This document shows positions 1-64,000 of a stretch of DNA of 64,000 nucleotides, piece by piece (the first letter of the stretch is position 1; each line of letters opens with the position of its first letter). The stretch lies in assembly GCF_003660455.1 (NCBI RefSeq), contig NZ_QZVR01000004.1, positions 310,001-374,000 on the forward strand. The letters run 5' to 3'. The stretch comes from Nocardioides ferulae (GTDB taxonomy: Bacteria > Actinomycetota > Actinomycetes > Propionibacteriales > Nocardioidaceae). The position numbers and the translations under genes are program-made. The notes beneath the pieces are model-generated. The model did no database searches. It was not told where the DNA came from and saw only the letters and a list, made by a program, of their open reading frames with translations.

Positions 1-1405
1 ACCAGCGGGGCTCGCCGCCCGACTTGTCGTAGGCGGAGACCATCGCCCAGGAGCCGCGGCTGGTCGGTGCCAGGTCGACGATCACCTTGAGCCTCTTGCT
101 GCCCTTCTGGGGCTCCCAGTAGTCGCTGGCGGAGGTGAGGTGGTTCAGCTTGGTGGTGTACCACTTGCCGCTCTTGCGGAACCTGCCGTCCGGTGCCGCC
201 GGGTAGTCGTTGACGGCCCCCTCCTCGTAGGTCAACCACGGGCGGCGGTTGGCGTCGGCGAACCTCAGGAACGTCGAGCCGAAGGACGGGCCGCGTGCCT
301 CCAGAGCGTTCTGCACCGCCTGCAATGAGTACTCGTCGCCGTGGGCGGCGGCGGCGGAGCCGTCGGCCCGCTCCCAGATGTCGCGGACCAGCACCGGCAG
401 GCCGCCCGACTCGGTGGTGATCACGTTCTCGGTGAGGTAGCGGAAGAAGATCCAGTCGCCGTACTGGTGGCCTTCGCCGACGTAGTCGAGGGGAACGTCC
501 GGGCGGCCGAGGGGTCCGGCGTCGAGGTACTGCACGCTGTCGTCGACGTCGTCGTAGACCTCGTCCTCGGCCCAGGTGGCGGTGGCTTCCATCAGCCACC
601 GGTCCTCGTAGTAGTCGTAGGCGAACTGCACGGCGTGGAAGTACTCGTGCGCGGCGGTCACCTGGATGTTCTCCAGCGGGGTGTTGCCGAAGTCCTCGTA
701 GTCGTTGTCTAGCGCACAGTAGGCCCACACGTCGTAGGTGCCCGGAGGGTCGAACTCCTCCTGGTCGGAGGTGCAGTAACCGTAGGCACCCATCGGGTAG
801 AGGTCTGCCAGGTAGACGTCGGGCCGGTCGTCGCCGCCGAGGCCCTCGTCACCGCGCACCGGGTGGTAGCCGGCGGCGAGGTAGACGCCGGCGACGTGCT
901 CCACGGACTCCAGCACCTGCGCGACGTACGCCGGGGTGCTGCCCACGTTGCCGTCGACGTCGTCGCCGCCGACTCGGTGCGGTCCGGTCTCGACCCAGTG
1001 GACGCACACGTTCGGACCACAGACCCTGCCGACCGGAGCGGAGCCGTACTGGGGGTTCTCGGGATCGCTGCCCGCACCGTCGGTGGGTCGGGAGAAGTAC
1101 CGGCGTGCGCTGGACCGTTCCGCCGGCGAGAGGGCCGGCAACGCGCGCCACAGATCCCGGAGAGCCAGGGTGACCTCTCCGTCGGCACCGCGGCCCGAGA
1201 AGGCGCGCTCGACCTGACGCAGGGCACGCTCGGCGGCGACCCGGTCGGGGGTTGGGGCGGCGACCTTGGCGGGGTCGGCGGAGGGGCCCGAGGGGGCAGC
1301 GGCGCCGCTGGTGGCGCCGAGCATGGTCGTGGCCAGGGCCACGGCGGCGAGGACGGCCAGCGGTCGCCGCAGGCGGCGCGTGGCGAAGGGGGGCCTGGTG
1401 TGCAT
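1..1405 (-). CDS. Secreted MXAN_6640-type putative zinc metalloprotease, first paralogue (C-terminus beyond left edge)
   Basis: An open frame starts at ATG 1405 and is still open at the window edge (468 codons visible). The N-terminus is basic, then hydrophobic with an Ala-rich end near residue 38, as in a Sec signal peptide. The zincin motif HEYFH lies at about residues 253-257, with a downstream glutamate at about 273 in the stretch LMEATATWAEDE. This fits the MXAN_6640 family of putative secreted metalloproteases; substrates are unknown. Cysteines at about 129/134 and 211/230 could form disulphides outside the cell. The protein is similar along its length to the one encoded just upstream on the same strand (1488-3116), so the two are tandem duplicates. 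Function beyond zinc peptidase is not inferable. Confidence 0.85.
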   Translation of the reverse strand, partial: MHTRPPFATRRLRRPLAVLAAVALATTMLGATSGAAAPSGPSADPAKVAAPTPDRVAAERALRQVERAFSGRGADGEVTLALRDLWRALPALSPAERSSARRYFSRPTDGAGSDPENPQYGSAPVGRVCGPNVCVHWVETGPHRVGGDDVDGNVGSTPAYVAQVLESVEHVAGVYLAAGYHPVRGDEGLGGDDRPDVYLADLYPMGAYGYCTSDQEEFDPPGTYDVWAYCALDNDYEDFGNTPLENIQVTAAHEYFHAVQFAYDYYEDRWLMEATATWAEDEVYDDVDDSVQYLDAGPLGRPDVPLDYVGEGHQYGDWIFFRYLTENVITTESGGLPVLVRDIWERADGSAAAAHGDEYSLQAVQNALEARGPSFGSTFLRFADANRRPWLTYEEGAVNDYPAAPDGRFRKSGKWYTTKLNHLTSASDYWEPQKGSKRLKVIVDLAPTSRGSWAMVSAYDKSGGEPRW

Positions 1406-1487
1406 CCGCCCAGACAACCGCAACCCGAGCGCGGCTGCCGGAGCTTTGGCAGATCTTTGGAGTCGGGGCCGAAATCGGCCCCGGCGG

Positions 1488-3116
1488 TCAGCTGATCGTG
1501 GCCTTGAACCGGGCGGGCACCCGGTCGTCGCTCGGCGTGCCGCCGCAGGAGAAGTCGCCGCGGGTGCGGCAGCGCATCCGGGTGCTGCCGTTGACCAGGG
1601 TGACGTCGACCCGGGAGACCTCGGCCTTCGAGAACGGCAGGGTCAGCGTGGCGTCACCTTCGGCGTCGAGCACGACCGGCTGGGTCTCGGCGCTGCCGTC
1701 GGCCGGGCTGGGGTAGACACTGACCACGGCGAAGGCGCCCTGACCGGGAGCCACCAGGTCGAAGACCAGCTTCAGCTGTGTGCTGGAGCGGGTCGGCTTG
1801 ACCGACTTGCTGGCCGAGGTGAGGTGCTGCAGCTTGGTGGTGAACCAGCGGCGCTGCGTGTCGAACCGGCCGGCCTTCGCCGACGGGTAGCTGTTCTCGA
1901 CCGCCTCGGAGTAGGAGTCCTTCGGGTGCCGGTTGGCGTCGGCGAACGCGCCGAATGCCTCGTCGAAGTCGACGCCGCGCTCGGCGAGCGTGGCACGGAT
2001 CGCCTCGAGGGAGTACTGCCCGCGGGCGTTCTCGGCGGTGCCGGCCGCCTTGGCCCACATGTCGCGCACCAGCGTCGGCATCCCGCCCTCGGCCTCCGTG
2101 AGCCGTTCGGTGAGGAAGCGGAAGAAGATCCACTCGCCGTACTGGAACGTGCCGGCGAACGTGTCGAGCGGCACCGCGGGTTCGCGCAACGGGCTGCTCG
2201 GCAGGTAGTTGAGGTTGTCGTTGACGTCGTCGTAGAGCTCGTCCTCGGCCCAGGTGGCGGTGGCCTCCATGAACCAGCCGTCCTCGCGGATGTCGTGGGC
2301 GAACTGGACGGCGTGGAAGTACTCGTGAGCGGCGGTGACCTTCATGTTGCCCAGCGGCGTGTTCGTGCGGAACTCGCGGCGGGAGAAGTCGTTGTCGAGC
2401 ACGCAGTAGGCCCAGACCGCGGCGGGGCCGTCGCGGGGGATCTCCTGGTCGGTGGTGCAGTAGCCGTACATGCCGGCGACGCCGACGTTGGCCAGGTAGA
2501 TGTCGGCGCGGCCGTCGCCGCCCTTGGCACCATCGGGCAGCACGGGGCGGTAGCCAGCGGCGACGTAGGTGGAGTGGACGTATTCGAGCTCGGTCAGGTT
2601 GCGTCGCACCCAGGCAGGCGTCGTCTTCACCCTGCCGTCGTGCTTCACCTTGTGCTGGCCGGTCTCGACCCAATGCACGCAGACGTTCTCGCCGCACAGT
2701 CGTCCAACCGGACGAGGCTTGCCATTGCGGAGCTTGCCGTAGTGCGGATTGCCGTAGCTGTCGGGCCCGCTCGAGGTCGGCCGGGCCAGGAGGTCACGAG
2801 CTCGCCGCTGGTCGGCGGGCGGCAGGGCCGCGGCGTCGACGGCGAGGTCGCGCAGCAGCAGCGTCAGCTCCGTCGCAGCCCCGCCAGCCGCCCGGGCCGT
2901 GCCCTTCTCGTCGAGCGCCGCCTCGACCGCGGCCAGAGCCTGCTCGGCCCGCTCGCCTCGGTCCGGCGAGACAGCCTGCGCCGGACGGAGCGCCGTCGGT
3001 GCCGGTTGGGCAGAAGACATCGAGCCGAGCCCCGGCGCCAGGAGCGCGGCGACGAGCGCCGCGGGCAGGAGGGCGAGAAGCGGCCGACGCGAGCGGCGGC
3101 CGTGGGCGAACAGCAT
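1488..3116 (-). CDS. Secreted MXAN_6640-type putative zinc metalloprotease, second paralogue
   Basis: 542 residues. Residues 1-38 form a signal peptide (RRSRRPLLALL, then an Ala/Leu core). The zinc site HEYFH is at 264-268, with the third-ligand glutamate candidate E284 in WFMEATATWAED. Conserved cysteines at 141/146 (CGENVC) and 220/238 match the positions in the neighbour. The C-terminal ~130 residues are beta-rich and contain two further cysteines (CRTRGDFSC), possibly a beta-sandwich accessory domain. It lies upstream of its paralogue with an 82-bp gap and may be co-transcribed. The two copies differ enough that they probably diverged in specificity; this is inference. Confidence 0.88.
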   Translation of the reverse strand: MLFAHGRRSRRPLLALLPAALVAALLAPGLGSMSSAQPAPTALRPAQAVSPDRGERAEQALAAVEAALDEKGTARAAGGAATELTLLLRDLAVDAAALPPADQRRARDLLARPTSSGPDSYGNPHYGKLRNGKPRPVGRLCGENVCVHWVETGQHKVKHDGRVKTTPAWVRRNLTELEYVHSTYVAAGYRPVLPDGAKGGDGRADIYLANVGVAGMYGYCTTDQEIPRDGPAAVWAYCVLDNDFSRREFRTNTPLGNMKVTAAHEYFHAVQFAHDIREDGWFMEATATWAEDELYDDVNDNLNYLPSSPLREPAVPLDTFAGTFQYGEWIFFRFLTERLTEAEGGMPTLVRDMWAKAAGTAENARGQYSLEAIRATLAERGVDFDEAFGAFADANRHPKDSYSEAVENSYPSAKAGRFDTQRRWFTTKLQHLTSASKSVKPTRSSTQLKLVFDLVAPGQGAFAVVSVYPSPADGSAETQPVVLDAEGDATLTLPFSKAEVSRVDVTLVNGSTRMRCRTRGDFSCGGTPSDDRVPARFKATIS

Positions 3117-3148
3117 GCGGACTCCTGGGGAGGGGCGGAGACCGCAGG

Positions 3149-3937
3149 CTAACCGACCGGGGCGCCGTGCTCAGACTCTTCGCGAGACCCCACCTCGGCC
3201 CGTGCTCGGTCGCGGGCGCCCCACAGCTCGGCGGTGGCGAAACCGGCGAGGACCACCAGCCAGCCCACCACCGCGTCGACGACCCAGTGGTTGCCGGTGC
3301 CGATGATCACCACGGTGGTGATGCCGGCGTGCGCCCAGCCGAACACCCGCCAGGCGTGGGAGCGCGAGTGACGCTGCACCACGAGGGCCACCCACAGTGA
3401 CCACCCGGCGTGCAGCGACGGGAACGCGGCCAGCTGGTTGGTCAGCCCGCCGAGACCCCGCGGGGCGGAGGCGTCGGACCCCCACCAGCCGTCGGCCGCG
3501 TGCAGGCTGAGCACGTCGACGTACCCCTCGACGAACCGCGGGGGCGCCGTCGGCATCATGAGGTACATCACCAGGCCGAGGACGGTGGCGATGACCAGCG
3601 CCCGGCGGCCGGGCAGGTAGCGCTCGGTGCCGAGCCGGTAGAGCCACACCAGCGCCACCAGCGTGACGACGTAGTGGGCGGTGGCGTACCAGTAGCTGGC
3701 CAGCAGCCCGAGGGTGTCGATCTCGACGAACACCTGGTTGAGGGTGGCCTCCCAGTGCAGGCCGAGCAGGGTCTCGAGGTGCAGCAGTTGCTGCGCCCGC
3801 TCGAGCGCGGGCGCCAGGGCGTCGTCGGCGAAGAGCCGCGAGGCGCTGTAGCCGACGTAGAGCGTCGCGATCAACACGAGCTCGAGCAGCCCACGGCGCA
3901 GCCGGGGGAAGCGGGGGAGCGCGACCGGAGACCTCAC
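3149..3937 (-). CDS. PAP2-superfamily integral membrane phosphatase/transferase (inositolphosphotransferase-like)
   Basis: 262 residues starting at GTG 3937. Several hydrophobic segments surround the PAP2 signature elements: FPSLHAGWS (SxxHxG type) near residue 170 and GTGNHWVVDAVVGW (second catalytic His, then D) near 215. The segment TAPPRFVEGY also resembles the Aur1/Ipt1-like PAP2_3 subgroup. Known members hydrolyse or transfer lipid-linked phosphate groups at the membrane; the substrate cannot be read from sequence. It sits 32 bp upstream of the metalloprotease gene on the same strand. The last ~25 residues are charged and probably cytoplasmic. Confidence 0.8.
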   Translation of the reverse strand: MRSPVALPRFPRLRRGLLELVLIATLYVGYSASRLFADDALAPALERAQQLLHLETLLGLHWEATLNQVFVEIDTLGLLASYWYATAHYVVTLVALVWLYRLGTERYLPGRRALVIATVLGLVMYLMMPTAPPRFVEGYVDVLSLHAADGWWGSDASAPRGLGGLTNQLAAFPSLHAGWSLWVALVVQRHSRSHAWRVFGWAHAGITTVVIIGTGNHWVVDAVVGWLVVLAGFATAELWGARDRARAEVGSREESEHGAPVG

Positions 3938-4074
3938 GACTCAGATCTTGCCGTCCGGCCAGGGATCACGCATCCGTCTTATCCCCTATCCGCCCCCGAC
4001 GAAAGTATCGGGGCCACCCCCGAGGTGCCTCTACCCTATGGCTGACTTCCTACCATACTCGGTATGTGTGGCGC

Positions 4075-4809
4075 TCAGACCCGGCGCAGCACCGCGGTCA
4101 CCTTGCCGAGGATCGTGGCGTGGGTGCCGTCGATGGGCTCGTAGGCCTCGTTGTGCGGCAGCAGCCACACCCGGCCGTCCTTGCGCTGGAAGGTCTTGAC
4201 CGTCGCCTCGCCCTCGATCATCGCCGCGACGATCTCGCCGTTCTCGGCGTTCGGCTGCTGGCGGATCACGACGTAGTCGCCGTTGCAGATGGCGGCGTCG
4301 ATCATCGAGTCGCCGGAGACCTCCAGCAGGAAGAGCTGCCCCTCGCCGACCAGCTGCTTGGGCAGCGGGAAGACGTCTTCGACCCGCTCCTCGGCGAGGA
4401 TCGGGCCACCGGCGGCGATGCGCCCGACGACGGGGACGTACTGGGCGGCGGGGATGGTGTTGCCGATGTCGGTCTCGTCGACGGAGAACTCCTCGGCCGC
4501 GGAGATGGCCTTGCGCGCGGCCATCACCTCGGGGAGGAAGACCTCGAGGGCCCGCGGGCGGTGCGGGTCGCGCTTGAGGAAGCCCTTCTCCTCCAGCACC
4601 TTCAGCTGGTGGGCCACGCTCGAGGAGCTGGTCAGGCCGACCGCCTCGCCGATCTCGCGCATGCTCGGCGGGTAGCCGCGCTTCTCGATGCAGTCCTTGA
4701 TGTGGGTCAGCACCCGCTGCTGGCGAGGGGTGAGGCCGGTGACGTCCGGGGGGCCGTCGGGCAGCTCGGCGACACCCCGGGCGGGGGTGCCGGTCTTCTT
4801 GGTCGCCAT
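4075..4809 (-). CDS. lexA: LexA, SOS-response repressor and self-cleaving serine peptidase
   Basis: 244 residues from ATG 4809; the frame stays open much further upstream, but homology begins here, with a GGAAGG motif 11 nt before the ATG. The N-terminal winged helix spans about 26-90 ([19 protein letters not shown] recognition region). The S24 peptidase domain contains the cleavage bond A133-G134, nucleophile S168 (GDSM) and general base K205 (EATVK). On RecA-ssDNA stimulation LexA self-cleaves and de-represses SOS genes. Its own promoter carries a LexA box (4911-4926), so it is autoregulated. The nearby LysM gene with several LexA boxes and nrdR repeat the lexA-Rv2719c-nrdR neighbourhood known in mycobacteria. 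Confidence 0.97.
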
Positions 4810-4885
4810 GGGGTGTGCTGCCTTCCGCGTCGTGGCACCGAGAGGGTGCGGTGGAGCGGCCCGTCGCGCCGGGCCCGTCGAGGTC

Positions 4886-4914
4886 ACGCTAGCCCGCGAC
4901 GGGGTCGGCTTCAA
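4886..4914 (-). promoter_or_regulatory. lexA promoter
   Basis: Reading the minus strand, TTGAAG (4914-4909) and TAGCGT (4891-4886) are separated by 17 nt, a good -35/-10 pair about 77 nt upstream of the lexA start. The LexA box overlaps the -35, consistent with repression by occlusion. Inferred from sequence only. Confidence 0.6.
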
Positions 4915-4926
4915 ACATCTGTTCGA
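4911..4926. promoter_or_regulatory. LexA box (SOS operator) of lexA
   Basis: TCAAACATCTGTTCGA matches the actinobacterial SOS box TCGAAC-N4-GTTCGA at 11 of 12 defined positions. It lies about 102 bp upstream of lexA and about 100 bp upstream of the divergent SDR gene, so it might affect both. Confidence 0.85.
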
Positions 4927-5026
4927 ACGGCGTGTCGCGAGGGTCGGCGCCTGGTCGGGGTTTCTGCCTCGACCACAGCGTGGACCGCGGTGGCCGGCCT
5001 GTCGCAGCCTGGTTGACTCCCGCCCC

Positions 5027-5875
5027 ATGACGCCTCTGCTCCTCGGGCGGGCCGCCCGGACCTCGCCCGAGCACCCCACCAGCTGCGTGGTGACGGGCGC
5101 CGCGCGCGGCATCGGCCGGGGCATCGCCGAGCGGATGGTCGCCCGCGGCCACCGGGTGGTGATCACCGACGTCGACGGGGTGGCCGTGGCCGCCACCGCG
5201 GCGCAGATCGGTGCGGTGGCGGGGATCGCGCAGGACGTGCGTGACCCCGACTCGCACCGGCGGGTCGCCGACGAGGCGCGCCGGCACGGCGCCCTGGTGG
5301 CCTGGTTCAACAACGCCGGCGTCGGTGACGCCGGTCAGCTGGCCGAGCTGGACGACGAGCAGGTGCGGCGTCTGGTCGAGGTGAACCTGCTCGGCGCCCT
5401 GTGGGGCTCGCGCGCGGCGCTGGACGCGTTCGCCGCACCCGGCGGCGGGCGTCTGCGACGCGACCTCGTCCTGACCGCGTCGCTCTCCGGTCTGGGCCCG
5501 GTGCCCGGGCTGTCGGTGTACGCCGCGACGAAAGCCGCGCTGGTGTCGCTGGCCACGTCGCTGCGCGCGGAGGTGCCCCGGGGGGTCGGTGTGCACGCGC
5601 TGTGCCCCGACGGCGTGGCGACCGATCTGGTGCGGGACATGGCGGAGGGGCGGGGCAAGCGGCTGGTGCACTCCGGCGGGCGGATGCTCACCGTCGACGA
5701 GGTCGCCGACGCCGCCGTCGGCCTGCTCGGTTCGCGCCGCGTGGTGCGCACCCTGCCGGGGTGGCGCGGCGGGCTGATCCGCGGGGGAGCGCTGCTCCCC
5801 TCGGTGACCCCCGGGCTGCTGCGCGTCTTCGAGCTGCAGGGTCGGTGGCAGGAGCGCCGCTCGCCCGTGGAGTGA
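5027..5875 (+). CDS. Short-chain dehydrogenase/reductase (classical SDR)
   Basis: 282 residues from ATG 5027. Cofactor motif [10 protein letters not shown] near residue 20, D43 in VVITDVDG after beta-2 (suggesting NAD(H) preference), FNNAG near 90, and the catalytic Ser-Tyr-Lys set in [20 protein letters not shown]. The C-terminal region is longer than in minimal SDRs and resembles the actinobacterial SDR group with a membrane-proximal tail ([20 protein letters not shown]). The substrate is unknown. It diverges from lexA, and its stop codon lies in the first unit of a 13-bp tandem repeat. Confidence 0.88.
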
Positions 5876-5928
5876 CCCCGTGGAGTGACCCCGTGGAGTC
5901 ACTCCGTGGAGTGATCCCGTGGCGTGAT
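5864..5928. repeat. Five tandem 13-bp repeats at the SDR stop codon
   Basis: Five consecutive copies of CCCGTGGAGTGAC-like units (5864, 5877, 5890, 5903, 5916), with 0-2 mismatches each. The first unit contains the TGA stop of the SDR gene. Because 13 is not a multiple of 3, the GTGA-containing units place stop codons in successive frames. Confidence 0.9.
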
Positions 5929-5970
5929 GCGGGCCGATCCGACGCGAGGGTCGGCGAGCGCGACACGCCG

Positions 5971-5986
5971 TCGAACGCCTGTTCGG
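5971..5986. promoter_or_regulatory. LexA box 1 upstream of LysM gene
   Basis: TCGAACGCCTGTTCGG matches TCGAAC-N4-GTTCGA except at one outer position. It is the most upstream member of the operator cluster before the LysM gene. Confidence 0.85.
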
Positions 5987-5994
5987 CCAGGTGC

Positions 5995-6023
5995 TTGTCT
6001 CGTTCGAACATGTGCTCTACTGT
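5995..6023 (+). promoter_or_regulatory. SOS promoter of the LysM gene
   Basis: TTGTCT (5995-6000) and TACTGT (6018-6023) are 17 nt apart. The spacer is almost fully occupied by LexA box 2, which fits direct LexA repression. Confidence 0.6.
6004..6019. promoter_or_regulatory. LexA box 2 upstream of LysM gene
   Basis: TCGAACATGTGCTCTA has a perfect left half-site and two mismatches in the right half. It lies in the promoter spacer. Confidence 0.65.
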
Positions 6024-6038
6024 CGTACACATGTTCGA
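6023..6038. promoter_or_regulatory. LexA box 3 upstream of LysM gene
   Basis: TCGTACACATGTTCGA matches at 11 of 12 defined positions. It directly abuts box 4. Confidence 0.8.
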
Positions 6039-6054
6039 TCGAACGTCTGCTCGA
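6039..6054. promoter_or_regulatory. LexA box 4 upstream of LysM gene
   Basis: TCGAACGTCTGCTCGA matches at 11 of 12 defined positions. A weaker fifth candidate (only the right half recognisable) lies at 6111-6126. Confidence 0.8.
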
Positions 6055-6163
6055 CCGGGTCCCCGGGAGGCCGGCGGCCCGCGCGGCGCCGGCACTGTCG
6101 GTGCTCGGCGATAGACATCTGCTCGAGCAGGCCGAACGGCACCTTCCTTCCCCAGGAGCCCCG

Positions 6164-6547
6164 ATGAGCACCATCACGCTGAGCCACCACCCCGTCCGCA
6201 CCGACACCCGAGCCACCCGAGCCCCCAGAGCCCCCCGGGGCCCGGTCGGCGGGTCGGTCCGACTGACCCGCCGCGGCCGCCTCGTCGTGCTGGTGGTCGG
6301 CCTCGCGGCGGCTCTGCTGATCGGCTTCTTCGTCACCTCAGGTTCGGTGGCCACCGAGCGCCCCGGCCAGCCCGAGCCGACCCGCGTGGTGATGGTCGGC
6401 AGCGGCGACACCCTCTGGGGCATCGCCTCCGAGGCCTCCGCGGGCGGCGACGTGCGCGACATGCTCGAGCGCATCAAGGACCTCAACCACCTCGACTCCG
6501 GCATGGTCACGCTCGGCCAGCGGCTGCACGTGCCGACGACCGACTGA
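6164..6547 (+). CDS. SOS-induced LysM-domain membrane protein (Rv2719c/DivS-like cell-division suppressor)
   Basis: 127 residues from ATG 6164. A basic, disordered N-terminus is followed by one membrane helix (about 41-61, LVVLVVGLAAALLIGFFV) and a C-terminal LysM domain (SGDTLWGIASEA to LGQRLHVP), the peptidoglycan-binding fold. The architecture is that of YneA/DivS/Rv2719c proteins, which are made during DNA damage and delay division at the septum. The four LexA boxes in front and the position between lexA and nrdR support this. Direct inhibition of division is inference from family and context. A strong terminator follows. Confidence 0.85.
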   Translation: MSTITLSHHPVRTDTRATRAPRAPRGPVGGSVRLTRRGRLVVLVVGLAAALLIGFFVTSGSVATERPGQPEPTRVVMVGSGDTLWGIASEASAGGDVRDMLERIKDLNHLDSGMVTLGQRLHVPTTD

Positions 6548-6611
6548 TCCAAGCCGAGGGAGCCGCGACGTCACCAGCCGCTTCGACCCCGGCTGGTGCA
6601 CACGGGGAAAC

Positions 6612-6641
6612 GAGGGGCGAGGCCGAACGGCCTCGCCCCTC
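6612..6641 (+). terminator. Terminator after LysM gene
   Basis: 13-bp perfect stem (6612-6624 with 6629-6641), GAAC loop, then TCTCGATTTT. It ends the LysM transcript. Confidence 0.85.
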
Positions 6642-6663
6642 TCTCGATTTTGGCGTCTCGTTC

Positions 6664-7029
6664 TCAGCGCGTGGCGCGGTGGCCGCCGGCGGTGGGAGCG
6701 GAGCGAGGAGGCCGATCTGTTGGCGTCACCCGCCCGGTCTCCGGTTCCGGAGGTCGGGTGATCCCCAACTCGCGCAGCAGCCGTGCGACCAGCATCAGCC
6801 CGACGAACAGGCAGGCGACGGCGCCGAGCGAGGCCAGCGCGAGGAACCACCAGGCGTCACGGTCCCCGCCGCGGGCGGCCGCACCGAAGTCGATGGCGGC
6901 GTAGACCAGGTAGCCCCAGGCGACCACCGACACGGTGACGGCCAACGCCAGACCGAGCAGACGCGGCTGGAGGGCGGGGCGGCGACGTGTGCCGCGCCGG
7001 GCTCCCGCGCGCTTGCCTCCGGTGCTCAC
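6664..7029 (-). CDS. Small two-helix membrane protein, function unknown
   Basis: 121 residues from GTG 7029. A very basic N-terminus (KRAGARRGTRRR) precedes two hydrophobic segments, about 25-47 (LLGLALAVTVSVVAWGYLVYAA) and 61-85 (WFLALASLGAVACLFVGLMLVA). A polar proline-rich tail follows. Such basic-start, two-helix proteins are common in actinobacteria. No enzymatic motif is visible. It diverges from the GAF/ATPase regulator. Confidence 0.7.
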   Translation of the reverse strand: MSTGGKRAGARRGTRRRPALQPRLLGLALAVTVSVVAWGYLVYAAIDFGAAARGGDRDAWWFLALASLGAVACLFVGLMLVARLLRELGITRPPEPETGRVTPTDRPPRSAPTAGGHRATR

Positions 7030-7121
7030 CGGCCCATTGTGGCCGATGGGTGAGCGCGGCGGCCCGGCGCCGGGCCGGGTGCCGCGCGATCCGTCGGCGG
7101 TTCTGTCCTAGTCTTGTTGGT

Positions 7122-8111
7122 GTGCGGGACGGACTGGGCGCGGCGCGGACGCTGGACGACGCGCTGACGGGCGCCCGTGACGTCGACGACATCGCCGTGC
7201 GCGCCATGCAGCACCTGCGCTCCGACGGCGGCGTCCTCCGCGTGGGGGTGGCTCTCACCGAGGGCGGCGGACGGCGCCTGCGGTTCCTCGAGAGCGACCG
7301 GGTCGACCGCGGCGAGCGCGAGTGGTCGCTGATCGACGCCTACGAGGACGTGCCGCTGACCTTCGTCGCCCGCACGGGTGAGGCGGTGCTGGCCAACCTC
7401 GACGACCTTCCCGACTTCGGCGACCGGTTCTCGCAGCTGCTCGCACAGCGGCGCGCCGAGGGGGCTGCCGCCCTGGCGGTGATGCCGCTGCCCGGCACCG
7501 GGTCGCCGCTGGGTGGGCTGGTGGTCTACTTCGCCGGCCCGCAGGGGTTCCCCGCCGACCAGGTGCGTCTGCTCGAGCAGTTCGCCGCGTCGATCAGCCG
7601 CGCCGTACGCCGGCTGCGGCTGACCGTGGGCCGGCACGGCGCCGACGCGGTGCCGGTCGAGCCGGCCATCCCCGACGGTGCGCTCACCGATGCTCTGCTG
7701 CTCGAGAGCGACCCCCGGGCCTCCGGCGCCGCCCGCCGGTTCCTGCGATCGCTGGGGGCGCAGTGGGGTGTCGACGAGGACGTCGTCGACACGGCCCAGC
7801 TGTGCCTGTCCGAGCTGGTGACCAACGCCGTCGTTCACGCGGGCACGGCCTCGGAGCTGCGGGTGATCCTGGAGGACCGACTGCTCACCGTCATCGTCCG
7901 CGACCTGGGCGGGCTCGGTGGTGCCAAGGGCGAGGAGCCTCACCCATCGGAGGATCCCGACCCCCTGAGAGTGTTCGGGCGCGGGCTGATGCTGGTCGAC
8001 GCGCTCTCCGATCGCTGGGGGTCCGAACGAGACGTCACGGGCACGACCGTGTGGTTCGTGGTGTCGATGCCCGATCCTCAGGCAGCTGTCGACGCCGCCG
8101 ACGCCGGCTGA
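7122..8111 (+). CDS. GAF-domain and HATPase_c regulator (RsbW-like anti-sigma/phosphatase-type)
   Basis: 329 residues from GTG 7122. The N-terminal ~165 residues form a GAF-like sensor (AALAVMPLP, GGLVVYFAGPQGF). The C-terminal ~130 form a GHKL ATPase of the anti-sigma kinase type: QLCLSELVTNAVVHAG carries the N-box, DLGG resembles the G1 box, and GRGLMLVDALSDRWG the G2 box. There is no His phosphoacceptor domain, so it is not a histidine kinase. Stand-alone proteins of this type usually bind or phosphorylate anti-anti-sigma factors; no such partner is encoded next to it. A TAGTCT -10 element 7 nt before GTG suggests a leaderless mRNA. Confidence 0.8.
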   Translation: MRDGLGAARTLDDALTGARDVDDIAVRAMQHLRSDGGVLRVGVALTEGGGRRLRFLESDRVDRGEREWSLIDAYEDVPLTFVARTGEAVLANLDDLPDFGDRFSQLLAQRRAEGAAALAVMPLPGTGSPLGGLVVYFAGPQGFPADQVRLLEQFAASISRAVRRLRLTVGRHGADAVPVEPAIPDGALTDALLLESDPRASGAARRFLRSLGAQWGVDEDVVDTAQLCLSELVTNAVVHAGTASELRVILEDRLLTVIVRDLGGLGGAKGEEPHPSEDPDPLRVFGRGLMLVDALSDRWGSERDVTGTTVWFVVSMPDPQAAVDAADAG

Positions 8112-8145
8112 GCCCACGCTGGCGAAGCGAAGGCAGGACGGGGCG

Positions 8146-8676
8146 TCAGTTGGCCGTCTGCTCCACGACGTACTGCACGACCGAGTCGCTGCCGGCCTCG
8201 CCGCCGTAGACGGCCAGTACCACGTGCAGGGAGTCGCGGGTGAGGTCCTGGCTGGCCATGCCCTCGATCTGCACCGACTGCGAGCCGGTGGCGAAGCCGG
8301 CGTCGGTGAGCAGGCCGACGGCCTCGTCGAGCGCCTCGGTCGGGTCCTGGATGTCGGTCTGCACCATGACCACGTGACCGGTCTCGCCGGCCTCGCCGCC
8401 GGACATCGCCGAGACGATGTCTCCCTCGATGATCGGGAGGTCGTCGGGGAAGGAGTCGGGCAGGTCGCCGCCGGAGGTGTAGGTGCCGGTGCTGTCGGAG
8501 ACCACGACGTCGCCGGTGTCGGGGTCGACGTCGACCTCCACGTCGCCACCGGCGCCCTGCTCGATGGCCTCCTCAGCGGCCTTCTCGGCTGCGTCCTCGC
8601 CGCTGCAGGCGGCCAGGCCGAAGGGGGCGGTCAGGGCGAACAGCATGGTGACGGTGCGCAGGGCGGTGCGAGACAT
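8146..8676 (-). CDS. Putative lipoprotein, function unknown
   Basis: 176 residues. ATG 8676 is chosen because GAGGAAGG stands seven nt upstream. Signal peptide with lipobox LAAC (Cys about residue 23), then a helical Glu/Ala-rich stretch and an acidic region with a DxDxDxD-like pattern (DVEVDVDPDTGDVVV). The remainder is mixed alpha/beta without a recognised motif. It is probably anchored to the outer face of the membrane. It is transcribed away from nrdR, sharing a 447-bp upstream region. Confidence 0.75.
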   Translation of the reverse strand: MSRTALRTVTMLFALTAPFGLAACSGEDAAEKAAEEAIEQGAGGDVEVDVDPDTGDVVVSDSTGTYTSGGDLPDSFPDDLPIIEGDIVSAMSGGEAGETGHVVMVQTDIQDPTEALDEAVGLLTDAGFATGSQSVQIEGMASQDLTRDSLHVVLAVYGGEAGSDSVVQYVVEQTAN

Positions 8677-8903
8677 GGCGGTCCTTCCTCGGGGGTGCTC
8701 CGAACGTGCCACAGGTGGCGCGCCCGCGGCACCCTTTCGGTGGGCGGACCAGTCGACCTGCCTGCCGCGGATCGAAGCCGGTTCCGCCGCCGCGCGGAGG
8801 TCGTCGCGGTGCGCGACACGCCCGGGTCAGACCAGCCGGAAGGCCTCTGACCTGGGGTTTCCGGCCCGTCGCGAAACCGACTGTGGGTATGTCCGCGACC
8901 GGC

Positions 8904-8932
8904 TTGCATCGTGTCCGGACCCGGCGTACGGT
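8904..8932 (+). promoter_or_regulatory. nrdR-nrdJ promoter
   Basis: TTGCAT (8904-8909) and TACGGT (8927-8932) are 17 nt apart. NrdR boxes start 4 nt downstream, so the repressor would cover the transcription start. This is the main content of the 8677-9123 gap. Confidence 0.55.
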
Positions 8933-8935
8933 TCC

Positions 8936-8951
8936 ACTACATCTAGTAGTT
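8936..8951. promoter_or_regulatory. NrdR box 1
   Basis: ACTACATCTAGTAGTT contains the inverted repeat CTAC-ATCTAG-TAG, matching the 16-bp NrdR-box pattern found before actinobacterial ribonucleotide reductase genes. Confidence 0.8.
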
Positions 8952-8966
8952 ACAGCGGTGTAGTTA

Positions 8967-8982
8967 TCCACATCTAGTGCAC
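8967..8982. promoter_or_regulatory. NrdR box 2
   Basis: TCCACATCTAGTGCAC has the same ATCTAGT core as box 1, exactly 31 bp downstream (three helical turns), the spacing usual for cooperative NrdR binding. Confidence 0.8.
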
Positions 8983-9123
8983 AGGTAGACGCGGAAGCCT
9001 CACAGGCATCCGGCTGTTCTACACAGTGGGACCGCAGATATCCACAGTTTCGTCCACACCCTGTGACGGGTGTCTTCGTCGACCCCGACGACCCGCTTCG
9101 ACCCGCCCGGGAGGAGGACCGCC

Positions 9124-9660
9124 ATGCACTGCCCCTACTGCCGTCACACCGACACCAAGGTGCTCGACTCCCGGGTCGCCGAGGACGGCGGTTCGATCCG
9201 CCGCCGCCGTCAGTGCGGGGCGTGCGCCAAGCGGTTCACGACCGTGGAGCTGATCCAGCTCGCGGTGCTCAAGCGCTCCGGCGCCACGGAGCCGTTCGAC
9301 CGCGCGAAGGCGATCTCGGGAGTCCGCAAAGCCTGCAAGGGCCGCCCGGTCTCCGAGGACGATCTGGCCTGCCTGGGGCAGGCGGTCGAGGACGCCCTGC
9401 GGGGCAGCGGCCAGGCCGAGATTCCCGCCAACGAGGTGGGGCTGGCGATCCTGTCCCCGCTGCGCGCGCTCGACGAGGTCGCCTACCTGCGCTTCGCCAG
9501 CGTCTACAAGTCCTTCGAGTCCGCCGAGGACTTCGAGTCCGAGATCGCCGGTCTCCGCACCGAGCGGGCGGCCCAGCTCGCCGAGCTCGTCGACGGCACG
9601 CCCGGTGCCGACGACACCACCACTGTCGGTGGTCGGCGAGACCCTCAGCCCACGGGCTGA
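9124..9660 (+). CDS. nrdR: Transcriptional repressor NrdR
   Basis: 178 residues. ATG 9124 follows GGGAGGAGGA. A zinc ribbon with C3/C6 and C31/C34 is followed by an ATP-cone domain (about 46-136; [15 protein letters not shown] is the typical entry). NrdR senses ATP/dATP through the cone and represses ribonucleotide reductase genes. The C-terminal tail of ~35 residues is longer than the usual ~150-residue family length and low in complexity. Transcribed with nrdJ, 161 bp apart, from a promoter bearing two NrdR boxes, so it should repress itself and nrdJ. Confidence 0.97.
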
Positions 9661-9821
9661 CCCCGAGCCGCCCGGGGGCGTCGTGGGGAAGCGGCGCCCC
9701 CGGGCATCAACCCGGCCGAGCCTCCTCGTGGGCGGCATCGGCACCCAGCAGCACCGGCACGAGCACCAGCACGACCCAGCAGCACTGACAGCGAAGTCAT
9801 CCGAGGGACCAGAGGAGAACC

Positions 9822-12692
9822 ATGACCGAGACGGTGAGCGGCCCGGCAGCGAAGACCAAGACGGGCGCGGGCCTGAAGATCGACCGGGTCTTCAGCACCG
9901 CGGGTGTGCACCCGTACGACGAGATCACCTGGGAGCGTCGCGACGTCGTGCAGACGAACTGGAAGACGGGCGAGACCGTCTTCGAGCAGCGCGGCGTCGA
10001 GTTCCCCGACTTCTGGTCGGTGAACGCCTCGACCATCGTCACCACGAAGTACTTCCGCGGCGCGGTCGGCTCCGACGCCCGCGAGACCAGCCTCAAGCAG
10101 CTGGTCGACCGCGTGGTGAAGACCTACGTCAAGGCCGGCCGTGAGAACGGCTACTTTGCGAGCGAGGCCGACGCGGAGGTCTTCGAGCACGAGATCACCT
10201 GGCTCCTGGTCCACCAGCACTTCTCGTTCAACTCCCCGGTCTGGTTCAACGTCGGCACGCCCTCGCCGCAGCAGGTCTCGGCCTGCTTCATCCTCTCCGT
10301 CGACGACTCGATGGACTCGATCCTCAACTGGTACAAGGAGGAGGGCTTCATCTTCAAGGGCGGCTCTGGTGCCGGCCTGAACCTCTCCCGCATCCGCTCC
10401 TCCAAGGAGCTCCTCTCCTCCGGCGGCACCGCCTCTGGTCCGGTGTCGTTCATGCGCGGCGCCGACGCCTCGGCCGGCACCATCAAGTCCGGTGGCGCCA
10501 CGCGCCGGGCCGCGAAGATGGTCGTCCTCGACGTCGACCACCCCGACATCGTCGAGTTCGTCGAGACCAAGGCGCGCGAGGAAGACAAGATCCGCGCGCT
10601 GCGCGACGCCGGGTTCGACATGGACCTCGGCGGCAAGGACATCACCTCGGTGCAGTACCAGAACGCCAACAACTCGGTGCGAGTGAGCGACGAGTTCATG
10701 CGTGCGGTCGAGGACGGCACCGACTTCGCGCTGCGCGGCCGGATGAGCGGTGAGGTGATCGAGCGGGTCGACGCTCGCGACCTGTTCCGCAAGATCTCCA
10801 CCGCCGCGTGGGAGTGCGCCGACCCAGGCCTGCAGTACGACGACACCATCAACGACTGGCACACCAACCCCGAGACCGGTCGGATCACCGCGTCCAACCC
10901 GTGCTCGGAGTACATGTCGCTCGACAACTCCTCGTGCAACCTGGCGTCGCTGAACCTGATGAAGTTCCTGCGCGACGACGACACCTTCGACGCGCAGCGG
11001 TTCGCCAAGGCCGTCGAGCTGATCATCACCGCGATGGACATCTCGATCTGCTTCGCCGACTTCCCGACCGAGTCGATCGGCCAGACCACCCGTGACTACC
11101 GCCAGCTCGGCATCGGCTACGCCAACCTCGGCGCGCTGCTGATGGCGATGGGCCTGGGCTACGACTCCGACGGCGGCCGCACCATGGCCGCCACGATCAC
11201 CTCGCTGATGACCGGCGTCTCCTACAAGCGGTCGGCCGAGCTGGCTGCGATCGTCGGGCCCTACAACGGCTACGCCCGCAACGCCGAGGCGCACAACCGG
11301 GTGATGCGCAAGCACCAGGCGGCCAACGACACCGTGCGCCCGCTGCACATCGCCGACTCCGACGTGCACAAGCTGGCCACCCACGCCTGGGCCGAGGTGG
11401 TCAAGCTCGGCGAGACCAACGGCTTCCGCAATGCGCAGGCCTCGGTGCTCGCACCCACCGGCACCATCGGCTTCATGATGGACTGCGACACCACCGGCAT
11501 CGAGCCCGACTTCTCGCTGGTGAAGTTCAAGAAGCTGGTCGGCGGCGGCTCGATGCAGATCGTCAACCAGACCGTGCCGCGCGCGCTGAAGAAGATGGGC
11601 TACCAGCCCGAGCAGATCGAGGCGATCGTCGCCTACATCGCCGAGCACGGCCACGTGGTCGACGCGCCGGGGCTCAAGCCCGAGCACTACGAGGTCTTCG
11701 ACTGCGCGATGGGTGAGCGGGCGCTCAAGCCCATGGGCCACGTGCGGATGATGGCCGCCTGCCAGCCGTTCCTCTCCGGGGCGATCTCCAAGACCGTCAA
11801 CCTGCCCGAGTCGGCGACGGTCGCCGACGTGGAGGACATCTACCTCCAGTCGTGGAAGCTCGGCCTGAAGGCGACCGCGATCTACCGCGACAACGCCAAG
11901 GTCGGCCAGCCGCTGTCCGACGGCAAGGGCGAGAACAAGGGCAAGGGCGCCGAGGCCGCGGTCGAGACCAAGGTCGTCGAGAAGGTCGTCTACGCCCCGA
12001 CCCGCAAGCGGCTGCCGAAGTCGCGGGTCTCGCGCACCACCTCGTTCACCGTCGGTGGCGCCGAGGGCTACATGACCTCCGGTGCCCACGACGACGGCGA
12101 GCTGGGCGAGATCTTCCTCAAGCTCGGCAAGCAGGGCTCGACCCTGGCCGGCGTGATGGACGCGTTCTCGATCGCGGTCAGCATCGGCCTGCAGTACGGC
12201 GTCCCGCTGGAGACCTACGTCTCGAAGTTCACCAACCTGCGCTTCGAGCCGGCCGGCCTCACCGACGACCCCGACGTGCGGATGAGCCAGTCGATCATGG
12301 ACTACATCTTCCGCCGCCTGGCGCTGGACTACCTGCCGTTCGAGTCGCGCTCCGCGCTCGGCATCTACTCCGCCGAGGAGCGTCAGCGCCACCTCGAGAC
12401 CGGCTCCTACGAGCCGGTCGAGGAGACCGGATCCGCTGCCGAGCTGGTCGAGTCCCCGGTGGTCGAGACCGTCGACGCCGAGCTGGTCGAGACCAAGGAC
12501 ACCCGCGGCGCCGAGCAGCGCGAGGTGCCCGCTTCCCCGGCCAAGGAGGCCCACACCTCCGCCGAGCTGCTGGAGAAGATCACCGGCCACGCCATCGACA
12601 GCCCGCTCTGCTTCACCTGCGGCACCAAGATGCGCCCCGCCGGCTCGTGCTACGTGTGCGAGGGCTGTGGCAGCACCAGCGGCTGCAGCTGA
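9822..12692 (+). CDS. nrdJ: Vitamin B12-dependent (class II) ribonucleoside-diphosphate reductase
   Basis: 956 residues. It reduces ribonucleotides to deoxyribonucleotides using adenosylcobalamin to make the thiyl radical, without oxygen. Expected residues are present: C361 in NPCSEYMS (thiyl position), C372 eleven residues later and C155 in SACFILSVDD (redox pair), and glycine-rich FKGGSGAGLNLSR. The C-terminus ends in a four-cysteine zinc-like motif (CFTCG and CYVCEGC), typical of long actinobacterial/Thermotoga NrdJ and proposed to relay reducing equivalents. A Glu/Val-rich linker of ~70 residues precedes it. Co-transcribed with nrdR. No cobalamin riboswitch was recognised upstream. Confidence 0.97.
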   Translation: MTETVSGPAAKTKTGAGLKIDRVFSTAGVHPYDEITWERRDVVQTNWKTGETVFEQRGVEFPDFWSVNASTIVTTKYFRGAVGSDARETSLKQLVDRVVKTYVKAGRENGYFASEADAEVFEHEITWLLVHQHFSFNSPVWFNVGTPSPQQVSACFILSVDDSMDSILNWYKEEGFIFKGGSGAGLNLSRIRSSKELLSSGGTASGPVSFMRGADASAGTIKSGGATRRAAKMVVLDVDHPDIVEFVETKAREEDKIRALRDAGFDMDLGGKDITSVQYQNANNSVRVSDEFMRAVEDGTDFALRGRMSGEVIERVDARDLFRKISTAAWECADPGLQYDDTINDWHTNPETGRITASNPCSEYMSLDNSSCNLASLNLMKFLRDDDTFDAQRFAKAVELIITAMDISICFADFPTESIGQTTRDYRQLGIGYANLGALLMAMGLGYDSDGGRTMAATITSLMTGVSYKRSAELAAIVGPYNGYARNAEAHNRVMRKHQAANDTVRPLHIADSDVHKLATHAWAEVVKLGETNGFRNAQASVLAPTGTIGFMMDCDTTGIEPDFSLVKFKKLVGGGSMQIVNQTVPRALKKMGYQPEQIEAIVAYIAEHGHVVDAPGLKPEHYEVFDCAMGERALKPMGHVRMMAACQPFLSGAISKTVNLPESATVADVEDIYLQSWKLGLKATAIYRDNAKVGQPLSDGKGENKGKGAEAAVETKVVEKVVYAPTRKRLPKSRVSRTTSFTVGGAEGYMTSGAHDDGELGEIFLKLGKQGSTLAGVMDAFSIAVSIGLQYGVPLETYVSKFTNLRFEPAGLTDDPDVRMSQSIMDYIFRRLALDYLPFESRSALGIYSAEERQRHLETGSYEPVEETGSAAELVESPVVETVDAELVETKDTRGAEQREVPASPAKEAHTSAELLEKITGHAIDSPLCFTCGTKMRPAGSCYVCEGCGSTSGCS

Positions 12693-12870
12693 TGTGAACG
12701 GACAGGAAATGACCCAGATCAAGCAGCCGACGATGTCCTGCACTCGGACAGCAATGGCCCGCGATCGGTCAACGGGACATTTCCCGTGGGGATGCGCCGG
12801 AGCGTCACTGCCAGTTGCACGCCGCATGGCAGCGGGAGAACCACGCTGACCATGACGGTACGAATTGATC

Positions 12871-12902
12871 GGCCCAGGCCCCCTTCGCGGGGGGCCTGGG
12901 CC
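12871..12902 (+). terminator. Terminator of nrdR-nrdJ
   Basis: GGCCCAGGCCCCC pairs with its complement across a short TTCGC loop; GGTTTGATT follows. It lies 179 bp after nrdJ. The rest of the 12693-13075 gap shows no gene. Confidence 0.75.
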
Positions 12903-12980
12903 GGTTTGATTGACGGGAGGCTCCGGCGGGTGTCGGGGCCTCCTGATGTGATGCCTCCGGGCACCCCGGTGCCCAAGAAA

Positions 12981-13016
12981 CACGAAACCCCGGCCTTGCC
13001 GGGCCGGGCCTTCGTG
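12981..13016 (-). terminator. Terminator of the HEPN/nucleotidyltransferase operon
   Basis: Hairpin with outer CACGAA/TTCGTG and inner CCCGGC/GCCGGG pairing. On the minus strand it is followed by a T-rich run (GTTTCTTGG), downstream of the gene ending at 13076. Confidence 0.5.
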
Positions 13017-13030
13017 GCGAGACTCTGTCT

Positions 13031-13057
13031 CGCCGCCGCCGCCGCCGCCGCCGCCGG
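13031..13057. repeat. CCG trinucleotide microsatellite
   Basis: About eight to nine uninterrupted CGC/GCC triplets in the gap between the two terminators and the HEPN gene. It is not inside a gene. Confidence 0.9.
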
Positions 13058-13075
13058 TGTGAGAGGTGAGGCGTG

Positions 13076-13477
13076 TCAGCTCAGTCGGCTGGCCGCGCCC
13101 TCAACCAGCGCACCGGCGTCCCGCAGGGCGGTGGTTTGGTCCTTGGCGCTCAGCAGCCTGTCGCCGTAGTGGCTGCCGGGCTTGAGTGCGACAAGTCGGC
13201 GCAGCCGGCCGCCCATCTCGGAGTCCACCTGCTCGAGCACTGCAGCTGCAGCGGCGTGGTCTTGACCGGAGTACCGCGAGCCGGTGGCAGCGATGCAGAT
13301 CGCGTCTCCGGCGGCGATGCCGGACAGCACGGCGATGCCGACGCACACGTTGGCTGCGTACGGGTCGGAGTCCAGCGCGATGAGCTCGGCTGCTTCTAGG
13401 TACTTGCGCGCCACGCGGAGGCGGGCCTTTCCCGCGCTGCGGTCAGCAGTCCGGGTCGGATGCTTCCTCGGGCTCAC
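13076..13477 (-). CDS. HEPN-like protein, partner of an upstream nucleotidyltransferase (probable toxin)
   Basis: 133 residues, GTG start overlapping the upstream stop as GTGA. Almost all-helical; the stretch YLEAAELIALDSDPYAANVCVGIAVLSGIAAGDA and the late LKPGSHYG element match small actinobacterial HEPN-like proteins found beside nucleotidyltransferases. A canonical Rx4-6H RNase motif is not obvious: the nearest pattern is R followed by H nine residues later. In MNT-HEPN pairs the HEPN protein is an RNase toxin silenced by AMPylation by the MNT partner. Toxin activity here is inferred from pairing. Confidence 0.65.
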   Translation of the reverse strand: MSPRKHPTRTADRSAGKARLRVARKYLEAAELIALDSDPYAANVCVGIAVLSGIAAGDAICIAATGSRYSGQDHAAAAAVLEQVDSEMGGRLRRLVALKPGSHYGDRLLSAKDQTTALRDAGALVEGAASRLS

Positions 13478-14115
13478 CGCTCGTCACCGGCGCCAGCTCG
13501 CAGCGCGTGGATGAGCGTCGGCAGCGACACGCCGGCGAGCGTCACTGCGTCCTCCTGCCAGGACTTCACGATCGGCTCGCCGGAGCGGACCGCCTCCCGC
13601 AGATGTTCCCGGTCCAAGGTCAGGCATTCGAGACGGTTGCCGGTCCAGGCGAGCACTTGGTCCTCGAGGTGGCGCACCTGCCCCTCCCAGGCGTCGCTGC
13701 GAATGCTGTCGTCGTCGATGACGATGAGCACGTCGATGTCACTCTCGACACCGGACTCTCGTCTGGCTGTCGACCCGAACAGCGCTGCGGTGGTGACGCT
13801 CGGCGACAGGGCCTCGCACGCCCGCGTGAGCCGCTTGTAGAACTCGGCTCGAGCGCTCACAGCGGACAGCACCGCCGGGGCAAGCACGTGGTCACGATTG
13901 AGTCGGTACACGAAGCCGAGATTGGTGCCCTCCGCGGCCACCAGGCCGTGCTCGGTGAGGCGGTCTAGGACGCGGTGGACGCCGGAGCGAGCGCCGCGGC
14001 GGGCGAGGCGGTGGATCTGGCTGACCCCGAGCGCGGACTCGGTTCCGGCCAGCACCTCCAAGACTGCGGCGTCCAGTGTCGGGATGAGGCTGCTGATCGG
14101 TGAGCTGAGGTCCAC
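13474..14115 (-). CDS. Winged-helix plus MNT-type nucleotidyltransferase (probable antitoxin/autoregulator)
   Basis: 213 residues from GTG 14115; an alternative in-frame GTG at 14151 adds 12 residues. An N-terminal winged helix (GVSQIHRLARRGARSGVHRVLDRLTEHGLV) is followed by a minimal nucleotidyltransferase core with GSTARRESGVESDID (GS-x10-DxD), which should bind Mg-NTP. Related MNT proteins AMPylate a HEPN toxin. The fused DNA-binding domain suggests that it also represses its own promoter: TAGTCT reads as a -10 on the minus strand at 14139-14134, 18 nt before GTG 14115. The GTGA overlap with the HEPN gene implies translational coupling. Confidence 0.75.
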   Translation of the reverse strand: MDLSSPISSLIPTLDAAVLEVLAGTESALGVSQIHRLARRGARSGVHRVLDRLTEHGLVAAEGTNLGFVYRLNRDHVLAPAVLSAVSARAEFYKRLTRACEALSPSVTTAALFGSTARRESGVESDIDVLIVIDDDSIRSDAWEGQVRHLEDQVLAWTGNRLECLTLDREHLREAVRSGEPIVKSWQEDAVTLAGVSLPTLIHALRAGAGDER

Positions 14116-14357
14116 GCTCCCTACTGTCCCACAAAGACTACAACCTGCCACTTTTTAGGACATGTTGCCAGTGTGTAGGACGCCCTCTGCCCGCATGTAG
14201 CGCGGCGGCCCCCGTCAAGAAGTCGTGGGGCTCCCTGTGCGGGGGCCGCGACGCAACCACCTCGAACTGGGGCGCTTGGCGGGCGATGCCACTGCCCGAC
14301 ATCTCGACGCAACTCCACAGGCACCCAACCCGTGGACGCGGCGGGTAGCGTCATGAC

Positions 14358-15311
14358 GTGGTGGAGACAGGACCGGTGCTGGTCGACCATCGCGAACGCG
14401 GCAGCGGCATCCCTGACGCCCTGGCCGCGGCGGGTCTCGATGTGCAGATGGCGGACCTCCCGGTCGGTGACTACGTGCTCGGGGCGCAGCTGGCTGTCGA
14501 ACGCAAAGGGCCCGGGGACCTGGGTGCGTCTATCCGTGATGGCCGCCTCTTCGACCAGGCGACCCGGCTGCAGTCCGCGTTTCCGCAGGCGGTGCTGCTC
14601 GTCGAGGGTGAGCCCCGATTCATCGCCGAGGACGCTTGGCGTGGCGCAGTGTGCCGCCTCGTCGAGGACGGGTTCACGGCACCCGAGGAGCTTCGGCGCC
14701 ACCCCGGCATCGGCCCGGTGCTCGCCGCCCGCCTCACGGACGCACTCCGCAGCCCCTACGCCGCACACACCGACCGCGACCCAGAACCCCCACGCCAGGC
14801 CCGCGGGACACGGCCGTCGCGGCGTTGGGTCCTCACCGCCGCAGCCGGCACCGTCGACCTGGAGTCCTACGAGCGGCGGGCTATCGCCCTGCGCGCCCTC
14901 CGCGGAGCCCCCGCAGGCACCCAGCTCATCGACGGACTCACCGGGGAGGTGCCAGGTTTGGCATCCGTCAGGTGCGGACGCCTTTTCGTCGCGGGTGGTG
15001 CCTGGCTGATGGGTGTCGGACGCGCAGGTGTTTGCCGGCGCTGCTCGTGTTCCACCCTGGCGGGGTCGGCTGGCAGCGTCGATGCGGTGAGCCAATGCGG
15101 CGGGTCGTCGGTCGACATCGAGTACCAGCCATGTTCACGGCCCCAGGCCCAGAGGCGGGCTTCGTCGCGTTCCCGTCGTGTCTGGGCGAGGTCTCTCGAC
15201 AGCTGTTCGAGGTCTTTGTCGACCTCGCGAGGCGGGCCTTCGGGTGAGTCGGTGGCCGGAGGTGGGACTGGGTCGTCGTACGGGTCGCGGTCTACGGCGA
15301 CGGGCTGGTGA
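14358..15311 (+). CDS. ERCC4/XPF-type nuclease-domain protein, probably rearranged at its 3' end
   Basis: The frame from GTG 14358 opens with an ERCC4 nuclease domain: VDHRERGSG, LPVGDYVL, the catalytic-type ERKGPGDL and SIRDGRLFDQ, then LLVEGEPRFI. Next comes a helix-hairpin-helix-like HPGIGPVLAARL (residues ~115-127), closer to the nuclease core than usual, as if a middle segment were deleted. Up to about codon 215 the sequence looks protein-like. Beyond ~15000 it is low-complexity and antisense to a better-looking minus-strand frame. The family cuts branched DNA. The true end of this gene is uncertain. TAGCGT stands 6 nt before the start. Confidence 0.55.
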   Translation: MVETGPVLVDHRERGSGIPDALAAAGLDVQMADLPVGDYVLGAQLAVERKGPGDLGASIRDGRLFDQATRLQSAFPQAVLLVEGEPRFIAEDAWRGAVCRLVEDGFTAPEELRRHPGIGPVLAARLTDALRSPYAAHTDRDPEPPRQARGTRPSRRWVLTAAAGTVDLESYERRAIALRALRGAPAGTQLIDGLTGEVPGLASVRCGRLFVAGGAWLMGVGRAGVCRRCSCSTLAGSAGSVDAVSQCGGSSVDIEYQPCSRPQAQRRASSRSRRVWARSLDSCSRSLSTSRGGPSGESVAGGGTGSSYGSRSTATGW

Positions 15312-15553
15312 ACGAACGCGGCCTCCGACCGTGGCTGCCTCACTGCCCCGTCGGGGTCCTCACCACCCGAGCGCCGGCGACGGCGCTCACTGCGGCGGCG
15401 GGTCGACGGCGGCCACGGCGGCTGCTCCGCGAGCTCGGACCACAGCAGCCACGGCCACTCCCAGGCCCCGTCCTCGACGATCTGCCGCTGCGCCTCTTCC
15501 GGCAGGAGCGTGAGAGGAAGCGGGCGCAGTCTCGAGCGTCCCGGGTCAGCCAC
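14867..15553 (-). CDS. Unrecognised protein, tail-to-tail overlap with the ERCC4 gene and possible N-terminal frameshift
   Basis: 228 residues from GTG 15553. The most protein-like parts are TLLPEEAQRQIVEDGAWEWP near the start and a coiled-coil-like EVDKDLEQLSRDLAQTRRER segment near 120, followed by WAWGREHGWYSM. The last ~80 residues are antisense to the ERCC4 frame and look spurious. Upstream, another minus-strand frame (15672 down to about 15520) encodes VPTPDEELAAQQWLTRDARD, which would join smoothly to this one with a single-base shift near 15520. The real gene may therefore start at 15672 and be frameshifted. Function unknown. Codon third positions look less GC-biased than in neighbouring core genes. 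Confidence 0.4.
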   Translation of the reverse strand: MADPGRSRLRPLPLTLLPEEAQRQIVEDGAWEWPWLLWSELAEQPPWPPSTRRRSERRRRRSGGEDPDGAVRQPRSEAAFVHQPVAVDRDPYDDPVPPPATDSPEGPPREVDKDLEQLSRDLAQTRRERDEARLWAWGREHGWYSMSTDDPPHWLTASTLPADPARVEHEQRRQTPARPTPISQAPPATKRRPHLTDAKPGTSPVSPSMSWVPAGAPRRARRAIARRS

Positions 15554-15845
15554 TGCTGGGCCGCGAGCTCCTCATCTGGGGTGGGCACGCCACCCATCGT
15601 CGCGACGACCACCGAGATCGGCCGGCCGACCCCTGTCGTGGACCATGGGCCCTTGTATCCCGTGCGAGACAAGTCCGGCCGTCGCGCGGCAGCCGTGTGC
15701 CCGCAGTCGTTGATCCGACCACACGTGGCCTCAGCTCTGGCTACCGTCGCAGCATGGGCTGGCTGGTCTTGTTGCTGATCGTCGCGACGGCCGCCATCCT
15801 GTACGCCCGCGTCTCACCAACCACTACGGATAGTTCGGGGATCTC

Positions 15846-16595
15846 ATGCGTGCGGGCCGCCATCTCACCGCTACAGCCGTGGCTTCGTCTCTCCTCGTTC
15901 TCGCCGTCACCGGATGTGGTGAGCAGGACCGCAGCGACCCGGCGGACCGCCAGGCCCGTGCCCAGGAGGCAGTCGACCACTCCGAGCGTCCCGACCCCGC
16001 CTTGCCGGCCTCGGTGAGCGCCGACGCCGGCGCACGGGTCTGGTCCCAGATCGCCTTCGGGCAGGGCGCCCTGTGGAACGAGACGTTCAATGCGCTCACG
16101 CCGATGGTCAGGTCCGCCGACGTCACCGTGCTCGGCACGGTCACCGAGGCCGGGCCGGGTCGCGAGCTCGTCTCCGAAGAGGACGGGGAGAAGCTGGTCG
16201 ATGTTGAGGTCTTCATGCAGGTGAAGGCAGACGAAGTCTTGGCGGGCAACATCGCCGACGGGACAGGCCATGTGACGGTGGTCTTCGGCCCCTACGACGA
16301 GGCGACCATGGCCGCCACCCCCTGGGCGGACTACGTCGGCGAGCAGGCGGTCTTCGTGCTGCGTCGATCTGGGACGGCGGTCCGTGGCCCTGGAGGGGTG
16401 CAGCCGGCCAACCCCGACCTGCTGGCCTTGAACGTCTACACGGTGGTGTACGCGCCCGGCATCCTCGACGCCGACAGCCGGGGCCACACACGGGCGCCCT
16501 GGTGGGCAGAGGACGGCGGCTGGCCCCAGGCGCTGGAAGGGCGCCCGTTCGGTGACCTCATCGCGGACATCCGGTCGGCCGGGAAGCGTGCCTGA
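15846..16595 (+). CDS. Putative lipoprotein, function unknown
   Basis: 249 residues from ATG 15846. Signal peptide with lipobox VTGC (Cys about 24). The mature part begins with a polar Asp/Ala-rich linker, then beta-rich sequence (VTVLGTVTEA, VTVVFGPYD, EQAVFVLRRSG). This organisation resembles actinobacterial proteins that assess a surface or regulatory domain, but no family is recognised. No partner is in the same operon. A short membrane-type peptide frame begins just before it (15754) but does not terminate until inside this gene. Confidence 0.7.
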   Translation: MRAGRHLTATAVASSLLVLAVTGCGEQDRSDPADRQARAQEAVDHSERPDPALPASVSADAGARVWSQIAFGQGALWNETFNALTPMVRSADVTVLGTVTEAGPGRELVSEEDGEKLVDVEVFMQVKADEVLAGNIADGTGHVTVVFGPYDEATMAATPWADYVGEQAVFVLRRSGTAVRGPGGVQPANPDLLALNVYTVVYAPGILDADSRGHTRAPWWAEDGGWPQALEGRPFGDLIADIRSAGKRA

Positions 16596-16987
16596 AAGGG
16601 GCCTCTCGCGTCTCTTGCGCAGACGGTGCTCCGCGCCGCACGCCCATCGCGGTGAGGCTCGCGAGCCTGACGACGATGGCGGACACGAGCAGCAACACGA
16701 CGATGCCAGCTCCTGTCACGCCACAGATCAGATGTCACCTTTCCGTGCAGCAGTCCTCTTCGCCTACCTTGGGGACTGACCCACCGGCCCCTCAGCCGGG
16801 GGCCGTCGTCCGTGAGGACACTCACCATCTCGTGAGATTCGGAGTGACATTCGGATGAGATTCGACAGCTGACGAGGTGACGCACCCAGAAGACGTGCGT
16901 TGATCGACGAGTGGACGCCACCGGCCCGGTTCCCCTCGGGGAGCCGGGCCGATGGCATCATGCGCGGACGAGGGAGGGGCTGACCGG
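16596..16987. other. Gene-free interval with hairpins
   Basis: No convincing gene. Two GC-rich hairpins occur, at 16786-16805 (7-bp stem) and 16923-16950 (12-13 bp stem, no T-run). Three ATTCG repeats start at 16837, 16849 and 16860, i.e. 12 and 11 bp apart, which could be a direct-repeat regulator site for the next gene. No protein is assigned to them. Confidence 0.5.
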
Positions 16988-17494
16988 ATGGGGATCGCTG
17001 GGTGGGTTCTGCAGCGGCTACGTCGGCTCCTCGGACGCGAGCTGCTCTGGGGTCTGGCCGCGGGGTGGCTGGTGACGGGCATGCTGGTGGGGTTCCTGCC
17101 CGAGATCAGGCACCACATGTTCGGCGGCACCGACCTTCGCACGACGACGGTCGTGAGCGCCGAGGAAGGCACGCGGTCCGACAGCGACGATCGTCCTGTC
17201 GCCTACTACCGCGTCTCGTGGCGCGATGACGCGGGCAGGCAACACTTCTCGACCTTCAAGCGTTCCGGTCCCGTGCGCCACCACCCCGGTGACTCATGGC
17301 CGTTGTGGGTCAGCGCGGAGCGAGCCGGCGCGACGAACGACGAGAGTCCGCTCGTGGTGTGGTTCTGGCTGGCCGGAGTGCTGCCGCTGGCCTCGGCAGG
17401 GTTGGGACTGTTGTGGCAGTGGCGGCAGCGGGTGTTCGCGCGAGGTTTGCTGCGCGGGGTTGAGCGTCGGGAGCGGCGACGCGCTCGCGGATAG
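16988..17494 (+). CDS. DUF3592-like membrane protein
   Basis: 168 residues from ATG 16988. One membrane helix at about 20-40 (LWGLAAGWLVTGMLVGFLP) and another at about 124-146 (VVWFWLAGVLPLASAGLGLLW) flank an extracytoplasmic beta domain of ~80 residues (TTTVVSAEEG, YYRVSWRDDAGRQHFSTF, WPLWVSAERAG). This helix-beta-helix plan, with a 'reformat, then concentrate on flux' pattern of V/Y strands, is that of DUF3592-type proteins of unknown role. The C-terminus is strongly basic and probably cytosolic. Confidence 0.65.
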   Translation: MGIAGWVLQRLRRLLGRELLWGLAAGWLVTGMLVGFLPEIRHHMFGGTDLRTTTVVSAEEGTRSDSDDRPVAYYRVSWRDDAGRQHFSTFKRSGPVRHHPGDSWPLWVSAERAGATNDESPLVVWFWLAGVLPLASAGLGLLWQWRQRVFARGLLRGVERRERRRARG

Positions 17495-17563
17495 CAGCTC
17501 AGCTCTGGCGGCGGTGCTACCACGGACGTTCCCGGCACGTGGTCTGCCCGTTGGCGGTGTGCC

Positions 17564-20500
17564 CTAACCGGCCGCTACCGACGCCGCGTGGAAGAAGTCG
17601 ATCGGCATCGGGTGTGCCAGCCGCCAGGTGATCGCGATCGGCCGCTCACCGCGGTGCGAGACGTGGGACGCCGGTCCCAGCAGGGTGTAGGGCGCGGTGT
17701 CGAACTCGCCCTTCTGCTCCAAGCGGCAGAACAGCAGCACGGTGCTGCTCCCGTCGAGGTAGCGCCGGCCGGTGGGTGAGGCCACGCTGGTCGTGCTCTG
17801 CGACTCCCAATGGAAGAGCGTCGGGCTGAGCGGATAGTCCCGATACATGGTGGTGGGGGAGAAGTCGGTCTCCGACTTCTTCAGGGTGACGAAGAGGACG
17901 TCGACGTTGAGTGCCTCCGAGAACACGACGCCCTGCATCACGCTCGTGGGCCGCCGAGCGAGTGACGCGTAGTCGATCGCGGCCAGGATCTCCTCGCGTT
18001 GATATTCGGAGTACACCCGCAGGGGAGTCTCGGCGAGCTCCCCGTCCAACTCGATGGCGCCGCGACGTGACTCCTCGAACGCGAAGTCGACGACGTTGCG
18101 CAACTCGTCGCTGACGGCGCCCTCGGCGCGCAGGGCGTCGAGCCCCTCGTCGTACGAGGCGAAGCCGCCGCCGTTCGGCCAAGCGGAGAAGAAGAGCATC
18201 CGGGCCAGGCGTCGGTCGTTGGGTGACAGGGTGTCGTACCTCTGAGCGGAGTCCAGCAGCGCCCGGTAGCCGGTTGCGCGCACCTGGTCGGCAACGTGGG
18301 CGAACGCCCTCATCCGGCGTAGCAGCGTCGCCTCGTGTGCCGACCCGCTACGCGTCGGCAGGCCGGCATCGCGACGAAGCTGCGTCCAGGATCTCGTGCC
18401 GCGACGCAAGACGTCGGAGAGCTCGATCCCGGACTCCTGCACGAAGGTGCCGAGATCGACGTCCCCGCAGGACCTCAACTCGGCAACGAGATCCCGCCAG
18501 CGATTGGCAACCTGACTGCGAAGGTTCTCCAGCACCAACTCCTGGGCCTGGCGATCCATCACGATCTGGCAGCCGGGAGGCAGGAACGGGAATCCACGCT
18601 CGATATCGCGCTCCAGCCCGCGACGGGTCGTGCCCGTGATCGCTCTCAACAGCTTGTCGAAGCGGAACTCGCGCCGGTGGTGTCCCACGAAGTCGAGCAC
18701 CGTGAGAACTGCTTTGTCGCGGGTACGCCGCAGACCCCTGCCGAGCTGCTGAAGAAAGAGGGTGGCGCTCTCCGTTGGCCTGAGGAAGAGCACGGTGTCG
18801 ACCTCGGGCAGGTCCAGGCCCTCGTTGAACAGGTCGGCGGCGAACAGGATGTTCACACGGTGATCGCGCAGATCCGCCAGCGCACGCTCACGGTCGATCG
18901 ACGACGTCGTGCCACTGACGGCCCGGGCGGGAATGCCGGCGTCGTTGAAGACCGTGGCCATGAACTCCGCGTGCGCGACGCTCACGCAGAAGCCGAGCGC
19001 GCGCATGCTCAGCGGGTCCAGCACCTTGTCGCGGAGCTGCCGCAGCACGATCGCCGCGCGTGCCCTGTTCCCCGTGTAGACGTTCGCCAGCTCGTTCTCG
19101 TCGTAGCGGCCCGCTCTCCAGCCGATTCGGCGAAGGTCGGTGCCGTCCGCGACAGCGAAGTAGTGGAACGGGCACAGCAGGTCCTCCCCGAGCGCATCCC
19201 ACAGCCGCAACTCGGCCGCAGTGCGGTTGGCGAAGAAGCTGCGCACGTCGACGCCGTCGGCGCGCTCAGGTGTCGCGGTGAGCCCGAGCAGTTCCGTCGG
19301 AACGAGGTGGTCGAGCAGGGCGCGATAGGTGCGTGCCTGAGCGTGGTGGAACTCGTCGATGACGACGACGTCGTAGGCATCGGCGGGGATGTTCCCCACG
19401 CCGTACGACGTCAGCGACTGCACGCTCGCGAACACGTGGTCCCACCGCTCAGGGCGGGCGCCCGCCACGTAGAGCTCACCGAAGGTGGCGTCGGACAGCA
19501 CCTCGCGATAGGTGCGCAGGGACTGCTCGAGGATCTCTTTGCGGTGGGCGACGAACAGCAGTCTCGGTCGACCGGCGCTTCCCGGGCCGCACAGCCGGCG
19601 ATAGTCCAGGGCCGCGACGACGGTCTTGCCGGTCCCGGTCGCGGACACGACGAGGTTCCGGTGACGACCGTGCACGTCGCGCTCCACCTCCAGCGCATCG
19701 AGCATTCGCTGTTGGTAGGGGAAGGGCCGAACCTCCAGGCCCGCGAGGCTGATCGTGACGCGGTCGTGTTGTCGCCGTCCGGAGGCCTCGGCGAGCGCGT
19801 CGTCGAGGCGGTCCCGGTCGGCTTGCGGGTCGTAGCTCTCGAAGCTGGGATCGTTCCAGTAGGTCTCGAACGTCGCGGTGAACTTCTCCAGGAGCGATGG
19901 TGTGGCGATGCGCGACAACCGCACGTTCCACTCGACCCCGTCCAGCAGCGCGGCGCGGGAGAGGTTCGACGACCCGACGTAGGCGGTGTCGAAGCGGGTC
20001 TCGCGTCGGAACATCCATGCTTTCGCGTGCAGGCGCGTCCTCGCCGCGTCGTACTGAATCCGCACCTCGGCGTCGAACTCGCGGACCAGCCGGTCGAGAG
20101 CGGCGCGCTCGGTCGCCCCCAGGTAGGTCGTGGTGATGACTCGCAGTGGTGCGCCGCGCCGCCGCAGCCGTTGCAGCTCGGTCTCGAGGAGGCGGAGCCC
20201 GTGCCACTTCACGAACGCGCACAACAGGTCCACCTCGTCGGCGGTGTCGATCTCGGCGCGCAGTTCGGTGCCCAGCGCCGGCTCACCTGTCGCATTGGTC
20301 AGCAACGCGGCCTCAGCGAGGGGTGTGCTCGGCCGCGCATTCTCCTTTGCCGGTGCTCCGGGCGCGGCCGGGTTGGCAATGCGCAGCAGCTGGAGCGTGG
20401 GTGTGCTCACGTCCTCGCGATCGGTGCGCGCCACCTCCAACATCGCGTTGGCCAGCTGGACGCGCTGTTCCGCAGTCGTTGCCTGTGACAGAGCACGCTG

Positions 20501-20677
20501 GGTGACCTCGTAGACGTGCCGAGCCAGCACGTGCGGAAGCTCCGCGTCGTCGACCGCCGCCGTGTCGACCAGCCGGTCTGCCTCCGCGTCCAGGCGCAAC
20601 CGCAGCCCCTCGGTGACGAGGGCCTCGTAGAGCCCGTCGGGGAGCGGCCGGTCAGACACGGGCCCAGCTTCCGGCAC
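17564..20677 (-). CDS. PLD-nuclease-like / SF2 helicase / DUF3427 protein
   Basis: 1037 residues from GTG 20677 (GTG 20659 also possible). Order of parts: helical N-terminus; phospholipase-D-like fold about 135-275 with HAKAWMF (H217, K219) and GSSNLS; SF2 helicase with SATGTGKT (K351), DEFH 441-444, LTATP 466-470 and QQLGRGLRRT; then a long C-terminal DUF3427 region. Only one HxK half-site is visible in the PLD part, so a dimeric active site would be needed. Such proteins are widespread, often near defence genes, and are thought to translocate and cut DNA. A role in phage defence or repair is inference. Confidence 0.85.
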   Translation of the reverse strand: MPEAGPVSDRPLPDGLYEALVTEGLRLRLDAEADRLVDTAAVDDAELPHVLARHVYEVTQRALSQATTAEQRVQLANAMLEVARTDREDVSTPTLQLLRIANPAAPGAPAKENARPSTPLAEAALLTNATGEPALGTELRAEIDTADEVDLLCAFVKWHGLRLLETELQRLRRRGAPLRVITTTYLGATERAALDRLVREFDAEVRIQYDAARTRLHAKAWMFRRETRFDTAYVGSSNLSRAALLDGVEWNVRLSRIATPSLLEKFTATFETYWNDPSFESYDPQADRDRLDDALAEASGRRQHDRVTISLAGLEVRPFPYQQRMLDALEVERDVHGRHRNLVVSATGTGKTVVAALDYRRLCGPGSAGRPRLLFVAHRKEILEQSLRTYREVLSDATFGELYVAGARPERWDHVFASVQSLTSYGVGNIPADAYDVVVIDEFHHAQARTYRALLDHLVPTELLGLTATPERADGVDVRSFFANRTAAELRLWDALGEDLLCPFHYFAVADGTDLRRIGWRAGRYDENELANVYTGNRARAAIVLRQLRDKVLDPLSMRALGFCVSVAHAEFMATVFNDAGIPARAVSGTTSSIDRERALADLRDHRVNILFAADLFNEGLDLPEVDTVLFLRPTESATLFLQQLGRGLRRTRDKAVLTVLDFVGHHRREFRFDKLLRAITGTTRRGLERDIERGFPFLPPGCQIVMDRQAQELVLENLRSQVANRWRDLVAELRSCGDVDLGTFVQESGIELSDVLRRGTRSWTQLRRDAGLPTRSGSAHEATLLRRMRAFAHVADQVRATGYRALLDSAQRYDTLSPNDRRLARMLFFSAWPNGGGFASYDEGLDALRAEGAVSDELRNVVDFAFEESRRGAIELDGELAETPLRVYSEYQREEILAAIDYASLARRPTSVMQGVVFSEALNVDVLFVTLKKSETDFSPTTMYRDYPLSPTLFHWESQSTTSVASPTGRRYLDGSSTVLLFCRLEQKGEFDTAPYTLLGPASHVSHRGERPIAITWRLAHPMPIDFFHAASVAAG

Positions 20678-20740
20678 CGGGTGGGGTCGGCGCAGCGGTT
20701 TCGGCGGGATCTCTTTACCTTTCCCGTTCGTCGGCTGCGC

Positions 20741-21844
20741 TCAGACGCCGGGCGCCCCCAGCCGAGCCTCCGGCCGCAGCGCGTCCGGCAACGGCTCGCC
20801 GCAGGCCGCGGCGGCCAGCTTGCGGCCGAGGCCAGGGGCCTGCTTGAACAGGTTGTGGCCGACGGGGAAGAGCAACCCGTCTCGCTCCCAGACGGCCAGT
20901 CCGTCCTCGCTCCACGGCAGCCGGGTCACCCAGCAGTGCCGGACGTCGATCGGGTCGGGGTCGAGCCCGGGCAGCGCGCGGCGCACGTAGTCCGCCACCC
21001 GCGCCACGTGGTCGGCCAGGTCGCCCGCGGCGAGCAGGCTGCCGTCCGCGCGGCCGCCGGTCGCGTCGCTCAGCCCGACGGCGTACGCGGTGTTGCCCGG
21101 TGTCGCGGCGGCGTAGATGCCAACCTCGCCGAACTCGCCGGAGGAGTCCTGCAACGTGGCGAGCGAAGCGGGGGCCTCTCCGCGCAGGGCGAAGGTCAGT
21201 CGCACGTGGGCCCCGTGGTCGACCGGCAGCGACAGACCGACGGAGCGGGCGAATCGGTCGGTGTCGCGGCCCGCACACACCACGACGCTGCGATAGCGGT
21301 GCGCGCTCCCTCCGCTGCGCACCTCCACCTCCCCGCCGACCGGACGCACGGAGATCACCTCGTCGGTCACCAGCCGCGGGCCCAGGGCCGCGGTCAGTGC
21401 CGCGACCATCGCGGTGGTCCGGATCGAGCCGCCGCGCTCGTCGAGCATCGCCGGGCCTTCGTACGCCGCGAGCAGCGGCAGCCGCTCGGCGAGCTCGCGC
21501 CCGTCGATCCTGCGAGCCTTCACCCCGGCCTCCGCGAGAAGCGGCAGCTTGGCGTCGACGGCCGACCCGATCGCCACGGCGCCGTCGTCCGAGATCAGCT
21601 GCACGCCCAGCTGCTCGCTCCACGCGTCGTACACCGCTCGGCTGTCGACGGTGTCCCGGACCAGCCGCGGGTCGTCGTGGGCGTGCCGGAAGATCCGTGA
21701 CGCGCCGCCGGACTGCGCGTGGCCCGGGGCACCCTGCTCGTAGACGCGCACCGGGACGCCGCGCTCGAGCAGGGCGTACGCCGTGCTGAGACCGACGATC
21801 CCGGCGCCGACGACGGCCACCTCTGCGTCCTGGTGCTGATCCAT
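20741..21844 (-). CDS. FAD-dependent amine/amino-acid oxidoreductase (DAO family)
   Basis: 367 residues from ATG 21844, where the dinucleotide-binding motif VVGAGIVGLSTAYAL (G13, G15, G18) begins at the expected distance. The DAO fold continues with SGGASRIFRHAH, typical of the sarcosine oxidase / N-methyltryptophan oxidase branch in which a covalent or tight FAD contact occurs, and ends with LLFPVGHNLFKQAPGLGRKLA. It should oxidise a secondary amine or N-methyl amino acid with O2, giving H2O2; the substrate is not deducible. It diverges from the SNF2 gene with an 82-bp shared upstream region. Confidence 0.85.
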   Translation of the reverse strand: MDQHQDAEVAVVGAGIVGLSTAYALLERGVPVRVYEQGAPGHAQSGGASRIFRHAHDDPRLVRDTVDSRAVYDAWSEQLGVQLISDDGAVAIGSAVDAKLPLLAEAGVKARRIDGRELAERLPLLAAYEGPAMLDERGGSIRTTAMVAALTAALGPRLVTDEVISVRPVGGEVEVRSGGSAHRYRSVVVCAGRDTDRFARSVGLSLPVDHGAHVRLTFALRGEAPASLATLQDSSGEFGEVGIYAAATPGNTAYAVGLSDATGGRADGSLLAAGDLADHVARVADYVRRALPGLDPDPIDVRHCWVTRLPWSEDGLAVWERDGLLFPVGHNLFKQAPGLGRKLAAAACGEPLPDALRPEARLGAPGV

Positions 21845-21926
21845 GCGGCACCCGTACCCACGCGGTCGGTGGGGAACCCCCGGCCCCCGTGGGCAGTCCG
21901 GACTCCCGGCCCGCCAGACTGGGCCG

Positions 21927-24900
21927 GTGGCCGTCGTCCTCGCTTCCGACCTCGCGGCAGCGCTCACCCGCGCGTCGCTGCGCGCCTGGTTCGACGGAGC
22001 GACGCTCGGTCGCGCCGCGCCCTACGCCGACGGGGCGGTCAGTCTGCTCGAGATCGACGTGGAGCAGGACGAGGACGAGGCGGGCGGGCCCATCGCCCCC
22101 GGCTCCGGTGTCGCCCTCCAGGTCACCGCCGACGTGGCGGGCACGGCTCCGCTGCCCTATGAGGTCGATCTGGGCCTCGAGCTCGTGCCCGGCCCGCGCG
22201 GCTACGAGCTCGTGGCCCTCGACACCACGTGCACCTGCCCGGTCGGCTGGCAGTGCAAGCATGCGGCCGCCGTCCTGATCCGGCTGAGCCGCTCCTCCCA
22301 CCTGCCACCCCGCCCGCTCGGTCCGGGTCGGCAGCAGTCACCGACCCCGGTGGCCGTCCTGGAGGAGGCCCTCCACGCCCTCGAGGGCTCCCGCTCCCAC
22401 GACCCCGGCGAGGCGGCGCTCGGCCTGCTCTTCGGCCTGCACGACCCGCCGTACTCCCCGCCCGGCCACGCCGCCCAGCCGGTCGTCCGGCTGCGCCCGG
22501 TGCGACGCGGCAAGCGCGGCCAGTGGGTGCGCTCGGGCGTCGGTTGGCGGGACATCACCCCCTACGCGGTTCACCACGGCCACGACCGGCACCACATCTC
22601 CTGCCTGGTGAAGCTGCGCGCAGCGCTGTCGTCCGGCACCACCTCCTCCTACTACTGGCAGCCACCGGACCTGCCCACGCTCGACGACTTCGGCTCCGAG
22701 CTGTGGCCGCTGCTTCGGCGGGCGGACGGGCTGGGCATGCCCTTCGTGGCGGGCGACAACCTCGACGCCGTGGTGTTGGCCGACGACGGTGTCCAGCCAG
22801 CCGTCGACGTGGTCCGCGACGACAGCGGCTGCCAGCTGCGCATCGGGGTCCGGTACGCCGAGCGCTGGTGGCAGAGCGGAGACCTGCTGCTCGCCGGCGA
22901 CGAACCGAGCGGCGTCGGTCTGTGGGACCAAGGCGCCGGTCGCCTCGTGCTCGCGCCGCTGCGCCAACCCCTGGACCCGCCGCTGGTTCGCCTGCTGCAG
23001 CACGGGGAACTCCACGTGTCCGAGGCGGAGACGGCCGGGTTCGTCGGCAACCAACTGGTTCGCCTCTCCCGCCACGTGACGGTCGGTTCGAGCGACGGCT
23101 CGGTCGTCGTCCCGGAGCCGGTCGCCCCGCGACTCGCGCTGGTCGTGGCCTGGGACCGGACGCCGTCGGCGGAGCTCACCTGGGAGTGGCGCTACCAGCT
23201 CGGCGAGACCACCTTCGCCTGCCGAGTCGGATCGGGCGACAGCGCCGGCGGCCTTCGCGATCGGGCGGCCGAGCGCGCCGAGCTCGACCGGATCATCGTC
23301 GCGGGCGTGCTCGACGCCTCGCCCGCGTCGCGGACGGTCCCGGCCGGTGAGCTGCTGGACCTCACCATCGAGCTCGCGCGGCTCGAGGAGGCCGGCATCG
23401 AGGTCGAGCAGACCGACCGCCCCGACTTCCGGCCCGCGGTCGGCCGGCCGCAGGTGTCGTTCTCCGCCGACGACACCGCCGACACCGACGGCAGCGACCG
23501 TGGGCGGGACTGGCTGGACCTGGCAATCTCGGTCTCCGTCGACGGCGAGCAGGTGCCGCTGGCCACGGTGCTCTCAGCGCTCACGCGCGGACACGAACGG
23601 ATCCTGCTGCCCAGCGGACTGCACGTCTCCACCGATGCCCCGGAGCTGCACGAGCTGCGCGACCTCGTCTCCGCCGCGTCCCAGTTGCGGGAGGACGACG
23701 ACGGCGAGCGGATCAGGCTCGGTCGGCACGACCTCGGCCTCTGGGCGTCGGTCGGTGACCTTGCCGACGTCGACGTCCTCCCCGAGCACGCCCGCGACTG
23801 GGTACGCCGCGCCCGGGCGCTGCGCGACCTCACCGACCTGCCCGACCCGGAGCCCCATGGTCTGGCCAGCGAGCTGCGCCACTACCAGCGCGACGGGTTC
23901 CGGTGGCTGGCGTTCCTGCGCGAGCACGGGCTGGGCGGCGTGCTCGCCGACGACATGGGGCTCGGCAAGACCCTGCAGGCGCTGGCGCTGATCGCCCGGG
24001 CCCGCGCCGACGGGGCGGGCCCCTTCCTTGTCGTCGCCCCCACCAGCGTGGTCGCGAACTGGGCGGCCGAGGCGGCCCAGCACACCCCGGGGCTGACGGT
24101 GCGGACGGTCGGCGCCTCCGCCGCGCGGCGGACGGAGACCCTCGAGGCGCTGCACGGCGAGGCGGACGTCGTCGTCACGACGTACACGCTGGTGCGGCTC
24201 GAGGCGGACGACTACGCCGCGCTCGCCTGGGGCGGCCTGGTGCTCGACGAGGCCCAGCACGTGAAGAACCACCTGGCGAAGACCCACCAGGCCGTGCGGC
24301 GCATCGAGGCGCCGTTCCGGCTGGCCGTCACCGGCACCCCGTTCGAGAACCGGCTGCTGGAGCTGTGGGCGCTGCTCGCGGTCGTCGCTCCCGGGCTGTA
24401 CCCATCGGTCCAGGACTTCCAGCGCAACGTCGTCCGCCCGGTCGAGCGGGAGGGCGATTCGGCCGCGCTCCAACGGTTCCGTCAGCGGGTGCGGCCGTTC
24501 GTGCTGCGCCGCACCAAGGAGCTGGTGGCCGCCGACCTGCCTCCGAAGCAGGAGCAGCTCCTCGAGGTGGAGCTGGGGGCGAGGCACCGCAAGATCTACG
24601 ACACCCACCTGGCGCGGGAGCGGCAGAAGATCCTCGGTCTCATCGACGACTTCGACCGCAACCGGGTGGCGATCTTCAGCGCGCTCACCCGGCTTCGGCA
24701 GCTGAGCCTCGACCCGGCGCTGGTGGACCCCGCCCACGACCGGGTCGGGTCGGCGAAGGCCGACGTGCTGGTGGAGCACCTGGTGGAGCTGGTCTCCGAG
24801 GGCCACCGAGCGCTGGTGTTCAGCCAGTTCACCGGCTTCCTGCGGCGGGTGCGCGACCGGCTCGACGAGGAGGGCGTGGGCTACAGCTATCTCGACGGAC

Positions 24901-25253
24901 GCACCCGCAAACGCGTCGAGGCGATCGACGCGTTCCGCTCCGGCGGGGTTCCGGTATTCCTGATCAGCCTCAAGGCGGGCGGGGTCGGCCTCACCCTGAC
25001 CGAGGCCGACTACGTCTTCGTCCTCGACCCGTGGTGGAACCCGGCCGTCGAAGCACAGGCCGTCGACCGGGCCCACCGGATCGGGCAGACCAAGCCGGTG
25101 CTGGTCTATCGGCTGGTCTCGCGCGGCACGATCGAGGAGAAGGTCGTCGCGCTGAAGGAGCGAAAGGCGGAGCTGTTCGCGAAGGTCCTCGACGGCGATG
25201 GAGAGCTCGGCTCGGTGGTCGGCGCCGACGATGTGCGGGCGCTGTTCGCGTAG
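21927..25253 (+). CDS. SWIM-zinc-finger SNF2-family helicase
   Basis: 1108 residues from GTG 21927; the frame is open upstream, but the SWIM region is placed normally from here. A SWIM zinc finger (C102, C104, C110, H112) is followed by a long middle region of ~500 residues and the SNF2 ATPase: DDMGLGKTLQ (K681), DEAQH (774 on), TGTPFENRL, SQFTGF and AHRIGQ. Bacterial SNF2 proteins move along duplex DNA or remodel protein-DNA complexes and help RNA polymerase recycling or defence. CAGACT lies 6 nt before GTG and may be a leaderless-type -10. Confidence 0.9.
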   Translation: MAVVLASDLAAALTRASLRAWFDGATLGRAAPYADGAVSLLEIDVEQDEDEAGGPIAPGSGVALQVTADVAGTAPLPYEVDLGLELVPGPRGYELVALDTTCTCPVGWQCKHAAAVLIRLSRSSHLPPRPLGPGRQQSPTPVAVLEEALHALEGSRSHDPGEAALGLLFGLHDPPYSPPGHAAQPVVRLRPVRRGKRGQWVRSGVGWRDITPYAVHHGHDRHHISCLVKLRAALSSGTTSSYYWQPPDLPTLDDFGSELWPLLRRADGLGMPFVAGDNLDAVVLADDGVQPAVDVVRDDSGCQLRIGVRYAERWWQSGDLLLAGDEPSGVGLWDQGAGRLVLAPLRQPLDPPLVRLLQHGELHVSEAETAGFVGNQLVRLSRHVTVGSSDGSVVVPEPVAPRLALVVAWDRTPSAELTWEWRYQLGETTFACRVGSGDSAGGLRDRAAERAELDRIIVAGVLDASPASRTVPAGELLDLTIELARLEEAGIEVEQTDRPDFRPAVGRPQVSFSADDTADTDGSDRGRDWLDLAISVSVDGEQVPLATVLSALTRGHERILLPSGLHVSTDAPELHELRDLVSAASQLREDDDGERIRLGRHDLGLWASVGDLADVDVLPEHARDWVRRARALRDLTDLPDPEPHGLASELRHYQRDGFRWLAFLREHGLGGVLADDMGLGKTLQALALIARARADGAGPFLVVAPTSVVANWAAEAAQHTPGLTVRTVGASAARRTETLEALHGEADVVVTTYTLVRLEADDYAALAWGGLVLDEAQHVKNHLAKTHQAVRRIEAPFRLAVTGTPFENRLLELWALLAVVAPGLYPSVQDFQRNVVRPVEREGDSAALQRFRQRVRPFVLRRTKELVAADLPPKQEQLLEVELGARHRKIYDTHLARERQKILGLIDDFDRNRVAIFSALTRLRQLSLDPALVDPAHDRVGSAKADVLVEHLVELVSEGHRALVFSQFTGFLRRVRDRLDEEGVGYSYLDGRTRKRVEAIDAFRSGGVPVFLISLKAGGVGLTLTEADYVFVLDPWWNPAVEAQAVDRAHRIGQTKPVLVYRLVSRGTIEEKVVALKERKAELFAKVLDGDGELGSVVGADDVRALFA

Positions 25254-25330
25254 CCGACCACCCGCTCGCCGCCCCGCCTGCACGGGTGGTTGGGTCCGGC
25301 CGGACCACGCACCCTGCCAGACTGCGCATC

Positions 25331-25714
25331 ATGGCGGATGAGGACGCGACCCCGGGGCTCGACGAGCCCCGCAGGCAGGTCCAGGCACTGGCCGCGCAGG
25401 CACTCGCCTCCCTCGAAGCCCGTGGCTGGCCGGGAGCGACACTGATCCGCACCCAGGGCGGGTTCTTCCGCAAGAGCCGCGGGGGCTGGCTGTTGGCCCG
25501 GTGGAGCGTGGTCGAGGACGGGCGCCCGCGCACCATTGAGTGCTACCTGCTCCAGAACGGCAAGCTCTCGGTGGGCGTCGCGCCCGACGGTGGGCCCGTG
25601 AGGACCGAACGTCCCCACGATGCGGGCGAGATCTCGATCGACAGCAGCCGGGCCGATGCCGTGCTCACCCGGGCGGGCGATCTGATGGCCGGCCTGCGAG
25701 GGCTCATCGACTGA
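25331..25714 (+). CDS. Small conserved-looking protein of unknown function
   Basis: 127 residues from ATG 25331, 77 bp downstream of the SNF2 gene. A mainly alpha N-terminus (VQALAAQALASLEARGWPG) precedes a beta-rich middle (GWLLARWSVVEDGRPRTIECYLL) and a final helix. No cysteine clusters, membrane segments or known motifs. CAGACT 7 nt before ATG repeats the element before the SNF2 gene, so the two may share regulation. It could be an accessory of the helicase, but that is only positional. Confidence 0.65.
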   Translation: MADEDATPGLDEPRRQVQALAAQALASLEARGWPGATLIRTQGGFFRKSRGGWLLARWSVVEDGRPRTIECYLLQNGKLSVGVAPDGGPVRTERPHDAGEISIDSSRADAVLTRAGDLMAGLRGLID

Positions 25715-25969
25715 CCGGCGCGCGCACCGGCCCCTCCGCCCGCGGTGCCCGCCCGCTCTCGCGGCGGGCCACACGATGAACCGTCGGCGAGAGCCTGCCG
25801 TCACGCCTGGCCGGGCCCAACGTCCCGCCGCCTTGGCAGACCTTGGCCGAGGGCACGACGATGACGCGGTGCGGCTCGGCGCCGCGACCACAGTCGACCG
25901 GCCGGACCGCACACGTCCACGGTCGGCTCGCCGGGAGCTGCTCCACCCACTCGCAGAACGAGGTACCAC

Positions 25970-27526
25970 ATGGACACGATGGTCCACCGCCGCGGACGAG
26001 GACGACGCCTGAGCGCGCACATGCTCACGCTCGCCCTCGCCTCGGGCGCCATCACCGCTCTCGCCGTCCCCGCCGACGCGGATGCCCTCACCCCCCTGGT
26101 GGTCGGCCCGCAGACGACCGGGGACGCGATGTTCCCGAACGTCGGCAACGGCGGCTACGACGCTCGGCACTACGACGTCGCGATCAGCTGGGACGCCGAC
26201 GGTGTCGTCGACGGGGTCATGGCCGGCAGCTTCGCCTCGGCCACCACCCGGATGAAGGCGGTCGCCACCAAGCGGACCGCGCTGAAGCGGTTCTCGCTCG
26301 ACTTCGAGGGCCTCGAGGTCGACTCCGTGCGGGTCAACGGCAAGCCGGCGGACTATCGCCGGGTGCAGTCGCCCGAGGAGATCAAGTACAAGCTGATCGT
26401 CACCCCCCGCAAGCCGGTCAAGGGCGCGTTCACCACCGTCGTGAAGTACCACGGCGTGCCCACCGCCCACGTCGACGCCGACGGCTCGCTGGAGGGCTGG
26501 AACGCGACCGCCGACGGCGCCACGTTCCTCGGGCAGCCGATCGGTGCGATGACGGCCTACCCGCACAACAACACCCCGCGCGACAAGGCCACCTACACCT
26601 TCCGTGTCGACGTGCCGTCGGAGCTGACCACCGCCGACGGCACCGGCCCCAGCGCCGTGGCCGGCAACGGCGAGCTGATCGCGCAGCGGAACCGTGGCGA
26701 CCGCACCACCTGGGTGTGGAAGCAGCGCGAGCAGATGGCCAGCGAGCTGGCGATCATCTCCATCGGCCGCTACGACGTGCTCGAGTCCGACGTCGTCCTG
26801 GCCGACGGGCGGGTGCTGCCGGAGTGGTCGTTCGTCGACGTGGCCTACTCCGAGGAGGACAAGGCCGCCATCGACGCCCGCCGGGCCGAGCTCGGGGCGA
26901 TCATCGACCGGTTCGAGACGATCTACGGCCGCTACCCGGGCAACAGCGTCGGCGTCGTCGTCGACATCGTGCCCGACGGCATCAGCTATGCGCTCGAGAC
27001 CCAGGACCGCTCGTTCTTCCCGCGGGTCCGCTCGGTCACCGGCAACACGCTGCTCCACGAGATCGTGCACCAGTGGTACGGCGACGCGGTCTCCCCGAAG
27101 GTGTGGACCGACATCTTCATCAACGAGGGCATGGCGAGCTGGGGTCCGATCTGGCACAACCTCGTGCTGGCGGCGGAGACCCCTGACGCGGACGCGGTGA
27201 CGGAGTACTTCCGGGCCGCCTACGACGAGGTCCCCGCCGAAGACCCGGCCTGGTCGATCGCTCCCGGCGCGCAGACCGACCCGGCGATGATCTACGACTT
27301 CCAGACCTACGACCGGGGCGCGATGTTCTACGAGGCGCTGCGCCTGACCGTCGGGGACGAGGCGTTCTTCGGCATCGTGAAGCGGTGGCAGCGGCTCTAC
27401 AGCGGTGAGAGCCAGGGTCGGGCCGCGTTCAAGCGCCTCGCCGAGAAGGTCTCCGGGCAGGACCTGGACGTCTTCTGGCAGGACTGGATCCTCGACACCG
27501 ACAAGCCGGAGTGGCCGACTCCGTAG
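25970..27526 (+). CDS. Secreted M1-like zinc metallopeptidase
   Basis: 518 residues. Basic start and a signal peptide ending near residue 39 (VPADADA). An N-terminal beta-sandwich, as in M1 aminopeptidases, precedes the catalytic part. The zinc site is HEIVH (363-367) with E386, exactly HExxH-x18-E. The exopeptidase motif GAMEN is not present: the equivalent region reads GISYALETQ, so binding of the substrate N-terminus may differ. Shorter than full M1 enzymes (~850), lacking the C-terminal helical domain. A GAGG motif lies just before ATG, and a strong terminator follows. Confidence 0.87.
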   Translation: MDTMVHRRGRGRRLSAHMLTLALASGAITALAVPADADALTPLVVGPQTTGDAMFPNVGNGGYDARHYDVAISWDADGVVDGVMAGSFASATTRMKAVATKRTALKRFSLDFEGLEVDSVRVNGKPADYRRVQSPEEIKYKLIVTPRKPVKGAFTTVVKYHGVPTAHVDADGSLEGWNATADGATFLGQPIGAMTAYPHNNTPRDKATYTFRVDVPSELTTADGTGPSAVAGNGELIAQRNRGDRTTWVWKQREQMASELAIISIGRYDVLESDVVLADGRVLPEWSFVDVAYSEEDKAAIDARRAELGAIIDRFETIYGRYPGNSVGVVVDIVPDGISYALETQDRSFFPRVRSVTGNTLLHEIVHQWYGDAVSPKVWTDIFINEGMASWGPIWHNLVLAAETPDADAVTEYFRAAYDEVPAEDPAWSIAPGAQTDPAMIYDFQTYDRGAMFYEALRLTVGDEAFFGIVKRWQRLYSGESQGRAAFKRLAEKVSGQDLDVFWQDWILDTDKPEWPTP

Positions 27527-27549
27527 TCGGGCACCCAGCTGGAGCGAGC

Positions 27550-27591
27550 CTCGGCCCGTCACCTCGTCCACAGACGGGGTGACGGGCCGAG
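27550..27591 (+). terminator. Terminator after M1-like peptidase
   Basis: 14-bp perfect stem, CTCGGCCCGTCACC (27550-27563) with its complement (27578-27591), followed by TTGT. It is placed 23 bp after the stop. Confidence 0.75.
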
Positions 27592-27653
27592 TTGTCCACA
27601 GGTGGTGTCGGAGCCGTTGTGGCGGACCGTCCGGATGTCGTTGCCTGGAGGGC

Positions 27654-28853
27654 ATGACAGCGCAGACGCCACCCCCCTCCGAGAGCCCGGCCCCCGGCTT
27701 CCGGCGCGGCCGGCGCGTCGCCGACGAGATGACGCCCGACTACCTGGCGTTCGTCGAGAGCGCCAACGCCGCCGAGCGCGCCGGCGACGCGGAGACCGCG
27801 CTGGCCTACCACCGCGGTGTCCCGATGTTCCACCGCAGTGCCCATTCGGTGGTGCTGCGCCAGCTGGCCGGCCTTGCCGACGAGATGACGCCGTGGGTGT
27901 GGGCGCGCTGGGCCGCCTACCAGTGCACCCGGACGGAGGACCCCGGCACCGAGGCCGCCGAGATCGTCCGCGCAGCGCTGGGCTGCGCGGTCGAGTTGTT
28001 CCACCAGGACGACCTCACCGCCGCCTACGACGCCGGTGGCGACCCGGTGCGCGTGATCGCGCGGGCCGCCGGCGAGGACTGGGCGTTCCACCAGCTGTGC
28101 ACCTACGAGTTCGGCGGCCTCGCCGAGTTCCTCGACTCGTTCGCGACCGCGCGCCTCGAGCACGAGTGCGGCCTCGCGCAGGAGTGGGTCGGCGCGCGGA
28201 TGGGCGGCTACCGGCTCGAGTCGTCGGGACCGGCGGGGCTGGTGGTGCGCGACCTCGCCGACGACCGGATGGTGTCGTTGCTCGACCTGGGTGCGCACGT
28301 GCATGCCGGTCTCGACGGCTGGCTGATCGGGCGGTTGGTGCCCAGTGGCACGGAGCCGACCCTGATGTTCGACACCCGCCCGTTGCCGGTCAACGAGCAG
28401 ACCGCGAGACGGTGCGCGGACGACGGCGCGCCCGCTGCCTGGGTCGCCGCGCTCGACGACGCGTTCAACGAGGGGCGGCTGGACCGGTCCATCCTCTTCT
28501 CGGAGGACCGTGAGCTGGTCACCGACGTGCCCTGCCTGGGGCTGGTCGAGCGAGGCACTCCACGACCGGCGCTGGCTCAGACGATGCACCAGCTCGCCCA
28601 GGGTCGCGACGAGGTCGGCCGGGCGTCTCTGCGCATCCTGCGGGCGGCCGGCGAGGGCAGCCTGGGTGAGCTCGACGCGGCGTACGTCGCGGCCGCGGTC
28701 GTCAACCCGCACGCCTGGGGCGAGGCGGAGCGCCTGGCCATGCCCGGCCGCGCGGTCACGTGGCGGCGATGGGCCGAGCTGGTGCCCGACCCCGCGCGCG
28801 GGCGGCTCCTCCGGCTCGCCCGGCGCGCGGAGCGTGAGGGCGAGGCCGCGTGA
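27654..28853 (+). CDS. Large unrecognised cytosolic protein
   Basis: 399 residues. ATG 27654 follows GGAGGGC. The N-terminal third is helical with TPR-like character (YLAFVESANAAERAGDAETALAYHRGVPMFH). The middle (ARMGGYRLESSGPAGLVVRDLADDRMVSLLDLGAHVHAGLDGWLIGRLV) is beta-rich, and the C-terminus is helical and basic. No membrane segment, zinc motif or nucleotide-binding loop was found. Such proteins are known among Nocardioidaceae-like genomes only as hypothetical. It is isolated between the peptidase terminator and the toxin-antitoxin pair. Confidence 0.75.
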   Translation: MTAQTPPPSESPAPGFRRGRRVADEMTPDYLAFVESANAAERAGDAETALAYHRGVPMFHRSAHSVVLRQLAGLADEMTPWVWARWAAYQCTRTEDPGTEAAEIVRAALGCAVELFHQDDLTAAYDAGGDPVRVIARAAGEDWAFHQLCTYEFGGLAEFLDSFATARLEHECGLAQEWVGARMGGYRLESSGPAGLVVRDLADDRMVSLLDLGAHVHAGLDGWLIGRLVPSGTEPTLMFDTRPLPVNEQTARRCADDGAPAAWVAALDDAFNEGRLDRSILFSEDRELVTDVPCLGLVERGTPRPALAQTMHQLAQGRDEVGRASLRILRAAGEGSLGELDAAYVAAAVVNPHAWGEAERLAMPGRAVTWRRWAELVPDPARGRLLRLARRAEREGEAA

Positions 28854-28904
28854 CGGAGGCGTGGTGCGCAGCCCTCCCCAGGGAGTGTGTGTACCTTTGT
28901 GTGT

Positions 28905-29123
28905 ATGGCCCGCCTCAACGTCTACGTCCCCGACGAATTGGCCGACGCGGCGCGGGCTGCGGGGCTCAACGTGTCGGCGCTGACGCAGCGGGCGCTGGCC
29001 GGTGCCCTGGCGTTGGCCGCGACCGAGTCGTGGCTGGCCCGATTCGACGGGCAGGCGCCCCGTGTTCGCCACGACCAGGTGACCGCAGCCCTCGACGAGG
29101 CGCGAGACGAGCTCGGTGGCTGA
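28905..29123 (+). CDS. Ribbon-helix-helix-type antitoxin (CcdA/VapB-like)
   Basis: 72 residues from ATG 28905. MARLNVYVPDELADAARAAG is the beta-strand plus helix of an RHH-like DNA-binding domain, followed by LNVSALTQRALAGAL. The acidic C-terminal part (TAALDEARDELGG) would wrap the toxin. No Shine-Dalgarno is seen; TACCTT ends 7 nt before ATG, fitting a leaderless autoregulated promoter. The stop codon overlaps the PIN gene by 8 nt. Confidence 0.8.
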   Translation: MARLNVYVPDELADAARAAGLNVSALTQRALAGALALAATESWLARFDGQAPRVRHDQVTAALDEARDELGG

Positions 29124-29565
29124 GGGCGACCCCAGGGGAGTGGTCGTCGACGCCGCGGCGCTGGTCGACCTACTCGCCGGCACCGAGCTCTCTTCCGCGG
29201 TCCGGCAACGCCTCACCGGCGAGGCGCTGCATGCGCCGGCGATCATCGACGCGGAGTGCCTCTCGGCGCTGGGGCGTCTGCACCGCGCCGGCTCGTTGGA
29301 CGCGGCTGCGGTGGAGACGACGCTCGCCGACCTCACCGCGGCCCCGATCACCCGCCACCCGCTACCGGACCTCCTGGCGGGAGCCTGGTCCTGCCGCGGC
29401 CAGCTCCGGCTGACCGATGCGCTCTACGTCGAGCTCGCCGCCCGGCTGGGGTCGACGCTGGTCACGCGGCGTTGCGGGCCAGCTCGAGGGCGTACGCCGA
29501 CCACCAGCTGCCGGCGGACGGCTCACCGGGGCGGCACGAGCCGTCCGACTCGCCCGGGGGCTTGA
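29116..29565 (+). CDS. PIN-domain toxin (VapC-like) with abnormal C-terminus
   Basis: 149 residues from GTG 29116. PIN features are present up to residue ~117: VVVDAAALVDLL (first Asp), IDAECLSALGRL (Glu), LRLTDALYVELAARLGSTLVT. After LVT the expected acidic TxD loop and last helix are missing. Instead there is an Arg/Thr-rich tail that is antisense to the end of the glycosidase gene. The toxin has therefore lost about its last 20 residues and the fourth acidic position, and is probably inactive or weakened. Pairing with the upstream antitoxin is clear. Confidence 0.7.
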   Translation: MAEGDPRGVVVDAAALVDLLAGTELSSAVRQRLTGEALHAPAIIDAECLSALGRLHRAGSLDAAAVETTLADLTAAPITRHPLPDLLAGAWSCRGQLRLTDALYVELAARLGSTLVTRRCGPARGRTPTTSCRRTAHRGGTSRPTRPGA

Positions 29566-31153
29566 CCCACAGCCACGCGTCGACCAGCGGGCGGCCGGTC
29601 TGCGTGGTGGGTGGGTCGCCGAGGGCGCGCCCGGCGGGGTTGCACCACGTGGGCCCGGTCGGGTCGGAGGCGAGCGGCCCGCGGCCGTTGCGTGAGGTGT
29701 CGATGACGAAGTGCGTGCCGCCCAGCCGGTAGGAGAGACGCTCCCCGAAGGCCGTGGTCGCGTCGGTGGTGTGGAAGTTCGAGACGTTGAGGCTGAACCC
29801 GTCGGCGTCGGCGATGCCGGAGTCCTCCAGCGGTCCGACCAGCCGGCTCGGGTCGTGCCAGGCGGGGTGGCCGGCGTCGAGGTAGACGCGGGTCTGGGGG
29901 AGTGTCGCCAGGGTGCGGACCGCCTCGCGCAGCAGCGCATAGCGCGCGCCGGCGTCGGGGAGGCCGGCGCAGCCGCCGACGGCGAGCGCGACGGCGTCCG
30001 GCTCGACGACCACGACGGCCTGGCGATCACCGATGGTGCGGGCCAGGTCGTCGACCAGCCGCCGGTAGCCGGCCGCGTCGGCGGCACCGCCCGACGACCA
30101 TGCACCACAGTCCCGGTGCGGCAGGTAGTAGAGCACCGTGGTGACCGCTTGGCCGCGGGTTGCTGCCGCGTCGAGGGCGCGGTCCAGCGGGCCGAGGCTG
30201 GACGGGTCGACCACCCACACCGACCGCGGCTGCCGGGCGATCTTCTCGATCAGGGCCGCGTCGTCGGGCCGGCCGTTCAGTGCCCAGTCGTCCGCCTGAC
30301 GGGCTGCGGGGGTGTCGGGGTCGACGTAGAACCGCCAGCCCGCGAGCGGTGAGGTCGGGCCGGAGGTCGGGGTGGGGGTCGGGCTGCTGCTCGGCGTCGG
30401 GCTCGGAGTGGGAGCGGGGGTCGTGCTGTCGGTGGGCGTGGTCGGCTCCGGTGCGGTGGGCTCGGGATCGGTGGGCTCCAGCGGCGGGTGGAGGTCGGTG
30501 CACCGGCCGCGGTCGAAGAGCGGCCCGGGCACGACCGGCAGCCCACGCGGCGGCCGCTTGACGGCGGTGCGCAGAGCCAGGCCGTCGCCGTGGGTGATCG
30601 TCGCGGCGCACGCCCGGACGGCGGCAGGCCGGGCGCGCGGGCCGCTGCCGACCCACAGTCGCAGCCAGGTGGTGGCGCCGTCGGGGGCGGTGGAGAGGTC
30701 GTGGCAGGGTCCGCGCTGGGGCCGCAGGCCGTCGCCGCAGGTGTCCTCGACGACGAAGTAGCGCCGCAGCTGCGGAAGGTAGAAGCGGATGCCGCGTCGG
30801 TGGTCGAGCACCTGCCGCAGGTCGTCTCCGGAGCCGGTGATGGTGTGGCCCACGGCGAGCGTGATCGGGTCGCGGTAGGTGCCGGTGCCGCCGGCCCGGC
30901 GATGTACGGCGGGGTGCGAGATCGCGCGGCTGCCGCGGGGCAGGTTGTCGAAGCGGGTGTAGCCGGTGAGATAGGCGGTGTCGATCTGCACGCTGCCGGA
31001 CGCGGTCCCGGCGTCCGGGCCGGCGATCGGGCTCGCGACGGCGGCCGGCCGGCTCCCGGTGGGCTCGGGGTCGCCGCCCCAGGCCGGCACCGTGAGCGAG
31101 ACGGTGGCGACCACGAGCGTCGCCAGCGTGGCGACGAGGGGGTGCAGGGTCAC
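29462..31153 (-). CDS. Secreted GH6 glycoside hydrolase with N-terminal double-psi barrel-like domain
   Basis: 563 residues from GTG 31153, preceded by GGGAGAGAG. Signal peptide to about residue 25. Residues ~60-210 look like a 3D/double-psi beta-barrel domain (TGTYRDPITLAVG, YFVVEDTCGDG). A Pro/Thr/Ser linker of ~45 residues follows, then a GH6 catalytic domain with VVVEPDAVA (D386), LDAGHPAWHD, LNVSNF, TWCNPAGRALG and DAWLWVKPPGESDG. GH6 enzymes cut beta-1,4-glucan with inversion (endoglucanase or cellobiohydrolase). The 3' end overlaps the PIN frame on the other strand by 104 bp. Confidence 0.88.
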   Translation of the reverse strand: MTLHPLVATLATLVVATVSLTVPAWGGDPEPTGSRPAAVASPIAGPDAGTASGSVQIDTAYLTGYTRFDNLPRGSRAISHPAVHRRAGGTGTYRDPITLAVGHTITGSGDDLRQVLDHRRGIRFYLPQLRRYFVVEDTCGDGLRPQRGPCHDLSTAPDGATTWLRLWVGSGPRARPAAVRACAATITHGDGLALRTAVKRPPRGLPVVPGPLFDRGRCTDLHPPLEPTDPEPTAPEPTTPTDSTTPAPTPSPTPSSSPTPTPTSGPTSPLAGWRFYVDPDTPAARQADDWALNGRPDDAALIEKIARQPRSVWVVDPSSLGPLDRALDAAATRGQAVTTVLYYLPHRDCGAWSSGGAADAAGYRRLVDDLARTIGDRQAVVVVEPDAVALAVGGCAGLPDAGARYALLREAVRTLATLPQTRVYLDAGHPAWHDPSRLVGPLEDSGIADADGFSLNVSNFHTTDATTAFGERLSYRLGGTHFVIDTSRNGRGPLASDPTGPTWCNPAGRALGDPPTTQTGRPLVDAWLWVKPPGESDGSCRPGEPSAGSWWSAYALELARNAA

Positions 31154-31276
31154 GGCTCTCTCCCGGGGATCGACGCGGTACCCGTCGGCGCCGGCCGGCG
31201 GCACCTGAGCGGATCGGAGCCTATCGGCGGGCGGCGCCGTCCGTGACCGACTCCACACGAGGTCGTTGAGGAGGGC

Positions 31277-32131
31277 ATGCGCGCTCTCACCACCGTGGCC
31301 TCCGCCCTCGTCTCGGCGCTAGCCGCGATCCTGGCCCCGCTCGTCGCAGCACCGGCGCCGGCCGCGGCGGAGGGCTTCCCGCTGCCGCTGCCGACCAACG
31401 TCGGGCAGCCGGCCGGCGCGAACGACTGGAGCTGCCGGCCGAGCGCGGAGCGACCCAGCCCCGTGGTGCTCGTCCACGGCACCTTCGGCGACCGGCGCAG
31501 CCTGCTCGACCCGATCTCCGCGGCGATGGTGGCCGAGGGCTTCTGCGTCTTCTCCTTCGACTACGGCAACCGGGGCACCGGCAAGGTGGAGGGCTCGGCC
31601 GCTCAGCTGAAGCGGTTCGTCGACCGCGTCCTGGAGGCCACCGGCGCCCGTCGGGTGTCGCTGGTCGGCCACTCGCAGGGCGGCATGATGCCGCGCTACT
31701 ACATCAAGTTCCTCGACGGTGCCCGGTTCGTCGAGGACCTGGTCGGGCTGGCCCCGTCGAACCACGGCACCGACCTGGTCTTCGCGCCGGGCGACCCGAT
31801 CCTCGGGTCGGGCCTGGGCGCGGTGTGCCGCAGCTGCCAGCAGCAGGGCACGGGCTCGGCGTTCCTGGCGACCCTCAACGCCGGCGACGAGACCCCCGGC
31901 CGGGTCGACTACACCCAGATCACCACCCGCTACGACGAGGTCGTGGTGCCGCACACGTCGGGCTACCTCGCCGAGGGTCCGCGCACCACCAACGTCACGA
32001 TCCAGGACTCCTGCCCGGCCGACCTCGCCGAGCACCTGCTGATCCCGATGAGCCGCACCGCGATCGCGTGGACCTTGGAGGCGCTCACCCACGACGGCCC
32101 GGCCCGGCCCGAGTTCCGGCCCGTGTGCTGA
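31277..32131 (+). CDS. Secreted lipase (alpha/beta hydrolase, class-2 lipase type)
   Basis: 284 residues. Signal peptide to about 35 (APAPAAA). VVLVHGTFGD carries the oxyanion region, GHSQGGMMP the nucleophile S133, with a candidate Asp in RYDEVVVP and His in AEHLLIP. Cysteine pairs (SC near 52, CRSCQQ) are typical of actinobacterial secreted lipases/esterases. It should hydrolyse acylglycerols or similar esters outside the cell. It diverges from the GH6 gene, 123 bp apart. Confidence 0.87.
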   Translation: MRALTTVASALVSALAAILAPLVAAPAPAAAEGFPLPLPTNVGQPAGANDWSCRPSAERPSPVVLVHGTFGDRRSLLDPISAAMVAEGFCVFSFDYGNRGTGKVEGSAAQLKRFVDRVLEATGARRVSLVGHSQGGMMPRYYIKFLDGARFVEDLVGLAPSNHGTDLVFAPGDPILGSGLGAVCRSCQQQGTGSAFLATLNAGDETPGRVDYTQITTRYDEVVVPHTSGYLAEGPRTTNVTIQDSCPADLAEHLLIPMSRTAIAWTLEALTHDGPARPEFRPVC

Positions 32132-32174
32132 TGGCCGCGGGAACTCCCGCTGACGGTGCGACGTCCCAGGTCGA

Positions 32175-33233
32175 GTGACCCGCTCGTTCGCCCTCGCCGC
32201 TCTGACCGTCCTGCTCGTCGCAGGCTGCTCCGAAGACGAGCCCCGCGGACGGCCCGACGGCGAGCAGGGCCTCGGGTCGGTGACCCGGGTGCTGGGGCAG
32301 GTCGTCCGCGCGGACGCCGCTGCGATCAGCCCCGACGGTGAGTCGCTGGTGGCCGGATGCCTCGACGACCTGTGCGTCTGGAGCACCACCGACGGAGCGC
32401 TGCGTTCGCGCTGGGACGGCGGCTCCCTGGTGGCCTGGAGCCCCGATGGCGACCTGGTCGCCACCGACCTGCCGCTGTCCGCCGACGGTGCCGCCCCCAT
32501 CGCACTGCTCTCGGCCCAGGACGGCTCGGTGGTGCGCGAGCTCACCGGCCATGCCCTGGAGGCTCCCGACGTCGATCAGGTCGGCGGGGGCCTGGCCGCG
32601 CTGGCGTTCAGCCCCGACGGCGACCTGCTGGCCAGCGCCGGCCCGGACGGCGTCGTGCGACTGTGGGCCGTCGACGACGGGGCCGAGGTCGCGGTCCTCG
32701 ATGTTGCCAGTCGCACCCCCGACCAGGTGGCGTTCAGCTCCGACGGCGCGAGCCTCGCGGTCGCCGGGCCCGATGCCCCGCTCGAGGTGTGGGACGTCGC
32801 CGACGCGAGCCGGACCGCGACTCTGGACGCCGGACCGCAGGAGACCGTCGCCTTCAGCCCCGACGGCACGCTGCTGGTCACCGCCCCGAGCGACCCGGGG
32901 CCCGACGACACGCTGCAGGTCTGGCGCACCGCGACCTGGGAGCTCCACCGCTCCTTCCCTCGGGCGCTGGCCGCCTACCGGGTCGCGTTCTCGCCCGACG
33001 GGTCGACGCTGGCGATCGCCCAGACCGACGACGCGCAGGTGCTGCTGTGGCCGGTCGCCGGTGGGCGCCCCAGCCGACTCGCCGGGCACGACGAGGCACC
33101 CCGGTCGGTGTTGTGGGCACCCGACGGCGGCACCGTCTACAGCGTCGGCGGCACGGACGGCGTGCTGGCCTGGCGGTCGAGCTCGGGCCAGTTGGCGCAG
33201 CGCTTCGAACTGCCCGAGGAGCCGACCTCGTAG
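32175..33233 (+). CDS. WD40-repeat lipoprotein
   Basis: 352 residues from GTG 32175. Signal peptide with lipobox VAGC (Cys 18). At least six WD40-like blades are recognisable from the recurrent xxxFSPDGxxLAxxxxDxxVxLWx pattern (AFSPDGDLLASAGPDGVVRLW is one). It folds as a beta-propeller on the outer membrane face and probably acts as a binding scaffold; no catalytic part. It starts 43 bp after the lipase gene and may be co-transcribed with it. Confidence 0.85.
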   Translation: MTRSFALAALTVLLVAGCSEDEPRGRPDGEQGLGSVTRVLGQVVRADAAAISPDGESLVAGCLDDLCVWSTTDGALRSRWDGGSLVAWSPDGDLVATDLPLSADGAAPIALLSAQDGSVVRELTGHALEAPDVDQVGGGLAALAFSPDGDLLASAGPDGVVRLWAVDDGAEVAVLDVASRTPDQVAFSSDGASLAVAGPDAPLEVWDVADASRTATLDAGPQETVAFSPDGTLLVTAPSDPGPDDTLQVWRTATWELHRSFPRALAAYRVAFSPDGSTLAIAQTDDAQVLLWPVAGGRPSRLAGHDEAPRSVLWAPDGGTVYSVGGTDGVLAWRSSSGQLAQRFELPEEPTS

Positions 33234-33341
33234 CCCAGCGCCTCAGGCTCGAGCGGCGTACGCCTTCAGCCGAGGGCCTACCCTGCCGACAGGAGGACCG
33301 GCGGCCGGGCGGGAGCCCGGCCCTGACCAGAGTGGAGGACC

Positions 33342-35207
33342 GTGGACCAGGACGGGCAGGACGCCGTCACCGTGGTCGAGGCTGCCTCCGACCCGGTCCG
33401 CGCCGTGCTCGAGACCGTGGGCGCGCTACTCGCCGACGACCTCGCCGTGCTCGTCACCGGCCCCGACGCCGACGCGCTCGGCCGGGTCGCCGCCGAGCTT
33501 CCCGCGCCACCGGCGGCCGATCCGCCGAGCGGACCCCACGCCTGGCTGCCGCTGCCGGTCCGCGGCGACTGCCCGCTCACCTCCGACGACCTGCGTCGCC
33601 TGGTCGTGCTCGAGTCGCGGCACACCCTCGAGCGGGAGCGGCGGTCGCGCCAGCGGTTCCCCGACGAGGACGAGGTGCCGACGGCCGACGAGGTGCGCGA
33701 CCTCGCCGACCGGTCGGCCCGGGCCATGCTCGCCGCTCGCCAGCTCGACCCCAGCCTGCGCGACCTCCTCGACCGCCCCGACGCCGACGACCTGCTGCAG
33801 GCGATCCGCGACCTGAACGCCCGGCTCGGCGACGTTCTCGGCCGGGGGCGGCCGTGGGTGGTCCGGGCCGCCGACCGGGCGCTGGCCGACCCCGGTGCCT
33901 CGACCTGGGCCGAGCTGGCCGGGCAGGCCGGCAGCATCGACCGGGTGATCGCCGCGTACGCCGACCTGCGCGGCACCCGGATCGAGAACGCGACCACCGG
34001 CGACGCCGCCCTGCGCGCGATCAGCGCGCTCGCCGACCGGCTGGCCGACGGCGAGCAGCTGAAGCGGCGGTTCCGCAGCCGGGTGCAGCGCGCCGCCGCG
34101 CCGTACCTCGACGGGGTGCTCGTCGACGGCGAGCCGGTCACCGACGTCGCCGGCGTCGCCGCCGTCCGCACGCACCTCGAGGCGTGGGCCCAGACCGCCG
34201 CCCTGGAGGCCGAGCTCGCTCCCCTCGGGGTGCCGGTGCCGGCCGACGGCCCCCGCGAGACCGTGGTGGCCGAGCTGCTCGGCATCCGCGAGGCGCTGCG
34301 CGCCGTCGACCACCTGGTCGAGGCGGCCCGGCGGCTCGATGAGCTGCTCGCCTCCTCGTCCGGGGCGGCCGCGGCGTTCGAGCTGCGCTCGCTCGACGAC
34401 GTCGACCGGGTCCGGTGGGCGGGCGACGCGCTGACCGCGGTCCGCGACGGTGAGCTCGCCCGGCGCGAGATGGAGGCGGCCGCCCGCACTCTCGCGGAGT
34501 CCGGGGAGCCGGCCGGCCAGGGCGAGGGCATGGAGCCCGCCCCGGAGCTGGCCGAGCTGGCGCTGTGCCTGCGCGCCGGCGACGCCACGGCGTACGCCGA
34601 GTGGCTGGGCAAGCTGGAGGTGGGCCGCCGCACGCATCGGCTCGCAACGCTGCGCAGTCAGCTGCGTGACCGGCTGGCCGCCGCCGCCCCGGGGCTGGTC
34701 GCCCAGCTCGACGCCGACTCGGCCGAGGAGACCTGGGCCCCGCGGATCGCTCAGTGGCCGCAGGCGTGGGAGTGGGCCCGCGAGGCGTCGGAGCAGCTGC
34801 CGCCCGCGCCCCCGCGGGTGCTTGGCCTCGACGACCTCGTGGCAGATCGTGCGCAGGCCTGCGGTGTCGACGTGGTGGTGCTCCACGACCCGGCCGGGAA
34901 ACACGTCGAGGACCAACGACTGCGCGGCCTGGCGCCGCGGACCGTCGTCGTCACCGAGCCCACTGCCCGGCCCGAGGTGCCCGCCACCTCCGAGGCTCCG
35001 GTCCCCCCGGCTACACCCGCCGACCCGCGTGACGTCGTGCTCGCGCTGGCCGACCGTGGCCCCGTCTCCGGCGCCGAGGTCCGCGCCGCCACCGGCCTCA
35101 GCGCCGCCCGGGCCCGCACCCTGCTCAAGCGCCTGGTCGACGACGGCGAGCTCGTGCGCACCGGCGCGACCAGCGCCACCCGCTGGCACCGTCCCGCCCC
35201 TGAGTGA
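33342..35207 (+). CDS. Unrecognised 621-residue protein with C-terminal winged helix
   Basis: GTG 33342 follows GGAGGAC. The protein is almost entirely helical and charged. No Walker motif is seen, although its first half has the look of accessory regions of SF1-type helicases or ATPases ([19 protein letters not shown]). The last ~70 residues form a winged helix ([42 protein letters not shown]). A Pro/Thr-rich linker separates them. It could be a DNA-linked regulator or a scaffold. No operon partner is visible: the ABC transporter starts 175 bp downstream. Confidence 0.75.
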
Positions 35208-35382
35208 CCCCACCGGGGGAGCTCGGGGGCCCGCTCCGCCGTGAGGAGGAGGTCTGATCATCCTGCGGGACCGGAGGCCGCTGGCCAGGTCGCGACTCCG
35301 GACCGAGGCGCCGAATGCCCCGCGTCCCTAGCGTTCGAGGTGTCGCGACCGCGCGGCGTGTACGGACGACGAGGGAGGGACC

Positions 35383-36168
35383 GTGACCACGGTCGAGCAG
35401 GACATGTCGGAGCCCCGGACCACCGGCCAGGTGGCCGCCCGCTGCGAGGGGCTGCGCAAGGTCTACGGCGAGGGCGAGACCGAGGTGGTCGCGCTCGACG
35501 CGGTGACCGTGGCGTTCGCCAAGGGGCGGTTCACCGCGATCATGGGACCCTCGGGGTCGGGCAAGTCGACCCTCATGCACGTGATGGCCGGTCTCGACGA
35601 GGCCACCGCCGGCCAGACCTGGATCGGCGAGACCGAGCTGACCACCCTCGGCGACAAGGGCCTGACCCGGATGCGCCGCGACATGGTCGGCTTCGTGTTC
35701 CAGTCGTTCAACCTGGTGCCGACGCTCTCCGCGCTGGAGAACATCACGCTCCCGATGGACATCGCCGGCCGCAAGCCCGACACCGCCTGGCTCGACACGG
35801 TGATCGACACCGTCGGCCTGCGCTCGCGCCTCTCTCACCGGCCCGCCGAGCTCTCCGGCGGCCAGCAGCAGCGCGTGGCCTGCGCCCGCGCCCTGGCCAG
35901 CCGGCCCGAGATCATCTTCGCCGACGAGCCGACCGGCAACCTCGACTCCCACAGCGGCAGCGACGTGCTGGCGTTCCTGCGGATGTCGGTGCGCACGATG
36001 GGCCAGACCGTCGTGATGGTCACCCACGACCCGGTGGCCGCGTCGTACGCCGACCGGGTGCTGTTCCTGGCCGACGGGCGGATCGTCGACGAGATGGCCG
36101 ACCCCACCGCCGACCGGGTGCTGGAGCGGATGAAGGCGTTCGACCCCGCCTCTGCCAAGGAGGCGTGA
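35383..36168 (+). CDS. ABC transporter ATP-binding protein (MacB/LolD type)
   Basis: 261 residues from GTG 35383, preceded by GAGGGAGG. Walker [10 protein letters not shown] (K61), Q-loop [10 protein letters not shown], signature LSGGQQQR, Walker [14 protein letters not shown] and the H-loop THD are all present. It powers the FtsX-like permease encoded 1 bp downstream. Systems of this kind export lipids, lipoproteins or peptides, or act mechanically on cell-wall enzymes. Confidence 0.95.
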
Positions 36169-36169
36169 G

Positions 36170-38710
36170 GTGCTGCGCAACGCGCTCCGCAACCTGCTCG
36201 CCCACAAGCTGCGACTGCTGCTCAGCGGCGCGGCCGTGGTCCTGGGCGTCGCGTTCATCGCCGGCACCCTGACCTTCACCGACACCCTCAACCGCACCTT
36301 CACCAGCCTCTTCGAGGACACCTCGGCCGACGTCAACATCACCCCGAAGGCGGCCTTCGAGACCGGCCTGGCCGGCACCGGCGTCACCTCGTCGGAGTCC
36401 TCGGTGCCCGAGTCGATGGTCGCCGAGGTCGCCGAGGTCGACGGCGTCGCGCTCGCGGCCGGGTTCGTGCAGGCCGAGGGCGTCTACCTGCTGGACCGCG
36501 ACGGCGAGCCGGTCGGCACCGGCGGTGCGCCAGGCATCGGCACCAGCTGGGCCGAGACCGACGAGCAGCTCGGCATCGCCACGATGGTCGAGGGCGAGCC
36601 CCCGGTCGGTCGCGCCGAGATCGCCATCGACACCAACACCGCCGAGAAGACCGGCTACGGCGTCGGAGACCGGGCCGCGGTGCTCACCCCCGGGCCGCGG
36701 CTCGTCGCCGAGGTCGTCGGCGTGTTCAAGTTCGGCGACGACGGCGGCACCGCCGGTGCGGCGATCACCGCGTTCGACCTGCCCACCGCCCAGGAGGTGA
36801 TGCTCGAGCCCGGGCAGCTGAGCGGCATCAGCGTCATCTCCGAGGACGACGTCTCCGACGACGTCGTCGCCGACCGGATCAGCGACGTCGTGGGCAGCGG
36901 CTACGACGTCAAGACCCGCGCCGAGCAGGTCGAGGACGGCGCGGCCGCGCTGGAGGAGGAGCTCTCGTTCATCAACACGTTCCTGCTGGTCTTCGCCGGC
37001 GTGGCGTTGTTCGTGGGCAGCTTCTTGATCCTCAACACCTTCTCGATGCTGATCGCGCAGCGCACCCGCGAGCTGGCCCTGATGCGGGCGCTGGGTGCCA
37101 GTCGCCGCCAGATCACCACCGAGGTCCTCGTCGAGGCACTGCTGCTCGGCCTGGCCGGCGCCACCAGCGGCCTGGCCGTCGGGTTCGGGCTCGCCTACGC
37201 ACTCAAGGCGCTCTTCGGCCAGATCGGGCTCACCCTCGACGGGTCGCTGCGGCTGACCGTCGACGCGGTGGTGTGGTCCTACATCGTCGGCGTCGTGGTC
37301 ACCGTGCTGGCGGCGTACCTGCCGGCGCGGCGGGCCGCCCGGGTCTCCCCGGTGGCGGCGATGCGCGCCGACCTGGTCACCCACTCGAAGCCGCTGCGGA
37401 CCCGCACGCTGATCGGCGTGGCGCTGAGCGTCGTCGGGGTCGCCGCGCTGCTGGCCGTGACCCTGCCGGAGGAGGGCTCCGGGCTGCTGCTGGCCCTGGG
37501 CGCCGCCTGCCTGCTGCTCGCGGCGATCACGTTGAGCCCGGTGCTCGCCGTGCCGTTCGTCCGGTTCGTCGGGGTGCTGCTGCCCCGGCTCGCCGGCAAG
37601 ACCGGCCACCTGGCCCGCGAGAACGCCCTGCGCAACCCGCGCCGGACCGCCGCGACGTCGTCGGCGCTGATGGTCGGGCTGGCGCTGATCACCGGCTTCA
37701 GCATCATCGGTGCCTCGGCCCGGGCCTCGGTCGACGAGCTGGTCGACGACGCGCTGGCCGCCGACTACGTGGTCTCGACCGCGATCGACCAGCCGTTCAG
37801 TCCCGACCTCGCCGACGACCTGCGCGAGATCGAGGGCGTCGAGTCGGTGACCCAGGAGCGGTACGGCGTCGCGCTCGTCGAGGGCGAGCAGGACTTCTTC
37901 GTCGCCTACGACCCGGCCACGATCGAGCAGGCGCTCAACGTCGAGATGGCGTCCGGAGACGTGCAGGGCATGGCCGGCAACGGGGTCCTGGTCTACGAGT
38001 CGGTCGCCGAGGACCGCGGGTTCGTGATCGGGGACGAGCTCGAGTTCGTGATGCCCAACGGGGAGAGCGCGGCGCTGGTGGTCGGCGGACTGCTCGACGA
38101 CAACGCCCCGATCGGCCCCTACGTGATGTCGCTGGAGACCTACGACAGCACCGGCGGCGTCGCCGTCGACCGCTCGCTCTACGTCGACGTGGCCGACGGC
38201 ATCGACGCGGCGGCGGTCAAGGCCGAGATCGCGAGCGCCGTCGACGCCTTCCCGATCGTCGACCTCAAGGACGCCGAGCAGTTCAAGGACGAGCAGCGCG
38301 GCCAGGTCGACCAGATGCTGATGCTGATCAACGCGCTGCTGGTGCTCTCGGTGCTGATCGCGGCGCTCGGCGTCGTCAACACGCTGGTGCTGTCGGTGAT
38401 CGAGCGGACCCGCGAGCTGGGCCTGCTGCGAGCGCTGGGCATGAGCCGGCGGCAGGTGCGCCGACTGGTCCGCCTGGAGTCCGTGGTGATCTCGCTCTAC
38501 GGCGCCGTGCTCGGTCTCGGGCTGGGCATCGTGCTGGGCTTCACGCTGATCCGGTTCCTGCGCGCCGACGGCCTCACCGAGACCGCCGTGCCGATGCTGC
38601 AACTGGTGCTGTTCCTGGTGCTCGGCGGGGTGATCGGCGTGATCGCCGCCGCGCTGCCGGCCCGCCGGGCCGGCCGGTTGAAGGTGCTCGACGCGATCGC
38701 CACGGAGTAG
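36170..38710 (+). CDS. FtsX/MacB-like ABC transporter permease
   Basis: 846 residues from GTG 36170, directly after the ATPase stop. A first membrane helix (~14-36) and a MacB-type extracytoplasmic domain are followed by an FtsX-like core ([42 protein letters not shown]). Then come two central helices, a second periplasmic domain ([27 protein letters not shown] start) and a second FtsX core ([26 protein letters not shown]), ending with [14 protein letters not shown]. This duplicated ~10-helix form is common in actinobacteria. Cargo unknown; the flanking two-component genes may regulate it. Confidence 0.93.
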
Positions 38711-38714
38711 CCGA

Positions 38715-38753
38715 CCGGTGGTCGAGCTTGCCGGCCGGTGGTCGAGCTTGCCG
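38715..38753. repeat. Two direct copies of a 19-bp intergenic repeat
   Basis: CCGGTGGTCGAGCTTGCCG at 38715-38733 and again at 38735-38753 (20-bp period), just after the permease stop. The second copy continues into AGACC, giving a GGTGGTCGAGCTTG...GAGACC form resembling short dispersed repeats seen in related actinobacteria. Confidence 0.85.
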
Positions 38754-38781
38754 AGACCGCGGCACGTCCGGGCGTCGCTCC

Positions 38782-40314
38782 TCAGCGGAGCGGCGTCCGG
38801 AGCAGCACCACGGTGCCCGCGCCAGGACTGCTCCGGACCTCCAGCACGCCGCCGCACAGCCGCGCGCGCTCGCGCATCGTCTGCTGGCCGAAGCCGCCGG
38901 TGCTCACTGCCAGGTCGAAGCCGCGGCCGTCGTCGCTGACGGCGACCTCGACCCCGTGCCGGTCGGCGGAGACTCGCAGCTCGGCGCGGGTCGCGTCGGC
39001 GTGCTTGACGACGTTGTGCAGCGCCTCGCGCACCAGGCGGGGCAGGTGTTCGACCAGCGGAGCCGGCAGCGCGGGCAGTCGGGCCGGTGAGAAGGAGACG
39101 TCGACCGGCAGCCCGTCGAGGCGGGTCACGTCGGCGGCCACCGCCGTGAGCAGGTCGGCCAGGGTGGCGTCGACCGGGCAGTCCCGGCCGTGCCCCGGAC
39201 GCAGCTCGGCGACCAGCTCGCGCAGCTCCGCGGTGGCCTGGCGGGAGAGCAGCTCCAGATCCTGGGCCGCCTCGCGCGCCAGGTCGGGGTCGTCTCCGTC
39301 GAGGGCACGCCGGATCACCTGGGCACGGGCGTGCAGCGAGAACAGCGCCTGGCTGACGGAGTCGTGCAGGTCCCGCGCGATCCGGCTGCGCTCGGCGTCG
39401 ACCGAGCGCCGCGACACCTGGCGCCGGATCAGGTCGGCGCCGAGGGCCACTCCGGCCTGGTCAGCCGAGGAGCACCAGAACGCGACCTCCGCCTCCGAGG
39501 GGGCGATCAGGCCCGGCGGCAGCACCACCAGCAGGCAGCCCGCCAGGGCGCCCGCCGAGCGGAAGCCGATCAGCACCATCCCCGCCCACGGATCCCGCGA
39601 CAGCGCCGGCGCCCACGCGGCGGTGCGCTCGCCGCGCCGCCACCGGTCGGCGGCGTCGGAGAGGTAGACGCTGCGGCCGCCGGCCAGGTCGTCGGTGCCC
39701 GGCAGGTCGGAGACCAGCGCCTTGCTCGCCGCCACCAGGTCGGCCAGCCCGGGGTCGGTGCCGGACGCGGCGGCGACCTCCAGCACACCCGAGCGGTCCT
39801 CGACCAACAGTGCTGCGGCGATCGCCCGGCTCCCTCCGGTGACCTCGCGGACCAGCGACTGCAGCACCTCGCAGCGGTCGACGCCCGACTCGTGCCAGCG
39901 CGCCGCAGTGGCGGCGGCGCGCTGGGCGCGGCGTACCTTCGTGGTCTCGTGGAAGATCGCCGGCGCCAGCTCGGTGCCGTCGGCGGCGCGCACGACGGTG
40001 CCCGACCACGTCATCTCGCGCTCGCTGCCGTCGGGGCGCACCACCGTGCTGACGTAGAACTCGGTGTCACCGGCGCGCTGGTCGGCCTCGAGGCGCAGCA
40101 GCACGTCGCGCTCATGCTCGGGGAAGTGCAACAGGTAGTCGCGGCCCTCCAGCTCCCGGAACGGCCGGCCCATCAGCGCCGCCCCGGCGGGGTTGAGGTA
40201 GACCCACGTGTGGTCGTCGCCGGTGACGCAGACGCCGTACGCCGTGGTCTCGATCAGGTCGATGAGTGCCTCGAGGCCGAGCTCTCGCAGGGTCGCTCGC
40301 CCGCGCGTCGTCAC
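38782..40314 (-). CDS. PAS-GAF sensor histidine kinase (NarL-partner type)
   Basis: 510 residues from GTG 40314, with GGAGG directly upstream. PAS domain about 15-125 (VYLNPAGAALMGRPFRELEG), a GAF-like segment about 140-300, then HisKA_3 with RIARDLHDSVSQALF (H317) and a HATPase domain (VREALHNVVKHADA, DDGRGFD, GGFGQQTMRERA). All catalytic boxes are intact. No membrane helix is seen, so it is a cytosolic sensor. It is divergent from the degenerate kinase and response regulator (102-bp gap), and no other regulator is adjacent. Confidence 0.9.
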   Translation of the reverse strand: MTTRGRATLRELGLEALIDLIETTAYGVCVTGDDHTWVYLNPAGAALMGRPFRELEGRDYLLHFPEHERDVLLRLEADQRAGDTEFYVSTVVRPDGSEREMTWSGTVVRAADGTELAPAIFHETTKVRRAQRAAATAARWHESGVDRCEVLQSLVREVTGGSRAIAAALLVEDRSGVLEVAAASGTDPGLADLVAASKALVSDLPGTDDLAGGRSVYLSDAADRWRRGERTAAWAPALSRDPWAGMVLIGFRSAGALAGCLLVVLPPGLIAPSEAEVAFWCSSADQAGVALGADLIRRQVSRRSVDAERSRIARDLHDSVSQALFSLHARAQVIRRALDGDDPDLAREAAQDLELLSRQATAELRELVAELRPGHGRDCPVDATLADLLTAVAADVTRLDGLPVDVSFSPARLPALPAPLVEHLPRLVREALHNVVKHADATRAELRVSADRHGVEVAVSDDGRGFDLAVSTGGFGQQTMRERARLCGGVLEVRSSPGAGTVVLLRTPLR

Positions 40315-40416
40315 GACCTCCAGCCTCCCACCACTCCTCCTCGCGGATGAGGCGATCGGCGAAGATCGCCCGCCGGATCGAGGCATCTCGGGGCGGCGGC
40401 GGCCTAGCGTCGAGAC

Positions 40417-41649
40417 ATGAGCCCACCGCGCCGCCTGGTCCCCGCGGTGCTGCGGCGGCCGTTCGTCCAGGACCTGGTGTTGGCCCTCGTGCTCACCGGG
40501 TTCTCGCTGCACGCGCTGTGGCACGCGACGCCGGTGGTGGAGCTGGAGTTCCGTGAGCCCGACCTGCTGGGGGTGGTGCTGACCGTCGCCGGTGCGGGCG
40601 GTGTTGCGCTCCGAAGCCGGGCGCCGGTCACGAGCCTGCTGGTGACCGCCTTCGGCACGTTCGGCGTCGCCCACCTGGTCTACAGCCAGGGGATCGGCGG
40701 CTTCGCGCCGCTGTTCGCGCTCTACTCGGTCGCCGTCGGCAGGTCGTTCCGGACCAGTCTGGGGCTCACCCTGGTCACGGCCGGCGGGTTGAGCAGCGTG
40801 CTGGTGTTCGGCCCCTACGAGCCGACGCCGGGCGAGTGGGCGTCGAACCTGGTCGCCTGCCTGGCGGTCTGGACGCTGGGGCGCTCGGTGCGCACCCGCC
40901 GTCAGCACGCCCGGACCGTGGAGCTGCGCAACCTCGCGATGCAGGAGGTCCGGGAGGCCGAGACCAGGACGCTCCTGGTCGAGGAGCGCGCGCGCACCGT
41001 GCGGGAGATGCAGGACCTGGTGGCGCACCACCTCACCGAGGTCAGCGTGCAGATCGCGGCGGCCCGCCGGGTGCTGGCCCGCGACCCGGGCTCGGCCGAG
41101 GTCCTGCTGCAGGGAGCCGAGAGCACCGGTCGCGCGGCCCTGGAGGAGATGCGCCGGGCCGGGGGGCTGCTCGGGGCCGAGCCGGCCGCCTCGCTGCGGC
41201 CCCAGCCGACCCTCGACGACCTCGACGAGCTCGTCGCCAGCCAACGGGCCGCGGGCCTGCAGGTCGGCTACCGCCGCACCGGTCGGCTCGCCGGTGCCGC
41301 GCCCGGGCTGGAGCTCACCGTCTTCCGGCTCGTCGAGGAGGCGCTGCGCCAGATCCGCGGTCGAGCCGCCGCTGCCCCCTCCGGCCTGCCGATCGAGATC
41401 TCCCTCGACGCCCTCGACGGGGAGCTCGACGTGAGCGTGACCTGCGGTCCGGACCGGGACACCGTCAGCTGGGAGCACGAGCACGAGCACGAGGCGGAGG
41501 GGCTGCCGCTGCTGCTCCGGCTGCGGGCCCGCGCCGCGGCGTACGGTGGCGAGCTGAGCCTGGGCCACCGCCGCGACGGCAGCTTCCGGCTCTCCGGCCG
41601 GTTCCCGCTCGAACCGGTGACCCACCCCTCGCCCGGTGCCGGGCAGTGA
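40417..41649 (+). CDS. Degenerate membrane histidine kinase (phosphoacceptor His replaced)
   Basis: 410 residues from ATG 40417 (TAGCGT 6 nt upstream). Four to five membrane helices occupy ~17-160. The dimerisation region aligns with the H-box of HisKA_3 kinases, but the usual E-L-H-D is EMQD here: Q199 replaces the phosphoacceptor (the nearby H204/H205 are at the second conserved His). In the ATPase part the N-box Asn is lost (EEALRQIRGRA), and no DxGxG box is recognisable (VTCGPDRDTV). It probably cannot autophosphorylate and may act as a ligand-sensing pseudokinase. An intact response regulator follows 8 bp later. Confidence 0.85.
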   Translation: MSPPRRLVPAVLRRPFVQDLVLALVLTGFSLHALWHATPVVELEFREPDLLGVVLTVAGAGGVALRSRAPVTSLLVTAFGTFGVAHLVYSQGIGGFAPLFALYSVAVGRSFRTSLGLTLVTAGGLSSVLVFGPYEPTPGEWASNLVACLAVWTLGRSVRTRRQHARTVELRNLAMQEVREAETRTLLVEERARTVREMQDLVAHHLTEVSVQIAAARRVLARDPGSAEVLLQGAESTGRAALEEMRRAGGLLGAEPAASLRPQPTLDDLDELVASQRAAGLQVGYRRTGRLAGAAPGLELTVFRLVEEALRQIRGRAAAAPSGLPIEISLDALDGELDVSVTCGPDRDTVSWEHEHEHEAEGLPLLLRLRARAAAYGGELSLGHRRDGSFRLSGRFPLEPVTHPSPGAGQ

Positions 41650-41657
41650 AGGACGAC

Positions 41658-42332
41658 ATGACGATTCGGGTGCTGCTGGTCGACGACCAGCCACTGCTGC
41701 GCACCGGCTTCCGGCTGATCCTCGCCTCCGAGGACGACCTCGAGGTGGTCGGGGAGGCCGCCGACGGCGAGGTCGCGTTCGCCCAGGCCCAGGCGCTGAG
41801 CCCCGACGTGGTGCTGATGGACATCCGGATGCCGCGCCTCGACGGCGTCGAGGCGACCCGCCGGATCGTCGCTGCGCGCGGCGGCGACGGGCCGCCTCGG
41901 GTGCTGGTGCTGACCACCTACGACCTCGACGAGTACGTCGTGGAGGCGCTGCGGGCGGGCGCCTCCGGATTCCTGCTCAAGGACACCCCGGCCGAGCGAC
42001 TGGTCGACGCGGTGCGGGTGGTCGCCGGTGGTGAGGCGGTCGTGGCTCCGGCGGTGACCCGCCGGCTGCTGGACCGCTTCGCGCGGCTGCTGCCCGCCAG
42101 CCACCCCGACGCCGGCGGGAATGCCGCCGCCGAGACGCTGACCGATCGGGAGCACGAGGTGCTGCTGCTGGTCGCCCGCGGCATGTCCAACGCCGAGATC
42201 GCGGCCGCCCTGGTCGTCAGCGAGACGACGGTGAAGACCCACGTGAGCAACGTGCTGACCAAGCTCGGCCTGCGCGACCGGGTGCAGGCGGTGGTGTTCG
42301 CCTACGAGGCGGGGCTCGTGACTCCTGGATGA
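41658..42332 (+). CDS. NarL/FixJ-family response regulator
   Basis: 224 residues; ATG 41658 is chosen for its GAAGGA motif, though GTG 41646 overlaps the kinase stop. The receiver domain has D9/D10, phosphoacceptor D55 (LMDIRMPRLDG), LTTYD and K of FLLKDTP. A C-terminal LuxR HTH follows (LTDREHEVLLLVARGMSNAEIAAAL, TVKTHVSNVLTKL). All switch residues are intact. The cognate phosphodonor is unclear because the neighbour kinase is degenerate; the divergent PAS-GAF kinase is a candidate. Confidence 0.95.
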   Translation: MTIRVLLVDDQPLLRTGFRLILASEDDLEVVGEAADGEVAFAQAQALSPDVVLMDIRMPRLDGVEATRRIVAARGGDGPPRVLVLTTYDLDEYVVEALRAGASGFLLKDTPAERLVDAVRVVAGGEAVVAPAVTRRLLDRFARLLPASHPDAGGNAAAETLTDREHEVLLLVARGMSNAEIAAALVVSETTVKTHVSNVLTKLGLRDRVQAVVFAYEAGLVTPG

Positions 42333-42427
42333 ACGCGTCCGGCTCGGTCGTGTCGTCGCCGCGTTGTCCGTGCGCCGTCCTAGCCTGGCTGCCTCGGCGG
42401 GACCAGTCAGCGACGAGGGAGAGGCCG

Positions 42428-43597
42428 ATGGCGAGCCAGCGCGACGAGTGGGACGAGTCGACCGAGTCTGCCTGGCGTCGGTTCCGGGCCCGGCTGGCCG
42501 ACCGGATCGCCGAGGTCGGCGCCGACGAGAGGGTGGTGGTGGGCCTCTCGCCCGACGTCGATCCCGGTGTGCGCCCGCTGCCGATCGTCTCGGTGGAGCT
42601 CCTCGACGCCGACACGCTCCGCGTCGAGGCACCCGCCGTGCGGGGGTTCCCGCAGGAGGTGCAGCGTCGCGAGGCCGACCGGGCCGCGGTGCTGGTGGTG
42701 ACCGCGCTGCGTGAGGGGCGCGGCTGCCTGCACCCCTCGTTCCTCGACGCCGACGGTCTCGAGCACGACTCCGCGCCGTGGCCGCCGGCGGTGGCGGGCG
42801 TGCCTGCGCGGGCCGGCGACCCCGAGCCGCTCGCGGTCTTCGTCGACGACACCGACGAGCTGCAGGAGCGCGTCGACGCCGCGTTGGGGCTGATGTTCTC
42901 CCGCACGGTGCGCCACGACCCCGACGGCGACGTCCCGGTGGTGTGCGGGCGCTCGGTGCTCTACGTGCGGGTCGAGACCGACGAGCCGGTGGTGCGGCTC
43001 TACGCCGAGCTCGTGGTCGAGGTCGGCGACCTCGACCAGGCGCACCGCGAGGTGGGAGTGCTCAACCGGCGCTACCAGCACGCCAAGTTCTTCGTCCGCG
43101 ACCGCGAGGTCGTCCTCGAGCACCGGCTCGGTGCGCAGCCGTTCGCGCCCGCCCAGCTGCGCGAGGCGGTCTCGCAGCTGTGCGACGACCTCGACGACCT
43201 GGCCGCCGACCTCGCCGACCGGGTGGCCGGACGTCGCTACCTCGACGATCCGCCGCCGCCGGCTGTGGTGGCAGATGTCGCAGTGACCGCCGACGACGTC
43301 CACCCCGGCATGGTGGCGCTCCTCGAGCTGCTGCACGAGGGGTCGGTGCCGGTCCCCGCGGTGGCCGACCTGTTCGAGCACGACCGGCTCGAGCTGATCC
43401 GCCACCTGGTCCGGGTCCGCACCGACCAGGAGTCCTGTGGTGACCACGACGCCGACGTGGTGCTCCGTCACCTGCGTCGGGCCCTGCGCTACGTCGTCGA
43501 CGGTCACGTCGCGCCCGCCCACGTGGCCCCGCGCCGCGAGCAGCAGCTCTCACTGCTGCCCGAGGTCGAGAGCGACGAGCAGCTGCCGTTGGGCTGA
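42428..43597 (+). CDS. YbjN/TY-Chap-like protein of unknown role
   Basis: 389 residues from ATG 42428, after GGGAGAGG. The N-terminus AWRRFRARLADRIAEVGADERVVVGLSP resembles the N-terminal part of T3SS/YbjN-like peptide-binding chaperone families. The central ~150 residues (VPVVCGRSVLYVRVETDEPVVRLYAELV, then VLNRRYQHAKFFVRDREVVLEHRL) have the alpha/beta pattern of the YbjN fold. C-terminal region helical. These folds bind peptides and are often linked to secreted or polymorphic toxins, but none is adjacent. Family assignment is tentative. Confidence 0.65.
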   Translation: MASQRDEWDESTESAWRRFRARLADRIAEVGADERVVVGLSPDVDPGVRPLPIVSVELLDADTLRVEAPAVRGFPQEVQRREADRAAVLVVTALREGRGCLHPSFLDADGLEHDSAPWPPAVAGVPARAGDPEPLAVFVDDTDELQERVDAALGLMFSRTVRHDPDGDVPVVCGRSVLYVRVETDEPVVRLYAELVVEVGDLDQAHREVGVLNRRYQHAKFFVRDREVVLEHRLGAQPFAPAQLREAVSQLCDDLDDLAADLADRVAGRRYLDDPPPPAVVADVAVTADDVHPGMVALLELLHEGSVPVPAVADLFEHDRLELIRHLVRVRTDQESCGDHDADVVLRHLRRALRYVVDGHVAPAHVAPRREQQLSLLPEVESDEQLPLG

Positions 43598-43617
43598 CCG
43601 GCGTCGCGGTGGTGCTC

Positions 43618-44486
43618 CGGGTGGGAGGGGTTTCGCGGCTGCGCCGCGATGTCTCGGGGTGTGGCCTCTCGCTGACCTGTCGCTCGGGGTGGTGTGGTCG
43701 CCGCTGCGCGGGGCTTCGTGGTGATGGTGAGGACCGGGGGCGTGTGTGGGTGGGGCGGGTCGGCTGCGCCGGAGGGGCCCGCTCGGCCAAACCGCCCGCT
43801 CCGCTCGTTCCTCACGGAGCGGGGGCCAGGCCCATCCACGGCCTCGGGGCCCCTCCGGCTCCGCCGCCCCACCCCGCCGCTGGGCGCCGGGCTCACCGAC
43901 CGCGGGTGAGAGGGGGTTTCGCGGCTGCGCCGCGATGTCTCGGGCTGCCTGTCTGCGGGGTTGGTGACCCTTCGCTGACCTGCCACTCGTGGTCGATGTT
44001 CACCCGCTGACCCGTCACTTGTGGTCGATGGTGCCCCGCTGACCTGCCGCTCGTGGTGGGGGTGGTCGCCGCTGCGCGGGGCTTCGGGGTGCTGGTGAGC
44101 CTGGGGGTGGTTGTGGGTGGGGCGGGTCGGCTGCGCCGGAGGGGCCCGCTCGGCCAAACCACCCGCTCCGCTCGTTCCTCACGGAGCGGGGGCCAGGCCC
44201 ATCCACGGCCTCGGGGCCCCTCCGGCTCCGCCGCCCCACCCCGCGCCCAGCACCGGGCTCACCGGCCGCGGGTGGGAGGGGTTTCGCGGCTGCGCCGCGA
44301 TGGCTCGGGCTGCCTGTCTGCGGCGTTGGTGACCCTTCGCTGACCTGCCACTCGTGGTCGATGTTCACCCGCTGACCTGCCATTCGTGGTGGGTGAGGGG
44401 ACGCTGACCTGTCGCTCGTGGTGGGTGAGGGGGTGTTGACCTGTCGCTCGTGGTGGGTGAGGGGGTGTTGACCTGCCGCTCGTGGT
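43618..44486. repeat. Composite repeat element: 32-bp-period array with two long structured modules
   Basis: Non-coding 43598-44553 interval. An 18-bp core TGACCTGCCRCTCGTGGT occurs nine times, starting at 43673, 43976, 44008, 44040, 44341, 44373, 44405, 44437 and 44469. Within each run the spacing is exactly 32 bp. Two ~285-bp modules (43691-43975 and 44058-44340), ~90% alike by eye, separate the runs, giving a 366-bp higher-order tandem repeat. A tail fragment of the module also precedes the first core. Frames through it are low-complexity Arg/Pro/Ser and spurious. No transposase, and unit spacers are too short and too similar for CRISPR. Confidence 0.92.
43768..43859. repeat. Nested inverted repeats inside the long module
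   Basis: GCCGGAGGGGCCC (43768-43780) pairs with 43847-43859. Inside it CCCGCTCCG (43795-43803) pairs with 43815-43823. The same arrangement recurs in the second module at about 44135-44228, so folding is preserved between copies. Confidence 0.75.
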
Positions 44487-44553
44487 GGGTGGCAGGTCGT
44501 CTGCGCGGCGAGGTCTCGGCCCGGGCTCATCGGGCCGAGACCGCGCTGCGAGC

Positions 44554-45255
44554 TCAGGCGATCGTGACGCTGACGGTGTTCGAGCAGCTGGCGGCGTACT
44601 GGTTGAGCACGCTCTTCTCGGCGGAGTCGGCCGACAGCCCCCAGCGGATCTTCACCGCCACCCACTCGGCCACGTAACGGCACTTGTCGTAGGTGGGCAG
44701 CCAGGTGGCCGGGTCCTGGTCGCTCTTGGACTGGTTGACGTTGTCGGTGACCCCGACCAGGGTGCGGTAGTCGCCGAGGTCGTTGGCGAAGGCCTGGCGA
44801 CGGCTGGTGCTCCATCCGCGCGCCCCAGAGCCCCATGCCTCGGCCAGCGGCACCATGTGGTCGATGTCGACATCGGAGGCCGCAGTCCACGAGACCCGGT
44901 CGTAGTAGGAGAACCAACGGCCGGTCGCGACCGTGCAGCTCCCGGAGGTCGTGAAGGTGATCGGGGCGTCGGGCTCGGCCTCACTGATCAGCACCTCGGC
45001 CCGGGTGCTCTGGCAGTCGCCGTTGGCATCGACCCAGTGCGGGAACAGGCTCCGGTCGTAGCCGGAGTTCTGCTCCGCAGCGGTCGGGACCGCGGCGACC
45101 GCCTGGGCCAACGACCCGGAGAACGACGCGGCGTGCGCTGGTGCGGTGGGCACCATGGGCAGGACGGCGGCCACCATCGCCAGGGCGGCCGCCGCGACGG
45201 CGCGGCGCGACCGGACGAGCATCCGCGAGACCGCCGGCTCAGTTCCAGATCGCAT
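44554..45255 (-). CDS. Secreted HNH nuclease (GmrSD_C/DUF1524 type)
   Basis: 233 residues. ATG 45255 is chosen for GGAG seven nt upstream; it overlaps the upstream nuclease gene by 17 bp (ATG 45222 is an alternative). Signal peptide ending near TAPAHA. Catalytic core DIDHMVPLAEAWGSGA with the downstream asparagine (DNVNQSKSDQDPATWLP), as in DUF1524 HNH nucleases. Three or four cysteines are suitable for disulphides outside the cell. It probably degrades extracellular DNA together with the co-transcribed endonuclease-I-type enzyme. Confidence 0.87.
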   Translation of the reverse strand: MRSGTEPAVSRMLVRSRRAVAAAALAMVAAVLPMVPTAPAHAASFSGSLAQAVAAVPTAAEQNSGYDRSLFPHWVDANGDCQSTRAEVLISEAEPDAPITFTTSGSCTVATGRWFSYYDRVSWTAASDVDIDHMVPLAEAWGSGARGWSTSRRQAFANDLGDYRTLVGVTDNVNQSKSDQDPATWLPTYDKCRYVAEWVAVKIRWGLSADSAEKSVLNQYAASCSNTVSVTIA

Positions 45256-46441
45256 GGGCCCACTCCGGGTGATCGATGAACGGGTTGCGGTTGCCCTGGT
45301 AGTCGGTGTGGATGACGTCGTTGCGGCGCATCTCGAACGCGCTCGGTGGGTCCTGGGCGTTCCAGTCGAGCAGCACCGAGAGGCGGCCCAGCCGGGGCGC
45401 CGATCCGTTGCCGACCAGGTCGTTGACCTCGAGGTCGGGCCAGCCGTCGTCGCCCTCGTAGCGGATCGCCATGTAGAAGACCATCCGCGCGACGTCGCCC
45501 TTGACGGCGTCCCGCGGCTCGAAGGAGTCGCCGTCGGCGTAGTTCCCGGGGGCCTCGCCGACCTGGCTGCCGCCCTCGTCGAAGTCGAGGTTGCCGCGGG
45601 CGCCGTTGACGCTGACGTCGGTGGGCCGCAGGTGGTGCAGGTCGGTGCCGGGCCCGGTGGCGGTGCCGAAGCCACCGTGCGACTTGGCCCAGACGTGCTC
45701 CCGGTTCCAGTCGTCCGGGTCGCCGCCGTTGGCGGTCTTCGACTGCGACCGGCCGGTGTAGAGGAGGAGCACGTTGCTGCTGTTCGCCGGGTCCTCGTCG
45801 GTCTCCCGCAACGCCCCCCACACGGCGCTGTAGCTGAGCGCGGTGTGGTCGTCGATGATCGCGTGCAGCGCGTCGCGCAGCTGCTCACCGCTCTTGCCGA
45901 TCGCCGAGGCGTAGTAGGTGGAGTCGTACTCACCGTCGCCACCGCCGGGTTCCGGCTCGGGCTCGGGGTCGCTTGAGCCGCCGGCCGGTGCGAACGCGGT
46001 GGCGCTCTTCAACCCGGGGTGGGAGAAGTACGCCGCCAGGGTGCCGGTCACGTCGATCCGGTCGCCCAGCAGGCCCGGGTTGGTCCGCAGCCCCCACTGG
46101 CTGCGGAAGGCCGAGGGGATCTGCACGTAGACCATGTCCGCGGTGTCGGTCTCGGCCGGGGAGTCGGCCAGCGCCAGCGCGTAGTCGTTGGGGAAGCCGC
46201 TGGTGACCACGGTGCTGGTCGCTGTGGGTTGGCCGACGACGTAGCCGCGGACGGTCGCCGACGAGCCGTCCTGGCGCGCCACGGCGGTGGCGACCGTCAG
46301 CTCCCCGGCCGCGGAGGTCGGGGAGGGGACGAGGACGACGGACAGCGCGAGCAGCAGGGAGAGCGCCAGGCCGGCCAGGGCGCCCGCCCGCGAACGGGGT
46401 GGTGTGGTGCGTGGTGGTGGGGTCCCGAGAGAGGTTGTCAT
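45239..46441 (-). CDS. Secreted endonuclease I-family nuclease with OB-fold domain
   Basis: 400 residues from ATG 46441. Signal peptide to ~45 (PSPTSAAG), an OB-fold-like domain about 48-155 (TVATAVARQDGSSATVRGYVVG; GDRIDVTGTL), then an acidic Pro/Glu/Gly linker. The endonuclease_1 catalytic domain contains NREHVWAKSHGG and DLHHLRPTDVSVNGARGNLDF (His/Asn ligands for Mg). OB plus EndA-type nucleases such as ExeM-like enzymes are extracellular, helping nutrient scavenging or biofilm release. First gene of a two-nuclease operon, and divergent from the zinc-ribbon gene at 46571. Confidence 0.9.
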   Translation of the reverse strand: MTTSLGTPPPRTTPPRSRAGALAGLALSLLLALSVVLVPSPTSAAGELTVATAVARQDGSSATVRGYVVGQPTATSTVVTSGFPNDYALALADSPAETDTADMVYVQIPSAFRSQWGLRTNPGLLGDRIDVTGTLAAYFSHPGLKSATAFAPAGGSSDPEPEPEPGGGDGEYDSTYYASAIGKSGEQLRDALHAIIDDHTALSYSAVWGALRETDEDPANSSNVLLLYTGRSQSKTANGGDPDDWNREHVWAKSHGGFGTATGPGTDLHHLRPTDVSVNGARGNLDFDEGGSQVGEAPGNYADGDSFEPRDAVKGDVARMVFYMAIRYEGDDGWPDLEVNDLVGNGSAPRLGRLSVLLDWNAQDPPSAFEMRRNDVIHTDYQGNRNPFIDHPEWAHAIWN

Positions 46442-46570
46442 GGCCCAGAGCCTGGCGGGGCCGGCCGCCGAGCGCGACCCGGCGCGCGGATCGGGGTTGT
46501 GAACGTTGTGTGACCGACGGCCCGTCCGGGGCCGGCCCGTCGTCCTCGCCCGCCGACTAGACTGCCCCCG

Positions 46571-47077
46571 ATGAGTGCCGAGGACTACTGCGAGCTCTGC
46601 GACCTGCCGCGATCGACCTGCATCCACGGCAACCCGCCGGCGCCACCGGCGGAGAAGAAGAAGCCGGAGCCGAAGCCGCGAGCCAGCGCCGTACGCCGCT
46701 CCAGCACCACGACCCGGGCCACGTCCGGTTCGTCGTCCGGTGGCTCCCGGTCGTCGGCGGCGACCAGCGCCCCCACCCGCCGGGTCCAGCACCGATGGAC
46801 CCCGCCCGACGCGCTGCGCTCGCACATCCTCGAGGTGCTGCGGGCCGCCGGCGGCGAGCTCGACGCCGACGACGTCTTCCTCGAGCTGGAGATCCGGCTC
46901 GAGGAGTCGTTCCTGCCCGGCGACCAGGAGCTCACGCCCGAGGGCGAGCTGCGGTGGCGCTTCGCCGCCCGGCGGGCGCGGCAGGCGATGGTCTCCGAGG
47001 GACTGATGGCCAAGGGGCGGCCCGGTGTCTGGGAGCTCACCGCGGCCGGCCACACGCACGTCGACCCGCTGGGGTAG
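46571..47077 (+). CDS. Zinc-knuckle plus winged-helix protein (Mrr_N-like), unknown role
   Basis: 168 residues from ATG 46571 (TAGACT ends 7 nt upstream). The N-terminus CELCDLPRSTCIHG looks like a small zinc-binding knuckle (C, C, C, H). A Ser/Thr/Arg/Lys-rich disordered linker (~40 residues) follows. The C-terminal ~90 residues fit a winged helix like the N-terminal domain of Mrr-type proteins (SHILEVLRAAGGELDADDVFLELE, ELRWRFAARRARQAMVSEGLM). It probably binds nucleic acid. No nuclease domain is attached. Confidence 0.7.
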   Translation: MSAEDYCELCDLPRSTCIHGNPPAPPAEKKKPEPKPRASAVRRSSTTTRATSGSSSGGSRSSAATSAPTRRVQHRWTPPDALRSHILEVLRAAGGELDADDVFLELEIRLEESFLPGDQELTPEGELRWRFAARRARQAMVSEGLMAKGRPGVWELTAAGHTHVDPLG

Positions 47078-47110
47078 GACCCCTGTTGGACCGGGCCGCG
47101 CACAAAGTGG

Positions 47111-47212
47111 CTCAAATTTCACTCAAGTTGGTGCCGATCCGTTCCGTTCCGCCCCCACGGCGACGTAGAGTTCTTCTTGACCCCGCTGGTGACCCGAGAC
47201 GCCAGCGGGGTC
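47111..47212 (+). promoter_or_regulatory. Operator-promoter-hairpin module, copy 1
   Basis: CTCAAATTTCACTCAAGTTG (47111-47130) contains two TCAAnTT heptamers 11 bp apart. A -10-like TAGAGT follows at 47166-47171. Seven nt later starts a 34-nt hairpin (47179-47212: 11-bp stem, 12-nt loop TGACCCGAGACG). A terminator of the upstream gene is an alternative reading. The following tail is only moderately T-rich. Confidence 0.6.
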
Positions 47213-47374
47213 ATTCACATTTGGCCGAGGTTGAGGCACGCTCACCTCCGCCCTTTTTTCCGGCCGGCCGCGCTGTCTGCAAGATCGCCCCCGCCGGCCC
47301 CACCCGGTGGCCTATACAGGTGTCGTGGCAACGGACCGACCCCCGCACCGGAGTCGACTGGCGCAGACCAGTTC

Positions 47375-47474
47375 CTCAAGGTTGCCCCAAGTTGAGCCGT
47401 TCGGCCGACGCACCTCGTCGCTCGTGCCTACAGTCCAATCGACCCCGCTGGTGACCCGAGACGCCCGCGGGGTC
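47375..47474 (+). promoter_or_regulatory. Operator-promoter-hairpin module, copy 2
   Basis: CTCAAGGTTGCCCCAAGTTG (47375-47394; 15 of 20 identical to copy 1), TACAGT at 47429-47434, then a hairpin at 47441-47474. The hairpin differs at one base from copy 1 and keeps the 12-nt loop. The geometry is the same as in copy 1 to within 2 bp. Confidence 0.6.
47441..47474 (+). terminator. Hairpin followed by T-run before the large hydrolase gene
   Basis: Stem GACCCCGCTGG with near-complement, loop TGACCCGAGACG, then TTTTCTTTTG. An intrinsic terminator, placed 42 nt before the ATG at 47516, so it may attenuate that gene or end upstream transcripts. Confidence 0.8.
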
Positions 47475-47515
47475 TTTTCTTTTGCCCGGAGTGGGCCTGC
47501 CTCGAGAGGGAACAG

Positions 47516-50293
47516 ATGAGTCAGCGAAGCGCCGTGCGGCGACGGATCGGGCTGGCGGGGCTGGCCACCGCCCTGCTGTTCGGGGGAGTGGCCGCCGGCG
47601 GCACCGCCGGGGCCACCCCCGACCCGGGCAGCGGCCACCAGACCACTGAGAGCACCGCGGCCCGCCTGGCCGGTGACGCCCGCGGCGTCTGGACGGTCAC
47701 CACGGAGGGCCCCGGCAGCCACCGGCTGACCTGGCGCTCGCCCGCCCCGCTCCCGGTCACCGACGCCGCGCCGGAGTTCTGGCTCGACGGCGAGCTGCTA
47801 CCCCGGCCGAGCCTCGCCGCCGACGGGCGCACGCTCACCCTGCTGGTGGGTGCCGACCAGGCGCCGCGCGTCGACCAGCTCCAGGTGCGGCTCTCCGGCC
47901 GGGTCCTCGACTCGACCGCACAGCCGAGCGCCCGCGGTGCCGCCACGGCGTACCAAGCTCCCGACCCGGGCCGCCCGCTCGACGTCGACCCGGGCGAGCC
48001 CGGCCCCTACGGCGCCTCCGAGGCGACGAGCTACGAGCTGGCCGGCCTGCCCTTCCCCGGCTACAGGTCGCCGATCGAGATGGAGGGACAGGTCGTCCTG
48101 CCGACCGGGCTCCCCGAGGGCGCCGAGGCCCCGCCACTGGTGCTCTTCCTGCATGGGCGGCATGCCACGTGCTACGACGGGCGCGCCGTGGACATGGCCT
48201 GGCCGTGTGAGTCAGATCTGCAACCGATCCCGAGCGAGCGTGGCTACACCTACGTGCAGCAGCTGCTGGCCACCCAGGGCTACGCCAGCGTCTCGATCGC
48301 GGCGAACGGCATCAACGCCCAGGACTGGAAGTCGCCCGACGGCGGCGCCGAGGCCCGCGGGCTGCTGGTCCAGGCACACCTGGACCACTGGGCCGAGCAG
48401 GTGGCGGCCGGCGAGTACGACGTCGACCTGCAGCGGGTGGTCCTCGTCGGGCACTCCCGCGGCGGTGAGGGCGTCAACCAGGCGAGCATGACGATCCCGC
48501 TGTCCGCGCCCTATCGCGTGGTCGGCCAGGTGCTGATCGCGCCGACGGCGTTCGCGCGGGCGGTCGCGTCCTATGTGCCGACTGTGACGCTGCTGCCCTA
48601 CTGCGACGGCGACGTGATCGACCTGCAGGGGCAGGCCTACACCGACCGGGCCCGCGACGTCGTCGGCGACGACACCGCGCTGCACAGCTCGGTGCTGGTG
48701 ATGGGCGCCAACCACAACTACTTCAACACCGAGTGGACCAAGGGCATCTCCGCGGCGCCGTCCGACGACGACGGTGCCTGGAGCGGCAAGATGTGCCGCA
48801 AGGGCACCGAGATGCGGCTGACCGCGAAGGAGCAGCGGGCGGTCGGACAGGCCTGGATCGCCGGCGCCGCCCGGCTGATGGCCGGCGGTGAGGACGAGCT
48901 GCTGCCGATGTTCGACGGCAGCGACGTCGAGGTCGCCTCCGCGGGCGACGCCGACGTCCGCAGCCACGCGGTGGGCCTCGGCCGCGACCTGCGTCGCCCC
49001 GGGTTCGAGGCCAGCATCGACCCGGCCGACATCTCCAACCCCGGCATGGTCAGTGAGCTGTGCCAGGGCCGGATCGGACGCAAGGCCGCCTTCTGCGGCC
49101 AGGGCGCCTCGTCGGTGGCGGCCCCGCACTGGGTCGACAGCGGCCCGTGGACCAAGGGCATGCCGACCGCCCCGGCCTGGCACCTGGCCTGGCAGAACCA
49201 GGGACCCTATGCCTGGATGGGCCTGGGTGCGGGCGGTTGGGACGTCAGCGGCGCCGAGGCGCTCGCGCTGCGCACGGTCGTCGCGAACGAGACCGGTCCG
49301 CTGACGGTCCGCGCGATCCTGCGCGACGGGTCGGGCGAGGAGGCCGCGGTCGAGTTCGAGAACGCCGGCCAGCTGGCCCCGTTCCCGGGCCGCAACCCGC
49401 TCGGCAAGCTGTGGGCCCAGGAGCTGCGGCTCCCGCTCACCGACGTCGGCGACGTGGACCTCACCGACCTGCGGCGGATCGCCCTCCAGGGCATGTCGCA
49501 GGACGGCGAGCTCTGGGTGCTCGAGGTCGCGGCGGTCACCGACGGCGTGCCCGCGCTCCAGGACCGGCGGCTGCCGCTCGTGGTGGCCGAGGACACCAAG
49601 GTCCAGGAGGGCGACGGCGGCCCGACGACCGCCGCGCTGAGCTACCGCGTCCTGGGCGAGCTCACCCGTGACGCGCTGCTCAACGTGCGGATCAGCGACG
49701 AGTCGGACTGGGAGAACCCCGGGGAGCTGCGCCAGGTGACGATCCCGGCCGGCCAGACCGAGGGCACCATCGAGGTCGAGTACGACGCCGACACCCGCGA
49801 CGACGTGCGCCGTCGTCCGATCAGCATGACGCTGTTCGGCGTGCACGACGCGATGCCGGGCCGGTCGAAGCCGGTCCTGACCATCCTCGACGACGACCCC
49901 GACCCGAAGGCGACCGTGCGCGCGGCCCGCACCCGGATCGTTGAGGGTCAACGGGCGACCTGGCGGCTGCGGCTCTCCGCGCCGGTCGACTACTACGTCA
50001 GCAGCAACGCCAAGCTGGTGGCCAGCAGCAGCCCGCTGACCGTGGGTGACCTGCCGCGGCGCTGGGTCAAGAAGTACCTCTACGAGGTGCCGCCGCCCGG
50101 CACACCGTTGCACAAGGCCGGGCTCTGGCTGCCCATGGACGTGCAGGGCACGCGGGGATCGGTCTCGATCCCGGTGCGCGCCGACGGCGTGAAGGAGGGG
50201 CCGGAGACGGTCAGCCTCCGGATCCGGGTGCGGGGTCCTAATGGGAAGTTGATCGAGCCGACGACGGTCACGGTGACGGTCCGCGACCGCTGA
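47516..50293 (+). CDS. Large secreted alpha/beta hydrolase with Calx-beta-like C-terminal domains
   Basis: 925 residues from ATG 47516 after GAGAGGG. Signal peptide to ~33 (GGTAGA). A beta-rich N-terminal part (~50-150) precedes an alpha/beta hydrolase domain: LVLFLHGRHATC (oxyanion region) and GHSRGGEGVNQ (S314), with H in VMGANHNYFNTEW. A jelly-roll-like stretch follows, and the C-terminal ~220 residues contain two Calx-beta-like units (VAEDTKVQEGDGG; ILDDDPDPKATVRAA; RADGVKEGPETVSL). Probably an exported esterase or peptidase on a surface polymer; the substrate is unknown. The promoter region carries the duplicated hairpin modules. Confidence 0.82.
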   Translation: MSQRSAVRRRIGLAGLATALLFGGVAAGGTAGATPDPGSGHQTTESTAARLAGDARGVWTVTTEGPGSHRLTWRSPAPLPVTDAAPEFWLDGELLPRPSLAADGRTLTLLVGADQAPRVDQLQVRLSGRVLDSTAQPSARGAATAYQAPDPGRPLDVDPGEPGPYGASEATSYELAGLPFPGYRSPIEMEGQVVLPTGLPEGAEAPPLVLFLHGRHATCYDGRAVDMAWPCESDLQPIPSERGYTYVQQLLATQGYASVSIAANGINAQDWKSPDGGAEARGLLVQAHLDHWAEQVAAGEYDVDLQRVVLVGHSRGGEGVNQASMTIPLSAPYRVVGQVLIAPTAFARAVASYVPTVTLLPYCDGDVIDLQGQAYTDRARDVVGDDTALHSSVLVMGANHNYFNTEWTKGISAAPSDDDGAWSGKMCRKGTEMRLTAKEQRAVGQAWIAGAARLMAGGEDELLPMFDGSDVEVASAGDADVRSHAVGLGRDLRRPGFEASIDPADISNPGMVSELCQGRIGRKAAFCGQGASSVAAPHWVDSGPWTKGMPTAPAWHLAWQNQGPYAWMGLGAGGWDVSGAEALALRTVVANETGPLTVRAILRDGSGEEAAVEFENAGQLAPFPGRNPLGKLWAQELRLPLTDVGDVDLTDLRRIALQGMSQDGELWVLEVAAVTDGVPALQDRRLPLVVAEDTKVQEGDGGPTTAALSYRVLGELTRDALLNVRISDESDWENPGELRQVTIPAGQTEGTIEVEYDADTRDDVRRRPISMTLFGVHDAMPGRSKPVLTILDDDPDPKATVRAARTRIVEGQRATWRLRLSAPVDYYVSSNAKLVASSSPLTVGDLPRRWVKKYLYEVPPPGTPLHKAGLWLPMDVQGTRGSVSIPVRADGVKEGPETVSLRIRVRGPNGKLIEPTTVTVTVRDR

Positions 50294-50310
50294 CCCGCCC
50301 CTGATGCCGA

Positions 50311-50344
50311 AACGGCGCTCGCCCCTGCCGGGGCGAGCGCCGTT
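50311..50344 (+). terminator. Terminator after the large hydrolase
   Basis: 15-bp perfect stem, AACGGCGCTCGCCCC (50311-50325) with 50330-50344, loop TGCC. It also serves the convergent acyl-CoA dehydrogenase operon. Confidence 0.85.
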
Positions 50345-50367
50345 CGCGTTTCCGGCAAACTGCCTCG

Positions 50368-51513
50368 TCAGGGCAGTGGGTCGACCTCCTCGTGGTCACC
50401 CACCGCGGCGGCGAGCAACCGCAGGTGGTGCTGCCCGTCGCCGAGCAGGTGGTCGAGCGCCGTCAGCCGGCTGGTGTAGGTGCCGACGCTGTACTCCGCG
50501 GTCACGCCGATGCCACCGTGCAGCTGGATCGCCTCCTGGCCGATGTGGCGACCGGCCCGGCTCACCGCGAGCGAGGCGCGGGACGCGGCCTCGGCGGCCT
50601 CCTCGGGGGAGCCCTCGGCGAGCACCATCGTCGCCCACAGCGCCATCGACTTCGCCAGCTCGAGCGAGACGTACATGTCCGCGGCCCGGAAGTTCAGCGC
50701 CTGGAAGGTGTTCAGGGTGACGCCGAACTGCTTGCGGCTGGTGAGGTACGCCGTGGTGGTGCGCAGGGCGGTCTCCATCAGGCCGACCGCCTCGGCGCAC
50801 GCCGCGATGCGAGCCGCGTCGAGGGCGCGGGCGATGTCGGCGGCGCGGTCGAGACCGGCCTCGCCCAGCGGCTCGACGGGAGTGGCCTCGAACCGCACCC
50901 GGGCGGCCCGTCCGCCGTCGTGGGTGGGGTAGCCGTCGCGGGTCAGGCCCTCGGCGTCGCCGTCGCAGAGGAACAGTCCGGTGCCGCCGCCGGGCAGCAC
51001 CGCGCTGACCACGAGCCGGTCGGCGCGGGCCCCCTGCAGCACCGGCTCCTTGACGCCGGTGAGCCGCCAGCCGCCGTCCTGCTCGGCCGCGGTCACCGAG
51101 GCGGCCGCGGGGGTCCAGCGGGTGCCGGGCTCGGCGTGGGCGAACGCGAGCAGGCTCTCTCCGGACGACACACCGCCCAGCACCTCGGCTCGCTGCTCGG
51201 CGGTGCCCGCGGCGGCGACCACGCCGCCGGCCAGCACCACCGAGGTCAGGAACGGCTCGGGGGCGACCACGCGGCCGATCTCCTCGGCGACGATGCCGAC
51301 CTCGATCGGGCCCGCGCCCATGCCGCCGTCCTCCTCGCTGAACGGCAGCCCGAGCAGGCCCATCTCGGCCAGGCGCGCCCACAGCTGCTCGTCGTACCCG
51401 GGGTCTGCCGCGACCGCGCGGCGGCGGTTCTCGAAGTCGGCGTACGCCTTGCCGACCAGGCCTCGGACGGCCTCGCGCAGCGCCTGCTGCTCCTCGTCGT
51501 AGGTGAAGTCCAT
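50368..51513 (-). CDS. Acyl-CoA dehydrogenase, small/partner subunit type
   Basis: 381 residues from ATG 51513. ACAD fold with MGLLGLPFSEEDGGMGAGPIE, FAHAEPGT and SRKQFGVTLNTFQALNF. The position of the usual catalytic glutamate loop reads TAEYSVGTYTSRLTALDHLLG, without the GGxxE pattern, so it is likely the non-catalytic partner in an alpha2-beta2 enzyme like the FadE28/FadE29 (ChsE) or PimC/PimD pairs. Such pairs act on side-chain or dicarboxylic acyl-CoAs. Gap of 12 bp to its upstream partner. Confidence 0.88.
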   Translation of the reverse strand: MDFTYDEEQQALREAVRGLVGKAYADFENRRRAVAADPGYDEQLWARLAEMGLLGLPFSEEDGGMGAGPIEVGIVAEEIGRVVAPEPFLTSVVLAGGVVAAAGTAEQRAEVLGGVSSGESLLAFAHAEPGTRWTPAAASVTAAEQDGGWRLTGVKEPVLQGARADRLVVSAVLPGGGTGLFLCDGDAEGLTRDGYPTHDGGRAARVRFEATPVEPLGEAGLDRAADIARALDAARIAACAEAVGLMETALRTTTAYLTSRKQFGVTLNTFQALNFRAADMYVSLELAKSMALWATMVLAEGSPEEAAEAASRASLAVSRAGRHIGQEAIQLHGGIGVTAEYSVGTYTSRLTALDHLLGDGQHHLRLLAAAVGDHEEVDPLP

Positions 51514-51525
51514 CGTCAGTGCCTC

Positions 51526-52686
51526 TCAGAGTCCCAGGATCGTCTTCGCGATGATCTGCCGCTGGATCTCGTTGGACCCGCCGTAGATCGACGCCTTGCG
51601 GAGGTTCAGGTAGACCGGGGTCGCCCGCCGGGTCCACCACGGCAGGTCGGTCGCGCCGTCGCCGGCGCCGGAGGCGAGTGACGCGGCGCCGGCCAGGTCG
51701 ACCACCAGCTCGCTGGCCGCCTGCTGCAGCTCGGTGCCGCGCAGCTTGAGCACCGAGGACGCCGGGTGGGGCTTGCCGTCGGCGGAGTGGGCGACCACGC
51801 GCAGCGCGGTCAGCTCGAGGGCCAGCAGGTCGTTCTCGAGCTCGGCGATGCGCGAGGCGAGCAGCGGGTCGTCGAGCTGCCCGGTCTCGCGGGCCCACTC
51901 CTTGGCCTGGGCCACCACTCGCTTGGTGCCGCCGACCGGCGCGACACCGACCCGCTCGTTGCCGAGCAGGAACTTGGCGTAGTCCCAGCCGGCGTTGAGC
52001 TCGCCGACCAGGTTCTCGGCGGGCACCCGCACGTCCTCGAACCAGACCTCGTTGACCTCGTGACCGCCGTCGATCAGCTCGATCGGGCGGACGGTCAGGC
52101 CGGGGCTGGTCATGTCGATGAGCAGCATCGAGATGCCGCGCTGCTTGCGGGCCTCGGGGTCGGTGCGCACCAGCGTGAAGATCCAGTCGCCGAACTGGCC
52201 GAGCGTGGTCCAGGTCTTCTGGCCGTTGACCACGAACTCGTCGCCGTCGCGCACCGCGGTGGTGCGCAGCGACGCGAGATCGGAGCCCGCATCGGGCTCG
52301 GAGAAGCCCTGGCTCCACCAGATGTCGAGGTTGGCGGTGGCCGGCAGGAAGCGCTGCTTCATCTCCTCGGAGGCGAAGGCGGCGATCACCGGGCCGATCA
52401 TCGAGGCGTTGAACGGCAGCGGCTGCGGCACCGACGCGCGCTGCATCTCCTCGTGCCAGATGTGGCGGCGCAGCGGCGACCAGTCCCGGCCACCCCACTC
52501 GACCGGCCAGTTCGGCACCGCGAGGCCGTGCGCGTTGAGGATGCGCTGGGTGTCGACGAACTGCTCCTTGGTGAGCTCGCGGCGCTCCGCGACGGCGTCG
52601 CGGGTCTCCTGCGGCACCTTGGTCGTGAAGAACTCCCGCATCTCGTCGCGGAACGCGGCGTCCTCGGGGGACAGCTGCAGGTGCAT
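51526..52686 (-). CDS. Acyl-CoA dehydrogenase, catalytic partner
   Basis: 386 residues from ATG 52686. WSQGFSEPDAGSDLASLRT is the FAD/substrate signature, TWTTLGQFGDWIFTLVRTD the core, and IYGGSNEIQRQII the C-terminal active-site motif. It introduces the alpha-beta double bond into an acyl-CoA, passing electrons to ETF. It is likely heteromeric with the downstream subunit; the gene order large-small matches PimC-PimD-type operons. No CoA ligase or regulator sits next to it, so the substrate stays open. Confidence 0.92.
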   Translation of the reverse strand: MHLQLSPEDAAFRDEMREFFTTKVPQETRDAVAERRELTKEQFVDTQRILNAHGLAVPNWPVEWGGRDWSPLRRHIWHEEMQRASVPQPLPFNASMIGPVIAAFASEEMKQRFLPATANLDIWWSQGFSEPDAGSDLASLRTTAVRDGDEFVVNGQKTWTTLGQFGDWIFTLVRTDPEARKQRGISMLLIDMTSPGLTVRPIELIDGGHEVNEVWFEDVRVPAENLVGELNAGWDYAKFLLGNERVGVAPVGGTKRVVAQAKEWARETGQLDDPLLASRIAELENDLLALELTALRVVAHSADGKPHPASSVLKLRGTELQQAASELVVDLAGAASLASGAGDGATDLPWWTRRATPVYLNLRKASIYGGSNEIQRQIIAKTILGL

Positions 52687-52842
52687 CGGCAGGCTCCTGG
52701 TTCGGTGGTCGGCGGAGCGTCGGGGGGGTACGACGGCGCGTGTGGTGCGCGTCGCACACGGTAGCCGGGCGGCGCGCGGTCGCGGGGGCGCACCGGCACA
52801 GTCCTGGTTGGGCGCCGCGCACGACCTGGGGTCTCGGGCTGG

Positions 52843-53631
52843 TCAGTGCAGCAGCACCGGGTCGCCCGGGCGGACGTCGCCGGGCGTCACCATCTGTGCG
52901 TCGAAACCGAAGAGCAGGTCGCCGGCGCCGTCACGGGGCCGGTAGCCGGCCAGTGCCTTCAGCACCCGGGCGTCCTTGACGCCGGTGACGGGGTCGAGGT
53001 CGACCACGGTGCACCGGGGGATCGGCTCGTGCAGCCGGATCCGCGCCTCGCCGACGGTCAGCTCGCGCCCGACCCAGGTGTCCTCGACGTGCGGCTGGTC
53101 GCCGAGGTCGAGCACGAACGTCGGGCGGAAGCGCGCGGCCTGGTCGGCGAGGGCCGGGTGGCCGGCGTGCTCGCCGAGTGCGTGCAGGGAGGCCGTCGCG
53201 ACCAGGCTGACCTCGGCGCCGTAGACGATGTCGGGCCGGCTCGCGGCCGCGAGCCGGACGGGCATGCCGAGGTAGTCGGAGAACACCCCGTCCAACGGCC
53301 CCTGCAGCAGGGTCAACCGCACCCGGCGGCCCCAGTAGTCCCCGCTGAGCGTCTCCGGGGTCGGCGTGACGGATGTGGTGGTGACGGCCCCGTCGGGCAG
53401 GGTGACCTCCACCCGATCGCCGTCGCGGCGCACCGTCACCGCGACCAGCTCGGGGTGCCGCGCGGTCTTCAGCACCCGTTGCGCGACGACGTCGACCAGG
53501 CACAGTTCGCGGTCGCCGACCGGGCCGTGCGCGTCGAGGCGCACCACGTCGTACGCCGTGTGCCGCACGCCCTTCATCGGTGCGAAGCCGACGCGCACCA
53601 CCGTCCCGACCTGTGCCCCCGCCGTCTGCAT
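52843..53631 (-). CDS. MOSC-domain protein (YcbX/mARC-like)
   Basis: 262 residues; ATG 53631 is preceded by GGAAGGTGG. The MOSC N-terminal beta barrel (VGTVVRVGFAPMKGVRHTA) is followed by the MOSC domain, with the presumed molybdenum-ligand cysteine in PIPRCTVVDLDPVTG. In this family the cofactor is bound by that Cys and N-hydroxylated bases are reduced. No [2Fe-2S] ferredoxin domain is fused, so an external reductase is needed. It is divergent from the GNAT gene. Confidence 0.88.
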   Translation of the reverse strand: MQTAGAQVGTVVRVGFAPMKGVRHTAYDVVRLDAHGPVGDRELCLVDVVAQRVLKTARHPELVAVTVRRDGDRVEVTLPDGAVTTTSVTPTPETLSGDYWGRRVRLTLLQGPLDGVFSDYLGMPVRLAAASRPDIVYGAEVSLVATASLHALGEHAGHPALADQAARFRPTFVLDLGDQPHVEDTWVGRELTVGEARIRLHEPIPRCTVVDLDPVTGVKDARVLKALAGYRPRDGAGDLLFGFDAQMVTPGDVRPGDPVLLH

Positions 53632-53753
53632 GGGTCCACCTTCCCGCACCGGCCCAGCCTTCGGGGTTCCCGGCTCCGGCGGGCCGGGTTGCACCGAATG
53701 CGCGCGGAGAAAAGGGCGCGACGTCGCGCACCGGCGTCGGCGAAGATGCCGAC

Positions 53754-54491
53754 GTGACACCGGAGATCTTCTCCCTCGCCGACCGCCCCGACCTCGCCGA
53801 GGCGATGTGGCGCATGCCGAGCTCCTGGCCGGAGTTCATGCGGCACGACCCGATCGGCGGGCTCTACTACGGCAACGTCGAGAGCCGCTTCGCTGAGTTC
53901 GCGCTCGTGGCTCACGACGATGCGGGCGAGGTCGTCGCGGCCGCCCACTCCATTCCCTTCGTGCTCGCGGACGACCCGCTGCCCGACAACGGGTGGGACT
54001 TCGTGATCCGCAACGGACTGTCGGCCAGCCTGCGCGGCGGGCGGGCCGACACGGTCTCCGCGGTCGAGATCGCGGTCCGTCCCGACCGCCAGGGCACCGG
54101 TCTCTCCGCGTTGATGCTGGCCGCGCTGCGCGAGAACGCGGCGCGACTGGGCTTCGCCGAGCTCGTCGCGCCGGTCCGGCCCAACCAGAAGGTCGACCCC
54201 CTCGAGCCGATGACGTCGTACGCGTTCCGGACGCGCGACGACGGACTGCCGGTCGACCCCTGGCTGCGGGTCCACCTGCGGGCCGGCGGCCGCATCGAGA
54301 AGGTGGCGCGCCGGTCGATGGTCATCCCCGGCACTCTCGAGGAGTGGCGCGAGTGGACGGGGCTGGCCTTCGACCGGACCGGCCCGGTCCTGGTGCCACG
54401 GGCGCTCGCCCCGGTGCACTGCGACGTCGAGCACGATGTGGCGACCTACGTCGAGCCGAACGTGTGGGTGGTACACCGCACCGGAGGCTGA
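53754..54491 (+). CDS. GNAT-family acetyltransferase-like protein
   Basis: 245 residues from GTG 53754. The core EIAVRPDRQGTGLSALMLAALRENAARLGFAELVAPVRP carries the acetyl-CoA pyrophosphate loop (RQGTG, in place of R/QxxGxG/A). The C-terminal half is longer than in typical GNATs (~150 residues) and predicted beta-rich, so this is a larger two-part member. Acceptor unknown. Upstream A/G-rich sequence gives only a weak ribosome site. Confidence 0.78.
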   Translation: MTPEIFSLADRPDLAEAMWRMPSSWPEFMRHDPIGGLYYGNVESRFAEFALVAHDDAGEVVAAAHSIPFVLADDPLPDNGWDFVIRNGLSASLRGGRADTVSAVEIAVRPDRQGTGLSALMLAALRENAARLGFAELVAPVRPNQKVDPLEPMTSYAFRTRDDGLPVDPWLRVHLRAGGRIEKVARRSMVIPGTLEEWREWTGLAFDRTGPVLVPRALAPVHCDVEHDVATYVEPNVWVVHRTGG

Positions 54492-54578
54492 CCTCCGGGA
54501 GCGACGAGTCCTGCCGGCCGAGGTGGGTCGGAAGGTGGGTAGCCTCGGTCCGCCCTGTCCACGATCTCGGGAGAGCAG

Positions 54579-54941
54579 ATGTCCGATCCGCACGACTACC
54601 CCGCACGCGACGACTCCGCCGACGGCTGGCTGACGCCGACCGCTGCCGCGATCGCCGGGTTCACGCTCGCGGTGCTGACCCTCTTCACCAACGGGGCCTG
54701 GGTGCTGGCCGTGCAGACCCTCATCTCGAGGAACGGTCCGAGCGCCTACGAGGACGGCGTGATGGCCACCGGGGCCATCCAGGGCGTCTTGGCGGTGGGG
54801 GCGCTCGTCTTCGCTCGGCGCGGGCTCGCCTCATCTGCGCCCGCCGCGCGGCACCTCGGTGGCGCCGGGGTGCTGCTCGCGGCCCTCGCGATCCTGGTGG
54901 CCGTCCTGACGGTGCTCGCGGGCATGGTCGCCGCGGACTGA
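54579..54941 (+). CDS. Small three-helix membrane protein
   Basis: 120 residues from ATG 54579, after GGGAGAG. Hydrophobic helices at about 20-45, 62-80 and 92-116; the first loop (SRNGPSAYEDGV) is polar. It has the length and layout of actinobacterial proteins of unknown function, without a motif. Not obviously in an operon. Confidence 0.72.
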   Translation: MSDPHDYPARDDSADGWLTPTAAAIAGFTLAVLTLFTNGAWVLAVQTLISRNGPSAYEDGVMATGAIQGVLAVGALVFARRGLASSAPAARHLGGAGVLLAALAILVAVLTVLAGMVAAD

Positions 54942-54984
54942 GTCTTGGCCGCACGCGGCCGGTGGGGCTCCCCCCAGTTCAGGT

Positions 54985-55479
54985 TCAGCGCGGGGCGCGC
55001 ACTCGCGCGAGGAACTCCTCGACGTGGGTGAGCAGCCGGGCGGCCCGTTCCTCGGTGCTGAGCGTCTCCGGAATGCTGGCGCCGTCGACGGGCCGCTTGC
55101 CGCGGATGGAGAGCGAGCACTGCAGGTCCGAGCAGATGTAGGTGCCGACCGTGTTGCCCTGTTGGCCCCGGCGGCCGGCGCGCGGTGCCACCATCAGCGA
55201 GACGCCGCCGGAGCGCATGGTCATGCACAGCGAGCACATGCTCCTGCGCGTGGCGCCGACGGTGGACTGCGGCGCGCGCAGGGTGATCCCCTGCACCTGC
55301 CCGTCGAGGTCGGCGACGAGGTAGCCGCGGGCCGGGGCCTGCGGGTCGCGCCAGCCGAGGTAGTCGAGCTCGTCCCATGGTCGGGAGTCGAGGTCGTGGG
55401 GGATGTGCATCCGCGAGGCCTCGCCCTTGGAGCAGTTCACGAACGAAGCGCGGATCTCGCGCTGGGTCAGGGGCCTCAT
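54985..55479 (-). CDS. FBP-domain (EF-G-binding, FusB-like) zinc protein
   Basis: 164 residues from ATG 55479. MRPLTQREIRASFVNCSKGE is the typical start, with zinc-binding cysteines in CSLCMTMRSGG and ICSDLQCSLSIRG (treble-clef finger). FusB-type proteins bind EF-G and free it from the ribosome, which can give fusidic-acid tolerance; actinobacterial relatives are uncharacterised. It is divergent from the TetR regulator, with a palindromic operator between them, so it is probably its target. Confidence 0.87.
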   Translation of the reverse strand: MRPLTQREIRASFVNCSKGEASRMHIPHDLDSRPWDELDYLGWRDPQAPARGYLVADLDGQVQGITLRAPQSTVGATRRSMCSLCMTMRSGGVSLMVAPRAGRRGQQGNTVGTYICSDLQCSLSIRGKRPVDGASIPETLSTEERAARLLTHVEEFLARVRAPR

Positions 55480-55494
55480 GTCTGTGAGGGTACG

Positions 55495-55517
55495 TTTGCC
55501 TATAGGATGTAGGCAAA
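55495..55517. promoter_or_regulatory. Palindromic operator between FBP and TetR genes
   Basis: TTTGCCTA (55495-55502) and TAGGCAAA (55510-55517) are a perfect 8-bp inverted repeat with a 7-bp spacer. The CCTATAGG within it could serve as -10 on either strand. The site lies 16 bp from the FBP ATG and 25 bp from the TetR GTG. Confidence 0.8.
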
Positions 55518-55542
55518 TCACTTAGGGCTGTAGGGAGTGCTC

Positions 55543-56106
55543 GTGGGTCGGGTCGGTCTGAATCAGCAGAAGCTCGTCCTGGCGGCGGCCGACCTCGCGG
55601 ACGCCGAGGGGTTCGAGGCGGTGACGATGTCGGCGATGGCCCGACGCTTCGAGGTGAAGGCCGCGAGCCTCTACTCGCACGTCGCGAGCACGGCGGACCT
55701 GCGGGCGCAGATCGCCGTCCTGGCGCTGGGAGAGCTGGCCGAGCGCGCCGGGGCCGCGGTGGCTGGGCGTTCGGGATCGGATGCGCTGCTGGAGTTCGCG
55801 AGCGCCTACCGCGACTATGCCCGGCTGCACCCCGGACGCTATGCGGCCACCCGCCACCCGCTGCCGGAGCATCTGCTCGCGGCCGGACGCGCGCACGCCG
55901 AGCTGACCTACGCGGTCCTGCGGGGCTACGGCCTGGGTGGCGAGGACGCGACCCACGCCGTACGCCTGATCGGCAGCGTCCTGCACGGGTTCACCGACCT
56001 CGAGCTCAGCGGCGGCTTCTCACACAGCGCCCCGCCGAGCCAGGAGAGCTGGCTGCGAGCCATCGAGGCGCTCGACGCCACGCTGACTCGCTGGGCGCGC
56101 GCGTGA
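55543..56106 (+). CDS. TetR-family regulator with WHG C-terminal domain
   Basis: 187 residues; GTG 55543 is chosen over GTG 55537 because AGGGAG lies 5 nt upstream. HTH: KLVLAAADLADAEGFEAVTMSAMARRFEVKAASLYSHVAS. The C-terminal ligand domain has WHG-type features (DYARLHPGRYAATR, IGSVLHGFTDLEL). It should bind the palindrome at 55495-55517, repressing itself and the FBP gene until a small hydrophobic ligand binds. Confidence 0.92.
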   Translation: MGRVGLNQQKLVLAAADLADAEGFEAVTMSAMARRFEVKAASLYSHVASTADLRAQIAVLALGELAERAGAAVAGRSGSDALLEFASAYRDYARLHPGRYAATRHPLPEHLLAAGRAHAELTYAVLRGYGLGGEDATHAVRLIGSVLHGFTDLELSGGFSHSAPPSQESWLRAIEALDATLTRWARA

Positions 56107-56119
56107 CCACCACGGCCGG

Positions 56120-56581
56120 TCAGCCTCCCGCGCACTCCGCGCTGTCACCACCCGAGTGGCAGACGGAGTCGTGGCCGGGCGGGAGCTGTCCCGCCGGGTC
56201 GTCTCGATCCAGCTCCTGGACCGGCCCCGACTCGGTCACGGAGAACGCAACGGCGGCGGCCGCGCCCAGGATGGCCAGGGTGACGTGCCGCGGCAGGTGC
56301 CTGTCGCCTTGGCGGCGCCACAGGGCACCGGCGAACGACGACGCCACCGCCACGGTGAGGACACCGACGAGCGCCCAGTAGAAGCGGACGTCCTCGGCGT
56401 GGACGACCGCCGCGGCACCGAAGAACGTCACCCGGGTCCCCAGGTAGTGCAGCGGCAGCAGCAGCGTCGCGCCCACGACCGCCACGGTGCCGGTCGCCTC
56501 GACGAAGCGGGCCTGCCAGGGCGCGGCGCCCGGGCGGCTGCCCAGGGCGGGGGTCCCGGCCTCTTCTTCGTGGCGACTCAC
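56120..56581 (-). CDS. Membrane protein of unknown function
   Basis: 153 residues from GTG 56581. Three hydrophobic segments: about 30-53 (TVAVVGATLLLPLHYLGT), 66-86 (FYWALVGVLTVAVASSFAGAL) and 100-116 (HVTLAILGAAAAVAFSV). The polar tail contains two cysteines. It is convergent with the TetR gene, whose stop lies 13 bp away. No family recognised. Confidence 0.65.
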   Translation of the reverse strand: MSRHEEEAGTPALGSRPGAAPWQARFVEATGTVAVVGATLLLPLHYLGTRVTFFGAAAVVHAEDVRFYWALVGVLTVAVASSFAGALWRRQGDRHLPRHVTLAILGAAAAVAFSVTESGPVQELDRDDPAGQLPPGHDSVCHSGGDSAECAGG

Positions 56582-56676
56582 GGTGTCGATGCTCCACTCT
56601 CGGGAGCGTCGTCACCTGAGTCCGGGTACTCGGTTCGGCTCGGAGGCATTCGCTCGGCTGAGAGGTGAGCGGGAGC

Positions 56677-57671
56677 TCAGTAGTCGGTCGCTGCAGACCC
56701 GGTCGGGAAGAGGACCAGCTGGTGCGGTGCGGGCCGGATGGTGCGCAGCACCCGGCAGCGACGCTCCTCGACGGCGAGCCGGCAGGTGACCAGTCGGACG
56801 CGGTGCGGCCCGAAGGGGCGGCGGTCGAACGCGATGCCGTACGCCGTGTCGACGTCGGTCCACCCGCCGAGGATGAACCGGCGGCCCCGGAGATCGGTCG
56901 GCAGTCGGCGTCCACCGTCGACCGCGAAGACCTGACTTCCGCGACCGACCGGCATCACCGCCACCGAGCCGTCGGGGGACACGTGGCCCCACTGAGTGGA
57001 TCTGTAGGGGTCGGCTGGGACGACGAGCCGGCCCCCGCGCACGAGAGCGGGCAGGACCTGCCCGCCCCCGGGGTCGTGGCGGGCGAAGAACAGGTGCTCG
57101 TCGTGCTGGGCCGCTCGCCCGTGCCGGCGTCCCAGGAGATCGTGCCCGGAGCCGAGGCGGGGTCGACGAGGAGGTTGTTGCCATCGAAGCCGAGCACCCG
57201 CGGCTCGGCGTCCTCGTAGAGGTCGCTCAGGTCGTCGTCGGCGTCACCCATGCCGGCGTCGTCGTCGACGACGACCTCGGCGGTCTCCAGGTCGACGACC
57301 ACGGTCGACCACGGCATCTCGGACTGGTCGAGCAGCCCGAGGTAGCGACCGTCGTCCGAGACGCGGAGCTCGTCGGTGCGCAGCTCGGTGGCGCGAGTCG
57401 ACTCGCCGTCGGTGACCCGGACGACGTCCGAGTGTCCCTGGAGGAAGAGGATCCGACCGTTCGCCTCGACCATCGCCCGCACGCGCTTGCCGACGCGGAT
57501 GCTCTGGTCGCCCACATGGATGGTGTCGCCGACGGCCCAGGTGACGGCGTCGTCGGGGAGCGGACCCGGATCGGTCGGAAGGTCGGCCAGCTCCGGGTCT
57601 GACGGATCGGAGGTCGACTGGCAGCCGGCTAGCGTGAGGCCGAGCACCACGACCGCCAGCAGCTGCCTCAT
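56677..57671 (-). pseudogene. Beta-propeller-like lipoprotein gene with a frameshift
   Basis: From ATG 57671 the frame gives a lipoprotein (lipobox LAGC, Cys ~17) and beta-rich repeats up to SAPGTISWDAGTG. It then degenerates into Ser/Thr/Pro and stops at 56955. A second frame resumes with QHDEHLFFARHDPGGGQVLP and continues to ATDY, ending at 56677. The two halves join by a one-base shift near 57115-57130. Unbroken, it would be ~330 residues. Either a real inactivating mutation or a sequencing error; the second half shows no decay. Confidence 0.75.
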
Positions 57672-57810
57672 CCGGCGATGGTAGGTGGCGCTCGTCTGAT
57701 GCCCCCGAGGAGGCGAACGCCGGTCTGACTCCATAGGTCGTCAGCGTGTTCGAAAGAGGCGGATCACTGGCCTCACTGTGACTGTCGGTGGGCTCTGTTT
57801 CACTAGGCCT

Positions 57811-59208
57811 ATGACCGAGACCACCACCCCGCAGCCGCCCGGTCGGGTGCTGTTGGACCCCGTCGACCAGGCGTGGGTCGATGAGGAGTGGTGGGCCGCG
57901 GGCGACCCCGCGCGGGTCGAGCTGGAGGCGATGCTGGAGCAGTTGGCCAACATGGCCGACGTCCCCGAGCAGACCCGGGCCGCCGACGCGACCCGGGTCG
58001 ACCAGTTGAAGCTGTTGGAGCGGATCAAGGGCGCCGCCGCCGGCCTGCAGGCGCGGATCATCCGCGGGTTCGAGGCCTCGCAGCTGGCCCAGCAGGAGGC
58101 CGCCGGGGTCCCGGCCCGCCGCCTGGGTCGCGGGATCGGTGACCAGGTCGCTCTCGCCCGGGGCTGCCCCACCCGCCAAGGCGGCCGGCATCTGGGGTTC
58201 GCGCACGCGATGGTCGAGATGCCCCACACCGACTCCCTGCTCGCCGGGGGCCTGATCAGCGAGTGGACCGCCACGATCCTGGTCCGCGAGACCGCCTGCC
58301 TGACCCGCGAAGACCGTGGCCTGGTCGACGCCCGCCTCGCCGCCACCACCATCGACACGGAGACCGGCGAGATCACCGACCCGTTCATCCTTGGCCTCAC
58401 GCCGAAACGCGTCGAAGCCGCCGCGAGGGCGCTGGCGGTCGAGCTCGACGCCGAAGCGGTGGTACGCCGTGCGGCTAAGGCCGCGAAAGACCGCCGGGTC
58501 ACCACCCGCGCGACGCCGGACACGATGGTCCACGTCACCGCCACGGTGCCGGTGGCCCAGGGAGTGGCGTGCAAGGCCAGCCTGATCGCCGCGGCGAAGG
58601 CGATCAAAGCCCAAGGGGACGAGCGGACCCAGGCGCAGATCGAGGCCGACCTGTTCGTGCAGCGCCTCACCGGCCAGGCCACCGCGGACGCGGTCCCGGT
58701 CGAGGTGGGGTTGGTGATGACCCCCGACACCCTCCTCGGTGCTGGTCTCGCACCGGACCGGCCGGCCCGCACCGCCGACGGCACCGTGATCCCCGCGCAG
58801 ACGGTGCGTGACCTCATCGACACCACCACCGCACCGGTCTGGCTACGGCGGATCTTCACCGACCCCGTCACCGGGACCGTCACCCACAGCGACCCCACCC
58901 GGCGGTTCTACGACCGAGTCGACCGCGACTTCATCACCTGGCGCGACCAGCACTGCCGCAGCCCGCTCTGCGACGGCCGGATCGACGAGGGCGACCACGC
59001 CGAACGGTTCGCCGACGGCGGCCAAACCACCAGGGAGAACGCCCAAGGGGTCTGCAAGCCCCACAACCTGGTCAAGGAGACCCCCGGCTGGAGCACCCGG
59101 GTCACCGACCCCCGCCCCGGACGCCACACAGTCGAGACGACCACCCCCACCGGCCACACCTACCGCTCCCAAGCACCCCCCGCGCTCCCGCCACCCGCCC
59201 GAGAGTGA
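57811..59208 (+). CDS. DUF222/13E12-repeat family HNH endonuclease-like protein
   Basis: 465 residues from ATG 57811. DUF222 covers ~25-340 (LEQLANMADVP, DRGLVDARLAATTIDTETGEI). The C-terminal HNH motif is CRSPLCDGRIDEGDHAERFADGGQTTRENAQGVCKPHN, with zinc cysteines and the catalytic His. This family is multi-copy in actinobacteria and related to Mycobacterium REP13E12 elements, suggesting mobility, but no repeat ends were identified here. It overlaps the convergent HAD gene by 49 bp. Confidence 0.9.
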   Translation: MTETTTPQPPGRVLLDPVDQAWVDEEWWAAGDPARVELEAMLEQLANMADVPEQTRAADATRVDQLKLLERIKGAAAGLQARIIRGFEASQLAQQEAAGVPARRLGRGIGDQVALARGCPTRQGGRHLGFAHAMVEMPHTDSLLAGGLISEWTATILVRETACLTREDRGLVDARLAATTIDTETGEITDPFILGLTPKRVEAAARALAVELDAEAVVRRAAKAAKDRRVTTRATPDTMVHVTATVPVAQGVACKASLIAAAKAIKAQGDERTQAQIEADLFVQRLTGQATADAVPVEVGLVMTPDTLLGAGLAPDRPARTADGTVIPAQTVRDLIDTTTAPVWLRRIFTDPVTGTVTHSDPTRRFYDRVDRDFITWRDQHCRSPLCDGRIDEGDHAERFADGGQTTRENAQGVCKPHNLVKETPGWSTRVTDPRPGRHTVETTTPTGHTYRSQAPPALPPPARE

Positions 59209-59822
59209 GCGATGGCGTCCGTGGTGCTCACCCCCAGAAGCTGCGCCAGGGTCTGTGCGTCGTGATAGCGACGGGCGTTCAGGCCGGCCGCCGCCGCGGC
59301 GGCCACATTGGTGGCGGAGTCGTCGACGAAGACGCACGCCTCGGGTTCAACGGCGAGCTGGCGGCAGGCCTCCTCGAAGATGCCCGGGTCAGGCTTGCAG
59401 ATGCCAAGCTCGGAGCTGTTGAGGACGACATCGAACTCGTCATGAATGCCCAACCGGGCAAGGTCGTCGCGCAGCCGGGTGGTGGCGTTCGTCAGAAGGC
59501 CGACATGCCAGCCGTCGCCCCGGGCTGATCGGAGAACCGTCAACACGCCACGGTCGACAACGCCAGGGGATTCGGACCATTCAGCGATCGCCAGCCGGGA
59601 CGAGGCCCCGCAGACATCTTCCAGTCGGGTCGCGGCGTCGGTACGCCATTGCTCGTCGGTGATCCGGCCCGTCACCGCCTCGTGCAGCATGGACCCGTCG
59701 CCGAAGGCCGCCCTCAGAATGCTTCCTGCGGGCAGTGAATGCCTTCGCTCGACGGCGGCCTCACGCTCCGGATCCCACAGGCGCAGGACTCCGTCGAGGT
59801 CGATCAGCAAGCATCGGCGCAC
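59160..59822 (-). CDS. HAD-family hydrolase (subfamily IA-like)
   Basis: 220 residues from GTG 59822. Motif I LIDLDGVLRLWD (nucleophile Asp, then DxD-like), motif II LLTNAT, K in GICKPDPGIF (motif III) and VDDSATNV (motif IV). Helical cap between I and II. The second Asp of motif I is replaced by Gly-Val order typical of some phosphatases (DLDGV). Substrate unknown. GAGAGG is upstream. The C-terminal Gly/Ala-rich tail overlaps the HNH gene. Confidence 0.88.
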   Translation of the reverse strand: MRRCLLIDLDGVLRLWDPEREAAVERRHSLPAGSILRAAFGDGSMLHEAVTGRITDEQWRTDAATRLEDVCGASSRLAIAEWSESPGVVDRGVLTVLRSARGDGWHVGLLTNATTRLRDDLARLGIHDEFDVVLNSSELGICKPDPGIFEEACRQLAVEPEACVFVDDSATNVAAAAAAGLNARRYHDAQTLAQLLGVSTTDAIAHSRAGGGSAGGAWER

Positions 59823-59873
59823 CAGGAGACCTCTCGCGCGGTGGGATCAGAGTGCGGCGAATCTACACAGCGG

Positions 59874-60117
59874 TCACCGAGGCGGTTCGACCCTGCGCAG
59901 GCTCCGGACCAGGGCCGGGATCATCACCGCCGCGGCGACGAGATGGAGCCCCAGCAGGGCGGTCACAGTCGCGGCGTCCGCCCCCGAGAACAGCGGCGGC
60001 ACCAGCGAGAGCGGTCGCGAGCAGGCCGACACCGACGAGCCCCCGGAGGCGACCAGCAGTGCGACCCCGATCCGATGCCGGTGCCTCAATCACCTCCGTA
60101 CCGAGTCGGGCGCTCAT
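59874..60117 (-). pseudogene. DUF6069-like membrane protein remnant, frameshifted
   Basis: ATG 60117 overlaps the sigma-factor stop (ATGA), so a coupled gene starts here. Its first ~35 codons (GRLRGLVGVGLLATALA) read in one frame. A different frame then gives SLVPPLFSGADAATVTALLGLHLVAAAVMIPAL, which resembles the end of DUF6069 membrane proteins. A one-base shift near 60000 would join them into ~80 residues, shorter than the usual ~130. Probably a decayed accessory of the sigma factor. Confidence 0.55.
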
Positions 60118-61115
60118 GCCGCTCCTCCGTCCGCCGGCAGACGCTCCAACAGCCCGAGCCGCGGGAACTGGTCGGCGTGGAAGGTGACGATCTCGGTGAT
60201 CGCGCCCCCGGTGACCCGCAGCACGTCGATCGTCAGCGGCAGATGGGCGCCCTCCGACTCCCGCCAGAGGTAGAAGGCAACCGCGGGCTGCCGGTTCACC
60301 GTGGTGGGGATGCCACGCAGCCCCGCCAGCTGCTGGAAGCCGTCCTCGACCCAGCCGCGCACCACGTCGTCGCGGCCGACCGAGAGGCCCGGTGTGGGCG
60401 GCATCGAGCAGCGGACGTCGTCGCGCAGCAGGGTGGTGAGCGCGTCGATGTCGGTGGCCACGCTGGCCTCGGTGAACCGACGCACCAGATCCCGCGTCTC
60501 GGTGTCCTCCTCGCCGCCGGTCCAGTCCTGCCGCTCGGCGGGCAGGTGCTCCCGCATGCCTGCGCGGGCCCGCTGCAGCGCACTATTGACGGAGTTCACC
60601 GAGTCGCCAAGAAGGTCTGCGACGTCCTTCGCCGGCCACCCGAGCACGTCTCGCAGGATCAGCACCGCCCGCGGGCGCGGTGCGAGGTGCTGCACCGCGA
60701 CCAGGTAGGCCAGCTCGATCGTCTCCCGGGCGAGCGACACGGCTTCCGGCTCGTCGTCGACGTCAGCGACCAGCTCGTCGAGCAGCCGGTCCGGATAGGG
60801 CTGCAGCCACAGCACCTCCCCGCCGGACGCGGGCTTGGGCCGGCGCTTGGCGAGCAGGTCCAGGCAGGCGTTGGTCGCGATCCGATAGAGCCAGGCCCGG
60901 AACGTCGACCGTCCCTCGAAGGTCTCGCGGCGCCGCCACGCCCGCAGGAGCGTCTCCTGCACGGTGTCCTCGGCGTCCTCGAACGACCCGAGCATCCGGT
61001 AGCAGTGCACGTGCAGCTCCCGGCGGTGCCGCTCCGCGAACCCCGAGAACGCCGCCTCGTCCATCTCGCCCAGACTGTTCACGCCCAACTCCTCCACCTG
61101 CGTGGCCACGCTCAT
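60114..61115 (-). CDS. ECF sigma factor with C-terminal SnoaL-like domain (SigG/ECF41-like group)
   Basis: 333 residues; ATG 61115 follows GGAAGGATGAGG (ATG 61136 is also in frame). Region 2: FSGFAERHRRELHVHCYRMLGSFEDAEDTVQETLLRAWRR; region 4: RAVLILRDVLGWPAKDVADLLGDSVNSVNSALQRAR. The C-terminal ~120 residues form a SnoaL-type NTF2 fold (DLVRRFTEASVATDIDALTTLLRDDV, GLRGIPTTVNRQPAVAFYLW), which modulates activity in this group in place of a classical anti-sigma factor. The downstream partner gene is broken. Confidence 0.92.
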   Translation of the reverse strand: MSVATQVEELGVNSLGEMDEAAFSGFAERHRRELHVHCYRMLGSFEDAEDTVQETLLRAWRRRETFEGRSTFRAWLYRIATNACLDLLAKRRPKPASGGEVLWLQPYPDRLLDELVADVDDEPEAVSLARETIELAYLVAVQHLAPRPRAVLILRDVLGWPAKDVADLLGDSVNSVNSALQRARAGMREHLPAERQDWTGGEEDTETRDLVRRFTEASVATDIDALTTLLRDDVRCSMPPTPGLSVGRDDVVRGWVEDGFQQLAGLRGIPTTVNRQPAVAFYLWRESEGAHLPLTIDVLRVTGGAITEIVTFHADQFPRLGLLERLPADGGAA

Positions 61116-61255
61116 CGCCTCATCCTTCCCACTCATCGTGTGCTGTCGTAGGTGTGACGGAGAAGGCCCCGAGAACTCATCACCACCGGACCGAGGGCAG
61201 GACGTGGGGGAGTGGTCACCTCGGCGACACCAGGGCGCCACTCGGCGCCGCCAGC

Positions 61256-62851
61256 ATGTCGTCCATGACTGATCTCGGGCAGCCGCTGGGCCGGCGCACC
61301 CTCCTGACCACGGGCGGCCTCGCCGTCGCCGGGGCCGCGGGCCTCACCCTCGGCACCGCTCCGCGAGCCTCCGGCGCGCCGGCGCTGGTGAGCCGCCGGC
61401 TCACCCTCCCCTCCGGCGTGCAGAGCGGTGACGTCAGCACTCGCAGTGCCGTGCTCTGGGCCCGTTCCTCGGGGCCCGGCCGCCTGGTCGCCGAGGTGGT
61501 GAGCGGGCGCAAGCGGCGTACCGTCCGCGGGCCCTGGGCCACCGGCCGCAGCGACCTCACCGCGAAGATCCCGCTCCGCGGCCTCGCTCCGGGCCGGGAG
61601 TACGCCGTGGAGCTGGCGTTCGAGGACGAGCACGGCCGGCGCGGCGAACGGCAGGTCGCGACCTTCCGCACCGGTTCCGAGCGTGAGGAGGCGACCAGCT
61701 TCGTCTGGACCGGCGACACCTGCGGCCAGGGCTGGGGGATCAACCCCGACCTGGGCGGCCTCGTCGGCTACGCCGCGATGCACCAGACCCACCCCGACTT
61801 CTTCGTGCACGCCGGCGACACGATCTATGCCGACGGGCCGATCAGCGAGACCGTCACCGAGCCAGACGGACAGGTCTGGCGCAACCTGGTCACCCCCGAG
61901 GTCGGCAAGGTCGCCGAGACCCTCGCCGAGTTCCGCGGCCGGCACCGCTACACGCTGCTCGACGACAACGTCCGGGCGATGTACGCCGAGGTGCCCGTCG
62001 TGGCGCAGTGGGACGACCACGAGACCACGAACAACTGGTGGCCCGGCGAGGTGCTCGAGGACGAGCGCTACACCCAGGAGAGCCGGGTCGACGTGCTCGC
62101 CGCGCGGGCCCGCCGGGCCTGGCAGGAGTACATGCCGATCGCCGACCCCCGGGCGCACCGTCGTGGCGGTGGACATGGCGAGGGGTTCGCGCCGGCCCGG
62201 ATCTACCGCAAGATCTCGCGCGGCAAGCACCTGGACGTCTTCTGCCTCGACATGCGCACGTTCAAGGACCCGAACACGCCGGGGCTGGAGAAGGAGCGCA
62301 CCCACATCCTCGGCGCGGAGCAGGTCGCGTGGCTGATCCGCGAGGTGTCCCGGTCGACGGCGACCTGGAAGGTGATCTCCGCCGACATGCCGCTCGGCCT
62401 GGTGGTGCCCGACGGCGAGGTCAACCAGGAGAGCCTCGCCAACCGCGACGACGGCGCGCCCTTGGGCAAGGAGCTCGAGATCGCCGAGGTGCTGTCGTCG
62501 TTCAAGCGGCTGGGCGTGCGGAACACCTTGTGGATCACCGCCGACGTGCACTACTGCGCGGCGCACCGCTACGACCCCTCGCGGGCCGGGTTCACCGACT
62601 TCGACCCGTTCTGGGAGTTCGTCGCCGGGCCGATCGCCGCCGGCACCTTCGGGCCCAACGCCCTCGACGGCACGTTCGGACCCGAGGTGGTCTTCGCCCA
62701 GGCGGCGGACCGGCCCAACCAGTCGCCGCGCGCCGGCAACCAGTTCTTCGGGCACTGCGACATCGGCGCCGACGGGCGGATGACCGTGAGCCTGCGCGAC
62801 CTCACCGGTGCCGTGCTGTGGTCCACCGACCTGGAGCCGGAGCCCGCCTGA
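61256..62851 (+). CDS. Tat-exported PhoD-like alkaline phosphatase
   Basis: 531 residues from ATG 61256 (ATG 61265 also possible). The twin-arginine region GRRTLLTTGGLAVAGAAGL marks Tat export, expected for the folded, metal-loaded enzyme. An N-terminal beta domain is followed by the metallophosphatase core: TGDTCGQ, HAGDTIYADG, QWDDHETTNNWW, WITADVHYCAAH. PhoD enzymes cleave phosphodiesters/monoesters with Ca/Fe cofactors, releasing phosphate from envelope or external polymers. No Pho box was recognised upstream. Confidence 0.9.
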   Translation: MSSMTDLGQPLGRRTLLTTGGLAVAGAAGLTLGTAPRASGAPALVSRRLTLPSGVQSGDVSTRSAVLWARSSGPGRLVAEVVSGRKRRTVRGPWATGRSDLTAKIPLRGLAPGREYAVELAFEDEHGRRGERQVATFRTGSEREEATSFVWTGDTCGQGWGINPDLGGLVGYAAMHQTHPDFFVHAGDTIYADGPISETVTEPDGQVWRNLVTPEVGKVAETLAEFRGRHRYTLLDDNVRAMYAEVPVVAQWDDHETTNNWWPGEVLEDERYTQESRVDVLAARARRAWQEYMPIADPRAHRRGGGHGEGFAPARIYRKISRGKHLDVFCLDMRTFKDPNTPGLEKERTHILGAEQVAWLIREVSRSTATWKVISADMPLGLVVPDGEVNQESLANRDDGAPLGKELEIAEVLSSFKRLGVRNTLWITADVHYCAAHRYDPSRAGFTDFDPFWEFVAGPIAAGTFGPNALDGTFGPEVVFAQAADRPNQSPRAGNQFFGHCDIGADGRMTVSLRDLTGAVLWSTDLEPEPA

Positions 62852-62897
62852 CGACCTAACCCCCAGGGGGGATAGGCGGCGCGCTATCGTCGAGGCC

Positions 62898-63341
62898 ATG
62901 CGCACCCTGCGACGCCTCCTGCCTGTCGCCGCCCTGGCCGCGGTGCTGGCCCTGTCCGGCTGCTCGGACGACGAGACCCCGGCCGACGCCACCCCGACCA
63001 CAGACGCCGTGAGCTCAGGCTCCGGATCCTGGATCGAAGTGCCTCGCGTGGAGGAGATCCAGGCCGCCGTCGAGTCGGGTGCGGAGGTCATCGACGTCCG
63101 CACTCCCGGCGAGTTCTCCGCCGGCCACCTGGAGGGCGCGCGCAACATCGACTTCAACGCGCCCGACTTCGCCGAGCAGGTCGCGAAGCTCGACCCCGAG
63201 ACCAGCTACGTCCTCTACTGCGCCTCCGGCAACCGCGCCGGCCAGGCCCAGCAGCTGATGCTCGAGCAAGGGTTCACCGACGTGATGAACGCCGGCGGCT
63301 ACGAGACCCTCGCGGCCGCCGGGTTCGCGACGAACAGCTAA
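62898..63341 (+). CDS. Rhodanese-domain lipoprotein
   Basis: 147 residues from ATG 62898. Lipobox LSGC (C22). The rhodanese domain (EVIDVRTPGEFSAGHLEGARNIDF) carries active-site loop YCASGNRAGQ with C108. A single-domain sulfurtransferase anchored outside the membrane, perhaps handling persulfide or detoxifying sulfide or cyanide. TATCGT ends 7 nt before ATG, with a GAGG motif in between. Confidence 0.9.
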   Translation: MRTLRRLLPVAALAAVLALSGCSDDETPADATPTTDAVSSGSGSWIEVPRVEEIQAAVESGAEVIDVRTPGEFSAGHLEGARNIDFNAPDFAEQVAKLDPETSYVLYCASGNRAGQAQQLMLEQGFTDVMNAGGYETLAAAGFATNS

Positions 63342-63501
63342 CACCCGCGACGGCCGGGCGGAAGGTCCTGCCTCAGGGTCCTGGGGGGGCAGACCGACCC
63401 GCTATGGGTCGCCGTCGGTGGCGGGGCTCGTCATCTGCCCTGGGCTGCAGGGCAGTGCGGGTCACGGGTCGGCCGGGTCATGCGGCGTAGCCGCACCGTC
63501 C

Positions 63502-63688
63502 TTCCCACTCGGGGTCGGTGAGCCCGGCGCAGCCGACCCACCCCACCCACACACGCCACCGGTCCTCACCAGCACCACGAAGCCCCGCGCAGCGGCGGAT
63601 ACACCAACCACGAGCGGCAGGTCACCGCGCGAACACCAACCACGAGCGGCAGGTCACCGCGCAAACACCAACCACGAGCGGCAGGTCA
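63502..63688 (-). repeat. Inverted copy of the 32-bp repeat element
   Basis: Three 18-bp cores on the minus strand (ACCACGAGCGGCAGGTCA at 63607, 63639, 63671), again exactly 32 bp apart. They are followed on that strand by a shortened long module (63603 down to ~63502) that matches the start and end of the 43.7-kb module but lacks the inverted-repeat middle. It accounts for most of the 63342-63745 gap; 63342-63480 shows nothing recognisable. Confidence 0.9.
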
Positions 63689-63745
63689 GCGGGTGATCAC
63701 CAGCCACGCCGAGCCGCACCACCCCGCGACGTAGGCTTCCCGGCT

Positions 63746-64000
63746 GTGCAGTGCTCCCACTTCGAGGCCGGTCGTTGCCGGTCGTGTTCGTGGCTGGAGC
63801 GGTCCTACGACGACCAGCTGGCCGCGAAGGAGGGGCAGGTCCGGGGGTTGCTGGCGGCCTGGCCGGACCTGGCCTGGGAGGCCCCGGTGGGCAGTGCCGA
63901 GGAGGGCTTCCGCAACAAGGCGAAGATGGTCGTCGGGGGCACTGTCGAGCAGCCCACGTTGGGCATCCTGGACCCGCGCGGCGGTGGCGTCGACCTGCGC
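63746..64000 (+). CDS. rlmC: 23S rRNA (uracil-C5)-methyltransferase RlmC, N-terminal part
   Basis: 85 codons from GTG 63746 to the window edge. VQCSHFEAGRCRSCSWLERSY carries the iron-sulfur cysteines of the RlmC/RlmD group. EEGFRNKAKMVVGG and LGILDPRGGGVDL match the RlmC N-terminus closely (GFRNKAKMVVxGxVExPxLG). The enzyme methylates U747 of 23S rRNA (E. coli numbering) with SAM. TAGGCT 8 nt upstream of GTG suggests a leaderless start. Confidence 0.88.
   Translation, partial: MQCSHFEAGRCRSCSWLERSYDDQLAAKEGQVRGLLAAWPDLAWEAPVGSAEEGFRNKAKMVVGGTVEQPTLGILDPRGGGVDLR

Follow-up and report, generated by a model that had tools for sequence, protein, structure and literature searches.

RetS is a pseudo-histidine kinase that signals through GacS without kinase activity. 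BumS of Campylobacter jejuni is described as a phosphatase-only sensor, and its phosphodonor is described as unknown (PMC11796366). In HisKA_3 proteins, the reported phosphatase residues are the Asp that follows the acceptor and a Gln or His four residues further on (DxxxQ/H; PMC11502775); the DxxxQ form is also reported in PMC3510030, and the DxxxH form is absent from the main text of PMC9429925. The acceptor His is cited as nonessential for the phosphatase activity of NarX, and in the phosphatase state of DesK the acceptor His is reported to be buried, away from the reaction centre (PMC5231405).

We analysed a 64,000-nucleotide stretch of the Nocardioides ferulae genome (hereafter, the window), in which an intact sensor kinase gene is encoded divergently from a degenerate one that is followed by a response regulator gene. 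The features are listed in Table 1.

Table 1. Positions of the features discussed in the text (numbering of the window).
Feature	Positions	Strand	Basis or description
MacB/FtsX-type ABC transporter	35383..38710	+	ATPase 35383-36168, permease 36170-38710
Divergent intact PAS-(GAF-like)-HisKA_3-HATPase_c kinase, candidate phosphate donor	38782..40314	-	Sequence, Pfam
TAGCGT, candidate -10 element	40405..40410	+	Six bases 5' of the pseudokinase start codon
Pseudo-histidine kinase, 410 aa	40417..41649	+	DUF7134 membrane part, HisKA_3 DHp, degenerate ATPase-like domain
Membrane part, residues 15-160	40459..40896	+	DUF7134, E 3.5e-11; five helices and the start of a long sixth (model)
DHp domain, residues 188-256	40978..41184	+	75% identical to the orthologue
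Q199 codon CAG, phosphoacceptor position	41011..41013	+	Sequence, homologue alignment
D200-L-V-A-H204, retained DxxxH phosphatase-type motif	41014..41028	+	Sequence, homologues; motif name as reported in PMC11502775
Degenerate GHKL-fold domain, residues 262-400	41200..41616	+	Without N-box Asn, without G1; loop of low confidence at the lid
NarL-type response regulator, intact receiver (D55) and GerE DNA-binding domain	41658..42332	+	Sequence, Pfam

The open reading frame at 40417-41649 on the forward strand (REMQDLVAHHLTEV) encodes Gln (Q199) at the phosphoacceptor position, as an earlier note on this DNA had claimed. Among 82 homologous kinase cores, which were chosen by a motif allowing only His or Gln at the acceptor, the acceptor was His in 82 of 82; the N-box Asn, the Asp after the acceptor and a His at the position of H204 were likewise present in all 82. 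One kinase (L119) did not match the motif and was left out of the 82, and its acceptor is His too. Without the motif filter, His was found in 203 of 209 kinase regions from redundant, overlapping loci, and the six others were five overlapping copies of the window gene and the gene of Nocardioides caldifontis. The further losses claimed in the note were also found: the N-box Asn is replaced by Q312, and the G1 motif is gone, the region reading LDVSVTCGPDRDTVSW. Residue 363, the G2 glycine in 81 of the 82 intact homologues, is Leu. The protein thus lacks the acceptor His and the N, G1 and G2 boxes of an active HisKA_3 kinase, and it has the predicted fold with lost catalytic residues that defines a pseudo-histidine kinase, a loss conserved in its orthologue. 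The DHp domain is recognizable (HisKA_3, 41.2 bits against a Pfam cut-off of 24), and the DHp phosphatase residues expected in a BumS-type sensor, here D200 and H204, are present in both species. Pfam gave no HATPase_c match at E values up to 1; only DUF7134 and HisKA_3 were matched.

The AlphaFold2 model of the pseudokinase (mean pLDDT 87.8, pTM 0.56) shows helices in the membrane part, one long helix in the DHp domain and an ATPase-like domain of GHKL type; residues 341-360, the site of the would-be ATP lid, form a low-confidence loop. The model and the DUF7134 match agree with the note that the membrane part and the fold pattern persist, and the ATPase lobe, for which a structure prediction had been proposed, keeps its GHKL-type fold in the model. 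In a Foldseek search, DesK entries ranked first, among them H188V and the DesK-DesR phosphatase complex. VIA-align 2 superposed 120 residues of the CA domain on DesK H188V with an rmsd of 2.5 and Z 15.4. DivL, and RetS in complex with the GacS DHp, were matched at Z 11.7-11.8, and these matches carry no weight of their own because they are tied with ordinary kinases. Judged from its sequence, the protein is a membrane sensor no longer able to make phosphohistidine.

We scanned species genomes with patterns from six peptides, a method that reaches close relatives only, and obtained six relatives. One orthologous block was found, in N. caldifontis (L001), with the same gene order of permease, divergent kinase, pseudokinase and regulator; the identities were 66%, 65%, about 50-51% and about 83-84%, respectively. 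The N. caldifontis pseudokinase has Gln at the acceptor, His in place of the N-box Asn and no G1, and its stop codon overlaps the regulator start codon (ATGA). In the five other relatives (Micromonospora, 34-36%), the acceptor is His. The orthologue alignment proposed in the note therefore indicates that the loss of the acceptor is not an isolated or sporadic mutation; the orthologues with His that would have pointed to one were represented only by distant homologues (31-36% identity) outside the orthologous block. Both pseudokinases also have Glu at position 307, which is Gln in 82 of the 82 intact cores, and they share Leu at 363. These common departures suggest that the dead state is older than the species split.

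The block was found in two genomes only. The pseudokinase was matched at E 1e-40 in one of 215 genus genomes, the window's own, where at most eight candidates per genome were scored, and the divergent kinase was matched at 1e-60 in one of 209, again its own. A two-row profile of the divergent kinase matched two of 394 class genomes at 1e-50 (its own and L135). The corresponding pseudokinase profile matched 51 of 342 genomes of the order at 1e-40, and the matches whose locus was examined all have His except the window's own. A plasmid search at E 1e-20 returned one record, with 36.7% identity over 74% of the query. The two pseudokinases form one clade with a long stem and a support of 100/100; the placement of this clade among the intact kinases is not settled, and the bootstrap did not converge. 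In a quick tree of the regulators, those of the two blocks fell in a group of 11 (SH-aLRT 94) together with the family f4 regulators and the long-branched L116 regulator of the window's genome. The nearest regulators after the orthologue are those of f4 loci L008-L015 (70-73%), where the adjoining kinase is intact (HDVVAHH, His in 8 of 8). Within 18 kb around each of these eight loci (L068-L075), the divergent kinase query was matched over the kinase core only, so that no PAS kinase resembling it lies beside the f4 pairs. We infer that the pseudokinase and its regulator descend from a pair with a working kinase, whose activity was later lost.

The sequence constraint is uneven across the pseudokinase. 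Comparison of the two orthologues gave an identity of 75% for the DHp domain and of 34% for the CA domain; their regulators are about 83-84% identical. The control set comprised 182 intact-kinase pairs with a regulator identity of 78-88%; these pairs share members and are not an independent sample. The control means were 78% for DHp and 66% for CA, with a CA minimum of 46%. The difference of 41 points between the DHp and CA identities of the pseudokinase is greater than in all 182 controls (largest 36), and its CA identity is also outside all of them. The DHp identity is lower than in 125 of the 182 controls, which indicates that the conservation of the docking domain is ordinary rather than raised. 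In the CA domain, 40% of the second codon positions differ compared with 75% under shuffled pairing, and 51% of the third positions differ compared with 55%, near saturation. These values indicate that the CA part of the pseudokinase is still under constraint.

The regulator gene begins 8 bp past the pseudokinase stop codon. The coupling to an intact response regulator described in the note was confirmed, since the receiver residues D9, D10, D55, T86 and K108 are all present; the docking segment is DDQPLLRTGF (DDQ-type). A TAnnnT motif is found at equal spacing from the assigned start codon in both species (TAGCGT-N6-ATG in the window and TACCGT-N6-GTG at 3968 in N. caldifontis L001), and we take it to be a candidate -10 element. 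Such an element six bases before the start codon is known for leaderless actinobacterial transcripts, and the pseudokinase gene is likely to be transcribed in this form. No match to a sigma-70-type promoter or a terminator was found within 38650-42500. The MacB/FtsX transporter genes are convergent with the divergent kinase gene, and the permease occupies the same place in N. caldifontis; because it is kept in place, the block may signal to the transporter or work together with it. A TY-Chap/YbjN-type chaperone gene (42329-43597) directly follows the regulator gene. A search of the N. caldifontis locus at E 1e-5 did not detect it, and it is therefore probably outside the block. At 43673-44491, there are repeats spaced 32 nt apart (TGACCTGYCRCTCGTGGT...), with 10 copies in one family within 43400-45100. 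They sit partly inside duplications of 142-153 nt, and a 14-nt core occurs 10 times in the window, where 1.46 occurrences would be expected; three of the 10 lie at 63609-63686.

The divergent kinase had been described in the note as a fully intact, soluble PAS-GAF kinase. Its catalytic residues are present (H317, N434 and DDGRG at 461-465), and Pfam matched PAS, HisKA_3 and HATPase_c. GAF was not matched by Pfam in this protein; a homologue (L135, 36%) scores GAF_2, which makes the PAS-GAF architecture likely. As to solubility, no membrane family was matched by Pfam. Kyte-Doolittle hydropathy gave one peak above 1.6 in the divergent kinase and two in the pseudokinase, a scan that did not discriminate between the proteins. 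The structure predicted for the divergent kinase from three sequences was poor (mean pLDDT 54.5) and was set aside.

The catalytic residues are lost and the regulator-gripping surface is kept, which suggests that the sensor probably switches the regulator off rather than on. The retained D200/H204 motif, which the earlier note had missed, suggests that the pseudokinase may itself act as an enzyme, and the invariance of H204 in intact relatives makes it better read as a phosphatase residue than as a substitute phosphoacceptor. We tentatively favour, at somewhat less than an even chance, a sensor that docks the regulator and most likely dephosphorylates D55 without kinase activity, the phosphate coming from elsewhere with the divergent kinase as the leading candidate. 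The pseudokinase would dock the regulator encoded downstream of it, as the conserved docking helix suggests; D200 and H204 would position the water that strips the phosphate from D55, and the ATPase-like domain would be a structural partner of the helical bundle. The phosphatase activity would be under signal control, and the circuit would place one kinase input and a separate phosphatase input on one regulator. This reading is weakened by DrBphP, whose phosphatase activity is reported to require ATP and to be aided by its CA domain (PMC8292422), because ATP binding looks lost here. In addition, the phosphatase activity of an evolved ChrS variant with a broken CA domain was apparently lost, as inferred by its authors (PMC9491836). 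For these two reasons, a non-enzymatic gatekeeper, which would bind the regulator or the neighbouring kinase and shield or present it in a signal-dependent manner with no chemistry, is a serious rival, if a rather unlikely one. A conserved DHp with the ATP-binding residues gone fits this alternative, and there are precedents: the RocA pseudokinase is reported to act through CovS, with which it co-immunoprecipitated although a two-hybrid assay gave no signal (PMC7028121), and the evolved ChrS pseudokinase reportedly promotes the phosphorylation of ChrA by HrrS (PMC9491836). However, docking alone would not need both D200 and H204, and both are unchanged in two species; moreover, the pseudokinase and the neighbouring kinase have only distantly related DHp domains, which makes a mixed dimer less likely than for the paralogues ChrS and HrrS. 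A functionless kinase gene on its way out would agree with the pseudokinase evolving fastest of the four genes (50% identity against 65% for the kinase, 66% for the permease and 84% for the regulator). It is improbable given that the frame is open in both species, the DHp is ordinarily constrained, the CA second codon positions are constrained, the candidate -10 element is kept at equal spacing and the fold model is confident. Least credible is a protein that is still a kinase, with H204 or H205 accepting the phosphate or with the adjacent kinase phosphorylating it in trans; H204 and H205 are both present in the two species, but H204 is His in 82 of 82 intact homologues and hence no new acceptor, and the ATP boxes are lost.

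The donor is a separate matter, since a reading of the pseudokinase as a phosphatase is also compatible with the divergent kinase being a bystander and another kinase or a small phosphodonor acting in its place. We consider the bystander alternative doubtful but quite possible, and the chance that the divergent kinase donates phosphate to the regulator about even. The 4.75 Mb genome gave 16 HisKA_3 matches, and each of the 14 outside the block has a GerE match at a distance of 0.8-1.35 kb on its own strand; 12 of the 14 were also read as a His kinase beside a regulator, as was a thirteenth (L114), the fourteenth being the one beside L116. The divergent kinase is thus alone among the 15 non-pseudokinase matches in having no such regulator, and it adjoins the pseudokinase-regulator pair in both genomes. 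The HisKA_3 list may be incomplete, because the 16 do not include a kinase-like core next to L108. A bystander is favoured by L107 and L112, two receiver-containing NarL-type regulators of this genome that showed no kinase core within 1.5 kb, and also by the docking residues. The DHp helix of the divergent kinase is HDSVSQALFS, that is, DxxxQ with Phe at acceptor+8, and all 10 fetched kinases of this type, many of which are closely related to each other, were paired with a DDH-type regulator. In all 28 fetched DxxxQ pairs, the regulators were DDH in 23, DDQ in two, DDL in two and DDS in one, whereas the window regulator is DDQ-type, as are most partners of DxxxH kinases. Together, this kinase and this regulator would be a Gln-Gln combination. 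At kinase acceptor+5 and the regulator residue after DD, 110 pairs gave His-Gln in 73, Gln-His in 23 and Gln-Gln in two, and a second tally of the same residues in 116 pairs gave 86, 16 and three, respectively. This covariation may reflect descent rather than direct coupling, and it is to that extent a confounded argument for a bystander. The closest full-core homologue of the divergent kinase among 147 genomes (L137, 44%) pairs with a DDQ regulator, which differs elsewhere in the docking helix from the window regulator. We presume that DesK Q193 and DesR Q10 are equivalent to the acceptor+5 and post-DD positions, in which case DesK-DesR itself is seemingly a Gln-Gln pair. Q193 is reported in PMC5231405, and Q10 is taken from a PDB title. 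A pairing model (log-odds of kinase and regulator docking residues, 104 pairs) performed at chance level with similar pairs left out (median true-partner rank 14 of 21), and its scores were not used because it failed its own validation. The three-part signalling unit proposed in the note is thus supported in the linkage of three genes in both genomes and the conserved docking helix; in regard to the donor, the gene accounting speaks for it and the docking class mostly against it. We regard as speculative, and rather less than probable, a division of kinase and phosphatase roles over two linked genes, in which an ancestral bifunctional membrane sensor was stripped of its kinase half and became a dedicated, ATP-independent, signal-gated phosphatase, and the divergent PAS kinase took over phosphorylation of the regulator.

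DivL, RetS and RocA differ from the window in that their target is another kinase, and their HisKA type and gene setting differ as well. DivL (PMC9491836) and RocA (PMC7028121) are reported to be pseudo-histidine kinases that signal without kinase activity, like the window protein. BumS-BumR resembles the window in having a sensor without residues that autophosphorylation usually requires, a cognate regulator and a donor elsewhere (PMC11796366). BumS is reported to be cytoplasmic, whereas the window sensor has a membrane part, is of the HisKA_3/NarL type and has a linked candidate donor; its phosphatase activity is predicted. ChrS/HrrS of Corynebacterium glutamicum is similar in that an actinobacterial pseudokinase has a regulator that obtains its phosphate from a different kinase (PMC9491836); in the window, that kinase is a candidate. 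ChrS is described as carrying a laboratory-evolved CA frameshift with the His present and the phosphatase activity apparently lost, whereas the window pseudokinase has a natural loss of the acceptor common to two species, and its CA fold is predicted to persist. DesK-DesR of Bacillus subtilis is the best structural match and is reported as a transmembrane HisKA_3 sensor with a phosphatase state (PMC5231405). DesK differs in being bifunctional, with His188 and ATP binding, and is about 17-21% identical to the pseudokinase over the aligned parts. Among the titles and abstract beginnings listed from open-licence literature on pseudo-histidine kinases and sensor phosphatases, a limited scope that included papers on DivL, RocA, ChrS, BumS and DrBphP, we found no report of a natural HisKA_3 pseudokinase with a linked donor kinase. 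A linked candidate donor would make the kind of donor question raised by BumS (PMC11796366) testable. The system would also reveal if ATP binding is dispensable for a HisKA_3 phosphatase, and by what route a sensor with both activities becomes a one-way switch. Pseudo-histidine kinases are already known as a kind, and the window contains a variant with an adjoining candidate donor kinase.
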